NCBI RefSeq assembly: GCF_024199985.1
Contig: NZ_JANARS010000013.1
Location: 1-64,000, forward strand
DNA length: 64,000 nt
DNA from: Nocardioides pinisoli
GTDB lineage: Bacteria; Actinomycetota; Actinomycetes; Propionibacteriales; Nocardioidaceae
Direction of reading: 5' to 3'
The notes beneath the pieces are model-generated. The model ran no database searches. It saw only the letters and a list, made by a program, of their open reading frames with translations, and was not told where the DNA came from. The translations under genes and the position numbers were made by a program. Each line of letters starts with the position of its first letter. Positions within the stretch are counted from its first letter, which is position 1. This document shows positions 1 through 64,000 of this stretch, piece after piece.

Positions 1-76
1 GCAATGTCCGGGCCGGCCCTGCTCGATCCATCACACGCAGGAAACCGGCCTGCCCCTCACCGCCAACGAACCGCAT
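1..76 (-). CDS. N-terminus of a small unknown protein, cut by left edge
   Basis: An ATG at 76 (minus strand) follows a strong Shine-Dalgarno sequence, AAGGAGGT, at a spacing of 6 nt. The frame stays open for 25 codons to the window edge. The visible residues begin MRFVGGEGQAGF and match no family I know. It lies 72 bp after the stop of the next minus-strand gene and may share its transcript. The call rests on the ribosome binding site and the open frame only. Confidence 0.45.
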   Translation of the reverse strand, partial: MRFVGGEGQAGFLRVMDRAGPARTL

Positions 77-148
77 CCGGGCACCTCCTTGAGAAGACGA
101 CGATCAGCACCACCATCGGTGCTGTCGACTCCCACGAGGAGGTATCAG

Positions 149-406
149 TCAGCCCCGGCCGCCGAGACCGCGGTAGAGGTCGATCTCCGACCGCAGCCGC
201 GGGGGCAGCGGCGCCCCCACCTGGGCGAGCGCCTCGGCATAGGCCTCGAGCGCCTCGAGCAGCTCCCGGCGCAGCACCTGCTGCTCGGCGAGCCGCTTGT
301 CGTGCCGGGCACTGTCCAGCACCCGCCGTGCCACCAGGACGTCCTCCAGCAGCGACGACAGCCGCTGATGACGCCCGGGTTCGAACTCCGGACCAGCTTC
401 CAGCAT
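149..406 (-). CDS. Small helical hypothetical protein
   Basis: This is an 85-residue protein, mostly charged and probably all-helical: residues 15-65 are rich in Leu, Glu, Arg and Gln with heptad-like spacing (SSLLEDVLVARRVL, LAEQQVLRRELLEALEAYAEAL). There is no signal peptide or membrane segment. It lies 63 bp downstream of the MFS transporter on the same strand, so the two may be co-transcribed. I do not recognise the family. The 107-residue frame over the same bases (145-468) looks like a shadow because its composition is random. Start is ATG at 406 with only a weak ribosome binding site. Confidence 0.55.
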   Translation of the reverse strand: MLEAGPEFEPGRHQRLSSLLEDVLVARRVLDSARHDKRLAEQQVLRRELLEALEAYAEALAQVGAPLPPRLRSEIDLYRGLGGRG

Positions 407-469
407 GGGGCATCCGACCCGTCCAGCAGGGCTGTGGCGCGGTGCCGCAGCGTCGTGGACACCGCCAAT

Positions 470-1738
470 CTACCGGCTGCCGCCCACCGGGGCCGCCACC
501 CAGGGCTCGGCCGGCGTCGCAGGAGGAGACGGCTCCCCGACCGACGCCGTGCGGAGCCGCTGCTGCTGCGTGGACATCAGGGCGGCCGCCAGCACGGTCG
601 CGCCGACGGTGACGCCGAAGGCCGCGGTCGCGCCCGCCGCGTCGGCGAGCCGGCCGGCGAGGCTGGAGCCGAGGGCGTAGCCGAGGCCGGTCGCACTGGC
701 CAGCGTCGTCATCGCGGCGCCGACCTTGGCAGGCGGGACCACGCGCTCGGCGAGCGAGAAGACGGCGATCATGTAGGGCGCCACCGCGACGCCGAGGACG
801 AGCACGGTCGCGGCCGTGCCGGCCAGGGAGCCGACGACCAGCAGGGGGAGCGAGAGGGCCAGCAGCGCCCATGCCGCGACCAGGGCGCGGCGTTCGTGCC
901 CGAACCGCTCGGGGACGTACGCCGTCGCGAGGCCCGCGAGCGCGCTGCCGACGCCGAGCGTGGCGTGCACCAGGCCGGCGACGCCCGGCGTGCCGGCGTC
1001 GGTGGCGAGCACGGTCGCCCCGGTCTGCGTGGCACCGAACAGCATGCCGATGGACACCTGGGCCAGGACGAGGACGCCGAAGGCAGCGCCGAGGAGGCGG
1101 CCGGTGCCGACCGCCCGGTCCGCGTCGTGGGTCAGGCGCGCGGACGGGTCGAGGGCGAAGGCGGAGCCGAAGACCGCCAGCAGCACCGCGGCGAGCAGCA
1201 GGGCGCCCGACGGGGAGAAGGCTGCGACCGAGAGGCCGACCAGCGCGGGACCGATCGCGAACGATGCCTCGTCCGCCGCTCCCTCGTAGGAGAACGCGGC
1301 GTCGACCAGGCGGCGTTGGTGCGTCCCGGTGGCGCGCGTCAGGGGGCGCCACCGCACCCGCGCCAGCGGGCCCACCTGCGGGAGCACGAGCCCGGTGGCG
1401 GCGGCGGTCAGCACGACGAGGGCGTCGGCGGCCCCGCTGCCGACCACGGCGACGAGCGCGGCCAGCCCGGTCGCGCCGAGCAGCGACTGGACCAGGACGA
1501 CCGGCCGTTGTCCGACGCGGTCGGCGAGCGAGCCGGCGACAGGCGCGCCGACGGCGTTGGCCACGGCCAGGGCGCCGGCGCTGAGGCCGCCGACGCCGTA
1601 GCTGCCGGTGGCGGTGGAGACCAGCAGGAGGGTGCCCAGCTGGCTCATCGCCAGCGGGAGGCGGCCGACGAACGCCACGAGGACGTAGGTGGGGCCGGCG
1701 ATCGACAGGAGTCGGCGGTAGGAGGCGAGGGGGGTCAC
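470..1738 (-). CDS. MFS transporter
   Basis: A 422-residue integral membrane protein with about twelve hydrophobic segments and the usual pseudo-duplicated layout of the major facilitator superfamily. The basic loop after the second and third helices (SLADRVGQRP) matches the MFS motif A region (GxLaDrxGrkr). The substrate cannot be read from sequence; drug or metabolite export is the usual guess for such actinobacterial proteins. The start is GTG at 1738, preceded by AAGGA at good spacing. The frame stays open for 85 more codons upstream, but that stretch is Arg/Pro-rich and not membrane-like. It diverges from the sensor kinase gene. Confidence 0.85.
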   Translation of the reverse strand: MTPLASYRRLLSIAGPTYVLVAFVGRLPLAMSQLGTLLLVSTATGSYGVGGLSAGALAVANAVGAPVAGSLADRVGQRPVVLVQSLLGATGLAALVAVVGSGAADALVVLTAAATGLVLPQVGPLARVRWRPLTRATGTHQRRLVDAAFSYEGAADEASFAIGPALVGLSVAAFSPSGALLLAAVLLAVFGSAFALDPSARLTHDADRAVGTGRLLGAAFGVLVLAQVSIGMLFGATQTGATVLATDAGTPGVAGLVHATLGVGSALAGLATAYVPERFGHERRALVAAWALLALSLPLLVVGSLAGTAATVLVLGVAVAPYMIAVFSLAERVVPPAKVGAAMTTLASATGLGYALGSSLAGRLADAAGATAAFGVTVGATVLAAALMSTQQQRLRTASVGEPSPPATPAEPWVAAPVGGSR

Positions 1739-1974
1739 GAGGGTCCTTCGGGTGCGTCGGCAGGACGCGCCGAACCCACCTCCAAGGACGCGTTGAACCC
1801 TCTGCGGTGACCATCCTAGGAGTCCCGGCTCGCCTCGCGGAATCGCGGTCGGCCGGACGGACGGGGCGCTGGGCTCCGGCCCGCGGGGCGGTGACCGCTC
1901 GAGGGGTTCCCGCCGTCGCGGGCGCGGGCATAGGCTGGCGGCGGTCTCGGGCCCAACCAGAACGTGTGAGGTCG

Positions 1975-3720
1975 ATGGGTGAGCGCAGCGCATCCGGCGA
2001 GGAGTCTCGGGACCGCGCGCTGGCGGAGGTCGACTTCGATGCTCTGCTCCGCGAGGTCCTCGCGCGCGTCCACGGCCTCCTGGACGAGCAGGACCGGCTG
2101 CGACACCTCCTCGACGCGGTGGTGGCCATCACCTCCGGGCTCGAGCTCGACGGCGTGCTGCTGCGCATCGTCCGCTCCGCGAGCAGCCTGGTAGGTGCGC
2201 GCTACGCGGCGCTCGGCGTGCTGTCGGAGGGACCGGAGCGCCAGCTGCGCACGTTCGTCCACCACGGGATGGACGGCGACGTGGTGGACCGCATCGGTGA
2301 CCTGCCGACCGGTCACGGCCTCCTGGGGCTGCTGTTCGACGACCCGCGGCCCCTCCGGCTGCGCGACATCGCCGCGCATCCCGCGTCCTACGGCTTCCCC
2401 GAGCAACACCCGCCGATGTCGTCGTTCCTCGGCGTGCCGGTCCGCACGCGCGAGCGCGTGTTCGGCAACCTCTACCTCACCGAGAAGGTGGACGGGCAGG
2501 GCTTCACCGAGACCGACGAGTCCGTCGTCGTCGCCCTCGCGGCCGCGGCTGGCGTGGCGATCGAGAACGCGACGCTCTACGAGGAGGCCGAACGGCGCCA
2601 GGCCTGGTTGAGCGCCACCGCCGAGATCACCTCGCTGCTCGCCAACGACACCACCCCCCACCAGGCGTTGCAGGCCGTGGCGGACAGGGCCAGGTCGGTG
2701 TCGGGCGCCGACGTCGCCTGGGTGGTCAGCGGCTCCGACCCGCACGACCTCCACCTCGAGGTCGTCGCGGGTGCGCCGGTCGACCGGGAGGCGATGGACG
2801 CGTTGCCGATGAAGGAGTCGCTGGCCAGCTTCGTGGTGCGCACCGGGGTCCCCGTCGCGGTGGACGACGTCTCCGCCGACCCGCGTGCCGTCGACCCCTC
2901 GTCCCTGGAGGGATGGCCGCGCCTCGGGCCCGTGATGGTGCTGCCGCTCCGGTCCGGCTCCGGCTCCGGCGTCGAGGGTGTGCTCTCGCTGGCGTGGACG
3001 AGCGAGCGGCTCGACATCTTCCAGCGTCTCGACCCGGCGCTCCCCAGCAGCTTTGCCGAGCAGGCGGCGCTGGCCCTCCAGCTGGCGAGGAGCCGGGAGG
3101 ACCGGAGGAGGGTCACGCTCCTGGAGGAGCGCGACCGCATCGGGCGTGACCTGCACGACCTCGTCGTGCAGCGCCTGTTCGGGGTGGGTCTGGGCCTGCA
3201 GAGCACGACGGCGCTGCTGCCCGAGGGGGATGCGGCCGACCGCCTGCGCCTGGCCATCGACGACATCGACGACACGATCAGGGACATCCGCCGCACGATC
3301 TTCGCGCTCGGCACGCTCGAGACCTCGACGGACCTGCAGAGCGAGATCGAGAGCCTCGTGGAGCGGGCTGCCGCGACGATGAAGCTGCGTCTCAAGCTGA
3401 GGTTCGAGGGTCCGGTGCGCACGACCGTGCCACCCGCCGTCGCGTCCGACCTCCTCGCGGTGGTGAGCGAGGCGCTCACCAACGTCGGCCGGCACGCCAA
3501 CGCGTCCTCGGTGGAGGTGCGGGTCGGCGTCGGCGACGACATGCTCGAGGTGAGCGTCGTCGACGACGGGCAGGGCATGCCGGAGGACGTCCTGCGCAGC
3601 GGCCTGCACAACCTGCGTGAGCGGGCCGCCGGCCACGGGGGAGACCTGGTGGTGCAGTCCGAGGCCGGCCTCGGCACGACCCTGACGTGGTGGGTGCCGC
3701 TGGGCCCTCCGCCGGAGTGA
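1975..3720 (+). CDS. GAF-domain sensor histidine kinase, DevS/DosT-like
   Basis: A 581-residue cytoplasmic sensor kinase. Two GAF domains cover about residues 42-205 and 215-368. A HisKA_3 dimerisation domain follows, with the phosphorylated His394 in ERDRIGRDLHDL. The HATPase domain (about 492-580) has an N box (SEALTNVGRHAN) and DDGQGMP. This is the layout of DevS/DosT, whose first GAF binds haem and senses O2, NO and CO. Haem binding here is inferred from family, not shown by a motif. Two DevR-type regulators lie downstream and are the likely partners. Start ATG 1975 was chosen because the 56 upstream codons look non-coding. Confidence 0.88.
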   Translation: MGERSASGEESRDRALAEVDFDALLREVLARVHGLLDEQDRLRHLLDAVVAITSGLELDGVLLRIVRSASSLVGARYAALGVLSEGPERQLRTFVHHGMDGDVVDRIGDLPTGHGLLGLLFDDPRPLRLRDIAAHPASYGFPEQHPPMSSFLGVPVRTRERVFGNLYLTEKVDGQGFTETDESVVVALAAAAGVAIENATLYEEAERRQAWLSATAEITSLLANDTTPHQALQAVADRARSVSGADVAWVVSGSDPHDLHLEVVAGAPVDREAMDALPMKESLASFVVRTGVPVAVDDVSADPRAVDPSSLEGWPRLGPVMVLPLRSGSGSGVEGVLSLAWTSERLDIFQRLDPALPSSFAEQAALALQLARSREDRRRVTLLEERDRIGRDLHDLVVQRLFGVGLGLQSTTALLPEGDAADRLRLAIDDIDDTIRDIRRTIFALGTLETSTDLQSEIESLVERAAATMKLRLKLRFEGPVRTTVPPAVASDLLAVVSEALTNVGRHANASSVEVRVGVGDDMLEVSVVDDGQGMPEDVLRSGLHNLRERAAGHGGDLVVQSEAGLGTTLTWWVPLGPPPE

Positions 3721-3756
3721 CCCCGGGACCTCCGGCGGACCGCCCGGCACGGTCCC

Positions 3757-3770
3757 GGGTCGAAGGTCCC
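3757..3770 (-). promoter_or_regulatory. DosR/DevR-type box upstream of the first regulator
   Basis: On the minus strand this reads GGGACCTTCGACCC, close to the core of the mycobacterial DosR box (GGGACTTNNGNCCC). It lies 58 bp before the first regulator start. Further GGTCC/GGACC half sites follow at 3790-3812. This suggests autoregulation. Confidence 0.5.
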
Positions 3771-3828
3771 CCGACGAGTGGACCCTATGCCGGTCCCTCC
3801 GGACCGGGACCTCCGCGACGATGGCCAC

Positions 3829-4503
3829 ATGAGCGAGGAGGCCGTCCGCCCGCATGCCTACGCGGCACCGCAGCCGATCAGGGTCTACCTGCTCGACGAC
3901 CACGAGATCGTCCGACGAGGCCTGAAGGAGCTCCTCACGCAGGCCGGCGACGTCGTCGTCGTGGGCGAGTCCGACTCGGCCGCCGAGGCGGCTCGACGGA
4001 TCCCGGCCCTCCGCCCCGACGTCGCGGTCCTCGACGGCCGGCTCCCCGACGGCTCGGGGATCGACGTGTGCCGCCAGGTGCGATCGGTCGACCCGACGAT
4101 CAAGGGCCTCATCCTCACGTCGTACGACGACGACGACGCGCTGTTCGCCGCGATCATGGCCGGCGCGTCGGGCTATCTCCTCAAGCAGGTGCGCGGCGGC
4201 GACCTCGTCGAGGGGGTACGGCGTGTGGCGGCCGGGCAGTCCATGCTCGACCCGGCGATCACCGCCCACGTGCTCGACCGGATCCGCAACGGCCCGCCCG
4301 AGGACGGCGACCTGCGCGAGCTCACCCCGCAGGAACGGCGCATCCTCGAGCTGGTGGTCGACGGCCTGACCAACCGCGAGATCGCCCAGCACATGCACCT
4401 GTCGGAGAAGACCGTGAAGAACTACGTGTCGTCCATGCTCGCCAAGCTGGGGCTCACCAGCCGCACCCAGGCAGCGGTCTTCGCGGCGAAGCGCGCCGGC
4501 TGA
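3829..4503 (+). CDS. NarL/LuxR-family response regulator, DevR/DosR-like (copy 1)
   Basis: A 224-residue regulator. The receiver domain has acidic residues D23/D24, phospho-acceptor D69 (AVLDGRLPDGSG), T97 and K119. A LuxR-type HTH follows at about 164-215 (ELTPQERRILELV, TNREIAQHMHLSEKTVKNYV). The family binds DosR-type palindromes when phosphorylated by DevS/DosT. It lies 108 bp after the kinase gene, with a matching box in between. A second, very similar regulator is 1.25 kb downstream. I chose ATG 3829 because the 17 upstream codons are not conserved-looking and the receiver begins shortly after. Confidence 0.9.
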   Translation: MSEEAVRPHAYAAPQPIRVYLLDDHEIVRRGLKELLTQAGDVVVVGESDSAAEAARRIPALRPDVAVLDGRLPDGSGIDVCRQVRSVDPTIKGLILTSYDDDDALFAAIMAGASGYLLKQVRGGDLVEGVRRVAAGQSMLDPAITAHVLDRIRNGPPEDGDLRELTPQERRILELVVDGLTNREIAQHMHLSEKTVKNYVSSMLAKLGLTSRTQAAVFAAKRAG

Positions 4504-4519
4504 TCGTCGTCCGCTGTGC

Positions 4520-4553
4520 CCGGGACCCTGCCCGGGACCCTGACCGGGACCCG
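4520..4553. repeat. Three tandem copies of CCGGGACCCTG
   Basis: Copies start at 4520, 4532 and 4544 (the last ends CCG), directly after the regulator stop codon. Each contains GGGACC, a DosR half-site core, so the array could be a cluster of half sites. It could equally be a chance G+C-rich repeat or part of a terminator. Confidence 0.55.
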
Positions 4554-4638
4554 CGCGAGCGGGGGCGCCGGGGCGGGGCGCTCAGCGCGCCCGGGCGGCC
4601 GGCGGTGCCCGGCCCAGTACGCGGTCCCGAGAAAAGCA

Positions 4639-4652
4639 GGGACCTTGGTCCA
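4639..4652 (+). promoter_or_regulatory. DosR/DevR-type box
   Basis: Reads GGGACCTTGGTCCA, with inverted GGACC/GGTCC arms around TT. It resembles the DosR core and lies 222 bp upstream of the 4874 gene. No other gene start lies between. Confidence 0.5.
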
Positions 4653-4873
4653 TTGTGCCTGCCGGGGGCGTGAACTGAGATCTAGACCACACGGGGGTGT
4701 CGCACCGGGTGCCCCGCAACCGGCCCTCTGCAGCCGCACGCCGCGCTGTGAAAGTCACGAGGGTCGGGACGGGGCACCCGGGTGCGGAGGGAGGGGGCAC
4801 ACACGTGCAGGACAGGAGAGACCATGCACCAGCCGCACGAGGACGTGGGGACCGGAGGTCGGAAGTGGCTGCG

Positions 4874-5158
4874 ATGACGACGTCGGCACGCCTGACCAAC
4901 CGTGAGCTTCGCGAGGCCGCCGACCGCCTCGTCGACGACCGGTGCGACGTGCCGGCCGGATCGGTCCTGCGGACCTTCTCGCGGTCGGTGCGGACCGCGC
5001 TCCTCGACGGCGTCCCGCCGGCGGAGGTCGTGGCCGAGGCCGAGCGCAGGACGAAGGAGCTGCTGTCGCAGCGGCCCGCCAACCGCGGGCCCCGGCACCT
5101 GCGCCTCTGGGCGGGCGTCGGCGTGATCGACGTGCCGCGACCGCGTCGCACACGTTGA
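4874..5158 (+). CDS. Small hypothetical protein in the dormancy locus
   Basis: A 94-residue soluble protein. Residues 8-65 look helical (LTNRELREAADRLVDD, VVAEAERRTKELLSQ) and the tail is basic (DVPRPRRTR). No family is recognised. It lies between two DevR-like regulators and downstream of a DosR-type box, so it may be hypoxia- or NO-induced; this is inference from context. ATG 4874 was chosen because upstream codons read as Arg/Gly-rich noise. The start has only a modest ribosome binding site. Confidence 0.55.
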   Translation: MTTSARLTNRELREAADRLVDDRCDVPAGSVLRTFSRSVRTALLDGVPPAEVVAEAERRTKELLSQRPANRGPRHLRLWAGVGVIDVPRPRRTR

Positions 5159-5174
5159 CCGCCTGCTGCTGTCC

Positions 5175-5384
5175 ATGGCGTCGACGGACCGGGGGACCCC
5201 GACGGCCCTGACGGCGACCGAGGCCGCCCGCCGTCAGGGAGGTCGGCCCCAACATCCCGCCGGCCGCGCCCGCGGCAGTGCCCCGCGCCGACCGGGTGAT
5301 GGACGAGCTCGAGCAGATGCCGGCGTCGTGCTCTCAGCAGGCGACCTCGTCCCGGCCGACGTCGTGGTGATCAGGCGGGGGTAG
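5175..5384 (+). pseudogene. Remnant of a cation-transporting P-type ATPase
   Basis: One frame begins with TALTATEAARRQGG and ends AGDLVPADVVVIRRG. These resemble the N-terminal cation-ATPase domain (LtxxEAarRl) and the GDlvPAD motif of the actuator region of P-type ATPases. In the +1 frame between them the sequence reads REVGPNIPPAAPAAV, the natural continuation of the first block (family: rlaevGPN). So a gene of about 800 codons survives only as a shortened, frameshifted fragment. Such ATPases are common members of DosR regulons, which fits the location. Confidence 0.5.
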
Positions 5385-5485
5385 ACGAGTGCCTCGTGGC
5401 CGGTGTCGGACCACCGGACCACCGGACCACGTAGGGCGGGGTGCCGTCGGCGTGCCGCACCTCCGCCAGGGTCCCGGACCGTGCC

Positions 5486-5499
5486 GGGACTTCGGACCC
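5486..5499 (+). promoter_or_regulatory. DosR/DevR-type box
   Basis: Reads GGGACTTCGGACCC, the best DosR-core match in the window. It lies 62 bp upstream of the 41-codon gene at 5561, a position suited to activation. More GGTCCC/GGGAC half sites flank it on both sides (5465-5510). Confidence 0.6.
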
Positions 5500-5560
5500 T
5501 GTCCCGGCACGCGCACCACGCCTAGCGTCGGTGCCGTCCGCACCCGAGTGGAGGAGCATC

Positions 5561-5686
5561 ATGGCCAGTTCGAGGCATGCGGCGGCCCTTCCCCCGTGGT
5601 GGCGGTGGCGTGCCCGCTCCGCGGTGCGCGCTGCGCGCCTGATCTCCGTCGCCGCCTCCCGGCACCGCGCACATGGCCTGTGGTGA
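5561..5686 (+). CDS. Very small basic protein (41 aa)
   Basis: ATG 5561 has a strong ribosome binding site (GGAGGAG, spacing 4 nt). The product is short and basic, with a Trp-rich stretch (PPWWRWR) and repeated Arg/Ala/Ser (SAVRAARLISVAASRHRAH), possibly an amphipathic helix. It sits 62 bp after the best DosR-type box here, so it may be a DevR-regulated small protein. No family is recognised. Confidence 0.5.
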   Translation: MASSRHAAALPPWWRWRARSAVRAARLISVAASRHRAHGLW

Positions 5687-5754
5687 CGTTGGACCTTTCG
5701 GGAGGGGGCGCTCGGACCGGGACCTGAGGCGCCGAACGGGGTTACCGTCGTCCC

Positions 5755-6456
5755 ATGGAGGACGCAGGCGCCCGCGCTCCGGTGTCGGAGGAGCCGATCA
5801 CCGTGTTCGTGCTCGACGACCACGAGCTCGTCCGCCGTGGCGTGCGGTCGCTCCTGGAGGCCGAGCCCGACATCGAGGTGATCGGCGAGGCCGGCACGGC
5901 GGCCGATGGCGCGGTCCGCATCGCGGCGCTGGGTCCGCGGGTCGCCGTCGTGGACGGACGCCTGCCCGACGGTTCGGGCATCGAGGTCTGTCGCCAGATC
6001 CGGTCGGCCGACCCCCGCATCGAGGTGCTGGTCCTGACGTCCTACGACGACGACGACGCGCTGTTCGCCTCGATCATGGCCGGCGCCGCGGGCTACGTGC
6101 TCAAGCAGATCAGCGGCAACGACCTCGTCTCCGCCGTCAGGCGGGTGGCGGCGGGCCAGTCGATGCTCGACCCCGCCGTGACGGCGCGGGTGCTGCACCG
6201 GCTACGACACGGCTCGGACCGGGACCCCCTTACCCAGCACCTCACGCCCAAGGAGGAGCAGGTCCTCGCACTCGTCGCCGAGGGGCTGACCAACCGCCAG
6301 ATCGCCGAACGCCTCGGGGTGGCCGAGAAGACGGTGAAGAACTACGTCTCGACGTTGCTCGCCAAGCTCGGGGTCGAGAGCCGCACGCAGGCGGCGGTGA
6401 TGGCCGCACGCCGCCCGGGGTCGGGGGAGCGCGGCCGCGACGTGCCGCCCCGCTGA
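5755..6456 (+). CDS. NarL/LuxR-family response regulator, DevR/DosR-like (copy 2)
   Basis: A 233-residue regulator, highly similar to the one at 3829 over its whole length. The receiver keeps the DDHE acidic pair, phospho-acceptor D67 (AVVDGRLPDGSG) and the LTSYDDDDALFA and LKQ segments. The HTH is LTPKEEQVLALV...TNRQIAERLGVAEKTVKNYV. The C-terminal tail differs (GSGERGRDVPPR). A TACCGT -10-like element ends 6 bp before ATG 5755, so the mRNA may be leaderless. There is no second kinase in view, so both regulators may share the kinase at 1975. Confidence 0.88.
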   Translation: MEDAGARAPVSEEPITVFVLDDHELVRRGVRSLLEAEPDIEVIGEAGTAADGAVRIAALGPRVAVVDGRLPDGSGIEVCRQIRSADPRIEVLVLTSYDDDDALFASIMAGAAGYVLKQISGNDLVSAVRRVAAGQSMLDPAVTARVLHRLRHGSDRDPLTQHLTPKEEQVLALVAEGLTNRQIAERLGVAEKTVKNYVSTLLAKLGVESRTQAAVMAARRPGSGERGRDVPPR

Positions 6457-6484
6457 CCGACCGAGCACGGGTCAGGCGGCCGGG

Positions 6485-6616
6485 TCAGGCGGCGAGCGAC
6501 GGCTCCAGGACGCGGACGCCAGCCGAGGTCAGGTGGCGGTGCATCTCACCCAGGGAGGCGTTCTTGCCCCGGACGAGGGGCAGGTCGGCGAGGGTGATCT
6601 CGGAGAAGATCGCCGG
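6485..6616 (-). pseudogene. Remnant of PEP synthase / pyruvate phosphate dikinase N-terminus
   Basis: On the minus strand, between two in-frame stops, 43 codons read IFSEITLADLPLVRGKNASL then GEMHRHLTSAGVRVLEP. This matches the start of PEP synthase/PPDK enzymes, whose hallmark is lvGGKnASLGEM followed by L...GvrVP.GF. The rest of the gene (normally about 800 residues) is absent and the frame stops after LAA. PEP synthase-like genes occur in actinobacterial DosR regulons, so this fossil fits the locus. Confidence 0.55.
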
Positions 6617-6619
6617 TCA

Positions 6620-6633
6620 GGGCCCAAGGTCAC
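6620..6633 (-). promoter_or_regulatory. Weak DosR-type box
   Basis: The minus strand reads GTGACCTTGGGCCC, one base off the GGGACC half core. It lies about 125 bp upstream of the membrane protein gene at 6758. The call is weak. Confidence 0.25.
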
Positions 6634-6757
6634 CTCGGACGGGTGCGTCGGGCCCGCGACCTGCGGTCTGTCGACCCTGTCCGGGGGTGGGCTCCCTGCC
6701 GGACCGTGGTCGTAGCCGGTGCTCCGCCGGCGCAGCGGTCAGCACCAGGAGGCAGCC

Positions 6758-7336
6758 ATGAGGACCTACCGCTTCACGTGGACGCTCGTGACGGCGGTGG
6801 CCGTCGGGTCCGCGTCCGTCTTCGACGTCGCGTCCGGTGGCCTGCTGCGGATGACGCTCCTGGGCGTGGGCGTGGGGCTGTTCGCTGCCGCGCTCGCGTT
6901 CGCCATCGTCGAGGAGCGGCCGGACCGCTGGACCTTGGTGCGCCGCTCGCTGCTGTGGTGGGGCGTGGGAGCTGCCGCCGCGGACGCCCTGGTGACGACG
7001 TGGGGCAACACCGGCACCATGGTGGGCCTGGTGCTCCTCTCAGTCTCCCCGCCGGCGATCTCGCTCTGCCGCACCGGCTTCGTCTTGTGGTCCTCGCGGC
7101 GCACGAGCGGTCCTCCCGACGCGCTCTCGACGCGGGACCTGCACCGGCGGTGGGACTCGACCACCGCGGAGGTCGTGCGTCCCACCACGTCCGTGTCGCG
7201 GCGGCTGGCACTGGTGGAGGAGCGGCGCCGGCTGCTCGACGAGCTCGAGCTCCGCGACCCCTCCCACTTCGTCGACTGGCTCGTCACGGCCGTGCCGGAC
7301 CGGCGCCGCGCCGGGCCGGGGTCGCGCGATCGCTGA
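6758..7336 (+). CDS. Hypothetical membrane protein
   Basis: A 192-residue protein with about four hydrophobic segments in the first 110 residues and a soluble, charged C-terminal half (LALVEERRRLLDELELRDPS). ATG 6758 has a good ribosome binding site (AGGAGG). The family is not recognised. It is followed by a broken universal stress protein gene and preceded by a weak DosR-type box, so a role in the dormancy response is possible but unproven. Confidence 0.7.
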   Translation: MRTYRFTWTLVTAVAVGSASVFDVASGGLLRMTLLGVGVGLFAAALAFAIVEERPDRWTLVRRSLLWWGVGAAAADALVTTWGNTGTMVGLVLLSVSPPAISLCRTGFVLWSSRRTSGPPDALSTRDLHRRWDSTTAEVVRPTTSVSRRLALVEERRRLLDELELRDPSHFVDWLVTAVPDRRRAGPGSRDR

Positions 7337-7366
7337 GGCACCGTCATGGACGCCCCCGCCGACGAA

Positions 7367-7581
7367 CGGTCGACGCGCTCGTCGATGCGTCGCGGCACGC
7401 CTCCCTCGTCGTCGTGGGCCGGCACGGGTAGTGGTCGTGGACGCCCGAGCGGCTCGGCTCGCTCGTCCGGTCCGTGCTGCGCGAGGCGAGCAGCCCGGTC
7501 ATGGTCGTCCCGCTCCGCACCGAGGAGGAGATCGCCTCGGCGTGGGAGCTGACCGCGGACGAGGTCTCGCCGCAGACGTGA
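7367..7581 (+). pseudogene. C-terminal remnant of a universal stress protein (UspA family)
   Basis: The frame reads DALVDASRHASLVVVGRHG, then an in-frame TAG at 7429, then ERLGSLVRSVLREASSPVMV and on to PLRTEEE, ending at TGA 7579. This is the C-terminal third of a Usp domain, whose nucleotide-binding motif is GxxGxxx(9)GS(V)...CPVlVV. The N-terminal part is missing and the stop interrupts the motif. Usp genes are typical DosR targets. No start codon or ribosome binding site fits the fragment. Confidence 0.6.
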
Positions 7582-7629
7582 AGCAGACGTGACGCGACGC
7601 GACGTACGCCTGAGGGCGCGCCCCCGCGC

Positions 7630-9030
7630 TCAGCGTCGCGTTCGGTCGTCCGCCGCTCGTGCAGGCTGACCGTCGGCCACGGCCGCGGCGAACGCCGCGT
7701 GGTCCTGCTCGGTGAGGTCCGCGTAGGTGGTCGCGAAGTCGGCGACCGCCTGGGGCAGGCGGTCGTCGTCCCCGAGGTAGGCGGCGATGGCGATGCGGTC
7801 GCCGGAGCGGGCGTGCGCCCGGGCGAGCGTCCAGGCGCAGAGCCGGGCGTAGAGCCGCAGGCCCTTGGGGGTCAGGCTCTCGACGTCGGGCGATCCCTTC
7901 CAGTCGTGCAGCTGTCGCACGTAGAAGTCGCGTGCCGTGCCGTCGAGGCCCGTGGTGCGGTGCCAGCCGAGGAACACGTCGCTCGCGGCCTGCATGATCC
8001 GCTGCCCGGCCACCACCCGCTCGCCCTGGTTGTCGTACGCCCCGGGGCCGAGGTGGCGCGACAGCACGGAGGCCTGGGCCTCCTTCACCTGCAGGAAGAG
8101 CGGGTCGTCGTCGTCGCGGCCGCGCAGGAGCACGACCCAGCAGCGGGTCCCGACACTGCCGACCCCGACCACCTTGCGCGCCATGTCCACGAAGTCGTAG
8201 GACCCGACGAGCTCGCGGAGGTCGGATCTCAGCGAGGCGACGTAGTCGCGGAGGATGTCGTGCACCCCGCTCTCGATCTCCTCGCGGGACGCGTCGCCGG
8301 CGAGGTGGGACACGGGCACCAGGAGGGGCGGGTCCGCGAGGATCCGTCGCTCGCCGTCGTGGACCTCGGTGAGCTTGTCGAGGCTGCGGAGGTGGTCACG
8401 GGTGCGTGCCTTGTCGACCGACCGGTCGAGCCGCTTGCGGAGCCGGGGATCGAGCTCGTCGCCGAGCTGCTGCCGGACGCCCTCGACGTCCATCCGGGCG
8501 TACCACACGGCCAGGTTGCCCATGCCTGCGAAGGACGTCATGGCGTCGCGGTAGCGGCGGGCCGCGGTGACGGCGAGCTTCCTGTTCTGCTTCTCGGTGA
8601 AGCCGTTGGCCCGACCCGCGACCACCAGGCTCGCCGCCAGCCGTTTGAGGTCCCACTCCCACGGCCCGCGAGCCGTCTCGTCGAAGTCGTTGAGGTCGAA
8701 GACCAGCGTCCGCTCGGGCGAGCCGAACGTGCCGAAGTTGGCCAGGTGGGCGTCTCCTGCGAGCTGGACGTCGAAGCCCGACCGTGGTGTGCCGGCGAGG
8801 TCGCCGGCCATCACGGCCGCGGAGCCCCGGAAGAAGGCGAACGGTGACTCCGCCATCCTGGCGTGACGGATGGGCACCAGCTCGGGCACGCGCGAGGAGT
8901 CCTGGTCCAGCAGGACCCGGACCGGGTCGGGGCGTCCGGCGGTGCCGAGGGCGCCGTGGCCCTCGGGTGGGACCTGCGAGCGGGCGTCGCGGCCGGCCCG
9001 CTCCCGCTCAGCCGGGCTCCGGCCGCCCAT
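7630..9030 (-). CDS. DUF2252 family protein
   Basis: A 466-residue soluble protein of the DUF2252 family, distantly related to the protein-kinase/aminoglycoside-phosphotransferase fold. Key motifs are FRGSAAVMA (about 68), GDAHLANFGTFG (about 91), FDLNDFDETARGPWEWDLKRLAASL (a catalytic-loop-like stretch near 112-135) and HRTTG near 365. The biochemical activity is unknown. It begins 3 bp after the stop of the DUF7144 membrane protein gene, so the two form an operon behind the promoter region at 9559-9655. Confidence 0.85.
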   Translation of the reverse strand: MGGRSPAERERAGRDARSQVPPEGHGALGTAGRPDPVRVLLDQDSSRVPELVPIRHARMAESPFAFFRGSAAVMAGDLAGTPRSGFDVQLAGDAHLANFGTFGSPERTLVFDLNDFDETARGPWEWDLKRLAASLVVAGRANGFTEKQNRKLAVTAARRYRDAMTSFAGMGNLAVWYARMDVEGVRQQLGDELDPRLRKRLDRSVDKARTRDHLRSLDKLTEVHDGERRILADPPLLVPVSHLAGDASREEIESGVHDILRDYVASLRSDLRELVGSYDFVDMARKVVGVGSVGTRCWVVLLRGRDDDDPLFLQVKEAQASVLSRHLGPGAYDNQGERVVAGQRIMQAASDVFLGWHRTTGLDGTARDFYVRQLHDWKGSPDVESLTPKGLRLYARLCAWTLARAHARSGDRIAIAAYLGDDDRLPQAVADFATTYADLTEQDHAAFAAAVADGQPARAADDRTRR

Positions 9031-9033
9031 CCG

Positions 9034-9558
9034 TCAGTAGCCTCGCTGCCTGGCCGCCTTCATCTCGCCCCCGTGGACCGTCAGCGCCCAGATGACGAGG
9101 ACGTCGAGCGCGATCATCATCGTGGACCAGAGCGGGTAGGCGGCGAGGAAGGCGAGGTTGACCAGCGCGCTGAACATGGCGATCACGACGCCGGTCACCC
9201 GGGCCCACATCTGGCCGTAGAGCACCGCGACGCCGGTAGCGGCGACCACGACGCCCAGGACCAGGTGCGTCCATCCCCAGGCGGTGAAGTCGAGCTCGAT
9301 CGTGAGGCCGTTCTTGCCGACGAGGAAGTACTCGTCGCGGAAGAGCGCGACCAGGCCCTGGATGGCGTGGAACGTGCCGAGCATGATCATCATCATGCTG
9401 CCGAAGACGATCCACCCCACCCACAGCGTGGGTTCCTCCTCGGCGCCGGACGCGTAGGGCGTGGCTGGTTCGTCCATCGTGCCGCTGGGCTGCGGGGTGG
9501 ACGGCGACGTCGGCCGTGAGTCCGGGTGCGACGTCGGGTGTGAGGTCGGCTGTGACAT
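9034..9558 (-). CDS. DUF7144-type membrane protein
   Basis: A 174-residue protein. Residues 1-40 are a polar Pro/Ser/Thr-rich tail (repeats of SHPTSHPDS). Four membrane segments follow, with family-typical stretches GTFHAIQGLVALFRDEYFL, GWTHLVLGVVVAATGVAVLY and LVNLAFLAAYPLWSTMMIAL. The DUF7144 family is common in actinobacteria and of unknown function. ATG 9558 has an excellent ribosome binding site (AGGAGG). It is the first gene of an operon with DUF2252 and diverges from the nonapeptide-repeat gene across the palindrome at 9639. Confidence 0.8.
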   Translation of the reverse strand: MSQPTSHPTSHPDSRPTSPSTPQPSGTMDEPATPYASGAEEEPTLWVGWIVFGSMMMIMLGTFHAIQGLVALFRDEYFLVGKNGLTIELDFTAWGWTHLVLGVVVAATGVAVLYGQMWARVTGVVIAMFSALVNLAFLAAYPLWSTMMIALDVLVIWALTVHGGEMKAARQRGY

Positions 9559-9638
9559 CTGGGTTCCTCCTGGAGACGTGCCACTGGACGTATCAGTGCT
9601 TGCACCCACCAATCTGCCCCCGATCGGCCGCGGCGACC

Positions 9639-9655
9639 TCATCCGATGAGGGTGA
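9639..9655. promoter_or_regulatory. TCACCC-N5-GGGTGA palindrome (site 1), divergent promoter
   Basis: Reads TCATCC-GATGA-GGGTGA. A -10-like hexamer begins exactly 23 nt after its end in both directions: TGCGAT at 9678 (plus) and CAGATT (minus). It therefore sits between two divergent promoters, for the DUF7144-DUF2252 operon and the nonapeptide-repeat/RDD operon. Confidence 0.6.
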
Positions 9656-9708
9656 TCCGCCACCCACCGTGAAGGTGTGCGATGGGCGGGACGACGGAGG
9701 GTGACGAC

Positions 9709-10546
9709 GTGACCAGACCTGGCCCGGACATCCGCCCGTCCGACGTCGCAGTCGCGGTGTCGGCGGGCCTCATCGACACGATCGCGACAGCCGGCGGCCG
9801 CGCACGGACGCTGCTCGGACCGCTGGCCCGTGCGGTGCTGCGACCACCGCTCCTCCCGGCGTCGCTGTGGCCGGAGACCCCCCCTCGCCGCGCTCACCCG
9901 GTCGGGTGAGGCGCGCCGCGAGGCGCTCGCCGCCGAGGTGGAGGCGCGTCTCGACGCAGTCGTGCCCGTGGTGGTCGACGAGGTCCTGCGCCGGACCGAC
10001 CTGACCGACCTCGTCCTCCGCCACGTCGACCTGGACCGCGTGGTCTCGACCGTCGACGTCGACGCCGTGGTGGAGCGTGTCGACCTGCCTGCGGTCGTGC
10101 AGCGGGTGGACGTCGACCAGGTCGTGGAGCGGGTCGACCTCGACGCCGTCGCCGCCCGCCTCGACCTCGACGCCGTCGCCGCCCGCCTCGACGTCGACGC
10201 CGTCGCCGCCCGCCTCGACGTCGACGCCGTGCTCGACCGGGTGGACCTCACCGCCGTCGTGCTGCACCGGGTGGACCTCCACGCCATCGTGCAGGCGGTC
10301 CTGGCCAGGCTCGACCTGGTCGCCCTGGCGGCGGAGGTGATCGACGGCGTCGACCTGCCGGAGATCATCCGTGAGTCGACCGGGTCCATGGCGTCGGACA
10401 CCGTCCGCGGCGTCCGCATGCAAGGCATCGCCGCCGACGAGGCGCTGAGCCGGGCTGTGGACAGGCTGCTGCTGCGACGTGGTGACCGGACCACGCAGGC
10501 TCCGGAGCACCAGCGCGAGCCCAAGCGCGCCGACTCCTCGAGGTGA
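9709..10546 (+). CDS. Nonapeptide-repeat protein, frameshifted in a C7 run
   Basis: The first 57 or so codons (GTG 9709, ribosome binding site GGAGG) read TRPGPDIRPSDVAVAVSAGL then IDTIATAGGRARTLL, and end in the wrong frame. The rest continues in another frame from about 9880 (LAALTRSGEARREALAAEVE). Dropping one C from the seven-C run at 9878-9884 joins them into one protein of about 278 residues. Its centre is at least seven tandem nonapeptides of consensus [VL]D[VL]DAVxxR, probably an amphipathic helical array. The function is unknown. It precedes an RDD membrane protein by 3 bp. This is either a sequencing error, a pseudogene or phase variation. Confidence 0.6.
10133..10240 (+). repeat. 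Four 27-bp tandem repeats encoding nonapeptides
   Basis: Four direct copies of 27 bp encode VDLDAVAAR, LDLDAVAAR, LDVDAVAAR and LDVDAVLDR. More diverged copies lie on both sides (10048-10132 and 10241-10290). The near-identity at DNA level implies recent expansion. Confidence 0.8.
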
Positions 10547-10549
10547 GCG

Positions 10550-11047
10550 GTGCGTGAGAGGGAGGTGTCCCCGCTCCCGCGGGAGGCACGTCCCTACCAG
10601 CGCCGGCGCGCCGGACTGGTCACCCGCATGGTCGCCGCGGGGATCGACGGGCTCGTCGTCGGGCTCGTGCTGCTGGGGTGCTACGGCGCCCTCGTGGTGC
10701 TCCTCCTGCTGATCGACCCGCGCAACTTCAGCTTCCCCGACTTCGGCCTGCTCTTCAGCATCGCCTCGGCGTTCGTCGTGCTGGTCGTCTACCAGACCCT
10801 GGGCTGGTGGCTCGTGGGGCGTACCTACGGCGGAGTGGTCATGGGGCTCCGGGTCGTCGACCACCGGGGCCGGCGGCCCCGGCTTCCAGGCGCCTTCGTC
10901 CGCGCCCTGCTGAGCGCCGCCTTCCCCATCGGCATCCTCTGGGTGGTGGTGAGCCGCCAGAACCGCTCGGTGGCCGACGCCCTCCTGCGAACCTCGGTCG
11001 TCTACGACTGGCAGCCGGAGGACCGTCCCCACCACGCGCCGCGCTGA
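10550..11047 (+). CDS. RDD family membrane protein
   Basis: A 165-residue protein with an RDD domain: a first helix around residues 24-48 (RMVAAGIDGLVVGLVLLGCY), a second around 60-85 and a third near 120. The Arg and Asp residues (R25, D32) match the family signature, as do GRTYGGVVMGLRVVD and SVADALLRTSVVYD. RDD proteins are of largely unknown function; some act in Na+/H+ exchange or solute transport. GTG 10550 lies 3 bp after the nonapeptide-repeat gene, so they are one operon. Confidence 0.8.
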   Translation: MREREVSPLPREARPYQRRRAGLVTRMVAAGIDGLVVGLVLLGCYGALVVLLLLIDPRNFSFPDFGLLFSIASAFVVLVVYQTLGWWLVGRTYGGVVMGLRVVDHRGRRPRLPGAFVRALLSAAFPIGILWVVVSRQNRSVADALLRTSVVYDWQPEDRPHHAPR

Positions 11048-11941
11048 GGCCCGCGGACGTCCGGTCTCGAGCTCAGCCCCCCGGGGTGGAGCAGCAGGCC
11101 GACCACCAGTGGGGAGAGCAGGTAGGTCAGCAGGACGTAGGGCCACAGGTATCCCCGCTCGACGTGCCAGCCCACGAGGATCTCCGCCACCGGCCGGCGA
11201 AGGAGGCTCCCGCCCCATTCGAAGTGCAGGACCTGGGACGTCCAGAAGGCGCTCGCCAGCAGGAGGTCCGCGTTGGTGGCGGGGCCGGAGACGCGCCGAT
11301 GGCCCCGGCCCTGCGACCGATCGCCTCGGCAGGCCGGGAGGCGCAGGCGCAGCTGCGGTGTGCCCGACAGACTCGCCGAGGTCGAGGGCGCACCCACCTG
11401 TTCGAGGAGCCCGGCGGCTCGACCAGGCGGCGGCACTGGCGCGGGACTGGTTCGTCGACCGGCTCGTCGACCGGCTCGGCGCCAGCCCGCGGCCGCGCTC
11501 GGACGAGCCCGCGGAGTCCCGCTGACAGAGCCACGGGTAGTCGGGCCCAGCGAGCTGCGCTCCCTGGTGGGCCCCAGTCGCGCTCGACGCCCGACCCAGG
11601 TGAAGTCGTGCTCCACGACCGGGCGACGGCTCAGCTCTGCCCGGCCACGCGTCGGACTCGTGAGCTTCCGTATGAGGTCGCTGACCAAGACAGGACATCG
11701 CGCGGCGGGCGGGCAGTCGAGCCGAGCAGGGCAGAGCAAGTGCTCGGAGTCCCCGCGCAGCACTGCGGAATGCCGGTGGTCCTTGTCCGTGGGACGGGTC
11801 GTCCCCGACGAACTTCGTGCTGGCGAACGCTCGAGCTGTCCCTGTCCCAGCGCGCTTGATCCGATGGAACGACAAGTTCCAAGGCTGCTTGAACGTGCCT
11901 GTGGCCCCGCTACCTGGTGGGTGGCGGGGTGTGGGGCGGGG
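11048..11941. other. Gene-poor region with decayed fragments
   Basis: About 890 bp hold no intact gene. On the minus strand at about 11080-11290 one frame reads FWTSQVLHFEWGGSLLRRPV then LWPYVLLTYLLSPLVVGLLL, which looks like two or three membrane helices of a truncated protein, with no start codon or ribosome binding site. On the plus strand near 11430-11525 a short tail (ALARDWFVDRLVDRLGASP) ends at a stop. I see nothing in 11530-11900. Confidence 0.35.
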
Positions 11942-13393
11942 TCATCGTCGGCGGGGTCGGGGGATGCCGGGCGGATCCGGCGGGTCGACCGACCTCGTGA
12001 GCGGTGGGTCGATCGAGCTCGTGCCGGTGTGGTCGCGGCGGTAGCGGTGGCCGTGCGGCGAAGTCCACTCATAGGTCCCGGGCGCGACCATCCGGTAGCG
12101 CCAGGCGGAGTGTGTCTTGAGCCGGTGGTGGGTGCGGCACAAGGCGGCGAGGTTGTCGGTCTGCGTCGGCCCGGGTTGGGGCCGGCCTTCTGCTTGGGCG
12201 TCGGGGTCGTGGGGGATGACGTGGTCGATGTCGGCTCGGCGTGCGGGTCTGGTGCACCAGGGGAACACGCAGGTGCGGTCGCGGAGGATGACCTGCTCGC
12301 GCAGCTTGTCGGGGATGTCGTAGCCGGGCGCCCGCAGGTGGGTGTTGAGGTCGATGACGGGCTTGATGGTGACCTTGGTGCGCGAGTCGGCACACCACGA
12401 CTTGATCTGGTCGAGCAGCACGAGGCGCTGCCCTTCCTCGAGCCGGCCGGTGGGCCCGAACACGGTCGACAGTCCGTCGAGGGTGGCGTTGAAGTGGGCG
12501 TGCAGCACGACCTCCCGCGCGACCGGCAGTCCGTCGTCGGGGGTGCTGCCCGCCGTCGTAGTGCCCGAGCCCGTGGTGTGCAGGTCGAGGGCGGTCTGGG
12601 TGCGGGCCAGGTCGCCGAGGGCCTTGGCCCGGCGCACGTTCAGCGACTCGGTCGAGCCGAGCGCCTTCAAGGTGGCGGCGCCGTGGGCCAGGGCGCGGTC
12701 GACGTCGAGGGCGTCGGCGATGTCGAGCTCGGCCTCCATCCGCATCGTCCCGGCGTAGTGCACGTCCTGGGTGTCGATGCTCGCGTGGCGGGGGTCGACG
12801 TGGAGCCAGCCGTCCTCCGGGTCCGCCGTCGGGTCAGGGACGGCGAGGTCGTACCGCTTGGTCGCCTCGGCGACGAGCCGGTCGAGCTGGGCGGGGCCGA
12901 CCTTCCCGGCCACGGCGGCGACCTGGGCGTCGACGAACCCGACCGCCTCCCGCGTCAGCGACGGCGTGGAGTGGATGGTGGTCTCGGCCACCGCGCGGGC
13001 CCGCCAGGCCGGCACGGCGCCGGCGTGGACCTGGGCCCACAGGCGGGGGAGGCGGTGGCGCAGCTCGAGGGCGTGGCCGATGAGCTTCTTCGCCGCGGTG
13101 GTAGAGATCTTGAGGACGCTGCCGAGCTCGGCGACGCAGAACTCCGCCACCAGCGGGCATCCCTCGCCGGCAATGGGTTCCTCGTGCTCCCGACCGCCGG
13201 CAGCCATCGAGAACACGGCCGCGTCGTGGATCGACTCCGGCGGATGCAGGTCAGCCCAACGGGCGGCCACCTCGAGAAGACGCGCAGCGGCAGCGTTCTC
13301 GACGCGGCGGGCATCCTGGGCCGCTGACAGCAGGTCACGGGCGGTGAGGTCCTCTACCTCACCTGCTCCGGGCCCTGCCAGCGTTTCGATCAT
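11942..13393 (-). CDS. DUF222 and HNH endonuclease protein (copy 1)
   Basis: A 483-residue protein of the 13E12-repeat type: an N-terminal DUF222 domain (about 10-340) and a C-terminal HNH nuclease domain (CVFPWCTRPARRADIDHVIP ... NLAALCRTHHRLKTHS, about 390-450). The family is multicopy in actinobacteria and its role is unclear; it is often treated as a mobile or selfish element. It is about 85-90% identical by eye to the copy at 47907 over most of its length but lacks that copy's Thr/Asp repeat. ATG 13393 lies inside an SOS-like palindrome. Palindromic repeats lie just upstream. Confidence 0.88.
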   Translation of the reverse strand: MIETLAGPGAGEVEDLTARDLLSAAQDARRVENAAAARLLEVAARWADLHPPESIHDAAVFSMAAGGREHEEPIAGEGCPLVAEFCVAELGSVLKISTTAAKKLIGHALELRHRLPRLWAQVHAGAVPAWRARAVAETTIHSTPSLTREAVGFVDAQVAAVAGKVGPAQLDRLVAEATKRYDLAVPDPTADPEDGWLHVDPRHASIDTQDVHYAGTMRMEAELDIADALDVDRALAHGAATLKALGSTESLNVRRAKALGDLARTQTALDLHTTGSGTTTAGSTPDDGLPVAREVVLHAHFNATLDGLSTVFGPTGRLEEGQRLVLLDQIKSWCADSRTKVTIKPVIDLNTHLRAPGYDIPDKLREQVILRDRTCVFPWCTRPARRADIDHVIPHDPDAQAEGRPQPGPTQTDNLAALCRTHHRLKTHSAWRYRMVAPGTYEWTSPHGHRYRRDHTGTSSIDPPLTRSVDPPDPPGIPRPRRR

Positions 13394-13401
13394 GTGTTCG
13401 A
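13386..13401 (-). promoter_or_regulatory. SOS-like palindrome over the start codon of DUF222-HNH copy 1
   Basis: The minus strand reads TCGAACACATGATCGA, differing from the actinobacterial SOS box (TCGAAC-N4-GTTCGA) by one base. It overlaps the start codon and directly follows the -10-like TAGGAT. LexA sites are known upstream of M. tuberculosis 13E12-family genes, so LexA repression is plausible. The same 16 bp recur at 47899. Confidence 0.55.
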
Positions 13402-13476
13402 TCCTACGCTCGACCACCGACAGTGGCCGTGGACAGCGGACACGGCTGTGCACGGTTGCTCAGCGGCCTCTGGACT

Positions 13477-13722
13477 GGTTTGGTGACGGGACTTCGTCCC
13501 TCCTCGACCAGCGACGTACGAGAAATCTCGGATAGCCCCCTCGTTCCTCGCGGGCTACTCGACCAGCGAGCGTCGCGGCTCTCGTGACTGGACCTTGTCC
13601 CTCCTCCACCAGCGAGGGCGGCGGAGCCCGAGGGGTCTCGATAGACAGCTTGTCCCTCGCGGGCTACTCGACCAGCGAGAGTCGCGGGTCTCGTGGTGGG
13701 ACTTCGTCCCTGCTCGATCAGC
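13477..13722. repeat. Cluster of five palindromic intergenic repeats
   Basis: Five imperfect units of about 36-46 bp lie at 13477-13515, 13527-13570, 13578-13615, 13634-13679 and 13687-13722. Each ends in (C/G)ACCAGCGA or a close variant. Two forms alternate: one with CGTTCCTCGCGGGCTACTCG and one with GGGACTTCGTCCC hairpins. The same units, in opposite orientation, precede the second DUF222-HNH gene. The stretch between that gene and 13885 otherwise holds nothing. Confidence 0.75.
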
Positions 13723-13884
13723 GGGAGCGCAGACCCGCCGGTACGCGCGCTGGTCGGCGCGTACTGCGGGGGCGCACCCGGGGGTGCCCAGGACCTTCGC
13801 CACTGGTCGCCCGGACCCGCCTCGTCCACGGTGGGTTGCCGAAGCCACCACGTCGAGGACGTCGAGGACGTCGAGGAGGTCACC

Positions 13885-14445
13885 GTGTCGACGATTCCGG
13901 TCCCGCGTCGCGTGGCTGCCCGCGAGGTGGGTCGGTGCGTGGTGTCCTCGCTCGTCATGCTGGGGCGACGGGAGGTCTGCCAGCCCCGGGTGCACGTGGG
14001 CCGGCGGATCCACTTCGCGGACGGCACCTCGGCCCGCGTCTACCGGGAGACGGCCGCGTTCCGCACGCCCCACGACCCCTGCGTCCTGATCGTGTCCTTC
14101 CGGCTGCGAGGCGTGTCCTCGCCCGGCGCGCACGCGTTGTTCCGCGCGGAGAGCGTCCTCAACACTCCGTTGTTCATCGGCTTCCCCGGCTTCGTCTCCA
14201 AGCTCTGGCTGGCGGACGACGACCACGGCACCTATCGCGGGCTCTACGAGTGGGACGGCGCCCGGGCAGCGGAGCACTACTCCCGGTGCCTGTGGCGGGT
14301 CCTCGAGCTGGTGTCGGTGGTGGGCTCGATGGACTACCGGGTGATCCCCGGCCGCCGCCGCGACGAGGTGCTCGACGACCCGACGCTGCTGCAGGGCTAC
14401 GCCCCCACCGAGGTCGACGCCTGGTGGCGGGTGCTGGCGGCGTGA
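13885..14445 (+). CDS. Hypothetical protein next to monooxygenase remnant
   Basis: A 186-residue soluble protein with ribosome binding site AGGAGG and GTG start. It has a likely alpha/beta fold with aromatic-rich segments (LFIGFPGFVSKLWLADD, YRGLYEWDGARAAEHYSRCL). The latter resembles ferredoxin-like monooxygenase or YdhR-type folds, but I cannot assign it. Its stop codon overlaps the GTG start of a decayed FAD-dependent monooxygenase gene, so the pair once formed an operon. Confidence 0.65.
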   Translation: MSTIPVPRRVAAREVGRCVVSSLVMLGRREVCQPRVHVGRRIHFADGTSARVYRETAAFRTPHDPCVLIVSFRLRGVSSPGAHALFRAESVLNTPLFIGFPGFVSKLWLADDDHGTYRGLYEWDGARAAEHYSRCLWRVLELVSVVGSMDYRVIPGRRRDEVLDDPTLLQGYAPTEVDAWWRVLAA

Positions 14446-14655
14446 GCGACGTCCTCGTCGTCGGCGCCGGCCGACCGGGCCGGCGACGGCCGTGCAGGCC
14501 CACCTGCACGGCGCCGTCGTACGCGTCGTCGAGCGGCGACCGACGCGGCGCGCGCGTCGAGAGCCAAGGTGGTGCACCCGCGCACCCTCGAAGTTCTGAG
14601 GCCGCTCGGCGTCACCGACGCGCTGCTCGATCGGGCCGACCCCGACCCCGGGCCT
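14442..14655 (+). pseudogene. Remnant of an FAD-dependent monooxygenase
   Basis: It starts with GTG overlapping the previous stop and reads SDVLVVGAGRPG, the beginning of a Rossmann dinucleotide-binding motif. The expected continuation is spread over other frames: a QAHLHGAVVRVVERRP-like piece, then VVHPRTLEVLRPLGVTDALL at about 14569-14628. VxHprTLE.lr.lGv is typical of PHBH-type monooxygenases. At least two frameshifts and a large C-terminal deletion are needed to explain it. Confidence 0.55.
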
Positions 14656-15005
14656 TCCAGGGCGCGTGGCCCTACCTGGAGCCGATCGCCGCGGCCAACG
14701 GTGTCCGCGACTCGCGGCACGACCGGGTGGTCGAGGCCTACGGGGTCGGCAAGACCTCCTGGACGGCGTGGGGGTCCGCCTGCTCGGCGCCTCGCTCGCG
14801 GACGCGTCCGGCGACGCGCCGGACGGACGTGGGAGCACCTGGTCGCCCCGTGCCCTTGGGGGCGCTGCCGCACCACTCCTTCCACGTGCTCGACGTCCAC
14901 CCCTGGCTCGGCCTCCTCCGCGGCCTCGGCGACGCCACGGAGGAGGAGGTGCTCGCCGCGGTCGACGCGACACGGCTCCCGGCGCCGGCCCGCCTGCTCT
15001 CGTAG
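14656..15005 (+). pseudogene. Frameshifted DUF6390-like remnant
   Basis: One frame reads GAWPYLEPIAAANGVRDSR and RVVEAYGVGK, and the same frame later ends FHVLDVHPWLGLLRGLGDAT. The segment between reads correctly only in other frames (LLDGVGVRLLGASLADA, then RAGRTWEHLV). These blocks resemble DUF6390 proteins. Two or more frameshifts break it, and it abuts the monooxygenase fragment, pointing to a deletion that fused two genes. Confidence 0.4.
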
Positions 15006-15025
15006 GGCTCCCCTAGGGTGTCCGC

Positions 15026-16591
15026 GTGCCCCCTCGTCCCGACCGGTCCGACGGCGTCCGGTCAGGTGGGGCGTCGCGGCTGCGGGCGGTCGATCCGCTG
15101 GTGCCCGTCGTGGCGGTCGTGTCGGTCGTCGTCTACGTGCTGCACGGCTTCCAGGGCGCGCTGACGCGCGACCTCGGCATCTACAGCTACGCCGGTCAGC
15201 AGGTGGCCGAGGGGGTGCCGCCCTACCTCGGCGTCCTCAACCGCGCCGGCCCCCTGGCCCACGTGCTGCCGGGGGTGGGTGCCCTGGTGGCGCGCGTCGG
15301 CGGCCTCGACGACGTGGTGACGATGCGCGTGCTCTTCATGCTCATGGCCACGGCGGCCGTCTGCGTCGCCTACCTGCTCGGACGCGACCTCTTCCGCTCC
15401 CGCGCGGCCGGCCTGGTGGCCGCGGGCGCGATGCTCGCCTTCCACGGCTTCATCCAGTACGCCTCCAACGGGCCGCGCGAGAAGACCCCGATGACGCTGT
15501 TCGTGCTCGGCGCGCTCTGGGCGGTGACGCACCGGCGCTGGTTCACCGCGGGGGTGCTGACCAGCCTCGCGACGCTGTGCCTGCAGACGGCGTTCTTCAG
15601 CACCTTCACCGCCGTGGTGGTCGGTGCGCTGCTCCTCGCCCAGGGCGGACGCGTCCGCGCGCTGGTGCGGGTCGCGCTCGGCGGGTTGGTGCCGGTGGCC
15701 GTGCTCGGCACCTGGTTCGCCCTCGCCGGGTCGCTGAGCGCGACGTGGGACGCCTTCTACGTCATCAACCGCCGCTACACCGTTCCCAACCCGCTCGACG
15801 CCGAGCGCGAGCTGGTGTGGGAGGACCTGCAGGCCGCCTACGGCGTGAGCGTCTGGCTGCTCCTCGGCGGGACCGTCCTGCTGGTGCTGGTCTCGCTGGC
15901 CGCTGTGTCGCGCCGGGCCCGCGCCGCGGAGCCCGGCCTGGCGGTGCTGCCGGCCATGACCGCCGGCCTCGCGGCCGGGCTGGCCTGGATCCTGCAGGAG
16001 TACGACGCCTGGGCCGACCTGTTCCCGGTGCTGCCGTTCGCCGCCGTGGGGCTCGGGGCCGCGTTCGCTGTCGCGGCGCACGGGCTCGCTCCCACCCCTC
16101 GCCGCGTGGCCGGGGCCGTGCTCGCGGGAGCCGCGGTCGTGATCGCCCTGACGTACTCGGTCTCGACCCGCGACGACACGCTGGAGGACCAGCGCGAGGC
16201 CACCGATGCGGTGCTCGCGACGCTACCGCCGGGCGCCACCATCACCTCGATCGAGGCGCCCCAGCCCCTGGTGCTCACCGAGCGCACCAACCCGACGCGC
16301 TACCAGATGTTCCGCAGCGGGCTGCAGGACTACATGGAGGACACCTGGCCCGGTGGGCTGGACGGCTTCAAGCGCGACCTCGTCGCGGACGGGCCCGACC
16401 TCGTCGCGGTGGGGGAGACCGTCTCGCAGCGCTGGCGGGCCTCGATCCAGCCCGACTACGTCTACGTCGGCAGCGCGCCGATGTGGGAGTGGTACGCCCG
16501 CGCCTCGCTCGGTGAGGACACGATCGCCGAGCTGCGTGCTGCGGCCGGCTACGACGCCGACGACCCGCACGCCGAGCCTCTGGTCCCGTGA
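15026..16591 (+). CDS. Polytopic membrane glycosyltransferase-like protein
   Basis: A 521-residue protein with about nine to eleven membrane helices and a soluble C-terminal domain (about 385-521). After the first helix comes a loop with acidic DLGIYSYAGQQVAEGVPPYL, the arrangement seen in GT-C/ArnT-PMT-type (GT39-like) enzymes that use polyprenyl-phosphate sugars. The acceptor is unknown. A TAGGGT -10 element ends 5 bp before the GTG, so the transcript is probably leaderless. The stop overlaps the flippase start by 4 bp, indicating translational coupling. Confidence 0.7.
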   Translation: MPPRPDRSDGVRSGGASRLRAVDPLVPVVAVVSVVVYVLHGFQGALTRDLGIYSYAGQQVAEGVPPYLGVLNRAGPLAHVLPGVGALVARVGGLDDVVTMRVLFMLMATAAVCVAYLLGRDLFRSRAAGLVAAGAMLAFHGFIQYASNGPREKTPMTLFVLGALWAVTHRRWFTAGVLTSLATLCLQTAFFSTFTAVVVGALLLAQGGRVRALVRVALGGLVPVAVLGTWFALAGSLSATWDAFYVINRRYTVPNPLDAERELVWEDLQAAYGVSVWLLLGGTVLLVLVSLAAVSRRARAAEPGLAVLPAMTAGLAAGLAWILQEYDAWADLFPVLPFAAVGLGAAFAVAAHGLAPTPRRVAGAVLAGAAVVIALTYSVSTRDDTLEDQREATDAVLATLPPGATITSIEAPQPLVLTERTNPTRYQMFRSGLQDYMEDTWPGGLDGFKRDLVADGPDLVAVGETVSQRWRASIQPDYVYVGSAPMWEWYARASLGEDTIAELRAAAGYDADDPHAEPLVP

Positions 16592-17799
16592 GCCGCCGCG
16601 CCCCGCTCCTGCTCGCCGCCGGCTCGGTGCTGAGCGGCGCCCTGGCCTACCTGCTGTTCGCGCTCGTCACGCGTGGCCTGGGCGCGAGCGCCGCGGCTCC
16701 GGTGTCGGTGCTCTGGACCGTGTGGGCGCTGGCGGGTGCGGCGTTCACCTTCCCGCTGCAGCACTGGGTCGCCCGCTGCCTCACGGCCGGCCGTGAGGGT
16801 GACGTCCGCAGCTCGGCCGGCCGCGTCGGCGCCGTGGTGGCGGCTGCCGCCGTGGCCTCCGGCGCGCTCGCCTGGCTGTTCCGCGACCGCCTGTTCCACC
16901 GCGACGACGCGTGGTTCCCCGTGCTGGTCGTGCTCGTCGTCCTGGGCTCGGCCGCGGTCGGTGTGCTGCGCGGGGCCCTGGCGGGCCGGGGCCGGATGGC
17001 CGCGGTGGCGGTGAGCCTGGTCGCGGAGAACGCGCTGCGCTGCGTCCTCGTGGCCGTGCTGCTGGTGGCGCAGGTGCACGACCCGGTGGCCCACGGCCTG
17101 TGCCTCGTGGCCGGCGCCCTGGTCGCGCTGTGGCCGGGCGTATGGCGGTTCGGCGGGACGGGCTCGGGGTCCGGCTCGCTGGCGTTCCTGGGCGGAGCCG
17201 CGACGGGGCAGCTGCTCGCGCAGGGCGTGCTGACCGGGGGAGCGGTGGTGCTGGCGCTGCTCGGCGGCACGCCTGCCGAGGTCACGGCGATGTTCGCGAC
17301 GCTCGCGCTGTTCCGAGCGCCGTACATGGTGGTGCTCGGCACGTTGCCTCAGGTGACCCACCAGGTCACCGGGCTCGTCGTCGCGGGGGACCGTCGCACG
17401 CTGCGTGTGCTCGCGCGGCGGCTGGCGCTGCTGGGTGCCGTCACGGTGGCGCTGGGGGCCGCCATCGGCGTGACGCTCGGGCCGCTCCTCGTGCGGACCG
17501 TCTTCGGTGCCACCGTCACCGTGGGGACGGGCGTCGCAGGAGTGATCGCCGCGGGCTGCGCGGTCGCCCTGGTCAACGTCGTGCTCATGGTGGGCGCCCT
17601 CGCGCTCGACCGCCCGGGCCGGGTCGCCGGCGCCTGGGGACTCGCCGTCGTTGCGGGAGCGGCGGTGCTGCTGTCGTCGACCGCGCTCGTGCCGGTCGAG
17701 CGCGTCGCGGCGGCGTTCCTCGTCGCCGAGGTCGCTGCCACGGTGCTGCTGGGGGTCGTCGCCTCGCGGGTGCTCAGGGGCGGTCGGACGGCGGCCTGA
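16588..17799 (+). CDS. Polysaccharide flippase-like membrane protein (MOP/Wzx type)
   Basis: A 403-residue protein with roughly twelve hydrophobic helices, of the polysaccharide-transport (MATE/MOP) type. The first helix carries the GSVLSGALAYLLFALVTRGL stretch typical of these exporters. It would flip lipid-linked glycans across the membrane. It overlaps the upstream glycosyltransferase by GTGA, and its 3' end overlaps the end of the convergent methyltransferase gene by 26 bp. Assignment is by topology and context. Confidence 0.7.
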   Translation: MSRRAPLLLAAGSVLSGALAYLLFALVTRGLGASAAAPVSVLWTVWALAGAAFTFPLQHWVARCLTAGREGDVRSSAGRVGAVVAAAAVASGALAWLFRDRLFHRDDAWFPVLVVLVVLGSAAVGVLRGALAGRGRMAAVAVSLVAENALRCVLVAVLLVAQVHDPVAHGLCLVAGALVALWPGVWRFGGTGSGSGSLAFLGGAATGQLLAQGVLTGGAVVLALLGGTPAEVTAMFATLALFRAPYMVVLGTLPQVTHQVTGLVVAGDRRTLRVLARRLALLGAVTVALGAAIGVTLGPLLVRTVFGATVTVGTGVAGVIAAGCAVALVNVVLMVGALALDRPGRVAGAWGLAVVAGAAVLLSSTALVPVERVAAAFLVAEVAATVLLGVVASRVLRGGRTAA

Positions 17800-18532
17800 G
17801 GGCCGCGACGAACACCGACGAGCCGAAGGGCAGGTCGCGGCGGCGCAGGAGGCGCGCCTCGGTCCGGCAGACGGCCATCAGCGCCCGGTCGACGCCCGGC
17901 GACACCTCCGGCAGCCGCGAGTCGCCGGCGGTGGCCGGACGGACCCGGCGCCGCAGCCGCTCGGCCGCGAACAGCGGGAACACCCCACCGAAGGCGTACG
18001 TCGCCCGCAGCACCTGCATCCCCGCCTGCTCGACCAGCGCGACGATGCCGGCCCGCGTGTAGCGCCGGTGGTGACCCGCCTGGACGTCGTGGTCCGACCA
18101 CGCCCACTGGTAGGCGGGGACCGAGAGCAGCATCCGCCCGCCCGGCACCAGCACCCGCCGCAGCTCGGCGACCGCGCGGCCGTCGTCGGCGCAGTGCTCG
18201 ACGACGTCGAACGCCGACACGACGTCGAACGTCGCGTCACCGAAGGGCAGCTCGGTCGCCGACCCCACGACGCCCTCACCGGCCCGCAGGCCCGCGGGGA
18301 ACAGGTCGAGCGCCACGTGCTGCTGGGCGCCGCGCATCCAGCCCACGCTGGGAGCGTCCGCGCTGCCCACGTCGAGCGTGCGCCCGGGAGCCGCCAGGTG
18401 CGGCGCCATCACGGCGGCCAGCAGGTCGGTGCGGGCCCGGTGCCACCAGTAGCCCTCGTGCCGCAGCGACGAGGAGCCCGGCTGCCCACCGGGGCCGAGC
18501 ACGGTCGGACCCGGGCTGGGCGCGGCGCTCAC
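17774..18532 (-). CDS. Class I SAM-dependent methyltransferase
   Basis: A 252-residue cytoplasmic enzyme. Motif I is TLDVGSADAPSVGWM (about 50), followed by FDVVSAFDVVEHCADD (about 100) and LVPGGRMLLSVPAYQWAW (about 130), the Methyltransf_11/25 pattern. It probably methylates a sugar or lipid-linked sugar intermediate. Its GTG start overlaps the aminotransferase stop by 4 bp, so it is the last gene of a four-gene minus-strand operon. The start was chosen for that overlap. Confidence 0.8.
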   Translation of the reverse strand: MSAAPSPGPTVLGPGGQPGSSSLRHEGYWWHRARTDLLAAVMAPHLAAPGRTLDVGSADAPSVGWMRGAQQHVALDLFPAGLRAGEGVVGSATELPFGDATFDVVSAFDVVEHCADDGRAVAELRRVLVPGGRMLLSVPAYQWAWSDHDVQAGHHRRYTRAGIVALVEQAGMQVLRATYAFGGVFPLFAAERLRRRVRPATAGDSRLPEVSPGVDRALMAVCRTEARLLRRRDLPFGSSVFVAALRPPSDRP

Positions 18533-19725
18533 CGCTCGGGGAGGGTGGCGGTGCTCGCCTCGAGGAACGAGGCCACCACACGGTCGAGGTCGGGGTCGGA
18601 CAGGTTGTTGTGGAAGGGCAGGCGCAGGAGCCGCTCGCTGACGTCCTGCGACACCGGGCAGTCCGTCGGGCGCACGGCGAACGAGCGACCGGCGTCGGAG
18701 GCGTGCAGCGGCTGGTAGTGGAAGGTGGCCTGCACGCCCGCCTTGCGCATCAGCTCCAGCACGTCGTTGCGCCGGTCGCGGTGGGACAGCAGGACGTAGA
18801 ACATGTGGTGGGCCGGACCGCGGTCCTCCGGCACCCGCATCAGCTCGAAGCCCAGCTCGTCGGCGTGGGGCGCCAGCGCGGCGGCGTAGCGCTCGCTGAC
18901 GCGTCGCCGCTTGGCCTGCACCACCTCGCGCTGCTCGAGCTGGCCGAGGAGGTAGGCGGCCAGCACGTCGGAGAGCCCGAACGAGGAGCCGGTGTCCTTC
19001 CAGGTGTACTTGTCGACCTGGCCGAGCATGAAGGCGTGGCGGTTGGTGCCCTTGTCGTAGAGCACGCGGGCACGGTCGACGTCCTCGGGGTCGTTGAGCA
19101 GGAGCGCGCCGCCCTCGCCGCAGACGAAGTTCTTGGTCTCGTGGAAGCTCAGCGTGGCGTAGCGGCCAAGACTGCCCAGCGGCTGGTCGCGCCACGTGCC
19201 GAACAGGCCGTGCGCGTTGTCCTCGACGAGGCGCACCTCCGGCCACTCGGCCAGGACGTCGCGGATCCCCTGGACGTCGCACGCGACGCCGGCGTAGTGC
19301 ACGATCACGACGGCACGCACGTGCTCGTCGAGGAGCGTCGCGAGGTGGGCCGGGTCCAGGCCCAGCGTGACGGGCTCGATGTCGCAGAAGACCAGGCCGG
19401 CACCCTGCCGGGCGAAGGCGAGACCGGTGCTGGTGAAGGTGAACGACGGGACGATGACCGTGTCGCCCTCCTTGAGGTCCATCAGCATGGCCGACAGCTC
19501 GAGGGCCGCCGTGCACGAGGTGGTCATCAGCACCTCCGGCGAGCCGGCGTCGGCCGCGAGGACCTCGGCCGCGCGGCGCGCGAAGTCACCGCCCGACGAC
19601 AGGTGCCCGCTCCGGACGGCCTCCTGGACGTGGTCGAGCTCGCGACCCTCCACCGACGGGATGTTGAACGCGATGTCCGGCAGCTCCCCGACGGGGCCGT
19701 CCTCGAGCGCGTGTGCCTGTGCCAC
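18529..19725 (-). CDS. dTDP-4-amino-4,6-dideoxyhexose transaminase (RffA/WecE-like)
   Basis: A 398-residue PLP-dependent aminotransferase of the DegT/DnrJ/EryC1 family. Diagnostic blocks are SGHLSSGGDFARRAAEVL, TTSCTAALELSAMLMDL, the PLP-ring region VEDNAHGLFGTW, and SFHETKNFVCGEGGALL with the catalytic lysine in HETKN. KGTNRHAF and VDKYTWKDTGSS are specific to the WecE/RffA subgroup. The enzyme makes an amino-dideoxysugar nucleotide from a 4-keto sugar. GTG 19725 has a ribosome binding site (GGAGG). It lies within the glycan operon. Confidence 0.85.
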   Translation of the reverse strand: MAQAHALEDGPVGELPDIAFNIPSVEGRELDHVQEAVRSGHLSSGGDFARRAAEVLAADAGSPEVLMTTSCTAALELSAMLMDLKEGDTVIVPSFTFTSTGLAFARQGAGLVFCDIEPVTLGLDPAHLATLLDEHVRAVVIVHYAGVACDVQGIRDVLAEWPEVRLVEDNAHGLFGTWRDQPLGSLGRYATLSFHETKNFVCGEGGALLLNDPEDVDRARVLYDKGTNRHAFMLGQVDKYTWKDTGSSFGLSDVLAAYLLGQLEQREVVQAKRRRVSERYAAALAPHADELGFELMRVPEDRGPAHHMFYVLLSHRDRRNDVLELMRKAGVQATFHYQPLHASDAGRSFAVRPTDCPVSQDVSERLLRLPFHNNLSDPDLDRVVASFLEASTATLPER

Positions 19726-19781
19726 GGCGGGCACCTCCCTGTGTGCTTCTCGTCGTCTCGGGTCGTACGTGTCGTTGCGGG

Positions 19782-20531
19782 TCACCACGGCAATGGCCTC
19801 CCCAGCTGGTCGGCCAGGCGGGCGTTGCTGTCCTGGAAGTACCCCTCGATCGTGCTCGTCACGCTTGCGTCGAGCACGGGCGCCTCGCCGGGGCTCGCGT
19901 TGACCACCGCACCCTCCGCGGCCGGCAGCCGGCCCGGGTCGAGGCCGACGTCCGCGACCAGACCGGGCAGCACCTCGGGGTCGGCCAGGAGCTCCTCGAG
20001 GAACAGCACGTGCGTGGTCGCGGGGAACGTCGCCGTCCACGGGGCCAGCTGCTCGGCGTAGCGGCCCCGTCGCAGGTAGGCGACCGGCGACACCGACGAG
20101 CGCCCGGGGTCCCACGGCTGCTCGTCGCGGAGGTCGGCGAGCAGGGCCTCCTCGAGGTCGCGGTCCTCGAAGCCGTTGGCGGTGCTGAACCGCCAGTGGG
20201 ACACCGCGCGGCGCACCGGGTGGCGCAGCAGGACCACCACCTCGGGCTCCCCGAGCATCTCCGCGGCCCGGCGCGGGGCCTGCGGGTCCTCGAGATAGCT
20301 GGTGCTCTTGTCGCCGAGCAGCACCTCGTCGCGGGCGTGCGCGAACCACGTGCGGTGGTAGGACTCGGCTCCCCGGGCAGCGGCCTCGGCGTCGCAGAAG
20401 ACCTTCGGCTCGGGCGGCGAGGGGCGGGCCATGGTGAGGTCGGGGTGCGCGTCGAGCGCCCGGCTCAGGTAGGTCGTGCCGCACCGCTGGGCGCCGATGA
20501 CGAGCAGGTGCCGGTGGTCGCAGCCGCTCAT
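19782..20531 (-). CDS. Sulfotransferase family protein
   Basis: A 249-residue protein with the PAPS-binding 5'-phosphosulfate loop IGAQRCGTTYLSRAL near residue 12 and a 3'-phosphate-binding stretch LLRHPVRRAVSHWRF near 107. It would transfer sulfate from PAPS to a sugar or lipid, probably the glycan built by neighbouring enzymes. Its ATG overlaps the GT2 stop by 4 bp. Sulfated cell-surface glycans are uncommon in this group, which makes the gene notable. Confidence 0.82.
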   Translation of the reverse strand: MSGCDHRHLLVIGAQRCGTTYLSRALDAHPDLTMARPSPPEPKVFCDAEAAARGAESYHRTWFAHARDEVLLGDKSTSYLEDPQAPRRAAEMLGEPEVVVLLRHPVRRAVSHWRFSTANGFEDRDLEEALLADLRDEQPWDPGRSSVSPVAYLRRGRYAEQLAPWTATFPATTHVLFLEELLADPEVLPGLVADVGLDPGRLPAAEGAVVNASPGEAPVLDASVTSTIEGYFQDSNARLADQLGRPLPW

Positions 20532-21478
20532 GACGACACCCTGCGCGCCACGTGGTAGGTCGTGACCGCGCTCACCGCGTTGAGCGTGCGGACGACGTAC
20601 TCGCCCAGCATCGACAGCAGCATGATGACGAAGCCGTTCATCAGGGCGAGGAGCACGGCGATCGTCGTCCAGCCGGGCACGGTGGAGTCCACGAAGAGGG
20701 CGCGGACGAGGTAGAAGAGGCCGAGCAGAAAGCTGCCGCCCGCGACCGCGAAGCCGACGCCTGCGGCCAGCCGCAGCGGGAAGACCGAATAGCTGAACAG
20801 GATGGTGAGCACCAACGAGGCGATCCGTCGCAGGCCGTAGTTGCTGGTGCCGACGGGCCGGGGGTCGTGGCGCACCAGCACGTCGGCCGGGTTGCTCGAG
20901 AACATCAGTGCCTGCCCGGTGATGTAGGGGTGTGCCGTGCGCGACGCGCAGATCCGCTCCACCACGTCTCGGTGCAGGATGCGGAAGTTGGACACCGCCA
21001 GGCCGGGCGGCTGGTCGAACACGCGGCGGTTGATCATGCTGATCGCCCTGCTGCCCAGGCGTCGGTAGCCCCGCGCCTGCTTGCGCTCGAAGCGGCCGAA
21101 GACGACGTCGTGGCCCTGCATCGCCTTCTCGATCAGCAGCAGCACCTGGTCGGGAGGGTTCTGCAGGTCGTCGTCGAGGGTGATGACGTAGTCGCCGGTC
21201 GCCTCGCGCATGCCGGCGACGTTGGCGTGGTGCTGGCCGTAGTTGCGCAGCAGGTCGAGCGCGACGACGTGTGGCGACTGCGCCGCACGGGCGCTGATGA
21301 CGTCCCAGCTCCCGTCGCGGCTGCCGTCGTTGACGAGCACGACCTGGTGGCGCAGCCCGGCGGCCTCGAACACCTCGAGCACCGCGTCGATGGTGCGCCC
21401 GACGACGTCCTGGCTGTTGTAGACCGGGATCACGACCGAGTAGGAGTGCTCGGACGCTCGCAACGGGTCGATGGCCAC
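20528..21478 (-). CDS. GT2 glycosyltransferase with C-terminal membrane anchor (ArnC/DPM-like)
   Basis: A 316-residue enzyme. The catalytic GT-A domain (1-215) has SVVIPVYNSQDVV, VLVNDGSRDGSWD and the DXD-type TLDDDLQNPPDQ motif. Two membrane helices follow at about 235-265 and 270-300. This is the layout of polyprenyl-phosphate glycosyltransferases (ArnC, GtrB, DPM1), which load a sugar onto the lipid carrier. It is the first gene of the minus-strand operon and likely supplies donors to the GT-C enzyme at 15026. Confidence 0.85.
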   Translation of the reverse strand: MAIDPLRASEHSYSVVIPVYNSQDVVGRTIDAVLEVFEAAGLRHQVVLVNDGSRDGSWDVISARAAQSPHVVALDLLRNYGQHHANVAGMREATGDYVITLDDDLQNPPDQVLLLIEKAMQGHDVVFGRFERKQARGYRRLGSRAISMINRRVFDQPPGLAVSNFRILHRDVVERICASRTAHPYITGQALMFSSNPADVLVRHDPRPVGTSNYGLRRIASLVLTILFSYSVFPLRLAAGVGFAVAGGSFLLGLFYLVRALFVDSTVPGWTTIAVLLALMNGFVIMLLSMLGEYVVRTLNAVSAVTTYHVARRVSS

Positions 21479-21551
21479 ATTGCGAGCATAGGGTCACCCG
21501 CCGGGGGCGCGCCCCACCCCTCGGCGTCCGGAGGGACCCCGGAGGCACCCG

Positions 21552-24500
21552 TCAGCGGAAGTCACGTGAGGACGCCCGCGCCTGGAGGACGGCCCCGGCC
21601 CCCGGGACGACGACGTCGATGGCCTCGACCCGGTCGGCGACGAGGTTGGTGACACCCTCGTTGCGCTCGAGGCGTCCGCGCACGACGACGGCGACCCTGT
21701 TGCGGGCCGCCTGCCGGTGGGCCTTCATCACCCCGATGGAGCACACGACGTTGAGCATCCCGGTCTCGTCCTCGAGGTTGAGGAAGGTGACACCCATCGC
21801 GGTGCCCGGTCGTTGGCGGTGGGTCACCAGCCCGCCCACGTGGACGCGCCGTCCGGACTCGGCGTCGGCCAGCTCGGCGACGGAGCGGACGCCTGCCCGG
21901 CGCAGCTCGTCGCGCAGGTGCTCGACCGGGTGGCGCTCGGGGGAGACGCCGGTCGCCCACAGGTCGGCGAGGGTGATCTCCGGCTCGCTCATCCCAGGCA
22001 GCGTGGGCGCCGCGGGGGCGGGGGTGATGCCGGGGAGGTGGTCGGCGGCCTCGGCGAAGCCGGCCGCCCAGAGCGCCGAGCGCCGGTCCAGCCCCCAACC
22101 GTCGAACGCCCCCGCGGTGGCCAGGGCCTCGAGCTGCGCCGACGTCAGGCCGGCCCGCCGGGAGAGGTCGGTGATCCCGGTGAAGGCTGCCTCCTCACGG
22201 GCCGCCACGATGCGGCGCGCCACGTCGAGCCCGATGCCGCGCACCGAGTCGAGCCCGAGGCGTACGGCGAGCGCACCGTCGCGCCGGTGGGCAGGCACCG
22301 GGTCGGGGGTGCCGGGCACCCACTCGACGCGCTCGAACCTCGGCCGGCAGCACTCCGCGAGACCGGTCGCGACCACGGGGCCGGACGCGGCGTCGGACGA
22401 GACGGGCTCGAGCTCGGCCTGCGCCGCGGACAGGGTGACGTCGGGGCGGCGTACGTCGACGTCGTGGCGGCGGGCGTCGTGGACCAGCGACTGCGGGGAG
22501 TAGAAGCCCATCGGCTGGTTGCGCAGCAGCCCGGCCAGGAAGGCCGCGGGGTAGTGCAGCTTGAACCAGGAGGAGGCGTAGACCAGCAGCGCGAAGGACA
22601 GGGCGTGCGACTCGGCGAAGCCGAAGTTGGCGAAGGAGAGGATCTTGACGTAGATCGAGTCGGCCAGGTCGCCGGTGATGCCGCGCCGCTGCATGCCGGC
22701 GTAGAGCTTCTGCTTGACCGACTCGATGCGCTCGACCCCGCGCTTGGACCCCATCGCGCGGCGCAGCAGGTCTGCGTCGTCGCGGCTGCAGTCGCCGAGC
22801 GTCACCGCCATCGCCATCAGCTGCTCCTGGAACAGCGGGACACCCTTGGTGCGCTCGAGGACCGGCACCAGCTCGGGGTGGTCGTAGGTGACCGGCTCCT
22901 GCCCGGTGGCGCGGCGGACGTAGGGGTGCACGGCCCCGCCCTGGATCGGTCCGGGGCGGATCAGGGCGATCTCGATGGCGAGGTCGTAGAACTCCCGCGG
23001 GCGCAGCCGCGGCAGCGTGCCGATCTGGGCCCGGCTCTCGACCTGGAAGACTCCGATCGAGTCGGCGCGGCAGAGCATGTCGTAGACCGCGGGCTCCTCC
23101 TTCGGCATCGTCGCGAGGTCCCACTCCTCGCCGAGGTGGTCGGCGACCAGCCGCATCATGTGGTCGAGGGCGCCGAGCATGCCGAGACCGAGCAGGTCGA
23201 ACTTCACCAGCCCCATCGACTCGCAGGCGTCCTTGTCCCACTGCAGGACCGTGCGACGGTCCATCCGCGCCCGCTCGATGGGGCAGACCTCCCCGATGGG
23301 CCGCTCGGTGAGCACCATCCCGCCGGAGTGGATGCCGAGGTGGCGCGGGGCGCCCATCAGCTCCTCGGCCAGCGCGACCACCGGGGCCGGCACGTCGTGG
23401 GCGGCCGGGTCGCCCATGTCGCCGGCCACGACCGACTTCCAGCCGTCGATCTGCTTGGACCAGGCGTCCTGCTGGCCGGGGGAGAAGCCGAGCGCCTTGG
23501 CGGCGTCACGCACCGCCATGCGCGGCCGGTAGGCGATGACGTTGGCCACCTGGGCGGCATTGCGCCGGCCGTAGGTGTCGTAGACCCACTGGATGACCTC
23601 CTCGCGCCGGTCGGAGTCGAAGTCGACGTCGATGTCGGGCTCCTCGTCGCGGTGGGCGGAGATGAACCGCTCGAAGGGCAGCTTGTAGAAGACCGCGTCG
23701 ACGGCGGTGATGCCGAGGGCGTAGCAGACCGCCGAGCTGGCGGCCGAGCCCCGCCCCTGGCACAGGATCCTGCGCTCGCGCGCGAAGGCGACGATGTCGT
23801 GGACGATGACGAAGTAGCCGGCGAAGTCCTTCTCCGCGATGATCCGCAGCTCGTGCTCGAGCCGCTCGCGGGCCGCGGCCTCGTGGGGGACGCCGGCGTA
23901 GCGCTCGGCGAAGCCGCGCTCGGCCAGCACCCGCAGCCACGAGTCGGCGGTGTGGCCGTCGGGGATCTGCCGCTTGGGCAGGGCGGGGGAGGCCTTGCGG
24001 AGGTCGAAGGCGAGCTCGTCGGCCAGGGTGACGCTGCGCGCCACGGCCTCGGGGTGGGACGACAGCGCGGCCGCTGTCTCCGCTCCGCTGCGCAGGTGGG
24101 CCGAAGCCGACAGGTCGAGCCAGCCGTCGAGCTCGGCCAAGCTGCGGCGGGCCCGGACCGCAGCCATCGCCGAGGCCAGCCGGTGCTGGCGGGGCGTCGC
24201 GTGGTGGACGTTGCCCGCGGCCACGACGTCGAGGCCGTGGACGGCGGCCAGGCGCGCGAGCGAGGCGTTGGTGGGGTCGGCGCCGGGGCGCGGGGAGAGC
24301 TCGACCAGCACGTGCTCGAGCCCGAACAGGGACGTCAGCCGGTCGAGGGCCTCGGCCGCCGCCGCCTCGCCACCCGTCGCGAGCGCCTGCCGCACGGCGC
24401 CCTTGCGGCAGCCGGTGAGCACCGCCCAGTGGCCGCGACCCTGCTCGGCCAGCTCGTCGAGGTCGTAGACCGGGCGGCCCTTCTCGTCACCTCGCAGGTG

Positions 24501-24959
24501 CGCGTCGGTCATCGCCGCGGCCAGCCGGTGGTAGCCCTCGACCCCCCGCGCCAGCACGAGCAGGTGGCTGCCCTCGGGATCCGGTACGCCGTTCTGCGGG
24601 CCGGTGAGGCCGAGCGAGAGCTCGGCGCCGAAGACGGTGGGCAGGTCGTAGGCTGCCGCCGCCTCGGCCAGCATGGGGGCACCGTAGAAGCCGTCGTGGT
24701 CGGTGACCGCCAGCGCGTGCAGGCCCAGCCGCACGGCCTCCTCGACCAGCTCGGCCGGGGAGGACGCGCCGTCGAGGAAGCTGAAGTGGCTGTGACAGTG
24801 CAGCTCGGCGTAGGGCGTGACCGCGGCCGGCCGCTCGATCGACCGCGCCTCGGTGGAGGCCCGCTTGCGCCGCGACACCGGGGCGTCGTCGGCTCCCGGC
24901 AGGCCGCTGAGCCGGCGCTCGAGCTCCTTCCAGTGCATCTGGGGGTTGTTCCAGCCCAT
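21552..24959 (-). CDS. dnaE2: Error-prone DNA polymerase DnaE2 (ImuC)
   Basis: A 1135-residue C-family polymerase. The PHP domain begins with YAELHCHSHFSFLDGAS (about 50-66). The palm has the acidic motif EEPDIDVDFDSDRR (about 437-450). A helix-hairpin-helix region and an OB-fold close the protein (VHVGGLVTHRQRPGTAMG...). Length and layout fit DnaE2, which does mutagenic lesion bypass with ImuA' and ImuB. Unlike DnaE1 it lacks a long C-terminal beta-clamp region. A perfect SOS box lies 48 bp upstream. It is separated from imuB by a broken lipoprotein gene on the other strand. Confidence 0.93.
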   Translation of the reverse strand: MGWNNPQMHWKELERRLSGLPGADDAPVSRRKRASTEARSIERPAAVTPYAELHCHSHFSFLDGASSPAELVEEAVRLGLHALAVTDHDGFYGAPMLAEAAAAYDLPTVFGAELSLGLTGPQNGVPDPEGSHLLVLARGVEGYHRLAAAMTDAHLRGDEKGRPVYDLDELAEQGRGHWAVLTGCRKGAVRQALATGGEAAAAEALDRLTSLFGLEHVLVELSPRPGADPTNASLARLAAVHGLDVVAAGNVHHATPRQHRLASAMAAVRARRSLAELDGWLDLSASAHLRSGAETAAALSSHPEAVARSVTLADELAFDLRKASPALPKRQIPDGHTADSWLRVLAERGFAERYAGVPHEAAARERLEHELRIIAEKDFAGYFVIVHDIVAFARERRILCQGRGSAASSAVCYALGITAVDAVFYKLPFERFISAHRDEEPDIDVDFDSDRREEVIQWVYDTYGRRNAAQVANVIAYRPRMAVRDAAKALGFSPGQQDAWSKQIDGWKSVVAGDMGDPAAHDVPAPVVALAEELMGAPRHLGIHSGGMVLTERPIGEVCPIERARMDRRTVLQWDKDACESMGLVKFDLLGLGMLGALDHMMRLVADHLGEEWDLATMPKEEPAVYDMLCRADSIGVFQVESRAQIGTLPRLRPREFYDLAIEIALIRPGPIQGGAVHPYVRRATGQEPVTYDHPELVPVLERTKGVPLFQEQLMAMAVTLGDCSRDDADLLRRAMGSKRGVERIESVKQKLYAGMQRRGITGDLADSIYVKILSFANFGFAESHALSFALLVYASSWFKLHYPAAFLAGLLRNQPMGFYSPQSLVHDARRHDVDVRRPDVTLSAAQAELEPVSSDAASGPVVATGLAECCRPRFERVEWVPGTPDPVPAHRRDGALAVRLGLDSVRGIGLDVARRIVAAREEAAFTGITDLSRRAGLTSAQLEALATAGAFDGWGLDRRSALWAAGFAEAADHLPGITPAPAAPTLPGMSEPEITLADLWATGVSPERHPVEHLRDELRRAGVRSVAELADAESGRRVHVGGLVTHRQRPGTAMGVTFLNLEDETGMLNVVCSIGVMKAHRQAARNRVAVVVRGRLERNEGVTNLVADRVEAIDVVVPGAGAVLQARASSRDFR

Positions 24960-25002
24960 CAGCCCTCGCGATGCTCTCGATCAGGGATGGATGGCATGCC
25001 TC

Positions 25003-25031
25003 ATGGTCGAACACGCGTTCGAACGAGTCAA
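25003..25031 (-). promoter_or_regulatory. SOS promoter of dnaE2 with LexA box in the spacer
   Basis: A perfect actinobacterial SOS box, TCGAACACGCGTTCGA, lies at 25007-25022. On the minus strand TTGACT (25031-25026) is followed after exactly 17 bp by GACCAT (25008-25003), good -35 and -10 elements. The LexA site therefore fills the spacer. The imuA' promoter has the same geometry. Confidence 0.85.
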
Positions 25032-25084
25032 GCGGCCCGTGCTGCCGTGGCCTGACATCGGTTCGATGATGGGAGCATGGGCCG

Positions 25085-25578
25085 GTGCCCCGCTCTCCCG
25101 ACAGAGCCCGAACGAGCCGTGGCGCACCGAGGACTTGTGGGCAGCTGCTCTGCACGGTGGTCGTGGTGGGCATGTGGCTGCAGGGCTGCTCCCAGGACGA
25201 GTTCACCCCGCCCCAGGACATGGCTGCGTGCGCTGCCCTCGCCGACCGCGGCGGGAGCGGCGATCCGAGCGCCCCTTGGCGACTGGCGGTGGACGGCACG
25301 CGTCACCCGCTGGGCGACTCGATCTCCGTGTACGTGTGCACCGGATCGACGACGCCACGGTCGTCACCGTGGGCGAGGCGCAGGGTGTCAGCGTCTCTCC
25401 GGACGAGCAGGCGATCGGTGCGAGTGCATCGCGGCCGGTCGGCTTCGAGGTCGCCCTGCTCGACGAGGACGTCGGCGGGCGGCTGCAGCTCGAGCTCGAC
25501 GCTGGGAGCAGCAGCGGCACGATGAGCGTGCGAGCCGTCGTGGACGGCGACGGGTGGACGCTGGAGCTTCCGTACTGA
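25085..25578 (+). pseudogene. Lipoprotein gene broken by one frameshift
   Basis: The first frame encodes a lipoprotein signal peptide (LLCTVVVVGMWLQGC, lipobox LQGC) and the start of a small extracytoplasmic domain, up to GDSISVYVCTG. The matching C-terminal half lies in the next frame (IDDATVVTVGEAQGVSVSPD and VGFEVALLDEDVGGRLQLEL). A single-base change near 25346 would restore a protein of about 165 residues. No family is recognised. It lies on the opposite strand between imuB and dnaE2. It may be a real frameshift or a sequencing error. Confidence 0.6.
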
Positions 25579-25600
25579 GCCGGACCCTCGCCGCCCGCGG

Positions 25601-27181
25601 TCAGTCATAGCCGGCCTCCAGCGCCCACCCGTCCGGTGCCCGCACCAGGAGCCAGGCCCGGCCGTCGGCGCCGACGACCTGGAAGCGAGCAGTCGGCCCG
25701 GCGCCGCCCGACCACCAGCCCTCGTCGGTGGGCCAGGGGCCGGCCCACGCCGTCACCGGCTGCCAGGGCAGGTCCTGCCCGACGGCCCGGAAGTGCCGCA
25801 GCTCTCCGGTGACGACACCGCGGTCGGTGACGCGCACCTCGCGGCCGGCGTCGTCGACGACCTCGGCCGGCCGGGGAGGGGAGAAGACCCGCACCGGTGC
25901 CGGGCCGGGGACGCGCCCGGGCCAGGGCCGGTCCAGCGGGCGGAGGTCGACCGCCCGCTCGCCCCACGGCACCAGCGCCTGGCGAGCCGACGGGCTGCGG
26001 CCGCCCTGCAGCACCGGCCGGCGTACGGCGTCGAAGCCCACCATGCCCTGCACCCGGGCCACCCCGCGCTCGACGAGGTCGTCGGACGCCGAGCCCCAGA
26101 GCGCCTCGCCGTGGGCGGCGGCCGGCTCGACCAGCTCGGGCACGAACCGGACGCGGTCGATCGGCGCGCGCACCTCGCCCGTGCCCTTGCGGGCGCGCAG
26201 CGATCCGCCGGCCCCGCTCGTGGACCCGGCCGACTGCAGCTGCCAGTGAACGCGGTCGACGAGGTCACGGGCACCGAAGTGGCGCGGGTGCAGCCACGTG
26301 CGCGACGAGCACACGACCCCGTCGGACTCGGCCTCGACCCGGACGCCGGTGGCGACGAGCTGGTGGTGGGCGAGCCGGGAGACGAACCGCTCGGCGGTCG
26401 TGCGCACGCTGAAGGTGATCGCCTCCACGGAGTCGAGCGGTGGCTCGAATGGCACCTCCGCCTCGAGCTCGGGTGGTGGGGTGCGGGCCGCGAACAGCGC
26501 CGGGTCCTCACCGCGTGCGCGTCGCCGGACGGTGGCGCCATAGGCACCGAGCCGCTGCTCGACCGCGTCGCCCGGCAGGTCGGCCAGGTCGCCCAGCGTG
26601 AGCAGGCCGAGCCTCTGCAGCAGTCCGACGAGCTCGCGGCCGCGCGGCCCGTCGTCCTGGAGCACGTGGACGGGCAGGCCGCGCAGGAACGACGGGGAGC
26701 CGCCGTCCGGGACCACCGTCCACGACTGCACCTCCGCGGTCCGGGCGGCCTGCTCGGCGGTGAAGAGGTCGTCGGCGATGCCGACCCGCACGTCCCACAC
26801 CCCCGTCTCGACGAGTGCCTGGCACGTGGTGGCCGCCGCCGCGGTCTCGCTGCCGTACCAGCTGCCGGGCGCGCGTACGGCGAGCAGGCCGGGGCGCAGG
26901 GCGGCCACCCCGGGGCGCAGGTCCTCGACCACCGCGAGGACCGGCTCGAAGGAGCGGGCGTCGCGGTCGGGGTTGGCGGGGAGCAGCAGCAGGTCGGGGC
27001 ACCGGGCCTGGGCGTCGCGGCGGCGCTGCCCGCGGCGTACGCCCTCGGCGCGCGCCGGACCGTTGCAGACCTCCACGACGTTGGCCGACAGCACGGCGGC
27101 GGGGGAGCGGAGCGACCGGTCCGCCTCCTCGAGCGCGGCGACCACCGACCAGTCGGGGCACCACACGACCATGACCCTCAC
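25601..27181 (-). CDS. imuB: ImuB, Y-family polymerase-like adaptor
   Basis: A 526-residue Y-family protein. It begins RVMVVWCPDWSVVAAL, where active DinB-type polymerases have the catalytic Asp pair, so it should be catalytically dead, as expected for ImuB. It has the Y-family palm/thumb/little-finger layout and a long C-terminal extension (about 360-526). In the known mutasome ImuB binds the beta clamp and links ImuA' and DnaE2. The GTG start lies 10 bp after the imuA' stop. Another possible start is ATG 27172. Confidence 0.88.
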   Translation of the reverse strand: MRVMVVWCPDWSVVAALEEADRSLRSPAAVLSANVVEVCNGPARAEGVRRGQRRRDAQARCPDLLLLPANPDRDARSFEPVLAVVEDLRPGVAALRPGLLAVRAPGSWYGSETAAAATTCQALVETGVWDVRVGIADDLFTAEQAARTAEVQSWTVVPDGGSPSFLRGLPVHVLQDDGPRGRELVGLLQRLGLLTLGDLADLPGDAVEQRLGAYGATVRRRARGEDPALFAARTPPPELEAEVPFEPPLDSVEAITFSVRTTAERFVSRLAHHQLVATGVRVEAESDGVVCSSRTWLHPRHFGARDLVDRVHWQLQSAGSTSGAGGSLRARKGTGEVRAPIDRVRFVPELVEPAAAHGEALWGSASDDLVERGVARVQGMVGFDAVRRPVLQGGRSPSARQALVPWGERAVDLRPLDRPWPGRVPGPAPVRVFSPPRPAEVVDDAGREVRVTDRGVVTGELRHFRAVGQDLPWQPVTAWAGPWPTDEGWWSGGAGPTARFQVVGADGRAWLLVRAPDGWALEAGYD

Positions 27182-27191
27182 GGTCGCACCG

Positions 27192-27878
27192 TCATCCGGC
27201 TCTGCCGTCGACGGCCCGGATCTCGCGGACCTGCCGGCCGGGGAGCGGCTCGATGCGGCGCACGCCCGGCCAGGCCAGGTCGGCACGCTGGGGCGGACGG
27301 GCACCCCGGTGCACCACGACCCGGGCGCGCCGCTCCTGCAGCTCGCCGCGTCCGGAGGTCGGGCCGGTCCATCCGGACTCCTCGACGCTGAGCCGGGCGG
27401 TGACGCGCGGCCAGTGCCCGTGGACGACGAGCACGGAGGACCGCGTGCGCAGGCGCGAGTCGAGGATCCCCGCGGTCCGCTCGTCCACGGAGGCGGGCGC
27501 CCGCAGCACCACGACCCGCAGCACGTCGACCAGCGCGGCCGTCACCTCGAGCCAGTGCTCGCCCGGGTCGGGCACCAGCACCGTGCGCGACAGCTCGATC
27601 CCGAGCTCGGCCGCGGCCTCGACCCCGAAGTCGGTGCACCCCGCGAAGCCGACCCACTCGCCGGCCTGCGAGGCCCCTGCGGCCAGTGCCAGGGCCAGCG
27701 AGGCCGAGTCGACGGCGTAGGTCGATCCGGCGTGGAGCGGGACCAGGTCGGCCAGCCCGGGCAGGGTGGCGACCGGCTCCCCGGCCGGTCGACGCTCCAT
27801 CGCCGCCACGCGCTCGCGCAGCTGCTCGACCACGGAACGACCGGGGTCCAGGGCGGCGACGGAGCGGGCGGACGACAT
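27192..27878 (-). CDS. imuA': ImuA' (RecA-like mutasome protein)
   Basis: A 228-residue protein at the expected place and length for actinobacterial ImuA', a divergent RecA-like factor of the ImuA'-ImuB-DnaE2 complex. The core has a degenerate ATPase-like fold (ADLVPLHAGSTYAVDSASLA ... GEWVGFAGCTDFGVEAAAEL) with no clear Walker A GKT. The C-terminal tail is basic. ATG 27878 was chosen because the -10 element GATCAT (27891-27886) lies over the alternative ATG 27887, which puts the transcript start near 27880 and makes the mRNA almost leaderless. Confidence 0.8.
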   Translation of the reverse strand: MSSARSVAALDPGRSVVEQLRERVAAMERRPAGEPVATLPGLADLVPLHAGSTYAVDSASLALALAAGASQAGEWVGFAGCTDFGVEAAAELGIELSRTVLVPDPGEHWLEVTAALVDVLRVVVLRAPASVDERTAGILDSRLRTRSSVLVVHGHWPRVTARLSVEESGWTGPTSGRGELQERRARVVVHRGARPPQRADLAWPGVRRIEPLPGRQVREIRAVDGRAG

Positions 27879-27885
27879 GGTCCCC

Positions 27886-27914
27886 ATGATCGAACAGGTG
27901 TTCGAACGAGTCAA
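27886..27914 (-). promoter_or_regulatory. SOS promoter of imuA'-imuB with LexA box in the spacer
   Basis: A SOS box, TCGAACAGGTGTTCGA, lies at 27890-27905. On the minus strand TTGACT (27914-27909) is followed after 17 bp by GATCAT (27891-27886). The block GTTCGAACGAGTCAAGCGG is identical to that of the dnaE2 promoter, so both were copied or are under the same constraint. Confidence 0.85.
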
Positions 27915-28056
27915 GCGGGGCGGTGCCGCGTTCGGCTCCTGGGGTGGGCCATCAGACCACGTCGTGGAGCTGGTGGCGAGATGCGGCCCGGCGAGCGGTC
28001 GGAACGGGCCGGCTCTGCTTATGCTGACCGGACTGTTCGACGGAAGGGTTGCGGTC

Positions 28057-29520
28057 GTGTCGAAGATCTCGAGGCTCGTGGGGGGCCTCTGCCTGGTGCT
28101 GGTGGCGACGCTGGGCCTGGTGGCCCCGGGGCAGGCGGTGTCCGGCGGATCGGCGTCGCAGTCCACCAGTGAGGCGGCCCCCGCGGCCAAGCCGAAGTCG
28201 AAGCGGTGGGAGGCCTACAGCGGCCCCTACTTCAACGACCCGCACCTCGCGAAGGGACACTTCAGGATCGAGCGCCGGGTGATCGACACGATCAACCACA
28301 CGCCCAAGGGGTCGTCGATCCGGATCGCCATCTATTCCTTCGACCGCCTGCCGGTCGCCCGGGCGCTGGTCGCTGCCCACCGTCGAGGCGTGCAGGTGCA
28401 GATGCTCCTGAACGACCACTGGGAGACGCCTGCGATGAAGGTGGTCCGTGCCGAGATCGGCAAGAACCGCAACAAGGGCAGCTTCATCTACAAGTGCAAG
28501 CAGAGCTGCCGGGGGGCGGCCAACGAGTTCAACAACCTGCACTCGAAGTTCTACCTCTTCAGCGAGGCGGGGAAGTCCGAGGACGTCGTGGCGGTCGGCT
28601 CGGCCAACATGACGCGCAACGCGGCCATCCACCAGTGGAACGACCTCTACTTCACCGACGGCGACCACGAGCTCTTCCGCCAGTTCGTCGGCCTCTTCAA
28701 GGACATGGCCACGGACTACGACACCCGTCAGGCGCCGATCGCCTTCTGCGGCACCCCGGCCAACGGCGTGGCGTGCGACGACTCGCTCGACAAGCACACC
28801 GCCGTCGCGTTCCCGCGGGTCTCGCGGCTCAAGGACGACCTGGTGGTCCACCTGCTCGACCGTGTCCAGTGCCTGACCCCCGACCCGGTGACGGGCAAGA
28901 TGGAGCGCACGCGACTGGCGCTGTCCATGCACACCATGCGCGGCACCCGCGGCGACTACCTGGCCGAGGCCATCCGGCAGAAGTGGGTGCAGGGCTGCGA
29001 CGTGCGGGTCACCTACGGCCTCATCGGCTACCACACCAAGGGCGTCATCGCCGCTCCCACCAAGCGAGGGCGGATCCCGCTGCGCTCGACGGGCATGGAC
29101 TACGACCTCGACGACAACTTCGACCTCAACAACGACGGCATCGACGACCTGATCCTCGACTACTACAGCCACCAGAAGTACCTCGTCATCCAGGGCACCT
29201 TCAACGGCGTGCCCGACACCTCGATGGTGCTGACCGGCTCGGTGAACTGGTCGAGCCTCAGCACCGCCAACGACGAGGTCTGGTTCACCGTGCGGGGGGC
29301 GGTCGTGGCGAAGAAGTACCTACGCAACTTCGACTACCAGTGGTTCAACACCCGCAACACCCGCAACGCCTACACGACCACCTACGCCAACTTCCGCGTC
29401 CGCCGCACCGTGCGACAGCCGGACGGCACGATGCGCACGGTCTGGCGGACCGTGCGTCGACCGGTCACGACGGTCGAGCCGGACCGCTACCTGCCGGGGC
29501 CCTACTGGGAGGCCGACTGA
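28057..29520 (+). CDS. Secreted phospholipase D-like protein
   Basis: A 487-residue exported protein. Residues 1-30 form a Sec signal peptide (SRLVGGLCLVLVATLGLVAP). Two PLD-type HKD motifs follow: LHSKFYLFSE with VGSANMTRNA (about 165-190) and YYSHQKYLVIQGTF with LTGSVNWSS (about 368-395). These make the two halves of the active site, so a phosphodiesterase acting outside the cell is expected; lipid or nucleic acid could be the substrate. GTG 28057 is the chosen start; ATG 28021 is an alternative. A Thr/Arg-rich tail closes the protein. Confidence 0.85.
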   Translation: MSKISRLVGGLCLVLVATLGLVAPGQAVSGGSASQSTSEAAPAAKPKSKRWEAYSGPYFNDPHLAKGHFRIERRVIDTINHTPKGSSIRIAIYSFDRLPVARALVAAHRRGVQVQMLLNDHWETPAMKVVRAEIGKNRNKGSFIYKCKQSCRGAANEFNNLHSKFYLFSEAGKSEDVVAVGSANMTRNAAIHQWNDLYFTDGDHELFRQFVGLFKDMATDYDTRQAPIAFCGTPANGVACDDSLDKHTAVAFPRVSRLKDDLVVHLLDRVQCLTPDPVTGKMERTRLALSMHTMRGTRGDYLAEAIRQKWVQGCDVRVTYGLIGYHTKGVIAAPTKRGRIPLRSTGMDYDLDDNFDLNNDGIDDLILDYYSHQKYLVIQGTFNGVPDTSMVLTGSVNWSSLSTANDEVWFTVRGAVVAKKYLRNFDYQWFNTRNTRNAYTTTYANFRVRRTVRQPDGTMRTVWRTVRRPVTTVEPDRYLPGPYWEAD

Positions 29521-29529
29521 CCGTCGGCC

Positions 29530-29820
29530 TCAGGCCGCGGGGAGCGGGCCGGAGCGCGCGCCGACGACGACGCGCCTGAGGATGCGCTCCACCTGCCCCT
29601 GCGGCAGGCCGACGAGGTCGGCGACCTGCCGCTGGGTCTGCTCGTCCACCAGGCGCCACCCCAGCACGCGCCGCGCGCGCTCGGGGAGCCCGCCGACGGC
29701 GACGCCGAGCACGAGCCGGGCTTCGACGGACTCCGGTCCGCGGTCGACCCACCCCACCAGGTCGCCGATCGTCCGTGCTCGGTCCGGCGCTTCGGACAGC
29801 TCGGTGATGCTCGCGGTCAT
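29530..29820 (-). CDS. Sigma-70 region 4-only protein
   Basis: A 96-residue protein that aligns with the C-terminal end of the sigma factor at 43271: GLPERARRVLGWRLVDEQTQ resembles LTERDRQILRWRFVEELTQ, and RQVADLVGLPQGQVERILRR is a region 4 helix-turn-helix. Regions 2 and 3 are absent, so it cannot melt promoters alone. It could be an orphan -35-binding module, an antagonist, or a remnant. It has an excellent ribosome binding site (GGAGGAG). It shares a long upstream element with the full sigma gene. Confidence 0.7.
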   Translation of the reverse strand: MTASITELSEAPDRARTIGDLVGWVDRGPESVEARLVLGVAVGGLPERARRVLGWRLVDEQTQRQVADLVGLPQGQVERILRRVVVGARSGPLPAA

Positions 29821-29901
29821 GGGGTCTCCTCCCGACGGTCGGTCGCACGGCCCGGCTCGTGCACCGGTCGTGGGACGACTCTGACGTGCACGCGCACCGG
29901 C

Positions 29902-29940
29902 CGACAGCCGAAAAGCGAAAACCATGGACAAACGTTGGAC
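29902..29940 (-). promoter_or_regulatory. Element shared with the SigF-like gene promoter
   Basis: The minus strand holds GTTTGTCCA and GTTTTCGCTTTTCGGCTGTC over 39 bp, ending about 82 bp before the region 4 gene. Nearly the same element, at the same distance, precedes the sigma gene at 44095. It probably contains a SigB/SigF-type promoter (GTTT-like -35). Confidence 0.6.
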
Positions 29941-29958
29941 AGCCTGTGCTGCTCCTCC

Positions 29959-31122
29959 TCAGCGGCGCGCGGGCACCACCAGGCGAGCGACGACGCCGGC
30001 ATGGTCCGAGGGCCACAGACCGGACGCGGTCATGTCAGCCGGGTCGTCGCCGACGATGTGGGCGCGGGCGGCCTTGACGTCGTTGCTGTGCAGGACCAGG
30101 TCGATCCGCGAGGTGAGCGGGTTGTCCGGGTCGGTCAGGGTCGCGCCGAGGCAGCACGTGAAGCCGGGGTCGCCGGGGTGGTTGCGCGGCCACGCGTCGG
30201 CTCCGACACCCGCGAGGAGGCGCGTGTACGCCGGCGCGTCGGGCGCCCGGGAGTTGTAGTCACCGACGTAGACCATCGGCAGCTCGCCGAGCTCGGCCGC
30301 GAGTGCCGCTTGGGCGGCGAGGAGCTCGCCGACCTGGGCGACGCGCACCTGCTCGCCGTCGAGACCGGGGATGCCGAAGGCCTCGAGGTGGGAGTTCACG
30401 AAGCGGAAGGTGGCCTTGCCCACCGTGAGGTCGGCCGAGCCCCAGCCCCGCGCCACGGGCAGCAGGCTGCCGTTGAAGGGGAAGCTGATGATGTTCTGGT
30501 AGGTCCCGGTGCGGGCGTTGGCCGCCGCGACGTCGTCCCGGACGATGATCACGTCACGGTCCGCCAGGCGCACCGCCCGGGTCGGGAATGTCGCGGTCGG
30601 GCTGGCCAGGTAGGGGATGGGCGGCGAGGAGAAGTTGGAGGCCGTGGCCCCGGCGACCTCGCGGTAGTCGGCGCCGCGCTCAGCGAGTGCGTCGAGCAGC
30701 AGGTCGAGGAAGTCGTAGGCGACCGTCGGGTTGCTCGTGGTGCCGTTGAGCGGGTTGTAGGCGAAGGTCGTCCAGGTGGTGACCTCCTGCAGGCCGACGG
30801 CGTCCGCGTCGGCCGCCACGATCTCGTCGGCGATCGCGTCCATCCGCTCCTCGGGCCGGGTCGCCTGCACGGCCGCCCACGTCTGCGTCGCCGCACCGAC
30901 GACGGCGGCGTTGTTGCCGCTGGCGAGCGCCGTCAGGATCGGGTCGAGGTCGGCGCCGAGGTAGAGGTTGCGCGTCATCACGGTGGCCGTGCGCGCGGGG
31001 GTGCCGTTCCCAGCGCCCGGAGGACCCGCATGGACGCTCGCGCCGGGCACCAGGGCGGTGCCCAGCGCGAGCAGGGAGGCGAGGAGGCCGAGCAGGACGC
31101 GGTGACGAGGGGCTCTGGTCAT
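29959..31122 (-). CDS. Secreted endonuclease/exonuclease/phosphatase family protein
   Basis: A 387-residue exported hydrolase. Residues 1-35 are a Sec signal peptide (RVLLGLLASLLALGTALVPG). The EEP (DNase I-like) fold is shown by TVMTRNLYLGADLDPI, the catalytic Glu in DAVGLQEVTTW, GDYNSR (Asp/Asn metal site), RIDLVLHS and C-terminal SDHAGVVARL (catalytic His). Possible activities are nuclease or lipid phosphatase. Start ATG 31122 is favoured because the signal peptide follows directly. Confidence 0.83.
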   Translation of the reverse strand: MTRAPRHRVLLGLLASLLALGTALVPGASVHAGPPGAGNGTPARTATVMTRNLYLGADLDPILTALASGNNAAVVGAATQTWAAVQATRPEERMDAIADEIVAADADAVGLQEVTTWTTFAYNPLNGTTSNPTVAYDFLDLLLDALAERGADYREVAGATASNFSSPPIPYLASPTATFPTRAVRLADRDVIIVRDDVAAANARTGTYQNIISFPFNGSLLPVARGWGSADLTVGKATFRFVNSHLEAFGIPGLDGEQVRVAQVGELLAAQAALAAELGELPMVYVGDYNSRAPDAPAYTRLLAGVGADAWPRNHPGDPGFTCCLGATLTDPDNPLTSRIDLVLHSNDVKAARAHIVGDDPADMTASGLWPSDHAGVVARLVVPARR

Positions 31123-31229
31123 CCTCGGACCGTCGCACCCGGATCGTGGTGCGGCAAACCCCAATTCAGGGCAAAGTCACGACCTGGCCTCCCGTGAGGA
31201 GCGGCACGGCGGTCGCGCCGGTGATGGAC

Positions 31230-32447
31230 TCACGGGCTGACGCGCTCGAAAATGGCTGCGAGTCCCTGGCCGCCACCGATGCACATGGTCTCGAGGCCGT
31301 AGCGGGCCTCCCGGCGCTGCATCTCGTGGGCCATCGTGGCCAGGATGCGGGCCCCGGTCGCGCCCACCGGGTGGCCGAGCGAGATGCCGGAGCCGTTGGG
31401 GTTGAGCCGCTCGTCGGTCGGGTCGACCCTCCATTCGCGCAGGCAGGCCAGCACCTGGGCGGCGAAGGCCTCGTTGAGCTCGATCAGGTCGATCTCGTCG
31501 AGGGTGAGCCCTGCCCGGTCGAGGGCGGCTGCGGTGGCGGGGACCGGACCGATGCCCATCACCTCGGGCCCGACGCCGGCCACGGCCCAGGAGCGCAGGG
31601 CCAGCAGCGGGCGCAGCCCACGGCGCTCGGCCTCCTCGCGGGTGGTGACCACGCACATGGCGGCGCCGTCGTTCTGGCCGCTGGCGTTGCCGGCGGTGAC
31701 GGTGGAGGCGGGGTCGACCTTCTCGCGCACGGGTCGCAGCGCGGCGAGCTGTTCGAGGGTGGTCTCGGGTCGCGGGTGCTCGTCGCGGTCCACGACGACG
31801 TCCGGCTCGCCGCGGCGACCCGGGACGGTCACCGGGACGAGCTCATCGGCGAACCGGCCGGCCTCGTGGGCGGCACCGGCCCGCTGCTGGGAGCGGACCG
31901 ACAGCTCGTCCTGCTCCTCACGCGAGATGTCGTACTCGCGACGGAGGTTCTCAGCCGTCTCCAGCATCCCGCCGGGGACGGGGTGGTCCTTCCCGCCGGC
32001 GGTCTCGCGGGCCCGGACGAGACGGTCCAGCAGCTCGACCGAGCCGCTCCTCACGCCGGTCCGGAGGCCGAGCGCGTAGTGCTCGACGTTGGACATCGAC
32101 TCGACGCCGCCGGCGACGACGACCGTGCCCGCGCCGCTGGCGATCTGCGAGGCGGCATGGAGGACCGCCTGCAGGCCCGAGCCGCAGCGGCGGTCGAGCT
32201 GGAGGCCCGGCACCCCCGTCCCGAGACCCGCGTCGAGGGCGGCGATCCGGCCGATGGCCGGGTTCTCGCCGTTGGGGTAGCAGTTGCCGAGGATCACGTC
32301 GTCGACGTCGCCCTCGCCGAGGCCCGTACGGCGCACGAGCTCGGAGAGCGTGGTCGACGCGAGGTCGACGGCGGACAGCGAGGCGAACGCGCCCCCGTAG
32401 CGCCCCACCGGGGTGCGGACGGGTTCGCAGATGACGATGTCGGGCAT
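31230..32447 (-). CDS. Acetyl-CoA C-acyltransferase (thiolase)
   Basis: A 405-residue thiolase. Catalytic cysteine is in LDRRCGSGLQAVLHA (about 88); His in NGSGISLGHPVGATGARIL (about 355); second Cys in METMCIGGGQGLAAIF-type block (CIGGGQG, about 390). It condenses or cleaves acyl-CoA, usually in beta-oxidation or ketoacid metabolism. It is divergent from the small membrane proteins and TetR regulator and may be regulated through the operator at 32487. Confidence 0.9.
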   Translation of the reverse strand: MPDIVICEPVRTPVGRYGGAFASLSAVDLASTTLSELVRRTGLGEGDVDDVILGNCYPNGENPAIGRIAALDAGLGTGVPGLQLDRRCGSGLQAVLHAASQIASGAGTVVVAGGVESMSNVEHYALGLRTGVRSGSVELLDRLVRARETAGGKDHPVPGGMLETAENLRREYDISREEQDELSVRSQQRAGAAHEAGRFADELVPVTVPGRRGEPDVVVDRDEHPRPETTLEQLAALRPVREKVDPASTVTAGNASGQNDGAAMCVVTTREEAERRGLRPLLALRSWAVAGVGPEVMGIGPVPATAAALDRAGLTLDEIDLIELNEAFAAQVLACLREWRVDPTDERLNPNGSGISLGHPVGATGARILATMAHEMQRREARYGLETMCIGGGQGLAAIFERVSP

Positions 32448-32486
32448 GCGACCGAACCTAGTCGTGGTGCCGACCTTGGGGCATAT

Positions 32487-32505
32487 CGCTACGATGTTCG
32501 TATCG
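32487..32505. promoter_or_regulatory. Operator-like palindrome between thiolase and tetR genes
   Basis: CGCTACGATGTTCGTATCG is an inverted repeat (arms of 8, spacer TGT, one mismatch). It overlaps a -10-like TACGAT. It lies between the divergent thiolase and the operon holding a TetR gene, the usual place for a TetR operator. Confidence 0.5.
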
Positions 32506-32549
32506 AAACCCCGAGGCGCCGTGGACCGGCGAAGGAAGAGGTGTCAGGA

Positions 32550-32687
32550 ATGAGCGCGGAGGTAGGCGTCTTCATCGTCGCGGCGTCGCTGGCGGGCGGT
32601 CTCTCGATGGGCGCGGTCACCTGGGTCTACTTCCTCGACAAGTGGCGCACGGACCCGGAGCAGCGCCGGTTCGACGAGGCTGCGTGA
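32550..32687 (+). CDS. Small single-helix membrane protein (45 aa)
   Basis: This 45-residue protein has a single hydrophobic helix (GVFIVAASLAGGLSMGAVTW) followed by a charged end (DKWRTDPEQRRFDEAA). ATG 32550 follows GAAGGAAGAGG. It overlaps the next small gene by GTGA. The function is unknown; it may be a small partner in a membrane complex. Confidence 0.6.
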   Translation: MSAEVGVFIVAASLAGGLSMGAVTWVYFLDKWRTDPEQRRFDEAA

Positions 32688-32860
32688 GCCCGGTGCACCC
32701 GCTCCTCGTCCTGCTCGCCTTCACCGCCGCGGCCGTGGTGACGTACGCCGTGGTGCTGGGGCTGCTCACCGCGGCGTCGCTCGTCCCGCGTGACCGCGCA
32801 GCGGGGCACGTCCCGGAGCAGCCGGCTCCTCGACACGATGGTGAGCATGACCACCACTGA
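32684..32860 (+). CDS. Small single-helix membrane protein (58 aa)
   Basis: A 58-residue protein with one membrane helix (LLVLLAFTAAAVVTYAVVLG) and a His/Asp-rich end (PRHDGEHDHH) that could bind metal. GTG 32684 overlaps the preceding stop, and its end overlaps the TetR start by 14 bp, so three genes are tightly coupled. No family is recognised. Confidence 0.55.
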   Translation: MSPVHPLLVLLAFTAAAVVTYAVVLGLLTAASLVPRDRAAGHVPEQPAPRHDGEHDHH

Positions 32861-33431
32861 CCCGGCGTCCCCGCGACCCGGTCGCCCGCGCGCGGCGTCG
32901 GTCGACCAGCGCCTGCAGGCCGCCGTGCTCGACCTGGTCCGCCACAGTGGCCCGGGGGCGGTCACCATGGACCGGGTCGCCTCGACCTCGGGCGTCGCGA
33001 AGACCTCCATCTACCGTCGTCACGCCAACCGGGGCGAGCTGCTGACGGCCGCGCTGACCGCGGCCATCGGCCTGCCGGACGTGCCCGAGGACGGAACGGT
33101 CCGCGACAAGATCCGGGCCGTGCTCGAGCAGGCGTGGCACCAGATGGGCGTCGTCCTGGGCCCCGGCGGCCTCGCCGCGATCGTGGGGGACACCGACCCC
33201 GAGTTCACCGGGCTGTTCCGCGCGGCACTGCAGCCCTACGTCGACGCCCTCGTCCGGCGGATCCGCGACGACGTCGACGCCGGTCTCCTGCGCGACGGCC
33301 TCGACGCCGAGGGCGTGGTGACCCTGATGGTCGGCGCCTACGTCGGCGAGCTCGTCCGCAGTGGCGAGGTGGCGCCGGAGTGGATGGACCGGACCCTCGA
33401 GCTGCTCTGGGTGCTGATGGCACCGGGCTGA
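32847..33431 (+). CDS. TetR family transcriptional regulator
   Basis: A 194-residue regulator. The N-terminal HTH is RPRAASVDQRLQAAVLDLV with VTMDRVASTSGVAKTSIYRRH, the TetR pattern. The C-terminal domain (about 75-194) resembles TetR_C_16-like ligand domains. It ends a three-gene operon starting at 32550 and probably represses it and maybe the divergent thiolase through the 32487 palindrome. ATG 32847 was chosen; ATG 32838 is an alternative. Confidence 0.85.
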   Translation: MTTTDPASPRPGRPRAASVDQRLQAAVLDLVRHSGPGAVTMDRVASTSGVAKTSIYRRHANRGELLTAALTAAIGLPDVPEDGTVRDKIRAVLEQAWHQMGVVLGPGGLAAIVGDTDPEFTGLFRAALQPYVDALVRRIRDDVDAGLLRDGLDAEGVVTLMVGAYVGELVRSGEVAPEWMDRTLELLWVLMAPG

Positions 33432-33476
33432 GCCCAGCGACCCCGGGATGTCCGTGGGGTGCGCGAGACTGCGGGC

Positions 33477-34292
33477 ATGGCCGACCTCGGGTACGACCCT
33501 CGCTTCCTCGACACCGACCTCGCCCCGCCGCAGGCGCCCCCGCCCGGTCCCGACGAGGACCCCGCGCTCGCCACGCCGCTCGACTACGCGCACTTCACGG
33601 TGCGCATGCACCCCGAGCGCCGGCTGGCGTGGTGGGTCGCCTGGAACGTCGACGGCCTGCGCCTGTTCCCCGGCGACAGCATCAGCCGCTCGGGCGAGCG
33701 CTTCCGCCTCGACCCCCGGATCCCGGCCGACGCGCAGACCGGCGAGGAGGCCTACGCCGACAACGACCTCGACCGCGGTCACGTGGCGCGGCGCTCCGAC
33801 CTCCTGTGGGGCACCCTCGCCGAGGCGCAGCAGGCCAGCTCCGACTCGTTCCACTTCACCAACATCACGCCGCAGCACCAGGACTTCAACCAGTCCGGGC
33901 GCGGCGGGGTGTGGGGGCTGCTCGAGAACGCCGTACTGGCCCTCGTGGGGCTGGAGGAGCGGCGCCTGAGCCTCTTCGCCGGCCCCGTGCTCGATCCCGA
34001 GGACCCGCCCTATCGTGGCGTCCAGCTGCCGGTCGAGCACTGGAAGGTGGTCGTCTACCGGCTCGACGGGCGCCTGCGCGCGAAGGCTTTCGTCCTGACC
34101 CAGGACCTCGACGGGCTCGAGCGGGCGGTCCCCGACTTCCTCGACGACTTCGACACCTGGCTCGTGCCGCTCGCGCTCCTCGAGGAGCGCACCGGCCTGA
34201 CCTTCGCGAGCCTGCGCCAGGTCGTCGAGCCGGACGAGCTCCGTCCCGCCAGCCCGGTTCTCGTCACCGACGTCGAGCAGGTCGGCTGGTAG
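33477..34292 (+). CDS. DNA/RNA non-specific endonuclease (NUC/EndoG type)
   Basis: A 271-residue beta-beta-alpha-metal nuclease. The catalytic motif is DLDRGHVARRSD (about 100; His general base), followed by metal-ligand Asn in FHFTNITPQHQDFNQ (about 130). There is no obvious signal peptide, so it may act inside the cell or require another exit route. ATG 33477 lies 5 bp after a GAGACT -10-like element, so the mRNA may be leaderless. Confidence 0.83.
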   Translation: MADLGYDPRFLDTDLAPPQAPPPGPDEDPALATPLDYAHFTVRMHPERRLAWWVAWNVDGLRLFPGDSISRSGERFRLDPRIPADAQTGEEAYADNDLDRGHVARRSDLLWGTLAEAQQASSDSFHFTNITPQHQDFNQSGRGGVWGLLENAVLALVGLEERRLSLFAGPVLDPEDPPYRGVQLPVEHWKVVVYRLDGRLRAKAFVLTQDLDGLERAVPDFLDDFDTWLVPLALLEERTGLTFASLRQVVEPDELRPASPVLVTDVEQVGW

Positions 34293-34396
34293 CGCGCCGA
34301 CGACCCGGGGATGCTGGCCCTTGCCTCGCGGGGCCGATCGGGCGACAGTGAACTGACCCTCCTCCGACGTCGCACGAGTGAGCAGGAGCCGCCACG

Positions 34397-36484
34397 GTGA
34401 GCAAGGAATCCGGTGGAAGTGGCAGCCAGGCCGGCCCTCCGGTCGTGACGCGGCCCGAGGCGATCCGCAACGTCGTGGTCGTGGGCGCTGCCGGGTCGGG
34501 GAAGACCACGCTCGTCGAGCGCCTGCTGGTCGCGGCCGGCGTGATCAACCGGGCGGGCAGCACCGAGGACGGCACGACCGTGTGCGACTTCGAGGAGGTC
34601 GAGCATCGCCAGCGGCGCTCCGTCGCGCTGGCGCTCGCGCCGCTCGTGCACCGCGGCGTGAAGATCAACCTGCTGGACACCCCCGGCTACGTCGACTTCG
34701 TGGGCGAGGTGCGGGCGGGCCTCCGTGCCGCGGACTGCGCGCTGTTCGTCGTCGCCGCCAACGAGGGGGTCGACGAGCCGACGCGCGCGCTCTGGCGCGA
34801 GTGCGCCGACGTGGGGATGCCCCGCGTGGTGGTCGTCACCAAGCTCGACCACGCGCGCGCCGACGTCGACGGCGTGGTGGCGCAGGCGCAGGGTGCCTTC
34901 GGCGAGCGGGTCCTGCCCGTCCACCTGCACGAGGGTGGACGCCTCGTCGGCCTGATCACCGACGACCACGGGCACGACGCGCAGCGAGCGGCGCTCATCG
35001 AGGGCATCATCGAGGAGTCCGAGGACGAGACGCTGATGGAGCGCTACGTCGGCGGCGAGCAGATCGACACCGGGCTCCTCCTCCGCGACCTCGAGGTCGC
35101 CGTCGCGCGGGGCTCGCTGCACCCCGTCGTCCCCGTCGACTCGACCAGCGGCGTCGGAGCGGTCGAGCTGCTCGACCTGGTGGTGGCGGCGTTCCCCTCT
35201 CCGCTCGAGCACCCGATGCCGAAGGTCTGGACGCCGACGGGTGGACCGGGTCCGGCGATCACGTGCGACCCGTCGGGTCCGCTGGTCGCGGAGGTCGTCA
35301 AGACGACCACCGACCCCTACCTCGGGCGGGTCAGCCTGGTCCGCGTCTTCTCCGGGACGGTGCTGCCGGACGCCACGGTGCACGTGTCCGGCCACCGATC
35401 GGCGTGGGCGGGCTCGGACGACGCAGCCTCCAGCCACCCCGACCACGACGAGGACGAGCGGATCGGGTCCCTCTCCGTGCCGCTGGGCAGGTCACAGCGA
35501 CCCGCCCCGTCCGTGGTCGCGGGCGACCTGTGCGCCGTCGGGCGGCTCAGCCGGGCCGAGACCACCGACACCCTGGCCTCGGTCGACATGCCGCTCGTGC
35601 TCGAGCCCTGGCAGGTGCCCGACCCCCAGCTGCCGGTGGCGATCCAGGTGCGGACCAAGAGCGACGAGGACAAGCTCGGCTCGGGACTCCAGAGACTCGC
35701 CGCCGAGGATCCCACCCTCCGCGTCGAGCACGACGAGGAGACCCACCAGGTCGTGCTGTGGACCATGGGCGAGGCCCACGCGGACGTCCTGCTCGACCGG
35801 CTCGCCAGCCGCTACGGCGTGGAGGTCGACGAGGTCGAGGTCCAGGTGGCGCTGCGGGAGACGTTCGTGGGCCCGGCCACCGGGCACGGCCGGCACGTCA
35901 AGCAGAGTGGCGGGCACGGGCAGTACGCCGTGTGCAGCATCGAGGTCGAGCCGCTGCCGCAGGGTGCCGGCTTCGAGTTCGTCGACCGCGTCGTGGGAGG
36001 CGCGGTTCCCCGACAGTTCATCCCCTCGGTCGAGAAGGGCGTCCGGTCGCAGATGCTGCGCGGGGTCGACCACGGCTGTCCGGTGGTCGACATCAGGGTG
36101 ACCCTGACCGACGGCAAGGCCCACAGCGTCGACTCCTCCGACATGGCGTTCCAGGCGGCCGGCGGGCTGGCGCTGCGCGATGCGGCGACCCGTGCCGGCA
36201 CGTGCCTCCTCGAGCCGGTCGACGAGGTGGAGGTGCTCGTCTCCGACGCCCTGGTCGGCACCATCATGGGGGACCTGTCCGCGCGTCGGGGCAAGGTCCT
36301 GGGCAGCGAGCCGGCCCGCGCCCCCGGCGCGGTCGTGATCAGGGCGCACGTGCCACAGCTGGAGCTCCGCCGCTACGCCGCCGAGCTCCGCTCGCTCGCC
36401 CACGGCTCCGCGTCGTTCACCCGGACCTTCGCCGGCTACGAGCGGGTCCCGGAGCAGGTCTCCGCCTCGCTCCCGCTCCGCTGA
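34397..36484 (+). CDS. EF-G-like translation GTPase (EF-G2 type)
   Basis: A 695-residue paralogue of elongation factor G, about the usual length. G1 is VVVGAAGSGKTTLVERLLV, G3 DTPGYVDFVGEV and G4 TKLDHARAD. The usual G4 is NKxD, so the change to TKLD is notable. The G2 region is replaced by ACCharacter EDGTTVCDFEEVEHRQRRS. Domains II-V follow: SGGHGQYAV and VEKGVRSQM are domain IV-V marks. EF-G2-like proteins of actinobacteria have an unclear role and can lack normal translocase activity. No tuf or rps genes are nearby. Confidence 0.85.
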   Translation: MSKESGGSGSQAGPPVVTRPEAIRNVVVVGAAGSGKTTLVERLLVAAGVINRAGSTEDGTTVCDFEEVEHRQRRSVALALAPLVHRGVKINLLDTPGYVDFVGEVRAGLRAADCALFVVAANEGVDEPTRALWRECADVGMPRVVVVTKLDHARADVDGVVAQAQGAFGERVLPVHLHEGGRLVGLITDDHGHDAQRAALIEGIIEESEDETLMERYVGGEQIDTGLLLRDLEVAVARGSLHPVVPVDSTSGVGAVELLDLVVAAFPSPLEHPMPKVWTPTGGPGPAITCDPSGPLVAEVVKTTTDPYLGRVSLVRVFSGTVLPDATVHVSGHRSAWAGSDDAASSHPDHDEDERIGSLSVPLGRSQRPAPSVVAGDLCAVGRLSRAETTDTLASVDMPLVLEPWQVPDPQLPVAIQVRTKSDEDKLGSGLQRLAAEDPTLRVEHDEETHQVVLWTMGEAHADVLLDRLASRYGVEVDEVEVQVALRETFVGPATGHGRHVKQSGGHGQYAVCSIEVEPLPQGAGFEFVDRVVGGAVPRQFIPSVEKGVRSQMLRGVDHGCPVVDIRVTLTDGKAHSVDSSDMAFQAAGGLALRDAATRAGTCLLEPVDEVEVLVSDALVGTIMGDLSARRGKVLGSEPARAPGAVVIRAHVPQLELRRYAAELRSLAHGSASFTRTFAGYERVPEQVSASLPLR

Positions 36485-36577
36485 CCCGGGCATCCGGCGG
36501 GCCCTGTCCACGAGGCGTCGGTGCCCTTTGCGATGCTTGCGCACCGAACACAGGCGGGGAACGAATCGAGGGAACGG

Positions 36578-38080
36578 GTGCTGAGCGAGATCGCAGGCGA
36601 GCTGGCGCGCGTCAAGGGTGCCTTCGCGCAACCCACGCTCACCCTGCTCCACCAGCGGCAGGCGCCTGTCGTCATCACGATCTTCCGCACCGCGTTCGGC
36701 CGCACCAACAACCCGATCCCGACGGCGCGGTTGCACACGCAGGTCGAGGAGCACGTCGCCCAGATGAGGCTCGCCGGTGAGCAGGACGTCCCGACCGGCA
36801 CCGGCCGGGAGATCTGCCAGCGCTGGATGCGCGGCCAGTGGCTGGTGCGGTCGCTCGACGAGGCCGGGCACGAGGTCTACGCGCTCACCTCGCACGCGCA
36901 GCAGGCGCTCGAGCTGGTCAAGAACCTGGCCCGTGACCGGGCCACGCTCAGCGAGCACCGGGTGGCGACCATCCTCGGCACGGTCCGGCGCTTCAACTCC
37001 GAGGCCAACCCCGACCGCACCGCCCGCGTCACGATCCTCAACGAGGAGATCGCCCGGCTCCGGGCCGAGCGTGACCGCCTCGTCGACGGTGGCGAGCTCG
37101 AGGGTGCGACCGAGGACTACATGCTCGAGGGCTTCACCGAGCTGCTGTCCCTGATCTCCGCGCTGCCGAGCGACTTCGCCCGGGTGGAGGAGCGCTTCGC
37201 GACCATCAGGGCGGAGATCCTCTCCGCCTTCCGGGCCGAGGACCGTCCTGCCGGCGAGGTGATCGACGACTACCTGGCCCGTGCCGACGCGCTGATGACG
37301 GCGACGCACGAGGGACGCGCGTTCGAGGGCGCGTTCGCGCTGCTGCGCGACGACGCCCTGGTGACGCAGCTGCGCGAGGACCTGACCGACCTGCTCGAGC
37401 ACCCGCTGTCGGACCGCATCCTGAGCGACGCCGACCGGGCCGAGCTGCGGGGCACGGTCCGACTGGTGCGCGACGGTCTCGACCGTGTGCTCGCCCAGCG
37501 GTCGCGGGTGACGGCGACCCTCAAGGAATACATCGTCTCCCACGACGCGGCCCGCGACCGCGAGCTGGAGCAGACGTTGCGCCAGGTGGAGGCCGAGCTG
37601 ATGACGTGGATGGCCACCACGGGCCCGCGCGCCGCCCACGACGTCGCGCTCCTGCCCGCCCGCACGAGCATCGACCACCTCCGCGAGCGCTTCCACGATC
37701 CTGCCGACGACGTGCTGCCCGACCGGATCAGCACGCCCGACCCCGACCTGGCGCCCCCGGTCTCGCTCGCCGAGCTCGTGGCGCAGGGTGGACCCAAGCT
37801 GACGGCGCTGCGGGAGCGGCTCGACGCGGTGCTGAGCTCCCTCCTCCCGGCCGCGTCCTTGGGGGCCCTGTTCGACGGGCTGGAGCCGTCGCTGCGGCGG
37901 CCGGTCGAGATCTTCGGGCTGCTGCACCTCGCAGCCGACCGCGAGTGGCGGCCCGACGACGCCCTGGAGGCGTTCGAGGCCGTCCGGCCCGACGGGAGCA
38001 CGCGGACCTTCGCCGTGCCCCGCACGCCGCTGCCCGACCCCGACCTCGACGAGACCCCCACGACGGAGACCCGCCCATGA
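36578..38080 (+). CDS. jetA: JetA / MksF (DUF3375)
   Basis: A 500-residue protein of the DUF3375 family, the kleisin-like subunit (MksF) of a Wadjet/MksBEF condensin. The start matches the family (ELARVKGAFAQPTLTLLH, IFRTAF). Central segments are coiled-coil prone (ILNEEIARLRAERDRLVDGG). In type I Wadjet, JetA bridges JetC heads with JetB. Start GTG 36578 was chosen over GTG 36521 because of GAGGGA in front and the family start. It overlaps jetB by 4 bp. Confidence 0.85.
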   Translation: MLSEIAGELARVKGAFAQPTLTLLHQRQAPVVITIFRTAFGRTNNPIPTARLHTQVEEHVAQMRLAGEQDVPTGTGREICQRWMRGQWLVRSLDEAGHEVYALTSHAQQALELVKNLARDRATLSEHRVATILGTVRRFNSEANPDRTARVTILNEEIARLRAERDRLVDGGELEGATEDYMLEGFTELLSLISALPSDFARVEERFATIRAEILSAFRAEDRPAGEVIDDYLARADALMTATHEGRAFEGAFALLRDDALVTQLREDLTDLLEHPLSDRILSDADRAELRGTVRLVRDGLDRVLAQRSRVTATLKEYIVSHDAARDRELEQTLRQVEAELMTWMATTGPRAAHDVALLPARTSIDHLRERFHDPADDVLPDRISTPDPDLAPPVSLAELVAQGGPKLTALRERLDAVLSSLLPAASLGALFDGLEPSLRRPVEIFGLLHLAADREWRPDDALEAFEAVRPDGSTRTFAVPRTPLPDPDLDETPTTETRP

Positions 38081-38853
38081 GTGTCGAGACCCATCCCGAG
38101 ACGACCGAGACGACCGATGTGGTCGAGATGGTCGAGATCGACGCCGGGGTCGACGAGGAGCTCCTCGACGAGACGTCCGTCTCGCTGTTCGAGGGCGACG
38201 AGGGCGGCCTCGAGTACGCCCAGCGGCGCGCGCTGGTGACCCTGCTCAAGCAGCGCTTCATCAGCGCCCGCACGCACCCGCGCGACTGGGTCGTGCTCGT
38301 CGAGCACGAGCGCCTCATCCGGTCCCGGCTCAACGACCTCTTCCTCGACCTCCAGCTCGACCGCTCCCGTGAGGTCGCGTGGAAGCGGCAGGCGACGTCG
38401 GAGACCGGCGTCCGCTTCCCGACGATGCTCTACGACGCCGCGTGGTCGCGTGAGGAGACGCTCGTGCTGGTCCACCTGCGCGACCGGCTGCGGGCCGGTG
38501 TGGCGAGCGGGGACGCACGCGTCTTCGTCGACCGCGAGGATGTCGTCGACTACGTCGCGAGCTTCCGGCCCCCGCACGCCACCGACGTCTCGGGCGACGA
38601 CAAGCGGGCGCGTAACGCGATCACCAGCATCGTCAAGGCAGGGCTGCTGATCGGCACCGGGTCCGAGGACCGCTTCGAGATCAGCGAGGCGGTCGAGCCC
38701 CTCATCCCGCTGGAGCTGCTGCAGGAGCTGCTCGAGGCGCTGGTGACTGCCAACGCCGAGGCGCCGGCCGAGCCGGACGACCCGGCCGACCTGTTCGACG
38801 ACGACGCCGACGCGGACCCCGTGGCCGCCGGCGACCCCGCAGAGGAGCAGTGA
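38077..38853 (+). CDS. jetB: JetB / MksE (DUF4194)
   Basis: A 258-residue DUF4194 protein, the KITE-type subunit that pairs with the JetA kleisin. Core: YAQRRALVTLLKQRFISART, WVVLVEHERLIRSRLNDLFL, and FVDREDVVDYVASF. An acidic tail (DDPADLFDDDADADP) closes it. ATG 38077 overlaps the jetA stop. Immediately followed by jetC. Confidence 0.85.
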   Translation: MSVETHPETTETTDVVEMVEIDAGVDEELLDETSVSLFEGDEGGLEYAQRRALVTLLKQRFISARTHPRDWVVLVEHERLIRSRLNDLFLDLQLDRSREVAWKRQATSETGVRFPTMLYDAAWSREETLVLVHLRDRLRAGVASGDARVFVDREDVVDYVASFRPPHATDVSGDDKRARNAITSIVKAGLLIGTGSEDRFEISEAVEPLIPLELLQELLEALVTANAEAPAEPDDPADLFDDDADADPVAAGDPAEEQ

Positions 38854-38855
38854 GC

Positions 38856-41800
38856 ATGTCGATCGACGAGATCGAGCAGACGACGGTCGACGGGCTGTTC
38901 GAGCGCCGCGACGTCGCCACTCCCGCCGACGACACGATGCAGTGGCGGGCGGCGCTGCTGCAGCTGGTCAACTGGGGCGGCTTCGGCGGCCTCACCGTCG
39001 TCCCCCTGCGCGGTGACGCGACGATGATCTCGGGCGCCTCGGGCGTCGGCAAGAGCACGATCCTCGACGCCTACACGGCCCTGATGATGCCGTCGGACAC
39101 CAAGTTCAACGGTGCCTCCAACGACGCCGTCGCGGGCCGCGCCCGCGGTGCGGGTCAGCGCAACCTGCTGTCCTACCTCCGCGGTGCGGTCGACGTCGTC
39201 GACGACGCCCGCACCGGTCGGCCGGTCGAGAAGCTCCTCCGCGGCAAGGGCTCCGACACCTGGGGCGCGATCGCGATGACGTTCGTCAACGACCAGGGTG
39301 GTCGGTTCACCGTGCTCCGCACCTACTACGTCCCGCGGCGCGCGACCCGGTCGGGAGACGTGCAGATGCAGCTGGCCACGCAGGACGGCGCGCTGCCGCT
39401 CGACACGCTCGAGGTCGCCGTGCCGGAGCGGTTCCACGCCAACACGCTGAAGAAGCTGTTCCCCAGCATCCGCGTGCACCGGACCTACGCCGAGTTCGCC
39501 GCCGTGCTCCACGCGCGGCTCGGCATCGGCGCCAACGGCGACGGCGCGAAGGCGCTGCGGCTGCTCGCCCGCATCCAGGCGGGCAACCAGGTGCGCAGCG
39601 TCGACGAGCTCTACAAGGACATGGTGCTCGAGCGGCCCTCGACGTTCGCCGCCGCCGACCGTGCGATCGAGCACTTCGACGACCTCGACACCGCCCACTC
39701 GGCCATGCGCACCGAGGAGCAGAAGCTCGAGCTGCTGGCCCCGATCGCCGACCTCCACGACCGCAAGGTGGCGGCCGGCCGGCGACTCGCGGAGCTCGAC
39801 TCCTACGGCGTGACGCTCGACGGTGACACCCCGCTCCGGATGTGGCTGCTGCGCACCCACCTGCGACTCATCGAGTCGGCCGTGGCCGACAACCGCGCCG
39901 ACCGGGCGTCGGCCGTCGACGAGCTCGGCACGACGACGTCCGCGGAGCGCACCTACCTGGCCGACCTCGAGGCTGCCAAGGAGTCCCACCGGGCGGCCGG
40001 CGGGTCGACGCTCCAGTCGCTCGCGCTGTCGCTGGAGCAGGAGCAGGTCGTCCGCGACGACCGCCTCGCGCGCCGTGAGGTCCTGCAGGAGCGGCTGCTG
40101 CCGCTCATCGACGCGACCGACGCCCAGGCGCCCGACGTCGACGCGGCGTTGCTGTCCAGCGAGTCGTTCGCCGTGCTCCAGATGCACGCCCAGCAGTGGC
40201 TGTCGGGCTTCCAGCGGGAGCAGGAGAGGATCCAGCGCGAGCGTGACGCCGTGCTCCGCGACCAGTTCCCGCTCAGCGCGCGTCAGGCCGAGCTGCGCCG
40301 CGAGCGGGCGTCGCTGGAGAGCCGTGCCGGCCGGGTGCCGGTCCGGATGGACGAGCTGCGCGCCGAGGTCGCGCGCGCCAGCGGGCTCGACGTGGACGAG
40401 CTGCCGTTCGTGGCCGAGCTCGTCGACGTCGCACCCGACGAGGCCCGGTGGCGCACGGCCGTCGAGACGGTCCTCGGCGCGAGCGCGCGGATGATGCTCG
40501 TGCCGCTCGACCGGCTCGAGGGCTTCTCCGCCGCGATCGACGGGCTGCGGCTCCGCGGCCGGCTCACCTTCGAGGGTGTCGAGCTCGACCTCCCCGACCT
40601 CGGCCCCGCCGATCCCGAGCGGATCGCCGGCAAGCTGGTGTTCAAGGACTCGCCCTTCTCGGGCTGGGTGCAGGCCCACGTCGGCGAGCCGTCCCGCAAC
40701 GCGCTCTGCGTGGAGTCGGCCCACGAGCTCGCAGGCGCCGGCTTCCGGGTCACCGTCGAGGGCCAGACGCGCAACGGTCGTCGCGGCGCCCACGGACGCA
40801 ACGACACCCGCAGCATCATCGGGTTCTCCAACGCCGACGCGATCGCCGAGGTCGACGCCGAGCTCGCCGACCTCGAGGAGCGGCTCGACGGCGTCGGCGC
40901 CGAGGTCGCCCAGCTCGACCGGCGGTCGCGGGTGCTGGAGCAGCAGCGCACGTCCTACGACGTGCTCGTCGCAGCACGCTTCGACGACCTCGACGTCGAC
41001 GCCAGCGACCGGCGCATCGCCGACCTCGAGCGGCGGCGCTCCGAGATCCTCGAGTCCGACGACGGGCTCCAGGCGCTGGAGGCGCAGATCGCGGAGCTCA
41101 CGACACGGCTGGAGGAGACCCGGCGGGCCCGCTACGCCGTCGAGCAGCGGCAGCGCGAGCTCAACGCCGCCCACGGCGACCTCGTCGACGCCGAGGACGT
41201 CGTCAAGGACCGGCTCCAGGCGATGGAGGACGCCGGCGAGGTCGTGCTCAGCGCGGAGCAGGAGGCCGCCCTCGCGGTCGACTTCGCCGCCGCCGCCTCG
41301 CCCGCGGACCCCGACGACCTCGACCGGTTCGCCGAGTCGTCCCAGCGGCTCGCCGAGCGGCTCCGGGCGGCGGTCGGCGACGCCGAGGCCGAGCTCCGAC
41401 GCGTGGACGAGGACCTCGCGCAGGTGTTCCGGGTCTACAAGCTCCAGTGGGACTCGCCCAACCTCGGCGCCACCGCGGACTCCTACCCCGACTACGCACG
41501 CATCCTCGACGACATCCGCGGGGAGGGTCTGGCCGCTCGGCGGTCCGAGTGGCGACGCCGTCTCACGGAGTGGAGCGGCCAGGACCTGGTGCCCCTCGTC
41601 GGCGCGATGGCCGCCTCCGTCGAGGAGATCGAGGACCGGCTCGAGCCGATCAACGCCATCCTGAGGCGCCTGGAGTTCGGTGCGTCCGGCGACCGGCTCA
41701 GGATCCGCCTGCGTCGTCTGGCGCCCGCCCACGTGCAGACGTTCATGAAGGACCTGCGCACCCTCTCGTCGGGCTCGACGACCGAGATCGACGAGGAGGC

Positions 41801-42332
41801 CCTCGAGAAGCGCTTCGCCGAGCTCAGCAGGTTCATGCAGCAGCTGCGCAAGCCGAGCCAGGTCGGCGACGTGGCCACCTCGCTGACCGACCGCGAGCGC
41901 CTGCTCGACGTACGTCGCCACGTCGAGGTCAGCGCCGAGCGCTACGACCACACCACCGGCGAGCTGCGCGCGACCTACCGGACGCTGGGGGAGAAGAGCG
42001 GAGGCGAGAGCCAGGAGCTGGTCGCGTTCATCGTCGGCTCCGCCCTCCGCTTCCGGCTGGGCGACGAGATGCGGTCGCGACCGCGGTTCGCCCCGGTCTT
42101 ACTCGACGAGGGCTTCGTCAAGGCCGACTCCGAGTTCGCCGGTCGCGCGGTCCAGGCGTGGCGCGGGCTCGGGTTCCAGCTCATCGTCGGGGTCCCGCTC
42201 GACAAGGTCACCGGCCTCGAGCCCCACATGGACGAGCTGCTCGCCATCACCAAGAACAGCACCACCCACCAGTCCTGGATCACGCCCATCACCGACGCGG
42301 CGACGGTTGCCGCGGCGGAGGGCCGGGACTGA
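38856..42332 (+). CDS. jetC: JetC / MksB, SMC-like ATPase
   Basis: A 1158-residue SMC/SbcC-like ATPase. Walker A is ISGASGVGKSTILDAY (about 60). Long coiled-coil arms cover roughly 220-480 and 640-900. The ABC signature is LGEKSGGESQELVAF (about 1045) and Walker B PVLLDEGFVKADSEF (about 1080). It is the motor of the condensin complex. ATG 38856 has GAGGAG upstream; GTG 38850 overlaps the jetB stop. JetD, the nuclease that normally follows, is missing. Confidence 0.88.
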   Translation: MSIDEIEQTTVDGLFERRDVATPADDTMQWRAALLQLVNWGGFGGLTVVPLRGDATMISGASGVGKSTILDAYTALMMPSDTKFNGASNDAVAGRARGAGQRNLLSYLRGAVDVVDDARTGRPVEKLLRGKGSDTWGAIAMTFVNDQGGRFTVLRTYYVPRRATRSGDVQMQLATQDGALPLDTLEVAVPERFHANTLKKLFPSIRVHRTYAEFAAVLHARLGIGANGDGAKALRLLARIQAGNQVRSVDELYKDMVLERPSTFAAADRAIEHFDDLDTAHSAMRTEEQKLELLAPIADLHDRKVAAGRRLAELDSYGVTLDGDTPLRMWLLRTHLRLIESAVADNRADRASAVDELGTTTSAERTYLADLEAAKESHRAAGGSTLQSLALSLEQEQVVRDDRLARREVLQERLLPLIDATDAQAPDVDAALLSSESFAVLQMHAQQWLSGFQREQERIQRERDAVLRDQFPLSARQAELRRERASLESRAGRVPVRMDELRAEVARASGLDVDELPFVAELVDVAPDEARWRTAVETVLGASARMMLVPLDRLEGFSAAIDGLRLRGRLTFEGVELDLPDLGPADPERIAGKLVFKDSPFSGWVQAHVGEPSRNALCVESAHELAGAGFRVTVEGQTRNGRRGAHGRNDTRSIIGFSNADAIAEVDAELADLEERLDGVGAEVAQLDRRSRVLEQQRTSYDVLVAARFDDLDVDASDRRIADLERRRSEILESDDGLQALEAQIAELTTRLEETRRARYAVEQRQRELNAAHGDLVDAEDVVKDRLQAMEDAGEVVLSAEQEAALAVDFAAAASPADPDDLDRFAESSQRLAERLRAAVGDAEAELRRVDEDLAQVFRVYKLQWDSPNLGATADSYPDYARILDDIRGEGLAARRSEWRRRLTEWSGQDLVPLVGAMAASVEEIEDRLEPINAILRRLEFGASGDRLRIRLRRLAPAHVQTFMKDLRTLSSGSTTEIDEEALEKRFAELSRFMQQLRKPSQVGDVATSLTDRERLLDVRRHVEVSAERYDHTTGELRATYRTLGEKSGGESQELVAFIVGSALRFRLGDEMRSRPRFAPVLLDEGFVKADSEFAGRAVQAWRGLGFQLIVGVPLDKVTGLEPHMDELLAITKNSTTHQSWITPITDAATVAAAEGRD

Positions 42333-42532
42333 CCTCACCGGTCGTCCGGCTCGTCGGGCACGGCCAGGTCGACCCCGAGCCCTCGGGGGCCCGGCTCCGG
42401 GGGGCACTTCGGCCCTGCCCCGGGCCACGCGGGTGTCGAACGATGGAGGGGAGAGACCGCGTGGGCCGATGAGCGCCGTCGGGCCTGACCGAGCGCCCGC
42501 GGTGGGCCTGCGCGCCGGACGAAGGAGCAAGG

Positions 42533-42880
42533 ATGAACGTCGACGAGATCGTCAGCACGGCGAAGGACGCCATCACCGTCAAGCGGATCTACGGGGAGCC
42601 CTACCAGCGCGACGGCGTGACCATCATTCCCGTCGCATCCGTCGCCGGTGGGTTCGGCGGTGGGACCGGGACGGACGAGAAGGGCCAGAACGGCGAGGGC
42701 GGCGGGTTCGGCATGACCGGCCGTCCGGTCGGGATGTACGTCATCAAGGGCGACGCCGTGACCTGGCGGCCCGCCGTCGACCCGGTCCGCCTGCTCACGG
42801 TGATCAGCACCTTCAGCGCTGGCGGCAGGAGGGGGGTGGCGAGCTTGAGCATCCCCTGCGGGCGGAACTCCGCGCGATAG
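42533..42880 (+). CDS. GerW/YtfJ family protein, C-terminus replaced
   Basis: A 115-residue protein starting like the GerW (sporulation YtfJ) family: DEIVSTAKDAITVKRIYGEP, YQRDGVTIIPVASVAGGFGG and VGMYVIKGDAVTWRPAVDP. The family normally continues with a hydrophobic helix, but here the sequence changes at about 42800 into SAGGRRGVASLSIPCGRNS, which is the antisense of the convergent SRPBCC gene. The gene has thus been cut and fused. Nocardioides-like bacteria do not make spores; the role of GerW proteins here is unknown. Confidence 0.65.
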   Translation: MNVDEIVSTAKDAITVKRIYGEPYQRDGVTIIPVASVAGGFGGGTGTDEKGQNGEGGGFGMTGRPVGMYVIKGDAVTWRPAVDPVRLLTVISTFSAGGRRGVASLSIPCGRNSAR

Positions 42881-43188
42881 GTGACGCGCACCAGGTCGCC
42901 GTCCTGGTCGACCTGGATGCTGTCGTGCATCTCCATGGAGGACGTCTCGCCGTCGAGCTCCAGCCGGCGTGGGGGCTCGTGCACCACGACGGTGTAGATG
43001 ATCTCGGTGTCGCTGCCGAGCACTCGCGAGATGTTGCGGTAGCGGGTTCCCACGCCCCCGTCGCCCGCGATCCGCTCCGTGGTCCGGGTGGGCGGATCCC
43101 ACTGCATGGTCGTGGTGAAGTCGGCCAGGAAGGCGAACACGTCCTCCTGCCGGCCGCGAACGGTGACGGTTCGTTCGATGTGCGGCAC
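42601..43188 (-). CDS. SRPBCC (START/Bet v1-like) domain protein, C-terminus replaced
   Basis: A 195-residue protein. Residues 1-125 form an SRPBCC fold (IERTVTVRGRQEDVFAFLAD, TTMQWDPPT, FRPQGMLKLATPLL), a lipid-binding or cyclase-like cavity. After about residue 128 the family should end with a final helix, but here it runs antisense through the GerW gene (VSRRTGSTAGRQVTASPLMT). That tail is probably junk added by the deletion that joined the two genes. GTG 43188 has a ribosome binding site, GAGGAG. Confidence 0.65.
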   Translation of the reverse strand: MPHIERTVTVRGRQEDVFAFLADFTTTMQWDPPTRTTERIAGDGGVGTRYRNISRVLGSDTEIIYTVVVHEPPRRLELDGETSSMEMHDSIQVDQDGDLVRVTYRAEFRPQGMLKLATPLLPPALKVLITVSRRTGSTAGRQVTASPLMTYIPTGRPVMPNPPPSPFWPFSSVPVPPPNPPATDATGMMVTPSRW

Positions 43189-43270
43189 GATGCGCTCCTC
43201 ACGTGGTCGTGCCCTCGGTACCCGTCTCCGGTTCACCCATCCGCCGACCGGCCGTTGCGGCAGCTCCGGA

Positions 43271-44095
43271 TCAGGCAGCGGACAGGGGCTCGGACAGGTC
43301 GGTGCGCAGCCGCGCGAGCAGCCGGGTGATGGTCCGGGACACCTGTGCCTGCGTCAGCCCGACGAGGCCGGCGATCTCGCGCTGGGTGAGCTCCTCCACG
43401 AACCGCCACCGGAGGATCTGGCGATCCCGCTCGGTCAGGCGGCCGACCGCAGAGTCGAGCACGAGCCTGGCCTCGAGGGACGCGAAGCCGCGGTCCTCGC
43501 CTCCCAGCACGTCGGCGATGGTGCCGCCGTGCTGGTCACCGGCGCTGCTGTCGATCGAGGCGGGCCGGAAGCAGCCGTCGGCCGCGAGCGCCTCCACGAC
43601 GTCGTCCGGGTCGGCTCCCAGGTGGACGGCGATCTCGGACGGCCGCGGCGAACGTCCCAGCAGGGCCTCGAGCTCGTGCTGGCTCGCGCGGATCCGGGAC
43701 TGCAGCTGCTGCACGCTGCGCGGGACGCGGATCATCCAGCCCGAGTCGCGGAAGTGCCGGCGCAGCTCCCCGCGAACGGTCGGGACCGCGTAGGACATGA
43801 AGTCGTGCCCGGCGAAGGGGTCGAAGCGGCGGGCCGCCTTGACGAGGCCGACGAGGGCGACCTGCTCCAGGTCGTCGACGTCGATGCCGCGGTTGCGGTA
43901 GCGGGCTGCCAGGGAGCGCGCGACCGCGACGTTGGTGGCGATGAGCTCGTCCACGAGCTCCCGTCGCGCCGCGTCCGACGTCGCGCGCTGCAGCTCGTCG
44001 ACGATGGAGGCGGTCCGTCGTGCGCGCTCGTCGCGCTCGGCCTGCGCGGGTGACGCGTCGTGGGGCGGGTGCGGGGGCATCGCGAGGGTGGTCAC
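43271..44095 (-). CDS. SigB/SigF-type RNA polymerase sigma factor
   Basis: A 274-residue group 3 sigma factor with regions 2, 3 and 4: NVAVARSLAARYRNRGIDVD / DLEQVALVGLVKAARRFDP (region 2), YAVPTVRGELRRHFRDSGWM (region 2.4-3), and RQILRWRFVEELTQREIAGL (region 4). SigF-type factors drive general stress and envelope responses and usually have an anti-sigma partner; none is beside it. GTG 44095 was chosen for its ribosome binding site (GAAGGAG). The upstream element at 44181 is shared with the region 4-only gene, suggesting autoregulation. Confidence 0.85.
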   Translation of the reverse strand: MTTLAMPPHPPHDASPAQAERDERARRTASIVDELQRATSDAARRELVDELIATNVAVARSLAARYRNRGIDVDDLEQVALVGLVKAARRFDPFAGHDFMSYAVPTVRGELRRHFRDSGWMIRVPRSVQQLQSRIRASQHELEALLGRSPRPSEIAVHLGADPDDVVEALAADGCFRPASIDSSAGDQHGGTIADVLGGEDRGFASLEARLVLDSAVGRLTERDRQILRWRFVEELTQREIAGLVGLTQAQVSRTITRLLARLRTDLSEPLSAA

Positions 44096-44180
44096 GAGCC
44101 GTCTCCTTCCGGACATGGGGTCAACGTGTCTCGGCCCGGGTGCGAGCCTGACGAGATCCTCTCCGCGCAGGAGGGCGGCC

Positions 44181-44218
44181 CGACAGCCGAAAAGCGAAAC
44201 GTTGGACAAACCGTGGAC
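44181..44218 (-). promoter_or_regulatory. Sigma-gene promoter element shared with 29902
   Basis: The minus strand holds GTCCACGGTTTGTCCAACG and GTTTCGCTTTTCGGCTGTCG, matching the element before the region 4-only gene. It ends about 86 bp before GTG 44095. A SigF-type promoter with GTTT -35 is likely, which would make the sigma factor self-activating. Confidence 0.6.
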
Positions 44219-44282
44219 ACGCCCGCCGCGCCGGGGGCGGGTGGCGTCCACCGGCGCCCGGTTCGGCCGCTAGGGTCGGGCC

Positions 44283-46354
44283 ATGGCTCGCAGCGTCTAC
44301 GTGGCCGGTGTCGAGGGGTTCACCGGCAAGTCCGCGGTCGCGCTCGGGGTGCTCGAGCAGCTGTCGCGCCGGGTGGCGAGGGTGGCGGTCTTCCGGCCGG
44401 TGGTGCGTGCCGAGGCGTCGACGGGCGACGTCCACGACTACGTCCTCGACCTGCTCGTCTCCCACGACGCCGTCGCCCTGACCTACGACGAGTGCGCGGG
44501 CGTCAGCTATGACGACGTGCACGCCGACCCCGACGGGGCGATGGACCGCATCGTCGCGCGGTACCACCAGGTCGCCGAGCAGAGCGACGCGGTGGTGATC
44601 GTCGGCAGCGACTACACCGACGTCGGGGCCCCGGCCGAGTTCGCCTTCAACGCCCGGGTCGCCGCCAACCTCGGCGCACCGGTCCTGCTCGTCCTCAACG
44701 GGCAGGGGAGGGGCGTCGACCAGCTGCGCACTGCGGCCGCGATGGCGCAGGCCGAGCTGGCCGCCAACCACGCAACGCTCTTCGCCGTCATCGCCAACCG
44801 CGTCGATCCGGAGGCGACCGACCGCACGGCGACGGCGCTGCGCCGCGACGGCGTACCAGCCTTCGCCCTGCCCGAGCAGCCGCTGCTGAGCGCGCCGTCG
44901 GTGGGCGACCTGATGGCGGCGTGCGACGGCCGGCTGCTGCGCGGCGACGAGAGCCAGCTGGCGCGCGAGGTCCCCGGGCTGGTGGTCGCGGCGATGACCC
45001 TGCCCAACGTGCTCGACCGGCTCTTCGACGGCGCGCTCGTCGTGACGCCCGGTGACCGTCCGGAGGTGGTCCTGGGCGTCCTGACCGCCCACCAGTCGGC
45101 CAGCTTCCCGCAGATCTCCGGCATCGTGCTCAACGGCGGGCTCGACCTGCCCGAGCAGGTGGAGAGGTTGCTCGACGGCCTCGAGGTGGCGCTGCCGATC
45201 ATCGCCACCGACCTCGGCACCCACGCGACGTCGACCACCCTGACCAACCGCCGCGGCCGGCTCGACAAGGACTCGCCGCGCAAGATCGCGACGGCCCTGA
45301 GGCTCTTCGCCGAGCACGTCGACGGCGACGAGCTGATGAGCGGCCTCGAGGTGGCCCGCACCTCGGTCGTCACGCCGCTGATGTTCGAGCACCGGGTCCT
45401 CGACGACGCCATCGCCGACCGACGCCACATCGTCCTGCCGGAGGGGGAGGAGGAGCGCATCCTGCGCGCCGCCGACGTGCTGCTGCGCCGCAACGTCGCC
45501 GACCTGACGCTGCTCGGTGACCCGATGATCGTGCGCGCCAAGGCGGCCCACCTCGGCATCGACGTGTCCGGCGCCCGGCTGCTGAGCCCCTACGACGAGG
45601 AGCTGCGCGAGCGGTTCGCGCAGGCCTACCACGAGCGTCGCGCGCACAAGGGGATCGACCTCGAGGCCGCTCGGGACATCGTCGTGGACGTGTCCTACTT
45701 CGGCACGATGATGGTCGAGCTGGGGCTCGCCGACGGGATGGTCTCGGGGGCGGTGCACACCACCGCGCACACCATCCGCCCGGCGCTGGAGGTCATCCGC
45801 ACGGTCCCTGAGGTGTCGGTGGTGTCGTCGGTGTTCTTCATGTGCCTCAAGGACCAGGTGCTCGTCTACGGCGACTGCGCGGTCAACCCCGACCCCACGG
45901 CGACCCAGCTGGCCGACATCGCGGTCGCGTCGGCACGCACGGCCGCCAGCTTCGGCGTCGAGCCGCGCGTCGCGATGCTGTCGTACTCCACCGGCACCTC
46001 CGGCAGCGGCACCGACGTCGAGAAGGTCACCCAGGCCACCGCCATGGTCCGCGAGCGGGCGCCCGACCTGCTCGTGGAGGGCCCGATCCAGTACGACGCC
46101 GCGATCGACGCCGCGGTCGCGCGCACCAAGCTGCCCGACTCCGCCGTGGCCGGGCGGGCGACGGTCTTCGTCTTCCCCGACCTCAACACGGGCAACAACA
46201 CCTACAAGGCCGTGCAGCGCTCCGCCGGCGCGCTGGCGGTCGGTCCGGTCCTCCAGGGCCTGCGCAAGCCGGTCAACGACCTCTCCCGCGGCGCGCTGGT
46301 GCGCGACATCATCAACACCGTGGCGATCACCGCGATCCAGGCGCAGGAGCGCTC

Positions 46355-46358
<4 letters not shown>
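44283..46358 (+). CDS. pta: Phosphate acetyltransferase
   Basis: A 691-residue long-form Pta. The N-terminal third is an AAA-like dethiobiotin-synthetase fold (VYVAGVEGFTGKSAVALGVL), then a DRTGG domain, then the catalytic PTA domain from about 370 (RRHIVLPEGEEERIL, SYSTGTSGSGTDVEKV, FPDLNTGNNTYKAVQR). It converts acetyl-CoA and phosphate to acetyl phosphate. It overlaps ackA by 4 bp. A TAGGGT -10 ends 6 bp before ATG 44283, so the mRNA is probably leaderless. Confidence 0.93.
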
Positions 46359-47554
<1,196 letters not shown>

Positions 47555-47569
47555 CCGCTGCTGGGCCAC

Positions 47570-47820
47570 CTCGCTGGTCCACGTAGCCCGCGAGGAACGA
47601 GCGGGCGTGTCGAGCCCCCTCGCCCCCGCTGGTTGCGCCCGCCCACCTCGCTGGTCGAGTAGCCCGCGAGGAACGAGCGGGCGTATCGAGACCCGCCACC
47701 CCCGCCACCCTCGCTGGTCCGCAGCCGATCTCGCTGGTCGAGTAGCCCGCGAGGAACGAGCGGACGGATCGAGACCGTCGCGCCTCGTTGGTTGAGGGGG
47801 ACGAAGTCCCGTCACGAAAC
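47570..47820. repeat. Palindromic intergenic repeats upstream of DUF222-HNH copy 2
   Basis: Units lie at 47570-47616, 47647-47693, a partial unit at 47710-47720, 47730-47776 and a different hairpin unit at 47784-47820. The main unit is CTCGCTGGTCGAGTAGCCCG followed by CGAGGAACGAGCGGGC and TATCGAGACC, able to fold into a hairpin. The last holds GGGGGACGAAGTCCCGTCAC. They are the reverse complement of the 13477-13722 cluster and fill the gap after ackA. Confidence 0.8.
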
Positions 47821-47898
47821 CCGTCTGAGAAGTCGCCCAGCGACCATCCACACCAGGGCCGTTTCCGGGGCGACCGTTGTCGGTGGTCGAGCGTAGGA

Positions 47899-47914
47899 TC
47901 GAACACATGATCGA
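47899..47914 (+). promoter_or_regulatory. SOS-like palindrome over the start codon of DUF222-HNH copy 2
   Basis: TCGAACACATGATCGA, identical to 13386-13401 on the minus strand. The -10-like TAGGAT (47894-47899) directly precedes it, and ATG 47907 lies inside. Binding of LexA would cover the -10 and start codon. One base differs from the SOS consensus. Confidence 0.55.
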
Positions 47915-49448
47915 AGCGCAGGCAGGGCCCGGAGCAGGTGAGGTCGAGGACCTCACCGCCTCGGGTCTGCTCGCGACGATCAAGGCCTCCCGCGACGCCG
48001 AGCAGGCCGAGGCCGCCCGCCAGCTCCTCCTCGCCGCCCGATGGGCCGACCTCCACCCGCCGGAGTCGATCCACGACGCGGCCGTGTTCTCGCTGGCCGC
48101 CGGCGGTCGTGAGCATGAGGAGCCCATCGCGGGTGAGGGGTGCCCGCTGGTGGCGGAGTTCTGCGTCGCCGAGCTCGGCAGCGTCCTCGGGGTGTCGACG
48201 ACGGCGGCGAAGAAGCTCATCGGCCACGCCCTGGAGCTGCGGCACCGCCTGCCCCGCCTGTGGGCGCAGGTGCACGCCGGCCGAGTGCCGGCGTGGCGGG
48301 CCCGGCTGGTCGCGGAGACCACCATCCACTCCACGCCGTCGCTGACGCGGGAGGCGGTCGGGTTCGTCGACGCCCAGGTCGCGGCCGTGGCCGGGAAGGT
48401 CGGCCCGGCCCAGCTCGACCGGCTCGTCGCCGGGGCGATCAAGCGGTTCGACCTCGCCGAGCCGGACCCGACGAAGGATCCGGAGGACGGCTGGCTCTAC
48501 GTCGACCCCCGCCACGCCAGCATCGACACCCAGGACGTCCACTACGCCGGCACGATGCGGATGGAGGCCGAGCTCGGCATCGCCGACGCTCTCGACGTCG
48601 ACCGTGCCCTGGCCCACGGTGCGGCCACGTTGAAGGCACTCGGCTCCACCGAGTCCCTCGACGTCCGCCGGGCCAAAGCTCTCGGCGACCTGGCCCGCAC
48701 CCAGACCGCCCTCGACCTCCACACCCAAGGCGCCACCGCGGCCAAGACCACCGACACCAGCACGGGCACCGACACCAGCACCGACACCGACACAGGCACC
48801 GACACCGACACAGGCACAGGCACAGGCACCGACAGCGACACGGGCACCGTCCCCGACGGCCTGCCAGCCGCGCGGGAGGTCGTGCTCCACGTCCACTTCG
48901 CCGCCAACCTGTCCGGCGACACCACCGTCTTCGGACCGACCGGACGGCTCGAGGAGGGGCAGCGGCTGGTCCTGCTCGACCAGATCAAGTCCTGGTGTGC
49001 CGACTCCCGGACCAGGGTCACCATCAAGCCGGTCATCGACCTCAACACCCAGCTGGCGACCGACGCCTACCAGGTGCCGGACAAGATGCGCGAGCAGGTG
49101 ATTCTCCGCGACCGCACCTGTGTCTTCCCGTGGTGCACCCGCCCGGCGCGGCGAGCCGACATCGACCACGTCATCCCGCACGACCCCGACGCCGAAGCCG
49201 AAGGCCGGCCCCAACCCGGACCCACCGCCACGTGGAACCTGGCTTGCCTGTGCCGGTTCCACCACCGGTTGAAGACGCACTCGGCCTGGCGCTACGCGAT
49301 GGTCGCGCCAGGGGTGTTCGAGTGGACCAGCCCGCACGGGCACGGCTACCGCCGCGACCACACCGGCACGAGCTCGATCGACCCACCGGTCACGAGGTCG
49401 GTCGAGCAGCCGGATCCGCCCGGCATCCCACGACCTCGCCGACCATGA
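47907..49448 (+). CDS. DUF222 and HNH endonuclease protein (copy 2)
   Basis: A 513-residue protein with DUF222 (about 10-350) and HNH nuclease (CVFPWCTRPARRADIDHVIP ... NLACLCRFHHRLKTHS, about 415-465). Near-identical in most parts to the copy at 11942. Between the two domains it has an insertion, TDTSTDTDTGTDTDTGTGTG (about residues 281-314), from repeats of ACCGACACCGACACAGGC. The 5' region, including the SOS-like operator, and the 3' end are also shared, so the whole unit was duplicated. It follows palindromic repeats. Confidence 0.88.
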   Translation: MIEAQAGPGAGEVEDLTASGLLATIKASRDAEQAEAARQLLLAARWADLHPPESIHDAAVFSLAAGGREHEEPIAGEGCPLVAEFCVAELGSVLGVSTTAAKKLIGHALELRHRLPRLWAQVHAGRVPAWRARLVAETTIHSTPSLTREAVGFVDAQVAAVAGKVGPAQLDRLVAGAIKRFDLAEPDPTKDPEDGWLYVDPRHASIDTQDVHYAGTMRMEAELGIADALDVDRALAHGAATLKALGSTESLDVRRAKALGDLARTQTALDLHTQGATAAKTTDTSTGTDTSTDTDTGTDTDTGTGTGTDSDTGTVPDGLPAAREVVLHVHFAANLSGDTTVFGPTGRLEEGQRLVLLDQIKSWCADSRTRVTIKPVIDLNTQLATDAYQVPDKMREQVILRDRTCVFPWCTRPARRADIDHVIPHDPDAEAEGRPQPGPTATWNLACLCRFHHRLKTHSAWRYAMVAPGVFEWTSPHGHGYRRDHTGTSSIDPPVTRSVEQPDPPGIPRPRRP

Positions 49449-49525
49449 CCCCGCCCCGTACCCCGCAGTCCTTGTGACGGCGGGGGCACAGGCGCGCCCG
49501 GCGCCTCTCGTCGGGAGGTCCGGGT

Positions 49526-49556
49526 GCTGGGTGCAGCCGGGCGTCCTGCACCCAGC
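49526..49556 (-). terminator. Extra copy of HU terminator hairpin
   Basis: Perfect 11-bp stem (GCTGGGTGCAG ... CTGCACCCAGC) with a 9-nt loop. No T tract is present. Confidence 0.45.
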
Positions 49557-49722
49557 GACCCGGAGCCCGTCAGCCCGGTCGTCACGGGTGGCGTCGCGAC
49601 CGGACGTTCGACGGCGAAGCTCCGGGCGTCCGCCGTTGACGGCGTTTCGAGACCGGCGGCCGGCGCGAGGTCTGGCGCCTGACAGGCGGTGGCCGGCCTC
49701 TCATCAGCCGGAGGGCCGGGTG

Positions 49723-49753
49723 CTGGGTGCAGCCCGACGGCGTGCACCCAGCG
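49723..49753 (-). terminator. Terminator hairpin of the HU gene
   Basis: Perfect 10-bp stem (GCTGGGTGCA ... TGCACCCAGC) with an 11-nt loop, about 70 bp after the HU stop codon. No T tract, as common in high-G+C actinobacteria. Confidence 0.55.
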
Positions 49754-49821
49754 ACCCGGAGCCGGTCAGCCGGTCGTCACAGGTGACGTCGCGACCGGTC
49801 CTGCCGGCGAAGCTGTCTGCG

Positions 49822-50097
49822 TCAGCCGTTGACGGCGTTCTTGAACGCGGCGGCCGGCTTGAAGGCCGGCGCCTTGCTGGCGGCGATCTCCATCGTCTCG
49901 CCGGTCTGCGGGTTGCGGCCCGTGCGAGCCGAGCGCTCGCGGGACTCGAAGGTCCCGAAGCCCGGGACGGTGACCTTGTCGCCGCCGGCGACGGCGGTGG
50001 TGATGGAGGCGATGACGGCCTCGAGGGCCTTGTCGGCCTGGGCGTTGCTCAGCTCGGCGTGCGAGGCGATGGCGTCGCGCAGTTGGGTCTTGTTCAC
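49822..50097 (-). CDS. HU family DNA-binding protein
   Basis: A 91-residue classical HU, without the long Lys/Ala-rich tail of the main actinobacterial HupB. It starts NKTQLRDAIASHAELSNAQA and has the DNA-binding arm GFGTFESRERSARTGRNPQT and tail KAPAFKPAAAFKNAVNG. It bends DNA and shapes the nucleoid. GTG 50097 has an AGGAG ribosome binding site. Short HU paralogues are stress-related in streptomycetes; that role here is inference. Confidence 0.92.
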   Translation of the reverse strand: MNKTQLRDAIASHAELSNAQADKALEAVIASITTAVAGGDKVTVPGFGTFESRERSARTGRNPQTGETMEIAASKAPAFKPAAAFKNAVNG

Positions 50098-50228
50098 GTG
50101 AGCTCCTGCTCGTTCGGTTGTTGGACAGCGGCCATTCAACACGTCGGCCGGCCTCGGTGCGCGGCGGGCCGACCCGAAGGGGTGCACGGCGGTGACGCGG
50201 CGGCCCCCTGTCGTCGTACGTCGTGGCG

Positions 50229-51326
50229 TCAGGCACCGTCCTGGATCGGGGCCGCGTCGTCGTCCGGCGGTGGCCCGGACCGGTCACCACGCGACGCCCC
50301 CTCCGGGGCCCCGCTGATGAGCGGCAGGCGCCACCGCTGCGCCACGTCGGCCTCGACGAGGAGCGCTCGGGCGAGCAGGCTCGACGGCACCGCGAGCAGT
50401 GCGCCGATCGGACCCAGGATCCAGGTCCAGAAGACCAGCGACAGGAAGGTCAGGCTGGTCGAGAGCCCGACCGCGTCGCCGACGAACCGGGGCTGGATGA
50501 AGGACTGGATGACCACGTTCACGGCGGCGTAGAGGACGATGACCCAGAGCATCAGCGACGGACCGCCCTCGAGGAGCGCGATGAGGGCCGGGGGGATGAT
50601 CCCGATGACGAAGCCGATGTTGGGGATGAAGTTGGTGACGAACGCGAGCACGCCCCAGATGAAGGCTCCGGGCACGCCGAGCACCCAGAGGACCGCCGTG
50701 TCGATGACGGCGACGATGAGCCCGAAGACGGCGGACACACCGAAGTAGCTGCGAGTGCCCGAAGCGAAGGACTCCAGCGCCTCGACGAGCTGGGGACGGT
50801 GCGCCCGCGCCAGCCTGACCAGCCCATCGGTCTTCGCGGCGTCGAAGGCGAAGAAGACCAGCAGGGTCACGATGAGGAACAGGCTCGAGGTGAGGGACGC
50901 CACGTTGGACAGCAACGACGTCGCCACGTCGACGATGCGCTGCGGGTCGACCTTGGCCGCCATCGCGTCGACCTGCTCGGTTCCCACGCCCAGCGCGTCG
51001 AGCGTCTTCTCGATGTTCGCCCCCAGGTCGTCGTACTCGCTTGCGTAGGAGGGGACGAGCTGCGCGAGCCGAGCGATCGCGAGCCCCACGGACAGGGCCA
51101 GTGACAGCAGGAGCGCCACTGCCGTCACCAGCAGGGTGGTCGAGGCCAGCCAGACCGGGACCCGCCGCTCGAGCCTCCTGCGCAGCGGGTGGAGCAGCAC
51201 CGTCAGCGCCAGGGCGAGCATGACCGGCCAGACGATCTCGGACGCCGCCTTGACCCCGGCCAGGACCACCACGACGGACGCGGCGCCGAGGAGCATGGTG
51301 GTGGTGCGGGCGGAGGGCAGGGTCAC
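50229..51326 (-). CDS. AI-2E family transporter
   Basis: A 365-residue membrane protein of the AI-2E/TqsA/YdiK family. It has about eight helices with two N-terminal pairs, then a long loop and a C-terminal helical bundle. Family stretches are LLVFFAFDAAKTDGLVRLA, SYFGVSAVFGLIVAVIDTAV and NFIPNIGFVIGIIPPALIAL. Family members export small molecules or act as Na+/H+ antiporters. Its start overlaps the stop of the preceding phosphodiesterase gene, so both are co-transcribed. Confidence 0.85.
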   Translation of the reverse strand: MTLPSARTTTMLLGAASVVVVLAGVKAASEIVWPVMLALALTVLLHPLRRRLERRVPVWLASTTLLVTAVALLLSLALSVGLAIARLAQLVPSYASEYDDLGANIEKTLDALGVGTEQVDAMAAKVDPQRIVDVATSLLSNVASLTSSLFLIVTLLVFFAFDAAKTDGLVRLARAHRPQLVEALESFASGTRSYFGVSAVFGLIVAVIDTAVLWVLGVPGAFIWGVLAFVTNFIPNIGFVIGIIPPALIALLEGGPSLMLWVIVLYAAVNVVIQSFIQPRFVGDAVGLSTSLTFLSLVFWTWILGPIGALLAVPSSLLARALLVEADVAQRWRLPLISGAPEGASRGDRSGPPPDDDAAPIQDGA

Positions 51327-53386
51327 GACGGCGTCCTCTGGAGCTGGGTCCGGTGGCCGAGGGCGACCAGCATGGCGACCAGGTGCTGGTGCAGCTCGTC
51401 ACCTCCGGTGATCGGACCGTCCGGGGAGAACAGGTGCGTGGGAGCCATCACGAAGCCGCGGTCCTGCCAGCCCCCGAGCCCGCCGTGGCAGCCGACCAGC
51501 GGCTCGAACGCCGCCACGTCCATGGTGACCGGGTCATAGCTGCTGTTGACGTAGATCTCCGGGGCCTCGGGCATCAAGGTGGCCGTCTCCAGCACCGACG
51601 CGGCGTGCGGACCGAACGCCGCGAGCGGGTCGACGCCCTCGACCTCGCCGGTCGTGAGGTGACGACGCCCGTGCTGCCCCAGGGCGAGGGGCCCGCGCTC
51701 GCTGAGCACGCTGAGGAACCCGACGCCCGGGTGCGCCAGCAGCCCCGGCAGCAGCCTGGGCCAGCGTTCCTCGATCTCCTCCATGAGCAACCGCCGCTTT
51801 CCCGGCACGTAGACCAGGCCGAGGTTGCCGCTCCCCAGCACGACGAGCTCCGCCTCCCCGGCGTCGACGTCGTCCCCGCCGAGCTTGGTGTCCACGCGTC
51901 GGGTCGCCGCGCTGGTCATCCCGCTGGTGTGGGTGCCGCCCAGGTCCTCGATGACCGAGTCGACGCGTCCCCAGCCCTCGATGCTGCTCTCGACGCCCGT
52001 CGTCGTCGAGTCGGTGAGGGACCGGCACAGGTCGCTGAGCTCGATGCCGTGGCGCGTCGCGAACGGCTCGCCCTGGGACTGGCCGTGGTCGCTCAGCACG
52101 ACGATGTGGTAGCGCCGCGGCGCGCGCTCCGCGACCTTCTCGAGCACCGTCAGGACCTGGTCGAGGCCGCTGAGGGCGGCGAGGGACTCGATCCGGGTGG
52201 CGCCGGCGTGGTGGCCGATCTCGTCGTAGTCGACGTAGTCCACGTAGATGCTGCGGGTGCCGTTCATCATCTCCTCGGCCACCACGGTGGTGTTCAGGTC
52301 GCGGAGCAGGCAGTTGCTGAAGGCACGCAGGCCGGCGAACGTCCAGGAGCGGTGCACGCGAGGGTGTACGCCGAGTCGGCGCTGGCGCCGGGCCTGGAAC
52401 CGCTCGCGGCCGAGCTCGGCGACGGTCCGCGAGACGCTGCGCACCAGCCCGTCCGGACGCAGCACGAACCGCGCGAACACCTGCCGGGTGCGGCGGGAGC
52501 CCCGGCTGACCTCGAGCCTGCTCATCGTCATGCAGGCTCGCGGGGCGTCGCCGGTGAAGAGGTTGGACACCGACACACCGCCGTCGGCGAGCAGGCCCAT
52601 CCCCGTGCTCGCCCGTGCCTCGATGACGGACGCGTCCGCCGGCCTGTTGGCCACCAGGACCCGACCGACCTCGCGGTCGTACCAGCGGAACGCGGGGACA
52701 CCGGCGGCGCTGCCCTGGAGGATCGCCTGCTGGCTGGCGGGGGTCGTGCACGGCATCTGGACGGCCCACTCGTGCACCGCGTGGCTGCCGGTGTCCAGCC
52801 AGCGCCGCGGGGTCGTCATCGTGCCGGACTGCAGCACCCACTGCATGACCGGGAAGGACACGCCGTCCAGCTGGATGAACAGGACGCCGTCCACCTCGGG
52901 GTCGCTGACCGTGCCCGGCTGGATCCGCATCAGGCTGGCCGTCATCGACTCGTCGGTGCCCGCGCTGGCGAGCCAGGCGAGGAGGGTCGCGATCGCCGCT
53001 GTCAGCCACGCGGTGGCCACCGCCGTCCAGAAGGAGTCGAACGACGCCCCGGGCACGATCGTGATGGCCGCCTGCATGATGAGGGCCTGCCCGAAGATCG
53101 CCGCGGCGGCGACGGCGACCCACCCGACGGCAGCGGACACGAGGGCCAGCACGGGTCGTACCAGCATCCCGACCACCCCGCCCACGGCGGCGGCGACCGC
53201 CAACGGCCACCACGACGTGAAGGTGAACCCGGGCAGCAGCTCGGCGGTGATCAGGAGCGAGAGGAAGGTCAGGAAGCCCGTGCCCAGCAGCCGCAGGACG
53301 TCGGCGAGGGTGACGCGGACCCGGGACCGACGGTCGGCGGGCGCGCTCGGGTGCTCGTCCGGCTGGGACGGGTGGGACGAGGTCAC
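51323..53386 (-). CDS. Membrane-anchored phosphodiesterase, holin-like N-terminus
   Basis: A 687-residue protein. Residues 25-145 have four membrane helices resembling the phage holin 4/1 family (LLGTGFLTFLSLLITAELLP, MLVRPVLALVSAAVGW). Residues 155-680 are an alkaline-phosphatase-superfamily enzyme (GVLFIQLDGVSFPVMQWVL; metal-binding YVDYDEIGHHAG; VLSDHGQSQGEPF with a metal-binding Asp-His pair). It would hydrolyse phosphodiester bonds outside the cell, perhaps in lipid or teichoic-acid metabolism. It is the first gene of an operon behind the palindrome at 53478. Confidence 0.8.
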   Translation of the reverse strand: MTSSHPSQPDEHPSAPADRRSRVRVTLADVLRLLGTGFLTFLSLLITAELLPGFTFTSWWPLAVAAAVGGVVGMLVRPVLALVSAAVGWVAVAAAAIFGQALIMQAAITIVPGASFDSFWTAVATAWLTAAIATLLAWLASAGTDESMTASLMRIQPGTVSDPEVDGVLFIQLDGVSFPVMQWVLQSGTMTTPRRWLDTGSHAVHEWAVQMPCTTPASQQAILQGSAAGVPAFRWYDREVGRVLVANRPADASVIEARASTGMGLLADGGVSVSNLFTGDAPRACMTMSRLEVSRGSRRTRQVFARFVLRPDGLVRSVSRTVAELGRERFQARRQRRLGVHPRVHRSWTFAGLRAFSNCLLRDLNTTVVAEEMMNGTRSIYVDYVDYDEIGHHAGATRIESLAALSGLDQVLTVLEKVAERAPRRYHIVVLSDHGQSQGEPFATRHGIELSDLCRSLTDSTTTGVESSIEGWGRVDSVIEDLGGTHTSGMTSAATRRVDTKLGGDDVDAGEAELVVLGSGNLGLVYVPGKRRLLMEEIEERWPRLLPGLLAHPGVGFLSVLSERGPLALGQHGRRHLTTGEVEGVDPLAAFGPHAASVLETATLMPEAPEIYVNSSYDPVTMDVAAFEPLVGCHGGLGGWQDRGFVMAPTHLFSPDGPITGGDELHQHLVAMLVALGHRTQLQRTPS

Positions 53387-53477
53387 TCGATGCTCCTGTC
53401 AGCCGGCCTCGCCGGGATGGGCGTGCCCCTTCACGGTGCTCCGGTAGCCAGCATGGAGAGGTCGCGACACATCGGCC

Positions 53478-53494
53478 TCACCCGACGAGGGTGA
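53478..53494. promoter_or_regulatory. TCACCC-N5-GGGTGA palindrome (site 2), divergent promoter
   Basis: A perfect TCACCC-GACGA-GGGTGA. Exactly 23 nt past its end lie CACTGT on the plus strand (53517) and CATGCT on the minus strand (53455). The plus side is followed 7 nt later by ATG 53529. One site thus serves two divergent promoters. Confidence 0.7.
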
Positions 53495-53528
53495 CGTGCA
53501 GATCGCCCGTCGCGCTCACTGTGGGCGG

Positions 53529-53990
53529 ATGACCCAACCCTCCGGCGGCGAGGGGCAGCCAGGGCTCCGTTACGAGGTGCAGCTGACCGGCTGCCCGCCC
53601 GACTGGCTGCGGACCGACCACCCGGACATGACCGTCCGGACCGTTCCGGCCCAGACGGCGCTGCGTCGACGCGTCACCCGCCCCCAGGACCTGGACGCCC
53701 TGCTGCACGACATCGGGACGGTGGGCCTCACCGTGACCGGCGTGCACCGCGCGGAGGACACCCGGCGGACCGGCGCCACGACGTACGAGGTCAGGGTGGC
53801 GGGCGAGCTCGGTCGGCCCCTGCTGCGCCACCTGCGGTGCACGCACTACCCGGTGCCCCAGCTGACGGTCGTGCGGGTGACGCTGACGACGTCCGAGCTG
53901 GACCGTTTCCTCCACGCGTGCATCGCGTCCGGCGCCGTCCTGGAGCGCGTACGACGGGTCGGCACCGCCCCGACGGCGCGGCTCTCGTAG
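53529..53990 (+). CDS. Hypothetical cytoplasmic protein
   Basis: A 153-residue soluble protein, probably alpha/beta (YEVQLTGCPPDWLRTDHPD, LLHDIGTVGLTVTGVHR, YEVRVAGELGRPLLRHL). No family is recognised. The -10-like CACTGT ends 6 bp before ATG 53529, so the transcript is probably leaderless. It precedes another leaderless gene at 54047 with the same type of promoter. Confidence 0.65.
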   Translation: MTQPSGGEGQPGLRYEVQLTGCPPDWLRTDHPDMTVRTVPAQTALRRRVTRPQDLDALLHDIGTVGLTVTGVHRAEDTRRTGATTYEVRVAGELGRPLLRHLRCTHYPVPQLTVVRVTLTTSELDRFLHACIASGAVLERVRRVGTAPTARLS

Positions 53991-53996
53991 ACCCGG

Positions 53997-54013
53997 TCAC
54001 CCGATGCGGGTGA
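53997..54013 (+). promoter_or_regulatory. TCACCC-N5-GGGTGA palindrome (site 3)
   Basis: A perfect TCACCC-GATGC-GGGTGA. CACGGT begins exactly 23 nt after it (54036) and ATG 54047 follows after 5 nt, indicating a leaderless mRNA. Confidence 0.7.
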
Positions 54014-54046
54014 CGCCGGGGCGGCGCGGTGGTCGCACGGTGGAGC

Positions 54047-55393
54047 ATGACCAGCTTCGAGGCGCCGGTCGGCGCGGAGTCACCGGAGGAGGAGCTCGCA
54101 CGCCTGCGGCGCGAGGTCGCGGACCTCAAGGCCTCCCAGCAGGCGTCCACGGCGGGGGAGCGACGGGGATGGTGGCGTCCCGTCGTCTCGGGCGTGCTCA
54201 TCCTGCTGGCTGCGGTGGTGGCGCCGCTGTCGGTCCTGGCCACCTGGTCCAACGGCCACATCCAGGACACGGACCAGTACCTCGCGACGGTCGCCCCGCT
54301 GGCGAAGGACCCCGACGTCCAGAAGGCCGTGGCCGCGCGGATCGAGGAGGTCATCTTCTCCTACCTCGACGTCGACGCGGCCGTCGACGAGGTCGTGACC
54401 GCGCTGGAGGACCGGGGGCTGCCCGACAGGGCGGCCGGGACGCTGGAGGCCCTGTCGGGTCCCCTCGCCACGGGCGTACGGAACTTCGTCGGCGACCGCG
54501 TCCTGGCCCTCGTGCAGTCCGACGCCTTCGAGCAGGCGTGGGTGGAGGCCAACCGGACGGCGCACGACGAGCTGGTCGCCGCCCTCAACGGCGACCCGGG
54601 CGGGGCGGTCGTGATCGACCGGGGGACGGTCAACGTCAACCTGGCGACCCTCATCAACACCGTGAAGAAGCAGCTGGTCGACGCCGGGCTCGGCATCGCG
54701 GAGCGGATCCCGGAGGTCTCGGCCAGCTTCGCCATCGTCCAGTCCGACGACCTCGCGACGGTGCAGTCGGCGGTCGGCGCGCTCGACGAGTTCAGCACCT
54801 GGCTGCCGGTCGTGGGCCTCTTCCTCATCGGCATCGCGGTGCTCGTCGCCCGTGATCGCCGGCGGACGCTGCTGGCGTCCGGCCTCGCCGTCGCGGCATC
54901 CATGCTGCTGCTCGGCGTGACGCTCAACGTGCTCCGGCCGTTCTACCTCGACGCCCTGCCCGCGAGCAGCTCCGCGGCAGCGGCGGGCGCGGTCTACGAC
55001 CAGCTCGTGTCCTTCATCCGCGTCGCCCTGCGCGGCGTCCTCGTCATCGCCCTCACCGTGGCGGTCGTGGCGTGGCTCAGCGCTCCCCACGGGTCGGGTG
55101 CGAGCGCTCGACGAGGGTTGACGAGGGGCGTCGCCGGCCTGCGGGGACTCCGCTCGCGCTCCGGCCTGGACACCGGGCGGTTCGGGGTCGCGCTGGCCAC
55201 CTACCGGGGCCCGGTCCGCGCCGCCGTGGTCGGCGTGGCCGCTCTCGGGTACCTCGCCCAGGACCACCCGACCGGTGCCACCGCGCTTGCGTTCGTGCTG
55301 GTCACCACCGCGGTCCTCCTGGTCATCGAGGTGCTGGCGCCCGACCCCGACCGGGCCCCGACGCGGCCCACGGACGAGGGGCGCCACGCCTAG
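54047..55393 (+). CDS. Hypothetical integral membrane protein
   Basis: A 448-residue protein. N-terminal helix 45-70 (WWRPVVSGVLILLAAVVAPL), then a large extracellular domain (about 70-255), then helices near 260-330, 335-360 and 395-435. A short N-terminal coiled coil (EEELARLRREVADLKASQQ) may dimerise it. Similar proteins are common in actinobacteria but have no known role. It is expressed from a palindrome-linked leaderless promoter. It is followed 10 bp later by the metallo-beta-lactamase gene. Confidence 0.7.
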   Translation: MTSFEAPVGAESPEEELARLRREVADLKASQQASTAGERRGWWRPVVSGVLILLAAVVAPLSVLATWSNGHIQDTDQYLATVAPLAKDPDVQKAVAARIEEVIFSYLDVDAAVDEVVTALEDRGLPDRAAGTLEALSGPLATGVRNFVGDRVLALVQSDAFEQAWVEANRTAHDELVAALNGDPGGAVVIDRGTVNVNLATLINTVKKQLVDAGLGIAERIPEVSASFAIVQSDDLATVQSAVGALDEFSTWLPVVGLFLIGIAVLVARDRRRTLLASGLAVAASMLLLGVTLNVLRPFYLDALPASSSAAAAGAVYDQLVSFIRVALRGVLVIALTVAVVAWLSAPHGSGASARRGLTRGVAGLRGLRSRSGLDTGRFGVALATYRGPVRAAVVGVAALGYLAQDHPTGATALAFVLVTTAVLLVIEVLAPDPDRAPTRPTDEGRHA

Positions 55394-55403
55394 GACGTCC
55401 CTC

Positions 55404-56177
55404 ATGACCATTGCGCTCACCTGGCTGGGGCACGCCAGCGTCGTGCTCGACATCGACGGCGTCCGGCTGGTGGCCGACCCCCTGCTCAGGCGCCACAACG
55501 GGGTCCTGCGACGGCGCGGCGGCGTGCACCCCGAGGGAGACGCGTGGTCGCGGGCGGACGCCGTCCTGCTCTCCCACCTCCACCACGACCATGCCGAGGT
55601 CGCCTCGCTGCGGATGCTCGGGGAGGTGCCGGTGCTCACCGCGGTCGACAACGCTGCGTGGGTGACCCGGAAGGGCCTGGCCGGACGCGGGCTCGCCGAG
55701 GACGAGTGGGTGGGCGTCGGTGGCTCCGGTGACGTGACCGTCCGGCTCGTGCCGGCCGTGCACGAGTCCCGGCCCATGCCGCACCGGCCGAACGCCGCCA
55801 ACGGGCACCTCGTGCGGGGACCCTCAGGGGTCGTGTGGCTGGCGGGCGACACCGACCTCTACCCGGAGATGGAGCGCCTGTCCGAGCTCGCCGGAGCCCC
55901 GGTGGACGTGGCGGTGCTGCCGATCGGTGGATGGGGGCCGAGGCTGTCCCCGGGGCACATGGGTCCGTCCCAGGCGGCGACCGCCTGTCGCCTGACCGGC
56001 GCGCGCTGGGCGCTTCCCGTGCACTGGAGGACGCTCCACGTGCCGGCCGGGCGGATGTTCCCGCGCGGCTGGATGGATGCCGCCGGACCCCGGTTCGAGG
56101 AGGCCGTGGCCCGTGAGGCACCGTCCTGCCGGGCCCTCGTCGTCGACGTCGGCGCATCGGTGGTGCTGGACCCCTAG
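55404..56177 (+). CDS. MBL-fold metallohydrolase (UlaG-like)
   Basis: A 257-residue metallo-beta-lactamase-fold enzyme. Motifs: TWLGHASVVLDIDGVRLVAD (start), metal-binding LLSHLHHDHAE (about 55), GDTDLYPEM (about 152) and LPVHWRTLH (about 208). The overall type is UlaG/RomA-like hydrolases. The substrate is unknown. ATG 55404 lies 10 bp after the membrane protein gene. It ends with a 4-bp overlap on the convergent ATPase gene. Confidence 0.8.
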   Translation: MTIALTWLGHASVVLDIDGVRLVADPLLRRHNGVLRRRGGVHPEGDAWSRADAVLLSHLHHDHAEVASLRMLGEVPVLTAVDNAAWVTRKGLAGRGLAEDEWVGVGGSGDVTVRLVPAVHESRPMPHRPNAANGHLVRGPSGVVWLAGDTDLYPEMERLSELAGAPVDVAVLPIGGWGPRLSPGHMGPSQAATACRLTGARWALPVHWRTLHVPAGRMFPRGWMDAAGPRFEEAVAREAPSCRALVVDVGASVVLDP

Positions 56178-57706
56178 CTGGTCGCCCACGTGGTCGGGAT
56201 GTCGGCGCCACCCTCACGGGAGGTCCGCGACCCGAACCGCACGTAGGTCGGGTGGGGGAAGAAGGTGCCGGCCACGAGCGCCTCACCGAGGCCGAAGGTG
56301 GTCGCCCTCTCGATGAGCCCGGACGGGACGAAGGAGAACGTCTCGCGGAGGTGCTCGAGGTCGCCCTCGGAGTTCATCCGCATGAGGAGCAGGTTGTCGC
56401 ACTGCGACAACACCTCCTCGTGGACCTTCTGCGGCCGCTGCGTCGACGTCAGCAGGTAGATGCCGAACTTCCGTCCCTCGGCGGCGATGCGTGCCGCGTA
56501 GTCCGTGGCGAGGGCCGTGACCTTGTCCCTCGGGGTGCTGGGACACACGTTGTGGGCCTCGTCGATCACGACCAGGCACGGCTCGCGGCGGGCCCGGTGC
56601 CGCCAGAGCGTCGAGAGGACCGTCTCGGCGACCAGTCGCTGCTCGTCGATGCTGTCCAGCGAGCCCAGGTCGACGACCAGGCACCGCGACGTCGGCTCGC
56701 GCAGCTCGTCCACCAGCGAGCGGGACCGACCCCCGCTCCAGATGGACCAGTCGAGCACCCCGAGGTTGGCCGCCCGCAGGCCGAGGCGTCGTACCTCAGG
56801 GTCGTCGGAGGCCAGCAGCGCGTCGAGCCCGGTGATCAACGGCCGGTCGCGGTCGCCGGCGGCCAGCAATGCGGACAGCGCGGCGTGCTCCTCGCGGTCC
56901 GTGACGGGATCGATCCCCAGGACCGCGGCGCGTGCCGCCGCGTCGACGTCGGCGAACTGGAGCCGCAGCGGGTGCTCGGCCGCGTCGTCGTCCTCCCAGA
57001 CGGACACGCCGGCGGCGGCAGGCGCGTAGCGCGCAGCGACGTCGGGGTCGGTGCCGTCGCGCACGTGCCCGAGGTGCACGTAGTCGGAGTTGGGGTCGAG
57101 GATGACGATCCGCAGGCGCGTGTGCACGAGGAGACGTTCGAGCACGAGCCCCAGCGAGTACGTCTTCCCCGAGCCCGACTGCCCGCACATGAAGGTGTGG
57201 CGGTTGAAGCCACCGGCGTCGAGCCCGGCGGCGACACCCTCCGCGAGCAGCAGCTCGCCGATCGGGAGCACGGAACGGACCGGTCGCGCCCGCGCGAACC
57301 AGGCGTCGACCTCGCCGGGCGTCGCAGGACGGACGCGGGCGTCGTGGAACGAGGCGTCCGTCCGGTCGAGGACGACCCCCTCGCCGCTCGCAGCGCGGAC
57401 GCGCACGCCGGAGGCCGACGTCCCGAGGTCGAGGTCACCCGTGGAGAGCGTCTCCGGTCGCATGGCCAGGACCTGCCCGAAGGAGGCACGCCCCTCGGCC
57501 TCGAGGACGACGTAGCCGCCGACCCTGAGGGCGAGGTCGTGGAGCGAGGCCTGGAAGGTGAACCGACGCCCGTCGAGCGACGTGGCGAGGGGGAGGACCG
57601 CCCGCTCCAGCTCGTCACGCAGCCTGCGGTAGTCCTCCACCCGCTCCGCGACCGAGGCGGGAGGAGGCTCGGGTCGTCCGGCCGGGTCTGCAGGTCCTTC
57701 TGACAT
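56174..57706 (-). CDS. HerA-like ATP-binding protein (DUF87 type)
   Basis: A 510-residue FtsK/HerA-type ATPase. An N-terminal beta-barrel-like domain (about 1-150) precedes the motor. Walker A is MCGQSGSGKTYSLGLVLERL (about 178) and Walker B CLVVIDEAHNVCP (about 375); TSTQRPQKVHEEVLSQCDN is the sensor/arginine-finger region (about 420). HerA forms hexamers that move DNA, usually with the nuclease NurA or a SIR2 partner, but none is beside it. It lies behind the shared palindrome at 57802. Confidence 0.82.
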   Translation of the reverse strand: MSEGPADPAGRPEPPPASVAERVEDYRRLRDELERAVLPLATSLDGRRFTFQASLHDLALRVGGYVVLEAEGRASFGQVLAMRPETLSTGDLDLGTSASGVRVRAASGEGVVLDRTDASFHDARVRPATPGEVDAWFARARPVRSVLPIGELLLAEGVAAGLDAGGFNRHTFMCGQSGSGKTYSLGLVLERLLVHTRLRIVILDPNSDYVHLGHVRDGTDPDVAARYAPAAAGVSVWEDDDAAEHPLRLQFADVDAAARAAVLGIDPVTDREEHAALSALLAAGDRDRPLITGLDALLASDDPEVRRLGLRAANLGVLDWSIWSGGRSRSLVDELREPTSRCLVVDLGSLDSIDEQRLVAETVLSTLWRHRARREPCLVVIDEAHNVCPSTPRDKVTALATDYAARIAAEGRKFGIYLLTSTQRPQKVHEEVLSQCDNLLLMRMNSEGDLEHLRETFSFVPSGLIERATTFGLGEALVAGTFFPHPTYVRFGSRTSREGGADIPTTWATS

Positions 57707-57801
57707 CGACGCGCTCCAGGTGAAGGGGGCGGGGTGACCTCCCTTCCTACGGGCCGGCGGTCACCAGCGGTTCCCACTGAACGGGTGAAGCGGGGCCGCA
57801 C

Positions 57802-57818
57802 TCGCCCGCCGGGGGTGA
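57802..57818. promoter_or_regulatory. TCACCC-N5-GGGTGA palindrome (site 4), divergent promoter
   Basis: TCGCCC-GCCGG-GGGTGA, one mismatch. TAGCGT begins 24 nt after it on the plus strand (57842), 7 bp before ATG 57854 (leaderless). A TTCAGT/CAGTGG stretch lies at the matching place on the minus strand, before the HerA-like gene. Confidence 0.55.
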
Positions 57819-57853
57819 GGAGTCGTCGTACGACGCCCGCCTAGCGTGGACGG

Positions 57854-58990
57854 ATGACGACCACGGGGACGCCGGCACCGGCACCGTTCACGACGGACGA
57901 CTACGCCGCACGGATGCGCCGAGCGGTGGCCGACGCGGTCGGGGCGGGGCTCGACGGCCTGCTGGTCACGCCCGGTCCCGACCTGGTGTGGCTCACCGGC
58001 TACCGGCCCACCGCGATCACCGAGCGGCTGACCGTGCTGGTCCTCACGCCCGACCGCGAGCCGACGCTGCTGGTGCCCACCCTCGAGCGTCCCGACGCCG
58101 AGGCGGCCGTGGGCGCGCCGGCACTGGCGATCCAGGACTGGGCCGACGGCGAGGACCCGTTCGCGCGGGCGGGCGCCCTCGTGCGTGCGGACGCGACCAT
58201 GGGGATCGCGGACTCCGCGTGGGCGCTGCACCTGCTCGGGCTGCAGGAGGCCCTGCCCGGCTCCACCTACCGGTCGCTCACCCGGGCGCTGCCCATGCTG
58301 CGGGCCGTCAAGGACGCCGACGAGCTCGCCCGGCTGAGCGCCGCGGGTGCCGCTGCGGACGCCGTCTACGAGCAGGTCCTCGGCCTCCGGTTCGCCGGCC
58401 GGCGCGAGACGGAGGTCGCCGCCGACATCGCCCGGCTGCTGCGGGAGACGGGTCACGAGCAGGTCGACTTCACGGTGGTCGGGTCCGGTCCCAACGGCGC
58501 CAACCCTCACCACGAGGCGGGTGACCGCACGATCGAGCCGGGTGACGCCGTCGTGCTCGACTTCGGTGGGCTCATGCACGGCTACGGTTCCGACACCAGC
58601 CGGACGGTCTCGGTGGGGGAGCCCTCCGCGCGGGTCCGCGAGGTGCACGAGGTCGTACGCCTGGCGCAGCAGGCGGGTGTCGACGCCGTACGACCGGGCG
58701 TCGCCTGCCAGGAGGTCGACCGGGCGGCCCGGGCGGTGATCACCGAGGCGGGGCTCGGCGACCGGTTCATCCACCGCACCGGGCACGGTATCGGCACCAC
58801 CACGCACGAGCCGCCCTACATGATCGAGGGGGAGGAGCAGCCGATGCTCCCCGGCATGTGCTTCTCCGTGGAGCCCGGCGTCTACCTCCCGGGTGACTTC
58901 GGGGTCCGGATCGAGGACATCGTCACCGTCACGGACGAGGCAGGCCGTCGGCTCAACGACTCCGACCACCACCTGCGCGTCGTCGAGTAG
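57854..58990 (+). CDS. Xaa-Pro peptidase (M24 family)
   Basis: A 378-residue creatinase-fold metallopeptidase. The creatinase N domain covers 10-150. The M24 domain has all metal ligands: VVLDFGGLMHGYGSDTSR (Asp, Asp), HRTGHGIGTTTHEPPY (His), SVEPGVYLPG (Glu) and VRIEDIVTVT (Glu). It would cleave Xaa-Pro bonds in the cytoplasm. A TAGCGT -10 element and ATG are in leaderless arrangement. Confidence 0.9.
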   Translation: MTTTGTPAPAPFTTDDYAARMRRAVADAVGAGLDGLLVTPGPDLVWLTGYRPTAITERLTVLVLTPDREPTLLVPTLERPDAEAAVGAPALAIQDWADGEDPFARAGALVRADATMGIADSAWALHLLGLQEALPGSTYRSLTRALPMLRAVKDADELARLSAAGAAADAVYEQVLGLRFAGRRETEVAADIARLLRETGHEQVDFTVVGSGPNGANPHHEAGDRTIEPGDAVVLDFGGLMHGYGSDTSRTVSVGEPSARVREVHEVVRLAQQAGVDAVRPGVACQEVDRAARAVITEAGLGDRFIHRTGHGIGTTTHEPPYMIEGEEQPMLPGMCFSVEPGVYLPGDFGVRIEDIVTVTDEAGRRLNDSDHHLRVVE

Positions 58991-59011
58991 GTGCTCGAAG
59001 AGAAGGTCGTC

Positions 59012-59033
59012 GACCGGGCCGCGGGGCCCGGTC
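59012..59033. terminator. Bidirectional terminator hairpin
   Basis: Perfect 9-bp stem (GACCGGGCC ... GGCCCGGTC) with loop GCGG between the convergent peptidase and SHOCT genes. No T tract. Confidence 0.6.
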
Positions 59034-59050
59034 GCGGGCCCGTGGTGTCC

Positions 59051-59446
59051 TCAGGCGAGCGCCTTCGCCTTCAGGGCCTCGAACTCCGCAGGGGTGATCG
59101 CGCCCTTGTCGAGCAGCGCCTTGCCGTTGGAGATCTGGTCGGCCGGGGTCGGGCCGGTGCCCGCCACCTGCTTGATGTACTGCTCCTGGTCGGCTCTCAT
59201 CTTCTCCGCCGACGCGAGCTGTCGCTGGGTCATGCTCCGGCCACGGGCGATCACGTAGATCAGGGCTCCGAGCCACGGGACGAGGATGAGGACGATCGCC
59301 CACCCCGCCTTCCCCCAGCCGCTGAGCGAGTCGTCGCTGAAGAGGTCGACCAGGCAGCGGAACCACACCATCAGCGCTGCGATCCAGATGAAGAACCAGA
59401 AGCTCCACAGCAGCACGTCCCAGAAGTCTGAGGTGATGGAGTCCAT
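59051..59446 (-). CDS. PLDc_N and SHOCT domain membrane protein
   Basis: A 131-residue protein. Residues 8-70 have two helices of a PLDc_N-like domain (FFIWIAALMVWFRCLVDLF, WAIVLILVPWLGALIYVIAR). The C-terminus is a SHOCT domain (ADQISNGKALLDKGAITPAEFEALK), a short oligomerisation motif. The function is unknown, often in envelope stress operons. ATG 59446 has AAAGGA upstream. The palindrome at 59528 lies before it. Confidence 0.8.
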   Translation of the reverse strand: MDSITSDFWDVLLWSFWFFIWIAALMVWFRCLVDLFSDDSLSGWGKAGWAIVLILVPWLGALIYVIARGRSMTQRQLASAEKMRADQEQYIKQVAGTGPTPADQISNGKALLDKGAITPAEFEALKAKALA

Positions 59447-59527
59447 GGTCGCGTCCTTTCGGTCTCGCCCCCGAGGCCGCATGGTCGAGGGTCGTTGCGA
59501 GCGTGGCAGAGGTCCTGGGGCGTTTGC

Positions 59528-59544
59528 TCACTCGTTCCGGGTGA
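59528..59544 (-). promoter_or_regulatory. TCACCC-N5-GGGTGA palindrome (site 5)
   Basis: The top strand reads TCACTC-GTTCC-GGGTGA, with one mismatch. On the minus strand CACGCT begins exactly 23 nt past its end (59505-59500), giving a 5' leader of about 47 nt before the SHOCT gene. Confidence 0.6.
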
Positions 59545-59565
59545 GGAACGGGCCGCTCACCAGGC

Positions 59566-60189
59566 TCAGGCTTCGTCCTTGTCGACCGCTCGATCGTCGG
59601 CCTGCTCGACCGCCTGATCGTCGGCCTGCTCGTCGGCTGCCTGCTCGTCGGCCGCTGCCCTGATGTCCTCGGCGGCGACCTTGTCGATGGCGTGCTCGAC
59701 GATGGCGTCCGCCTGGGCCAGCGCCGTACGGATCCTGACCGCCCTGGGGTCGGAGACGAGGGCGACGATGCCGGAGTGGCCGGGCTCGATCGCGTCCTCC
59801 AGTGCCTCGGCCAGCTCGGCGCGGTGGTGTCGCTGGCGGAGCTTGCCGGTGACCGCTCCCGCGCCGCCGAGCATCGCGGCGCTGCCCAGGACGGACGGCG
59901 GGAAGATGACGCCGAGGGCGATGCCGCCGACCAGGCCCCACCGGAAGCCCGAACGCGTGCTGTGGTCAGTCGCCTCCTGGATGTCGAGCTCGCCGGCCTC
60001 GTCGCGCCTCACCACGATGACGCCCTCGATCGCGACGGTGCGACCGTCCTCCACCGACTGCAGGTCCTCGTAGGCGCGCATCGCCGACTCGGTGTTCGCG
60101 AAGTCGGCCACCACGAGGGTGTAGGCCCCGTCGCTGATCCCGGCGACGACGCCCGCATCGGATGTGTCCGGGCTCGACGTCTCTGACAT
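59566..60189 (-). CDS. DUF1269 family membrane protein
   Basis: A 207-residue protein with DUF1269 features: TLVVADFANTESAMRAYEDL at the start, then GFRWGLVGGIALGVIFPPSV (glycine-rich hydrophobic stretch), GHSGIVALVSD near 145, and an acidic Ala/Asp/Glu/Gln-rich tail (ADEQAADEQADDQAVEQADD). DUF1269 proteins are common in stress loci; their role is unknown. ATG 60189 has only a weak ribosome binding site. It diverges from the BrkB gene across palindromes at 60261 and 60309. Confidence 0.78.
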   Translation of the reverse strand: MSETSSPDTSDAGVVAGISDGAYTLVVADFANTESAMRAYEDLQSVEDGRTVAIEGVIVVRRDEAGELDIQEATDHSTRSGFRWGLVGGIALGVIFPPSVLGSAAMLGGAGAVTGKLRQRHHRAELAEALEDAIEPGHSGIVALVSDPRAVRIRTALAQADAIVEHAIDKVAAEDIRAAADEQAADEQADDQAVEQADDRAVDKDEA

Positions 60190-60260
60190 GGTCACTCCTC
60201 GCTCGTGAGGGCGCGGATGCGCCCGCCCGTCACGGTGGCAGCCGGCGCGCGGGCCCCGGA

Positions 60261-60277
60261 TCACCCGGTCCGGGTGA
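60261..60277. promoter_or_regulatory. TCACCC-N5-GGGTGA palindrome (site 6)
   Basis: A perfect TCACCC-GGTCC-GGGTGA. On the minus strand CACCGT begins 24 nt past its end, upstream of the DUF1269 gene. No clear -10 fits the plus side. Confidence 0.6.
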
Positions 60278-60308
60278 GCGGTCCGTCCTCGCGCGCAGCG
60301 CACACGAC

Positions 60309-60325
60309 TCATCCGGGTCAGGTGA
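60309..60325 (+). promoter_or_regulatory. TCACCC-N5-GGGTGA palindrome (site 7)
   Basis: TCATCC-GGGTC-AGGTGA, two mismatches. TAGGCA begins exactly 23 nt after it (60348), 7 bp before ATG 60361, giving a leaderless mRNA for the BrkB gene. The second site in the same intergenic space. Confidence 0.5.
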
Positions 60326-60360
60326 GGCTGCGGCGCTCTTCCTGCGGTAGGCATCGAGGC

Positions 60361-61368
60361 ATGAGCGACGTCGGTGGCGGGAGCCCAACCCCCGGGGCGG
60401 ACCTGTCGCCGGAGGGCGACGTGCCCGCGACGTGGTCGCCGGAGGAGCTCACCCGCCAAGCCGTCGATCGCCTGCCTCCGCGACTGCAGCGGCCGTTGCT
60501 GCGGTTGCTCGCGGGCTGGCCGGGCCGGATCCTCCTCGACAGCGCCGGGAGCTGCGTGCGCATCGAGATCTTCGACCGCTCGATGACCATCGCGGCCCAG
60601 TTCTTCACCTCGGTGTTCCCCATCCTGATCCTCTTCGCCAGCTGGGTGGGCAGCGTGGACCCGGACACGATCGCCGACGCGGTGGACATGCCGGCGCAGT
60701 CCCGGACCGTGCTCGACCAGGCAGTCGAGGCGTCCGCGAGCACCGGGTTCGGCCTCCTGGGGGCACTCATCGTGCTGGCGTCGGCCACGAGCCTGTCCCG
60801 GGCGCTGACGCGCGCCTACGCGGCCATCTGGCAGCTGCCGCGCCCGCGCAGCAGCATGCGGTCGGCATGGCGGTGGTTGGCCGTGGTCGTCGCGTTGGCG
60901 CTCTCGCTCTTCGTGGTCCGGGCCCTGGGCCAGTTCGCCGCCGCCGTCCCGCCAGGAGCCGTGTGGGAGAGGGTCGTGTCGTTCGCCTGCGACGTCGTCA
61001 TCATCACGTTCGTCCCGTGGCTCCTGCTGTCGGGCGCTGTCCGGCCCCGGCTCCTGGTGCCGGCGGCCGTCCTCTTCGCGAGCCTGATGCTGGTCGTCCG
61101 ACCGGCATCGGCGGTGTGGCTGCCGCTCGCCCTGGAGGCCAGCGCCGACCGCTACGGCTCCATCGGGGTCGCGTTCAGCTATCTGGCGTGGCTCTACGTC
61201 GTGGCCTTCTGCGTCCTCATCACGGCCGTGGTCGGACAGGTGATCGCCGTCGACCGCGGGTGGTTCGGCACCTGGCTGCGGGGTGAGCGGGAGCCGGGAG
61301 TCCCTGTCGGCCCGGGCGGGGTGCTGCTCGACCGGTGGCGCAGCCGTTCCGGTCGCGCCGGGCCCTGA
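60361..61368 (+). CDS. YihY/virulence factor BrkB family membrane protein
   Basis: A 335-residue YihY/BrkB membrane protein. About six helices lie at roughly 80-100, 125-150, 165-195, 205-230, 235-265 and 270-300 (TIAAQFFTSVFPILILFASW, FSYLAWLYVVAFCVLITAVV). A soluble N-terminal region precedes them. The function of the family is not settled; it was once thought to be RNase BN. ATG 60361 lies 7 bp after TAGGCA. Confidence 0.8.
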   Translation: MSDVGGGSPTPGADLSPEGDVPATWSPEELTRQAVDRLPPRLQRPLLRLLAGWPGRILLDSAGSCVRIEIFDRSMTIAAQFFTSVFPILILFASWVGSVDPDTIADAVDMPAQSRTVLDQAVEASASTGFGLLGALIVLASATSLSRALTRAYAAIWQLPRPRSSMRSAWRWLAVVVALALSLFVVRALGQFAAAVPPGAVWERVVSFACDVVIITFVPWLLLSGAVRPRLLVPAAVLFASLMLVVRPASAVWLPLALEASADRYGSIGVAFSYLAWLYVVAFCVLITAVVGQVIAVDRGWFGTWLRGEREPGVPVGPGGVLLDRWRSRSGRAGP

Positions 61369-61389
61369 CGTACGACCCGGCCGTGACGG

Positions 61390-61406
61390 GCTCCGTTGGG
61401 CGGAGC
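61390..61406. terminator. Hairpin between convergent genes
   Basis: A 6-bp stem (GCTCCG ... CGGAGC) with loop TTGGG between the BrkB and lipoprotein stops. Weak. Confidence 0.35.
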
Positions 61407-61412
61407 GGGTCC

Positions 61413-62009
61413 TCAGGACGTGAGGTCCTGGCAGCACGCCGTGTCGGCGAAGGCGTCCTCCAGCTCCTGGGCTCCGTCGAGCGCGCCGAGGTCGGTGACG
61501 GTCGCCTGCGTGTCCGAGATCATCTGGGCCACGGCACCGGTGACGCTGGAGACGCGGGCGAGGAGCTCACCCATGCCCTGCGGCTGGTCGCTCGAGGCGT
61601 CCTCCACGACGGCGGCCTGCGCCTGCAGGTCCTCCGACAGTGACGACACCAGCTTCCCGGCCTCGTCCCCGGCCTCGGTGTCGGGTGCGCCCAGGTCGCC
61701 GAGGTCCGTCATGAGCGTGGACGTGGCCGTGCGGACCTCCGTGAACGTCGCCTCGACCTCGTCGACGCTCAGGTCGCGCGGCTCGCTGAGGGTCGATCGG
61801 GCGTCCGTCATCGTGGTGGTCCAGTCGCCGACGCTCGAGCACAGGTCGGAGGCCCACGACTCGGCCGCCGTGGGCTCGTTCGCCGCGTCGTCGTCCGACC
61901 CGCAACCCGGGACGACGGCCAGTCCGACGACGAGGCCGGTCAGGACGGCGAGGCGGCGTCGCGCCGCCCTCCGTGGAGTCCGGTCGACCCCTCCAGCAAC
62001 AGGCTGCAC
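61413..62009 (-). CDS. Small lipoprotein
   Basis: A 198-residue exported protein. N-terminal basic residues and helix RRLAVLTGLVVGLAVVPGC form a lipoprotein signal peptide, with lipobox VPGC near residue 35. The rest is helical and acidic (TLMTDLGDLGAPDTEAGDEA, LVSSLSEDLQAQAAVVEDAS), ending in two Cys (TACCQDLTS). GTG 62009 has a very good ribosome binding site (GAGGAGGAG). It is downstream of a palindrome at 62078. No family is recognised. Confidence 0.75.
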   Translation of the reverse strand: MQPVAGGVDRTPRRAARRRLAVLTGLVVGLAVVPGCGSDDDAANEPTAAESWASDLCSSVGDWTTTMTDARSTLSEPRDLSVDEVEATFTEVRTATSTLMTDLGDLGAPDTEAGDEAGKLVSSLSEDLQAQAAVVEDASSDQPQGMGELLARVSSVTGAVAQMISDTQATVTDLGALDGAQELEDAFADTACCQDLTS

Positions 62010-62077
62010 CTCGGCTCCTCCTCGATCCGCACGACGGGTGGTCGCCTCGATGGTCGTCCCCGGGAGCCGGGTGTGCC

Positions 62078-62094
62078 CCACCCGCGACGGGTGG
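62078..62094 (-). promoter_or_regulatory. TCACCC-N5-GGGTGA-like palindrome (site 8)
   Basis: CCACCC-GCGAC-GGGTGG, a perfect palindrome with C/G outer bases instead of T/A. On the minus strand GACCAT begins exactly 23 nt past its end. It is upstream of the lipoprotein gene. Confidence 0.5.
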
Positions 62095-62107
62095 TTCGCG
62101 GACCTCG

Positions 62108-64000
62108 CTAGGACCGGAGCCTTCGGGGGATGCCGGTGTCGAGCTCGGGTGGCTCGGCGATGCGGAGCTTGACGTCGACGCAGAAGAGCCCGTGGGCGTT
62201 GACGACCACCGGCTCGAGGGTGAGGTCGGCGACGTGGGGGACGTCGACGGCCAACCGGCCCACCGACGTCACCAGCGCCTCGAGCGGGGCGAGGTCGACC
62301 TCCTCGAGGCCGTGGTCGCCGACAAGCTGGGGCCAGAGCCGGAGGGCCCGCACCGCACGCGCCGCGTCCGCCACCCCGACCGGCGGCAGCAGCAGGACCT
62401 CCTCGGCCCAGCCGCCCACCGGTCCTGCGCCGCTGGCGACCCGCACGAGGGGACCGAGCTGCGGGTCGCGCACCAGGCCCACGGAGGCGAGGTGTCCGAG
62501 TACGAGGGGCTGGACCAGCACGTCGACGTCCTCGCGGCCGAGCTCGTCGGCGAAGCGTCGTACGGCGTCGGCGACGTCCTCGCCGCTGCGCAGGTCGATC
62601 CGCACCAGCCCGCGGTCCGACTTGTGGAGCACGGTCGGGTCGGCCACCTTCACCGCGACCGGGTAGCCGATCTGGGCAGCCACCGACGCCGCCTCGTCGG
62701 GCCCGCGCGCGAGCCGGCCGACGAGGGTGATGCCGTAGGGAGCCAGCAGCTCGGCGTGCGCGGAGGGCGCCAACCACTCCGGCTCGCCGCGGCGGGCCGC
62801 CAGCCGTGAGCGGGCCCACGTGCGGGCGTGGACCCCGCGGGTGCCGAGCTCCACCTCTGGTTGGTCGGCCGGGACGCGGCGCCAGGCGGCGTAGCGCATC
62901 GCCCGACCGAGCGCACCGATCGCCGCGTCGGTCGTGCGGTAGACGGTGACGCCCGGCAGCCCGCGCGCCGCGTCGAAGGCCGCTCCGGGCGTGACCAGGA
63001 GCAGGGGCACGTCAGCGCCCGCGGGTCGCGCCCGGGCGACGGCGTCGAACAGCGCGGCCCGGTCGGTGAGCCGGTTGGCCACGAGGACGACCAGCACGGC
63101 GTCGGCCTCGCCCGCGTCGAGCACGGCGCGGAGTGCCGCGGTGAGCTCGGCCGGCGTGACGTCGGCCCCGAGGTCGACCGGGTTGCGTACGTCGACCGCG
63201 CCCGGGACCGCGGCCCGCACGGCGGCGCCGAGGCCGTAGGAGGTCGGTGTCACGAGCATGCCCTGGCCGTCGGCCCGGTCCGTGGTGAGCGCGCCCACGC
63301 CGCCGGTGTTGGACACGATGCACACCCGGAGCCCCGCCGGCAGCGGCTGCTCCACGAGCAGCAGGGCGGTCTCGGTCAGCTCCGCGCCGGTGCGGCAGGC
63401 GATCACCCCCGACTGGTCGAGCAACGCGTCCACCCCGACCCCGACGGTCGAGGAGGCCGACGGGTCCTGACGGGCCCGCGACCGGCCGCCCACGACCGCC
63501 AGCAGCGGCTTGTGCTCGGCGAAGCGTCGAGCGGTGCGGGCGAACTTGAGCGCGTTGCCGAACGACTCCAGGTAGAGCGCACCCGCAGTGACCGACTCGT
63601 CGTCCATCCAGGCGGCCAGGAGGTCGTTGCTGGACACGTCGACCTTGTCGCCGAGGGAGACGAAGGCCTGCACGCCGAGACCGACGTCGCGGGCGAGGTC
63701 GAGGAGGGCGAAGCCCATGCCGCCCGACTGGGACGCGACGGCGAGTCCCCCCACCGCAGGCACGTCGTGGAGCAACGTCGCGTCGAGCCCGTCGCCGTTG
63801 GCCAGGACGCCCTGCGAGTTGGGGCCGACCAGGCGGAGGCTGTGCGCGCGGGCGAGGCCCAGCAGCTCGCTGCGCCGCTCGTCGCTGCCGGTGCCGGAGA
63901 AGCCCGACGAGACGACCACCGCTGCGCCGGCCCCGTTGGCGGCCGCGTCACGCAGCACGTCGGCGACCCCGTCCGCCGGGACCGTGACCACGACGAGGTC
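62108..64000 (-). CDS. ADP-forming acetyl/acyl-CoA synthetase or acyl-CoA ligase, partial
   Basis: The open frame runs off the right edge, giving 630 residues of the C-terminal part. The visible start (DLVVVTVPADGVADVL) is the end of a CoA-binding domain. Then comes a succinyl-CoA synthetase-like flavodoxin domain (GFSGTGSDERRSELLGLARA, LVGPNSQGVLAN; SQSGGMGFALL, STVGVGVDALL). An ATP-grasp domain closes the protein (GITLVGRLARGPDEAASVAA; IGYPVAVKVADPTVLHKSDR; LTLEPVVVNAHGLFCVDVKL). It would make acyl-CoA with ATP and CoA, or act as a protein acetyltransferase of the Pat-like type without a GNAT domain in view. No GNAT domain is seen in the visible part. Confidence 0.85.
   Translation of the reverse strand, partial: DLVVVTVPADGVADVLRDAAANGAGAAVVVSSGFSGTGSDERRSELLGLARAHSLRLVGPNSQGVLANGDGLDATLLHDVPAVGGLAVASQSGGMGFALLDLARDVGLGVQAFVSLGDKVDVSSNDLLAAWMDDESVTAGALYLESFGNALKFARTARRFAEHKPLLAVVGGRSRARQDPSASSTVGVGVDALLDQSGVIACRTGAELTETALLLVEQPLPAGLRVCIVSNTGGVGALTTDRADGQGMLVTPTSYGLGAAVRAAVPGAVDVRNPVDLGADVTPAELTAALRAVLDAGEADAVLVVLVANRLTDRAALFDAVARARPAGADVPLLLVTPGAAFDAARGLPGVTVYRTTDAAIGALGRAMRYAAWRRVPADQPEVELGTRGVHARTWARSRLAARRGEPEWLAPSAHAELLAPYGITLVGRLARGPDEAASVAAQIGYPVAVKVADPTVLHKSDRGLVRIDLRSGEDVADAVRRFADELGREDVDVLVQPLVLGHLASVGLVRDPQLGPLVRVASGAGPVGGWAEEVLLLPPVGVADAARAVRALRLWPQLVGDHGLEEVDLAPLEALVTSVGRLAVDVPHVADLTLEPVVVNAHGLFCVDVKLRIAEPPELDTGIPRRLRS

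What the first reader, a model, noticed from the sequence alone, without database searches (positions are those of the whole stretch)
36578..42332. JetA-JetB-JetC condensin without the JetD nuclease
Genes for DUF3375, DUF4194 and an SMC-like ATPase overlap in the order of type I Wadjet. The fourth gene, jetD (DUF3322/DUF2220), which cleaves plasmid DNA, is not in the next 200 bp nor elsewhere in the window in any frame. The next gene is a GerW-type protein. Either it is an MksBEF-type chromosome condensin, the nuclease is elsewhere, or the system uses another nuclease. The DNA-entry nuclease at 33477 and the EF-G-like gene sit just before it, which may be chance.
Basis: partly seen in the sequence, partly recalled or inferred. 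Interest (0 to 1): 0.6.

Follow-up and report, generated by a model that had tools for sequence, protein, structure and literature searches.

The report
Wadjet DNA motor without its nuclease
This soil bacterium (genus Nocardioides) carries the complete DNA-looping motor of a plasmid-destroying defence system but not the enzyme that cuts the plasmid, and about half of the sampled species of its genus carry the same cutter-less motor, kept intact by selection and passed between species, so the motor must do something useful without cutting through that enzyme.

Summary
Observation confirmed. jetA, jetB and jetC (window 36578-42332, overlapping start/stop codons, all ATPase motifs intact) are a type I Wadjet core. 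No JetD (PF09983, PF11795, or a close JetD protein) is found anywhere in the complete 4.5 Mb genome. This is not a local accident: 96 of 150 Nocardioides genomes have JetA, 78 of those have no JetD at all, and only about 18 of 106 JetA loci have a JetD next to them. The JetD-less trio is under strong purifying selection (JetA/JetC dN/dS about 0.05-0.2). It also moves horizontally: the JetC tree contradicts both the Smc and rpoB trees. JetD is an on/off cassette: in two separate lineages syntenic relatives differ only by JetD between jetC and the next gene. No other nuclease consistently takes its place. Best reading: a nuclease-free, MksBEF-like accessory loop-extruding condensin, additional to the genome's own Smc-ScpAB. 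Whether it acts on the chromosome or silences plasmids without cutting is unresolved. MksBEF-by-JetD-loss is already proposed for Pseudomonas, so this is a new variant of a known kind.

The parts
36578..38080 (+). jetA / mksF-like kleisin (DUF3375), alternative upstream start 36521
   Evidence: Pfam E 5.8e-109, PADLOC JetA1 638 bits; codon-bias gene call 36578
38077..38853 (+). jetB / mksE-like KITE subunit (DUF4194); start overlaps the jetA stop
   Evidence: Pfam E 1.7e-36, PADLOC JetB1 414 bits; profile matches PDB JetB 9qxt/8as8/8dk1
38850..42332 (+). jetC / mksB-like SMC ATPase, 1160 aa; Walker A GASGVGKST (residue 62), signature KSGGESQ (1049), Walker B VLLDEGF (about 1084)
   Evidence: PADLOC JetC1 1432 bits full length; PDB 8as8, 8dk2 JetC; motifs
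42333..42532 (+). the slot where jetD sits in JetD-positive relatives; here no JetD or JetD remnant
   Evidence: tblastn of three JetDs finds nothing; whole-genome searches negative

Best explanation
This is an intact type I Wadjet motor core (JetA kleisin, JetB KITE, JetC SMC) that has no JetD nuclease. It belongs to a Nocardioides family of JetD-less JetABC operons. SHOWN by sequence: the trio is complete, its ATPase motifs are intact, it is under purifying selection, it is transferred between species, and JetD is an optional gene present or absent exactly after jetC. INFERRED: the complex binds ATP, loads on DNA as a dimer of SMC dimers and extrudes loops as Wadjet and MukBEF do, but the step in which JetD cuts a fully extruded circle is missing. 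Its output is therefore DNA compaction or looping, as in the MksBEF condensin of Pseudomonas aeruginosa, added to the genome's own Smc-ScpAB. Whether the main substrate is the chromosome or incoming circular DNA is left open.
For: Complete subunits and motifs. No JetD in the 100%-complete genome, with a positive control. JetD-less in 78 of 96 JetA-positive Nocardioides genomes, many of them single-contig. dN/dS of JetA and JetC 0.05-0.2 in 13 JetD-less pairs, comparable to flanking Pta and AckA and to the JetD-positive pair. JetC tree conflicts with Smc and rpoB trees, AU p 3.7e-4, 1.7e-7 and 3e-7, among genomes that all lack JetD: a unit that spreads and is kept must pay for itself. Own genome also has Smc and ScpA. 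Precedent: MksBEF of P. [quoted passage not shown] PMC7485682).
Against: Patchy occurrence, horizontal transfer and changing genomic location look more like a defence system than a housekeeping condensin. The JetD-positive MksBEFG of the actinobacterium C. glutamicum has no effect on chromosome folding (PMC7083940). The conserved N-terminal JetB segment LF/WEGDEG is as well kept in JetD-less as in JetD-positive operons, so partner binding may persist. There are no functional data.
Confidence: 0.5

Rival explanations
1. Nuclease-free plasmid restriction: JetABC still senses and extrudes circular foreign DNA but disables it by compaction, blocked transcription or mis-segregation, in the way Smc5/6 silences extrachromosomal circles, not by cutting.
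For: Defence-like evolution: present in 96/150 congeners, different genomic sites, horizontal exchange of a JetD-less unit. Strong selection on the motor. Smc5/6 and MksBEFG comparison discussed in PMC7083940 and PMC10586767.
Against: Review literature states that all four subunits are needed for plasmid restriction when tested in B. subtilis (PMC10586767). No plasmid data for Nocardioides.
Confidence: 0.22
2. JetABC uses a different, non-homologous nuclease or effector encoded elsewhere in the genome.
For: JetD itself is evidently exchangeable, and the JetB N-terminal segment is still conserved without JetD.
Against: No nuclease family recurs next to the operon: downstream genes are thioesterase, nitrile hydratase, DDAH, patatin, Na/Ca exchanger and so on; 38 of 77 loci have an opposite-strand neighbour. 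The one SbcD neighbour (L034) appears to be a normal sbcDC operon. The window's PF01223 endonuclease is shared with only three close relatives.
Confidence: 0.15
3. A resident motor on standby: JetABC is kept as the platform of an intermittent JetABCD defence, losing JetD when it is costly and regaining it by transfer.
For: JetD present/absent at identical junctions in L025 vs L036/L019/L023/L050 and L129 vs L146/L148. The L129 JetD has GC3 0.77 against 0.935 for JetC and 0.90-0.93 for flanks, suggesting recent gain. JetD of L022 is interrupted by an insert with stop codons, suggesting loss in progress.
Against: A mere standby motor should decay between JetD episodes, yet dN/dS is low across long JetD-less stretches of the tree. 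JetD-positive loci are only about 17%.
Confidence: 0.08
4. Decaying remnant of a Wadjet operon.
For: A few loci have broken genes: L054, L060, L061 jetC with frameshifts or stops; L031 jetA with an internal stop.
Against: Intact frames and ATPase motifs in nearly all loci; purifying selection; horizontal spread.
Confidence: 0.05

Closest known systems
Type I Wadjet (JetABCD / MksFEBG / EptABCD)
   Same: JetA, JetB, JetC families, gene order and overlaps; same PADLOC type I profiles; relatives such as L131, L025 and L043 have jetD in the canonical fourth position
   Different: No JetD in the operon or the genome; hence no known plasmid-cutting step
MksBEF condensin of Pseudomonas aeruginosa (JetD-less MukB-like SMC)
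   Same: Three-subunit MukB-like SMC complex without MksG, coexisting with Smc-ScpAB; proposed in a review to descend from JetABCD by JetD loss
   Different: Window JetC matches the PADLOC JetC1 profiles; close JetD-bearing relatives exist in the same genus, JetD comes and goes, and the unit is horizontally exchanged; chromosome role not shown
MksBEFG of Corynebacterium glutamicum
   Same: Actinobacterial JetABC homologue next to a separate Smc-ScpAB
   Different: C. glutamicum keeps MksG and uses it against plasmids, with no chromosome-folding role (PMC7083940, PMC10123090)

Membership tests
Type I Wadjet (JetABCD) | JetA (DUF3375), JetB (DUF4194), JetC SMC-like ATPase in one operon in that order | tested here: met
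Type I Wadjet (JetABCD) | JetD nuclease (DUF3322 + DUF2220/JetD_C Toprim) | tested here: not met
   No PF09983, PF11795 or JetD protein hit in the whole genome; control rings
Type I Wadjet (JetABCD) | Restriction of small circular plasmids by cleavage | not testable with these tools
   needs an experiment
MksBEF condensin | MukB-like SMC + kleisin + KITE operon without nuclease | tested here: met
MksBEF condensin | Functional SMC ATPase motifs (Walker A, signature, Walker B) | tested here: met
MksBEF condensin | Occurs beside Smc-ScpAB | tested here: met
   Smc at G000:C11:77993-81544 and ScpA at G000:C18:147441-148103; ScpB not searched
MksBEF condensin | Acts in chromosome organisation or segregation | not testable with these tools
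   needs Hi-C or ChIP and deletion phenotypes
Wadjet JetD docking | JetB N-terminal IFDR motif that contacts JetD (PMC10586767) | tested here: inconclusive
   A conserved N-terminal LF/WEGDEG segment is kept equally with and without JetD, but its equivalence to IFDR could not be shown

The most novel reading that the evidence does not exclude
A JetD-less Wadjet motor that defends by itself: JetABC in Nocardioides recognises and fully extrudes small circular DNA and silences or mis-segregates it without cutting, a bacterial counterpart of Smc5/6 restriction, with JetD as an optional add-on blade that is gained and lost at a fixed slot.
Probability: 0.2. Interest if true: 0.8.

Novelty: new variant of a known kind. 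Interest (0 to 1): 0.52.

Why it matters
It is an open question whether MksBEF-type condensins arose from Wadjet by losing the nuclease, and whether the Wadjet motor does anything without JetD. Nocardioides offers a natural experiment: dozens of closely related JetD-less operons, a few JetD-bearing ones, and syntenic pairs that differ by the jetD gene, all in one genus with a separate Smc-ScpAB. That makes both questions directly testable with matched strains and purified complexes.

Tried and rejected
JetD elsewhere in the genome: rejected. JetD remnant between jetC and the next gene: none found by tblastn in the window or other JetD-less loci. Replacement nuclease linked to the operon: rejected as a general rule. 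EF-G/endonuclease association: rejected beyond nearest relatives. Plasmid-borne origin: plasmid records hold only JetC relatives below 60% identity. Purely vertical inheritance: rejected. A first ORF clustering with mirror-strand ORFs was uninformative and was replaced by codon-bias gene calls. A first rpoB tree mixed strands and is void; redone. I first suspected that L025's JetD was acquired horizontally because it is only 57% identical to L043's while JetC is 89%, but a careful tree groups L025 with L031/L043 (75/82 support), so that argument was dropped. Direction of JetD change stays open: parsimony prefers few gains, whereas strict loss needs about 21 events, yet the JetDs of this clade are monophyletic. 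JetA, JetB and JetC identities correlate (r 0.78-0.81), so the trio mostly travels together, though not perfectly.

Full report
What is there. Three overlapping + strand genes lie at 36578-42332. They match DUF3375, DUF4194 and SMC-type ATPase models in Pfam and JetA1, JetB1 and JetC1 in PADLOC with 638, 414 and 1432 bits over their full lengths. JetC aligns end to end with the solved JetC chains 8as8 and 8dk2, and a JetB profile finds solved JetB chains. Walker A, signature and Walker B motifs are intact. jetA ends at 38080 and jetB starts at 38077; jetB ends at 38853 and jetC starts at 38850.

JetD is really absent. The window lies in a Nocardioides genome (nearest loci are Nocardioides) of 4,534,944 bases in 18 contigs, scored 100% complete. 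Neither JetD_C (PF09983) nor DUF3322 (PF11795) is found anywhere in it, while the control genome C. glutamicum rings for both. A Nocardioides JetD protein finds nothing at E up to 10. No JetD remnant is seen in the locus. The genome does have the ordinary Smc and ScpA, so JetABC is an extra SMC complex.

It is a genus-level pattern. Of 150 Nocardioides genomes, 96 have JetA but only 21 have any JetD. By my count from those tables, 78 JetA-positive genomes have no JetD at all, and about 18 of 106 JetA loci have a JetD within a few kilobases. In a sample of 297 genomes of the phylum only 10 have JetA, and 7 of the 12 JetA loci there have JetD nearby. In the JetC tree the window sits in a clade of about 70 loci in which nearly all are JetD-less and the JetD-bearing ones (L022, L025, L031, L043, L131, and L133 at the base) are scattered.

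JetD is an on/off cassette. L025 reads jetC-jetD-OG19, while its relatives L036, L019, L023 and L050 read jetC-OG19 with about 30 bp or less between the genes. In a second, distant JetC lineage L129 reads jetC-jetD-OG45, while L146, L147 and L148 read jetC-OG45. Evidence on direction is mixed. The L129 JetD has GC3 0.765 against 0.935 for its JetC, which suggests a recent gain. The L022 JetD is interrupted by an insert with stop codons, which suggests a loss under way. JetDs of the window clade are monophyletic, which fits old presence with repeated loss, but strict loss needs about 21 events.

The JetD-less trio is functional. For 13 JetD-less species pairs dN/dS is 0.06-0.2 for JetA and 0.05-0.15 for JetC, similar to neighbouring Pta and AckA and to the JetD-positive pair L031/L043. 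It also spreads. In Smc and rpoB trees the window genome groups with G007, G012 and G022; in the JetC tree it groups with G010 and G008, and AU tests reject the alternatives (p 3.7e-4 for JetC, 1.7e-7 for Smc, 3e-7 for rpoB). None of these genomes matched JetD in the survey. Outside close relatives the operon lies in different neighbourhoods. A three-gene unit that is exchanged between species and then kept by selection must confer something without JetD (inference).

No substitute nuclease is linked. Genes just downstream are unrelated from lineage to lineage and half of them face the other way. L034 has SbcD next to jetC, but it is followed by an SbcC-like gene, a normal sbcDC arrangement. 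The non-specific endonuclease and EF-G-like gene upstream of the window's jetA recur upstream only in the closest relatives. Known defence profiles do not mark an island around the window's operon (the weak MzaA and DrmC hits fall on a sigma factor and a PLD-domain protein).

How it most likely works. The published mechanism of Wadjet is loop extrusion by JetABC, followed by JetD cleavage when a small circle is fully extruded (PMC10586767; PMC12647877). Here the last step is missing. The closest characterised precedent is P. aeruginosa MksBEF, which lacks the nuclease, is thought to derive from JetABCD by JetD loss, and works in chromosome organisation and segregation beside Smc-ScpAB. I therefore favour a nuclease-free accessory condensin. 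The patchy, mobile distribution keeps alive the alternative that it disables circular DNA without cutting. No tool here can decide between these.

Kind and novelty. It fails the defining JetD test of Wadjet, so it should not be filed as a Wadjet defence system; it works like, and probably is, a Wadjet-derived MksBEF. That idea exists in a review, so the class is known. What I did not find in the papers searched is a genus-wide, horizontally exchanged JetD-less JetABC with JetD gained and lost at a fixed slot; that literature search covers open-licence papers only.

Noticed in passing
window 42533-42880 (+) and 42601-43236 (-): The GerW/YtfJ-like ORF and a convergent Polyketide_cyc2 (SRPBCC) ORF overlap tail to tail by about 280 bp; both conserved domains end near 42780-42800 and each C-terminal tail is antisense to the other gene, as if a deletion removed both stop codons.
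   Followed up: partly
window 42333-43273; same interval in L001, L018, L026, L051: Between jetC and a conserved convergent sigma-factor gene the nearest relatives carry different cargo (GerW+SRPBCC; oxidase and PAS genes; glycosyltransferase operon; or nothing, with abutting stop codons in L026), so the jetD slot looks like an insertion hotspot.
   Followed up: partly
L022:13386-14834: jetD is interrupted by an insert of roughly 160 bp with stop codons, after VPVEGLG; a nuclease gene apparently broken while jetABC is intact.
   Followed up: partly
L129:10371-11555: JetD has much lower GC3 (0.765) than its JetC (0.935) and flanking genes, suggesting recent acquisition of the nuclease alone into a JetABC locus.
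   Followed up: partly
L011, L037, L044 (upstream), L020, L052, L059, L060 (downstream of jetC): A small (about 120-130 aa) protein with only a very weak, sub-threshold Peptidase_S24-like resemblance lies close to JetABC on the same strand in seven loci, on either side; no significant Pfam match.
   Followed up: partly
L031 jetA (7956-7960), L054, L060, L061 jetC: A few loci have a stop codon or frameshifts in jetA or jetC, from decay or assembly error.
   Followed up: no
G013 and other Nocardioides genomes: Some genomes carry up to three different JetABC(D) systems, for example G013 with three JetA loci and three JetDs.
   Followed up: no
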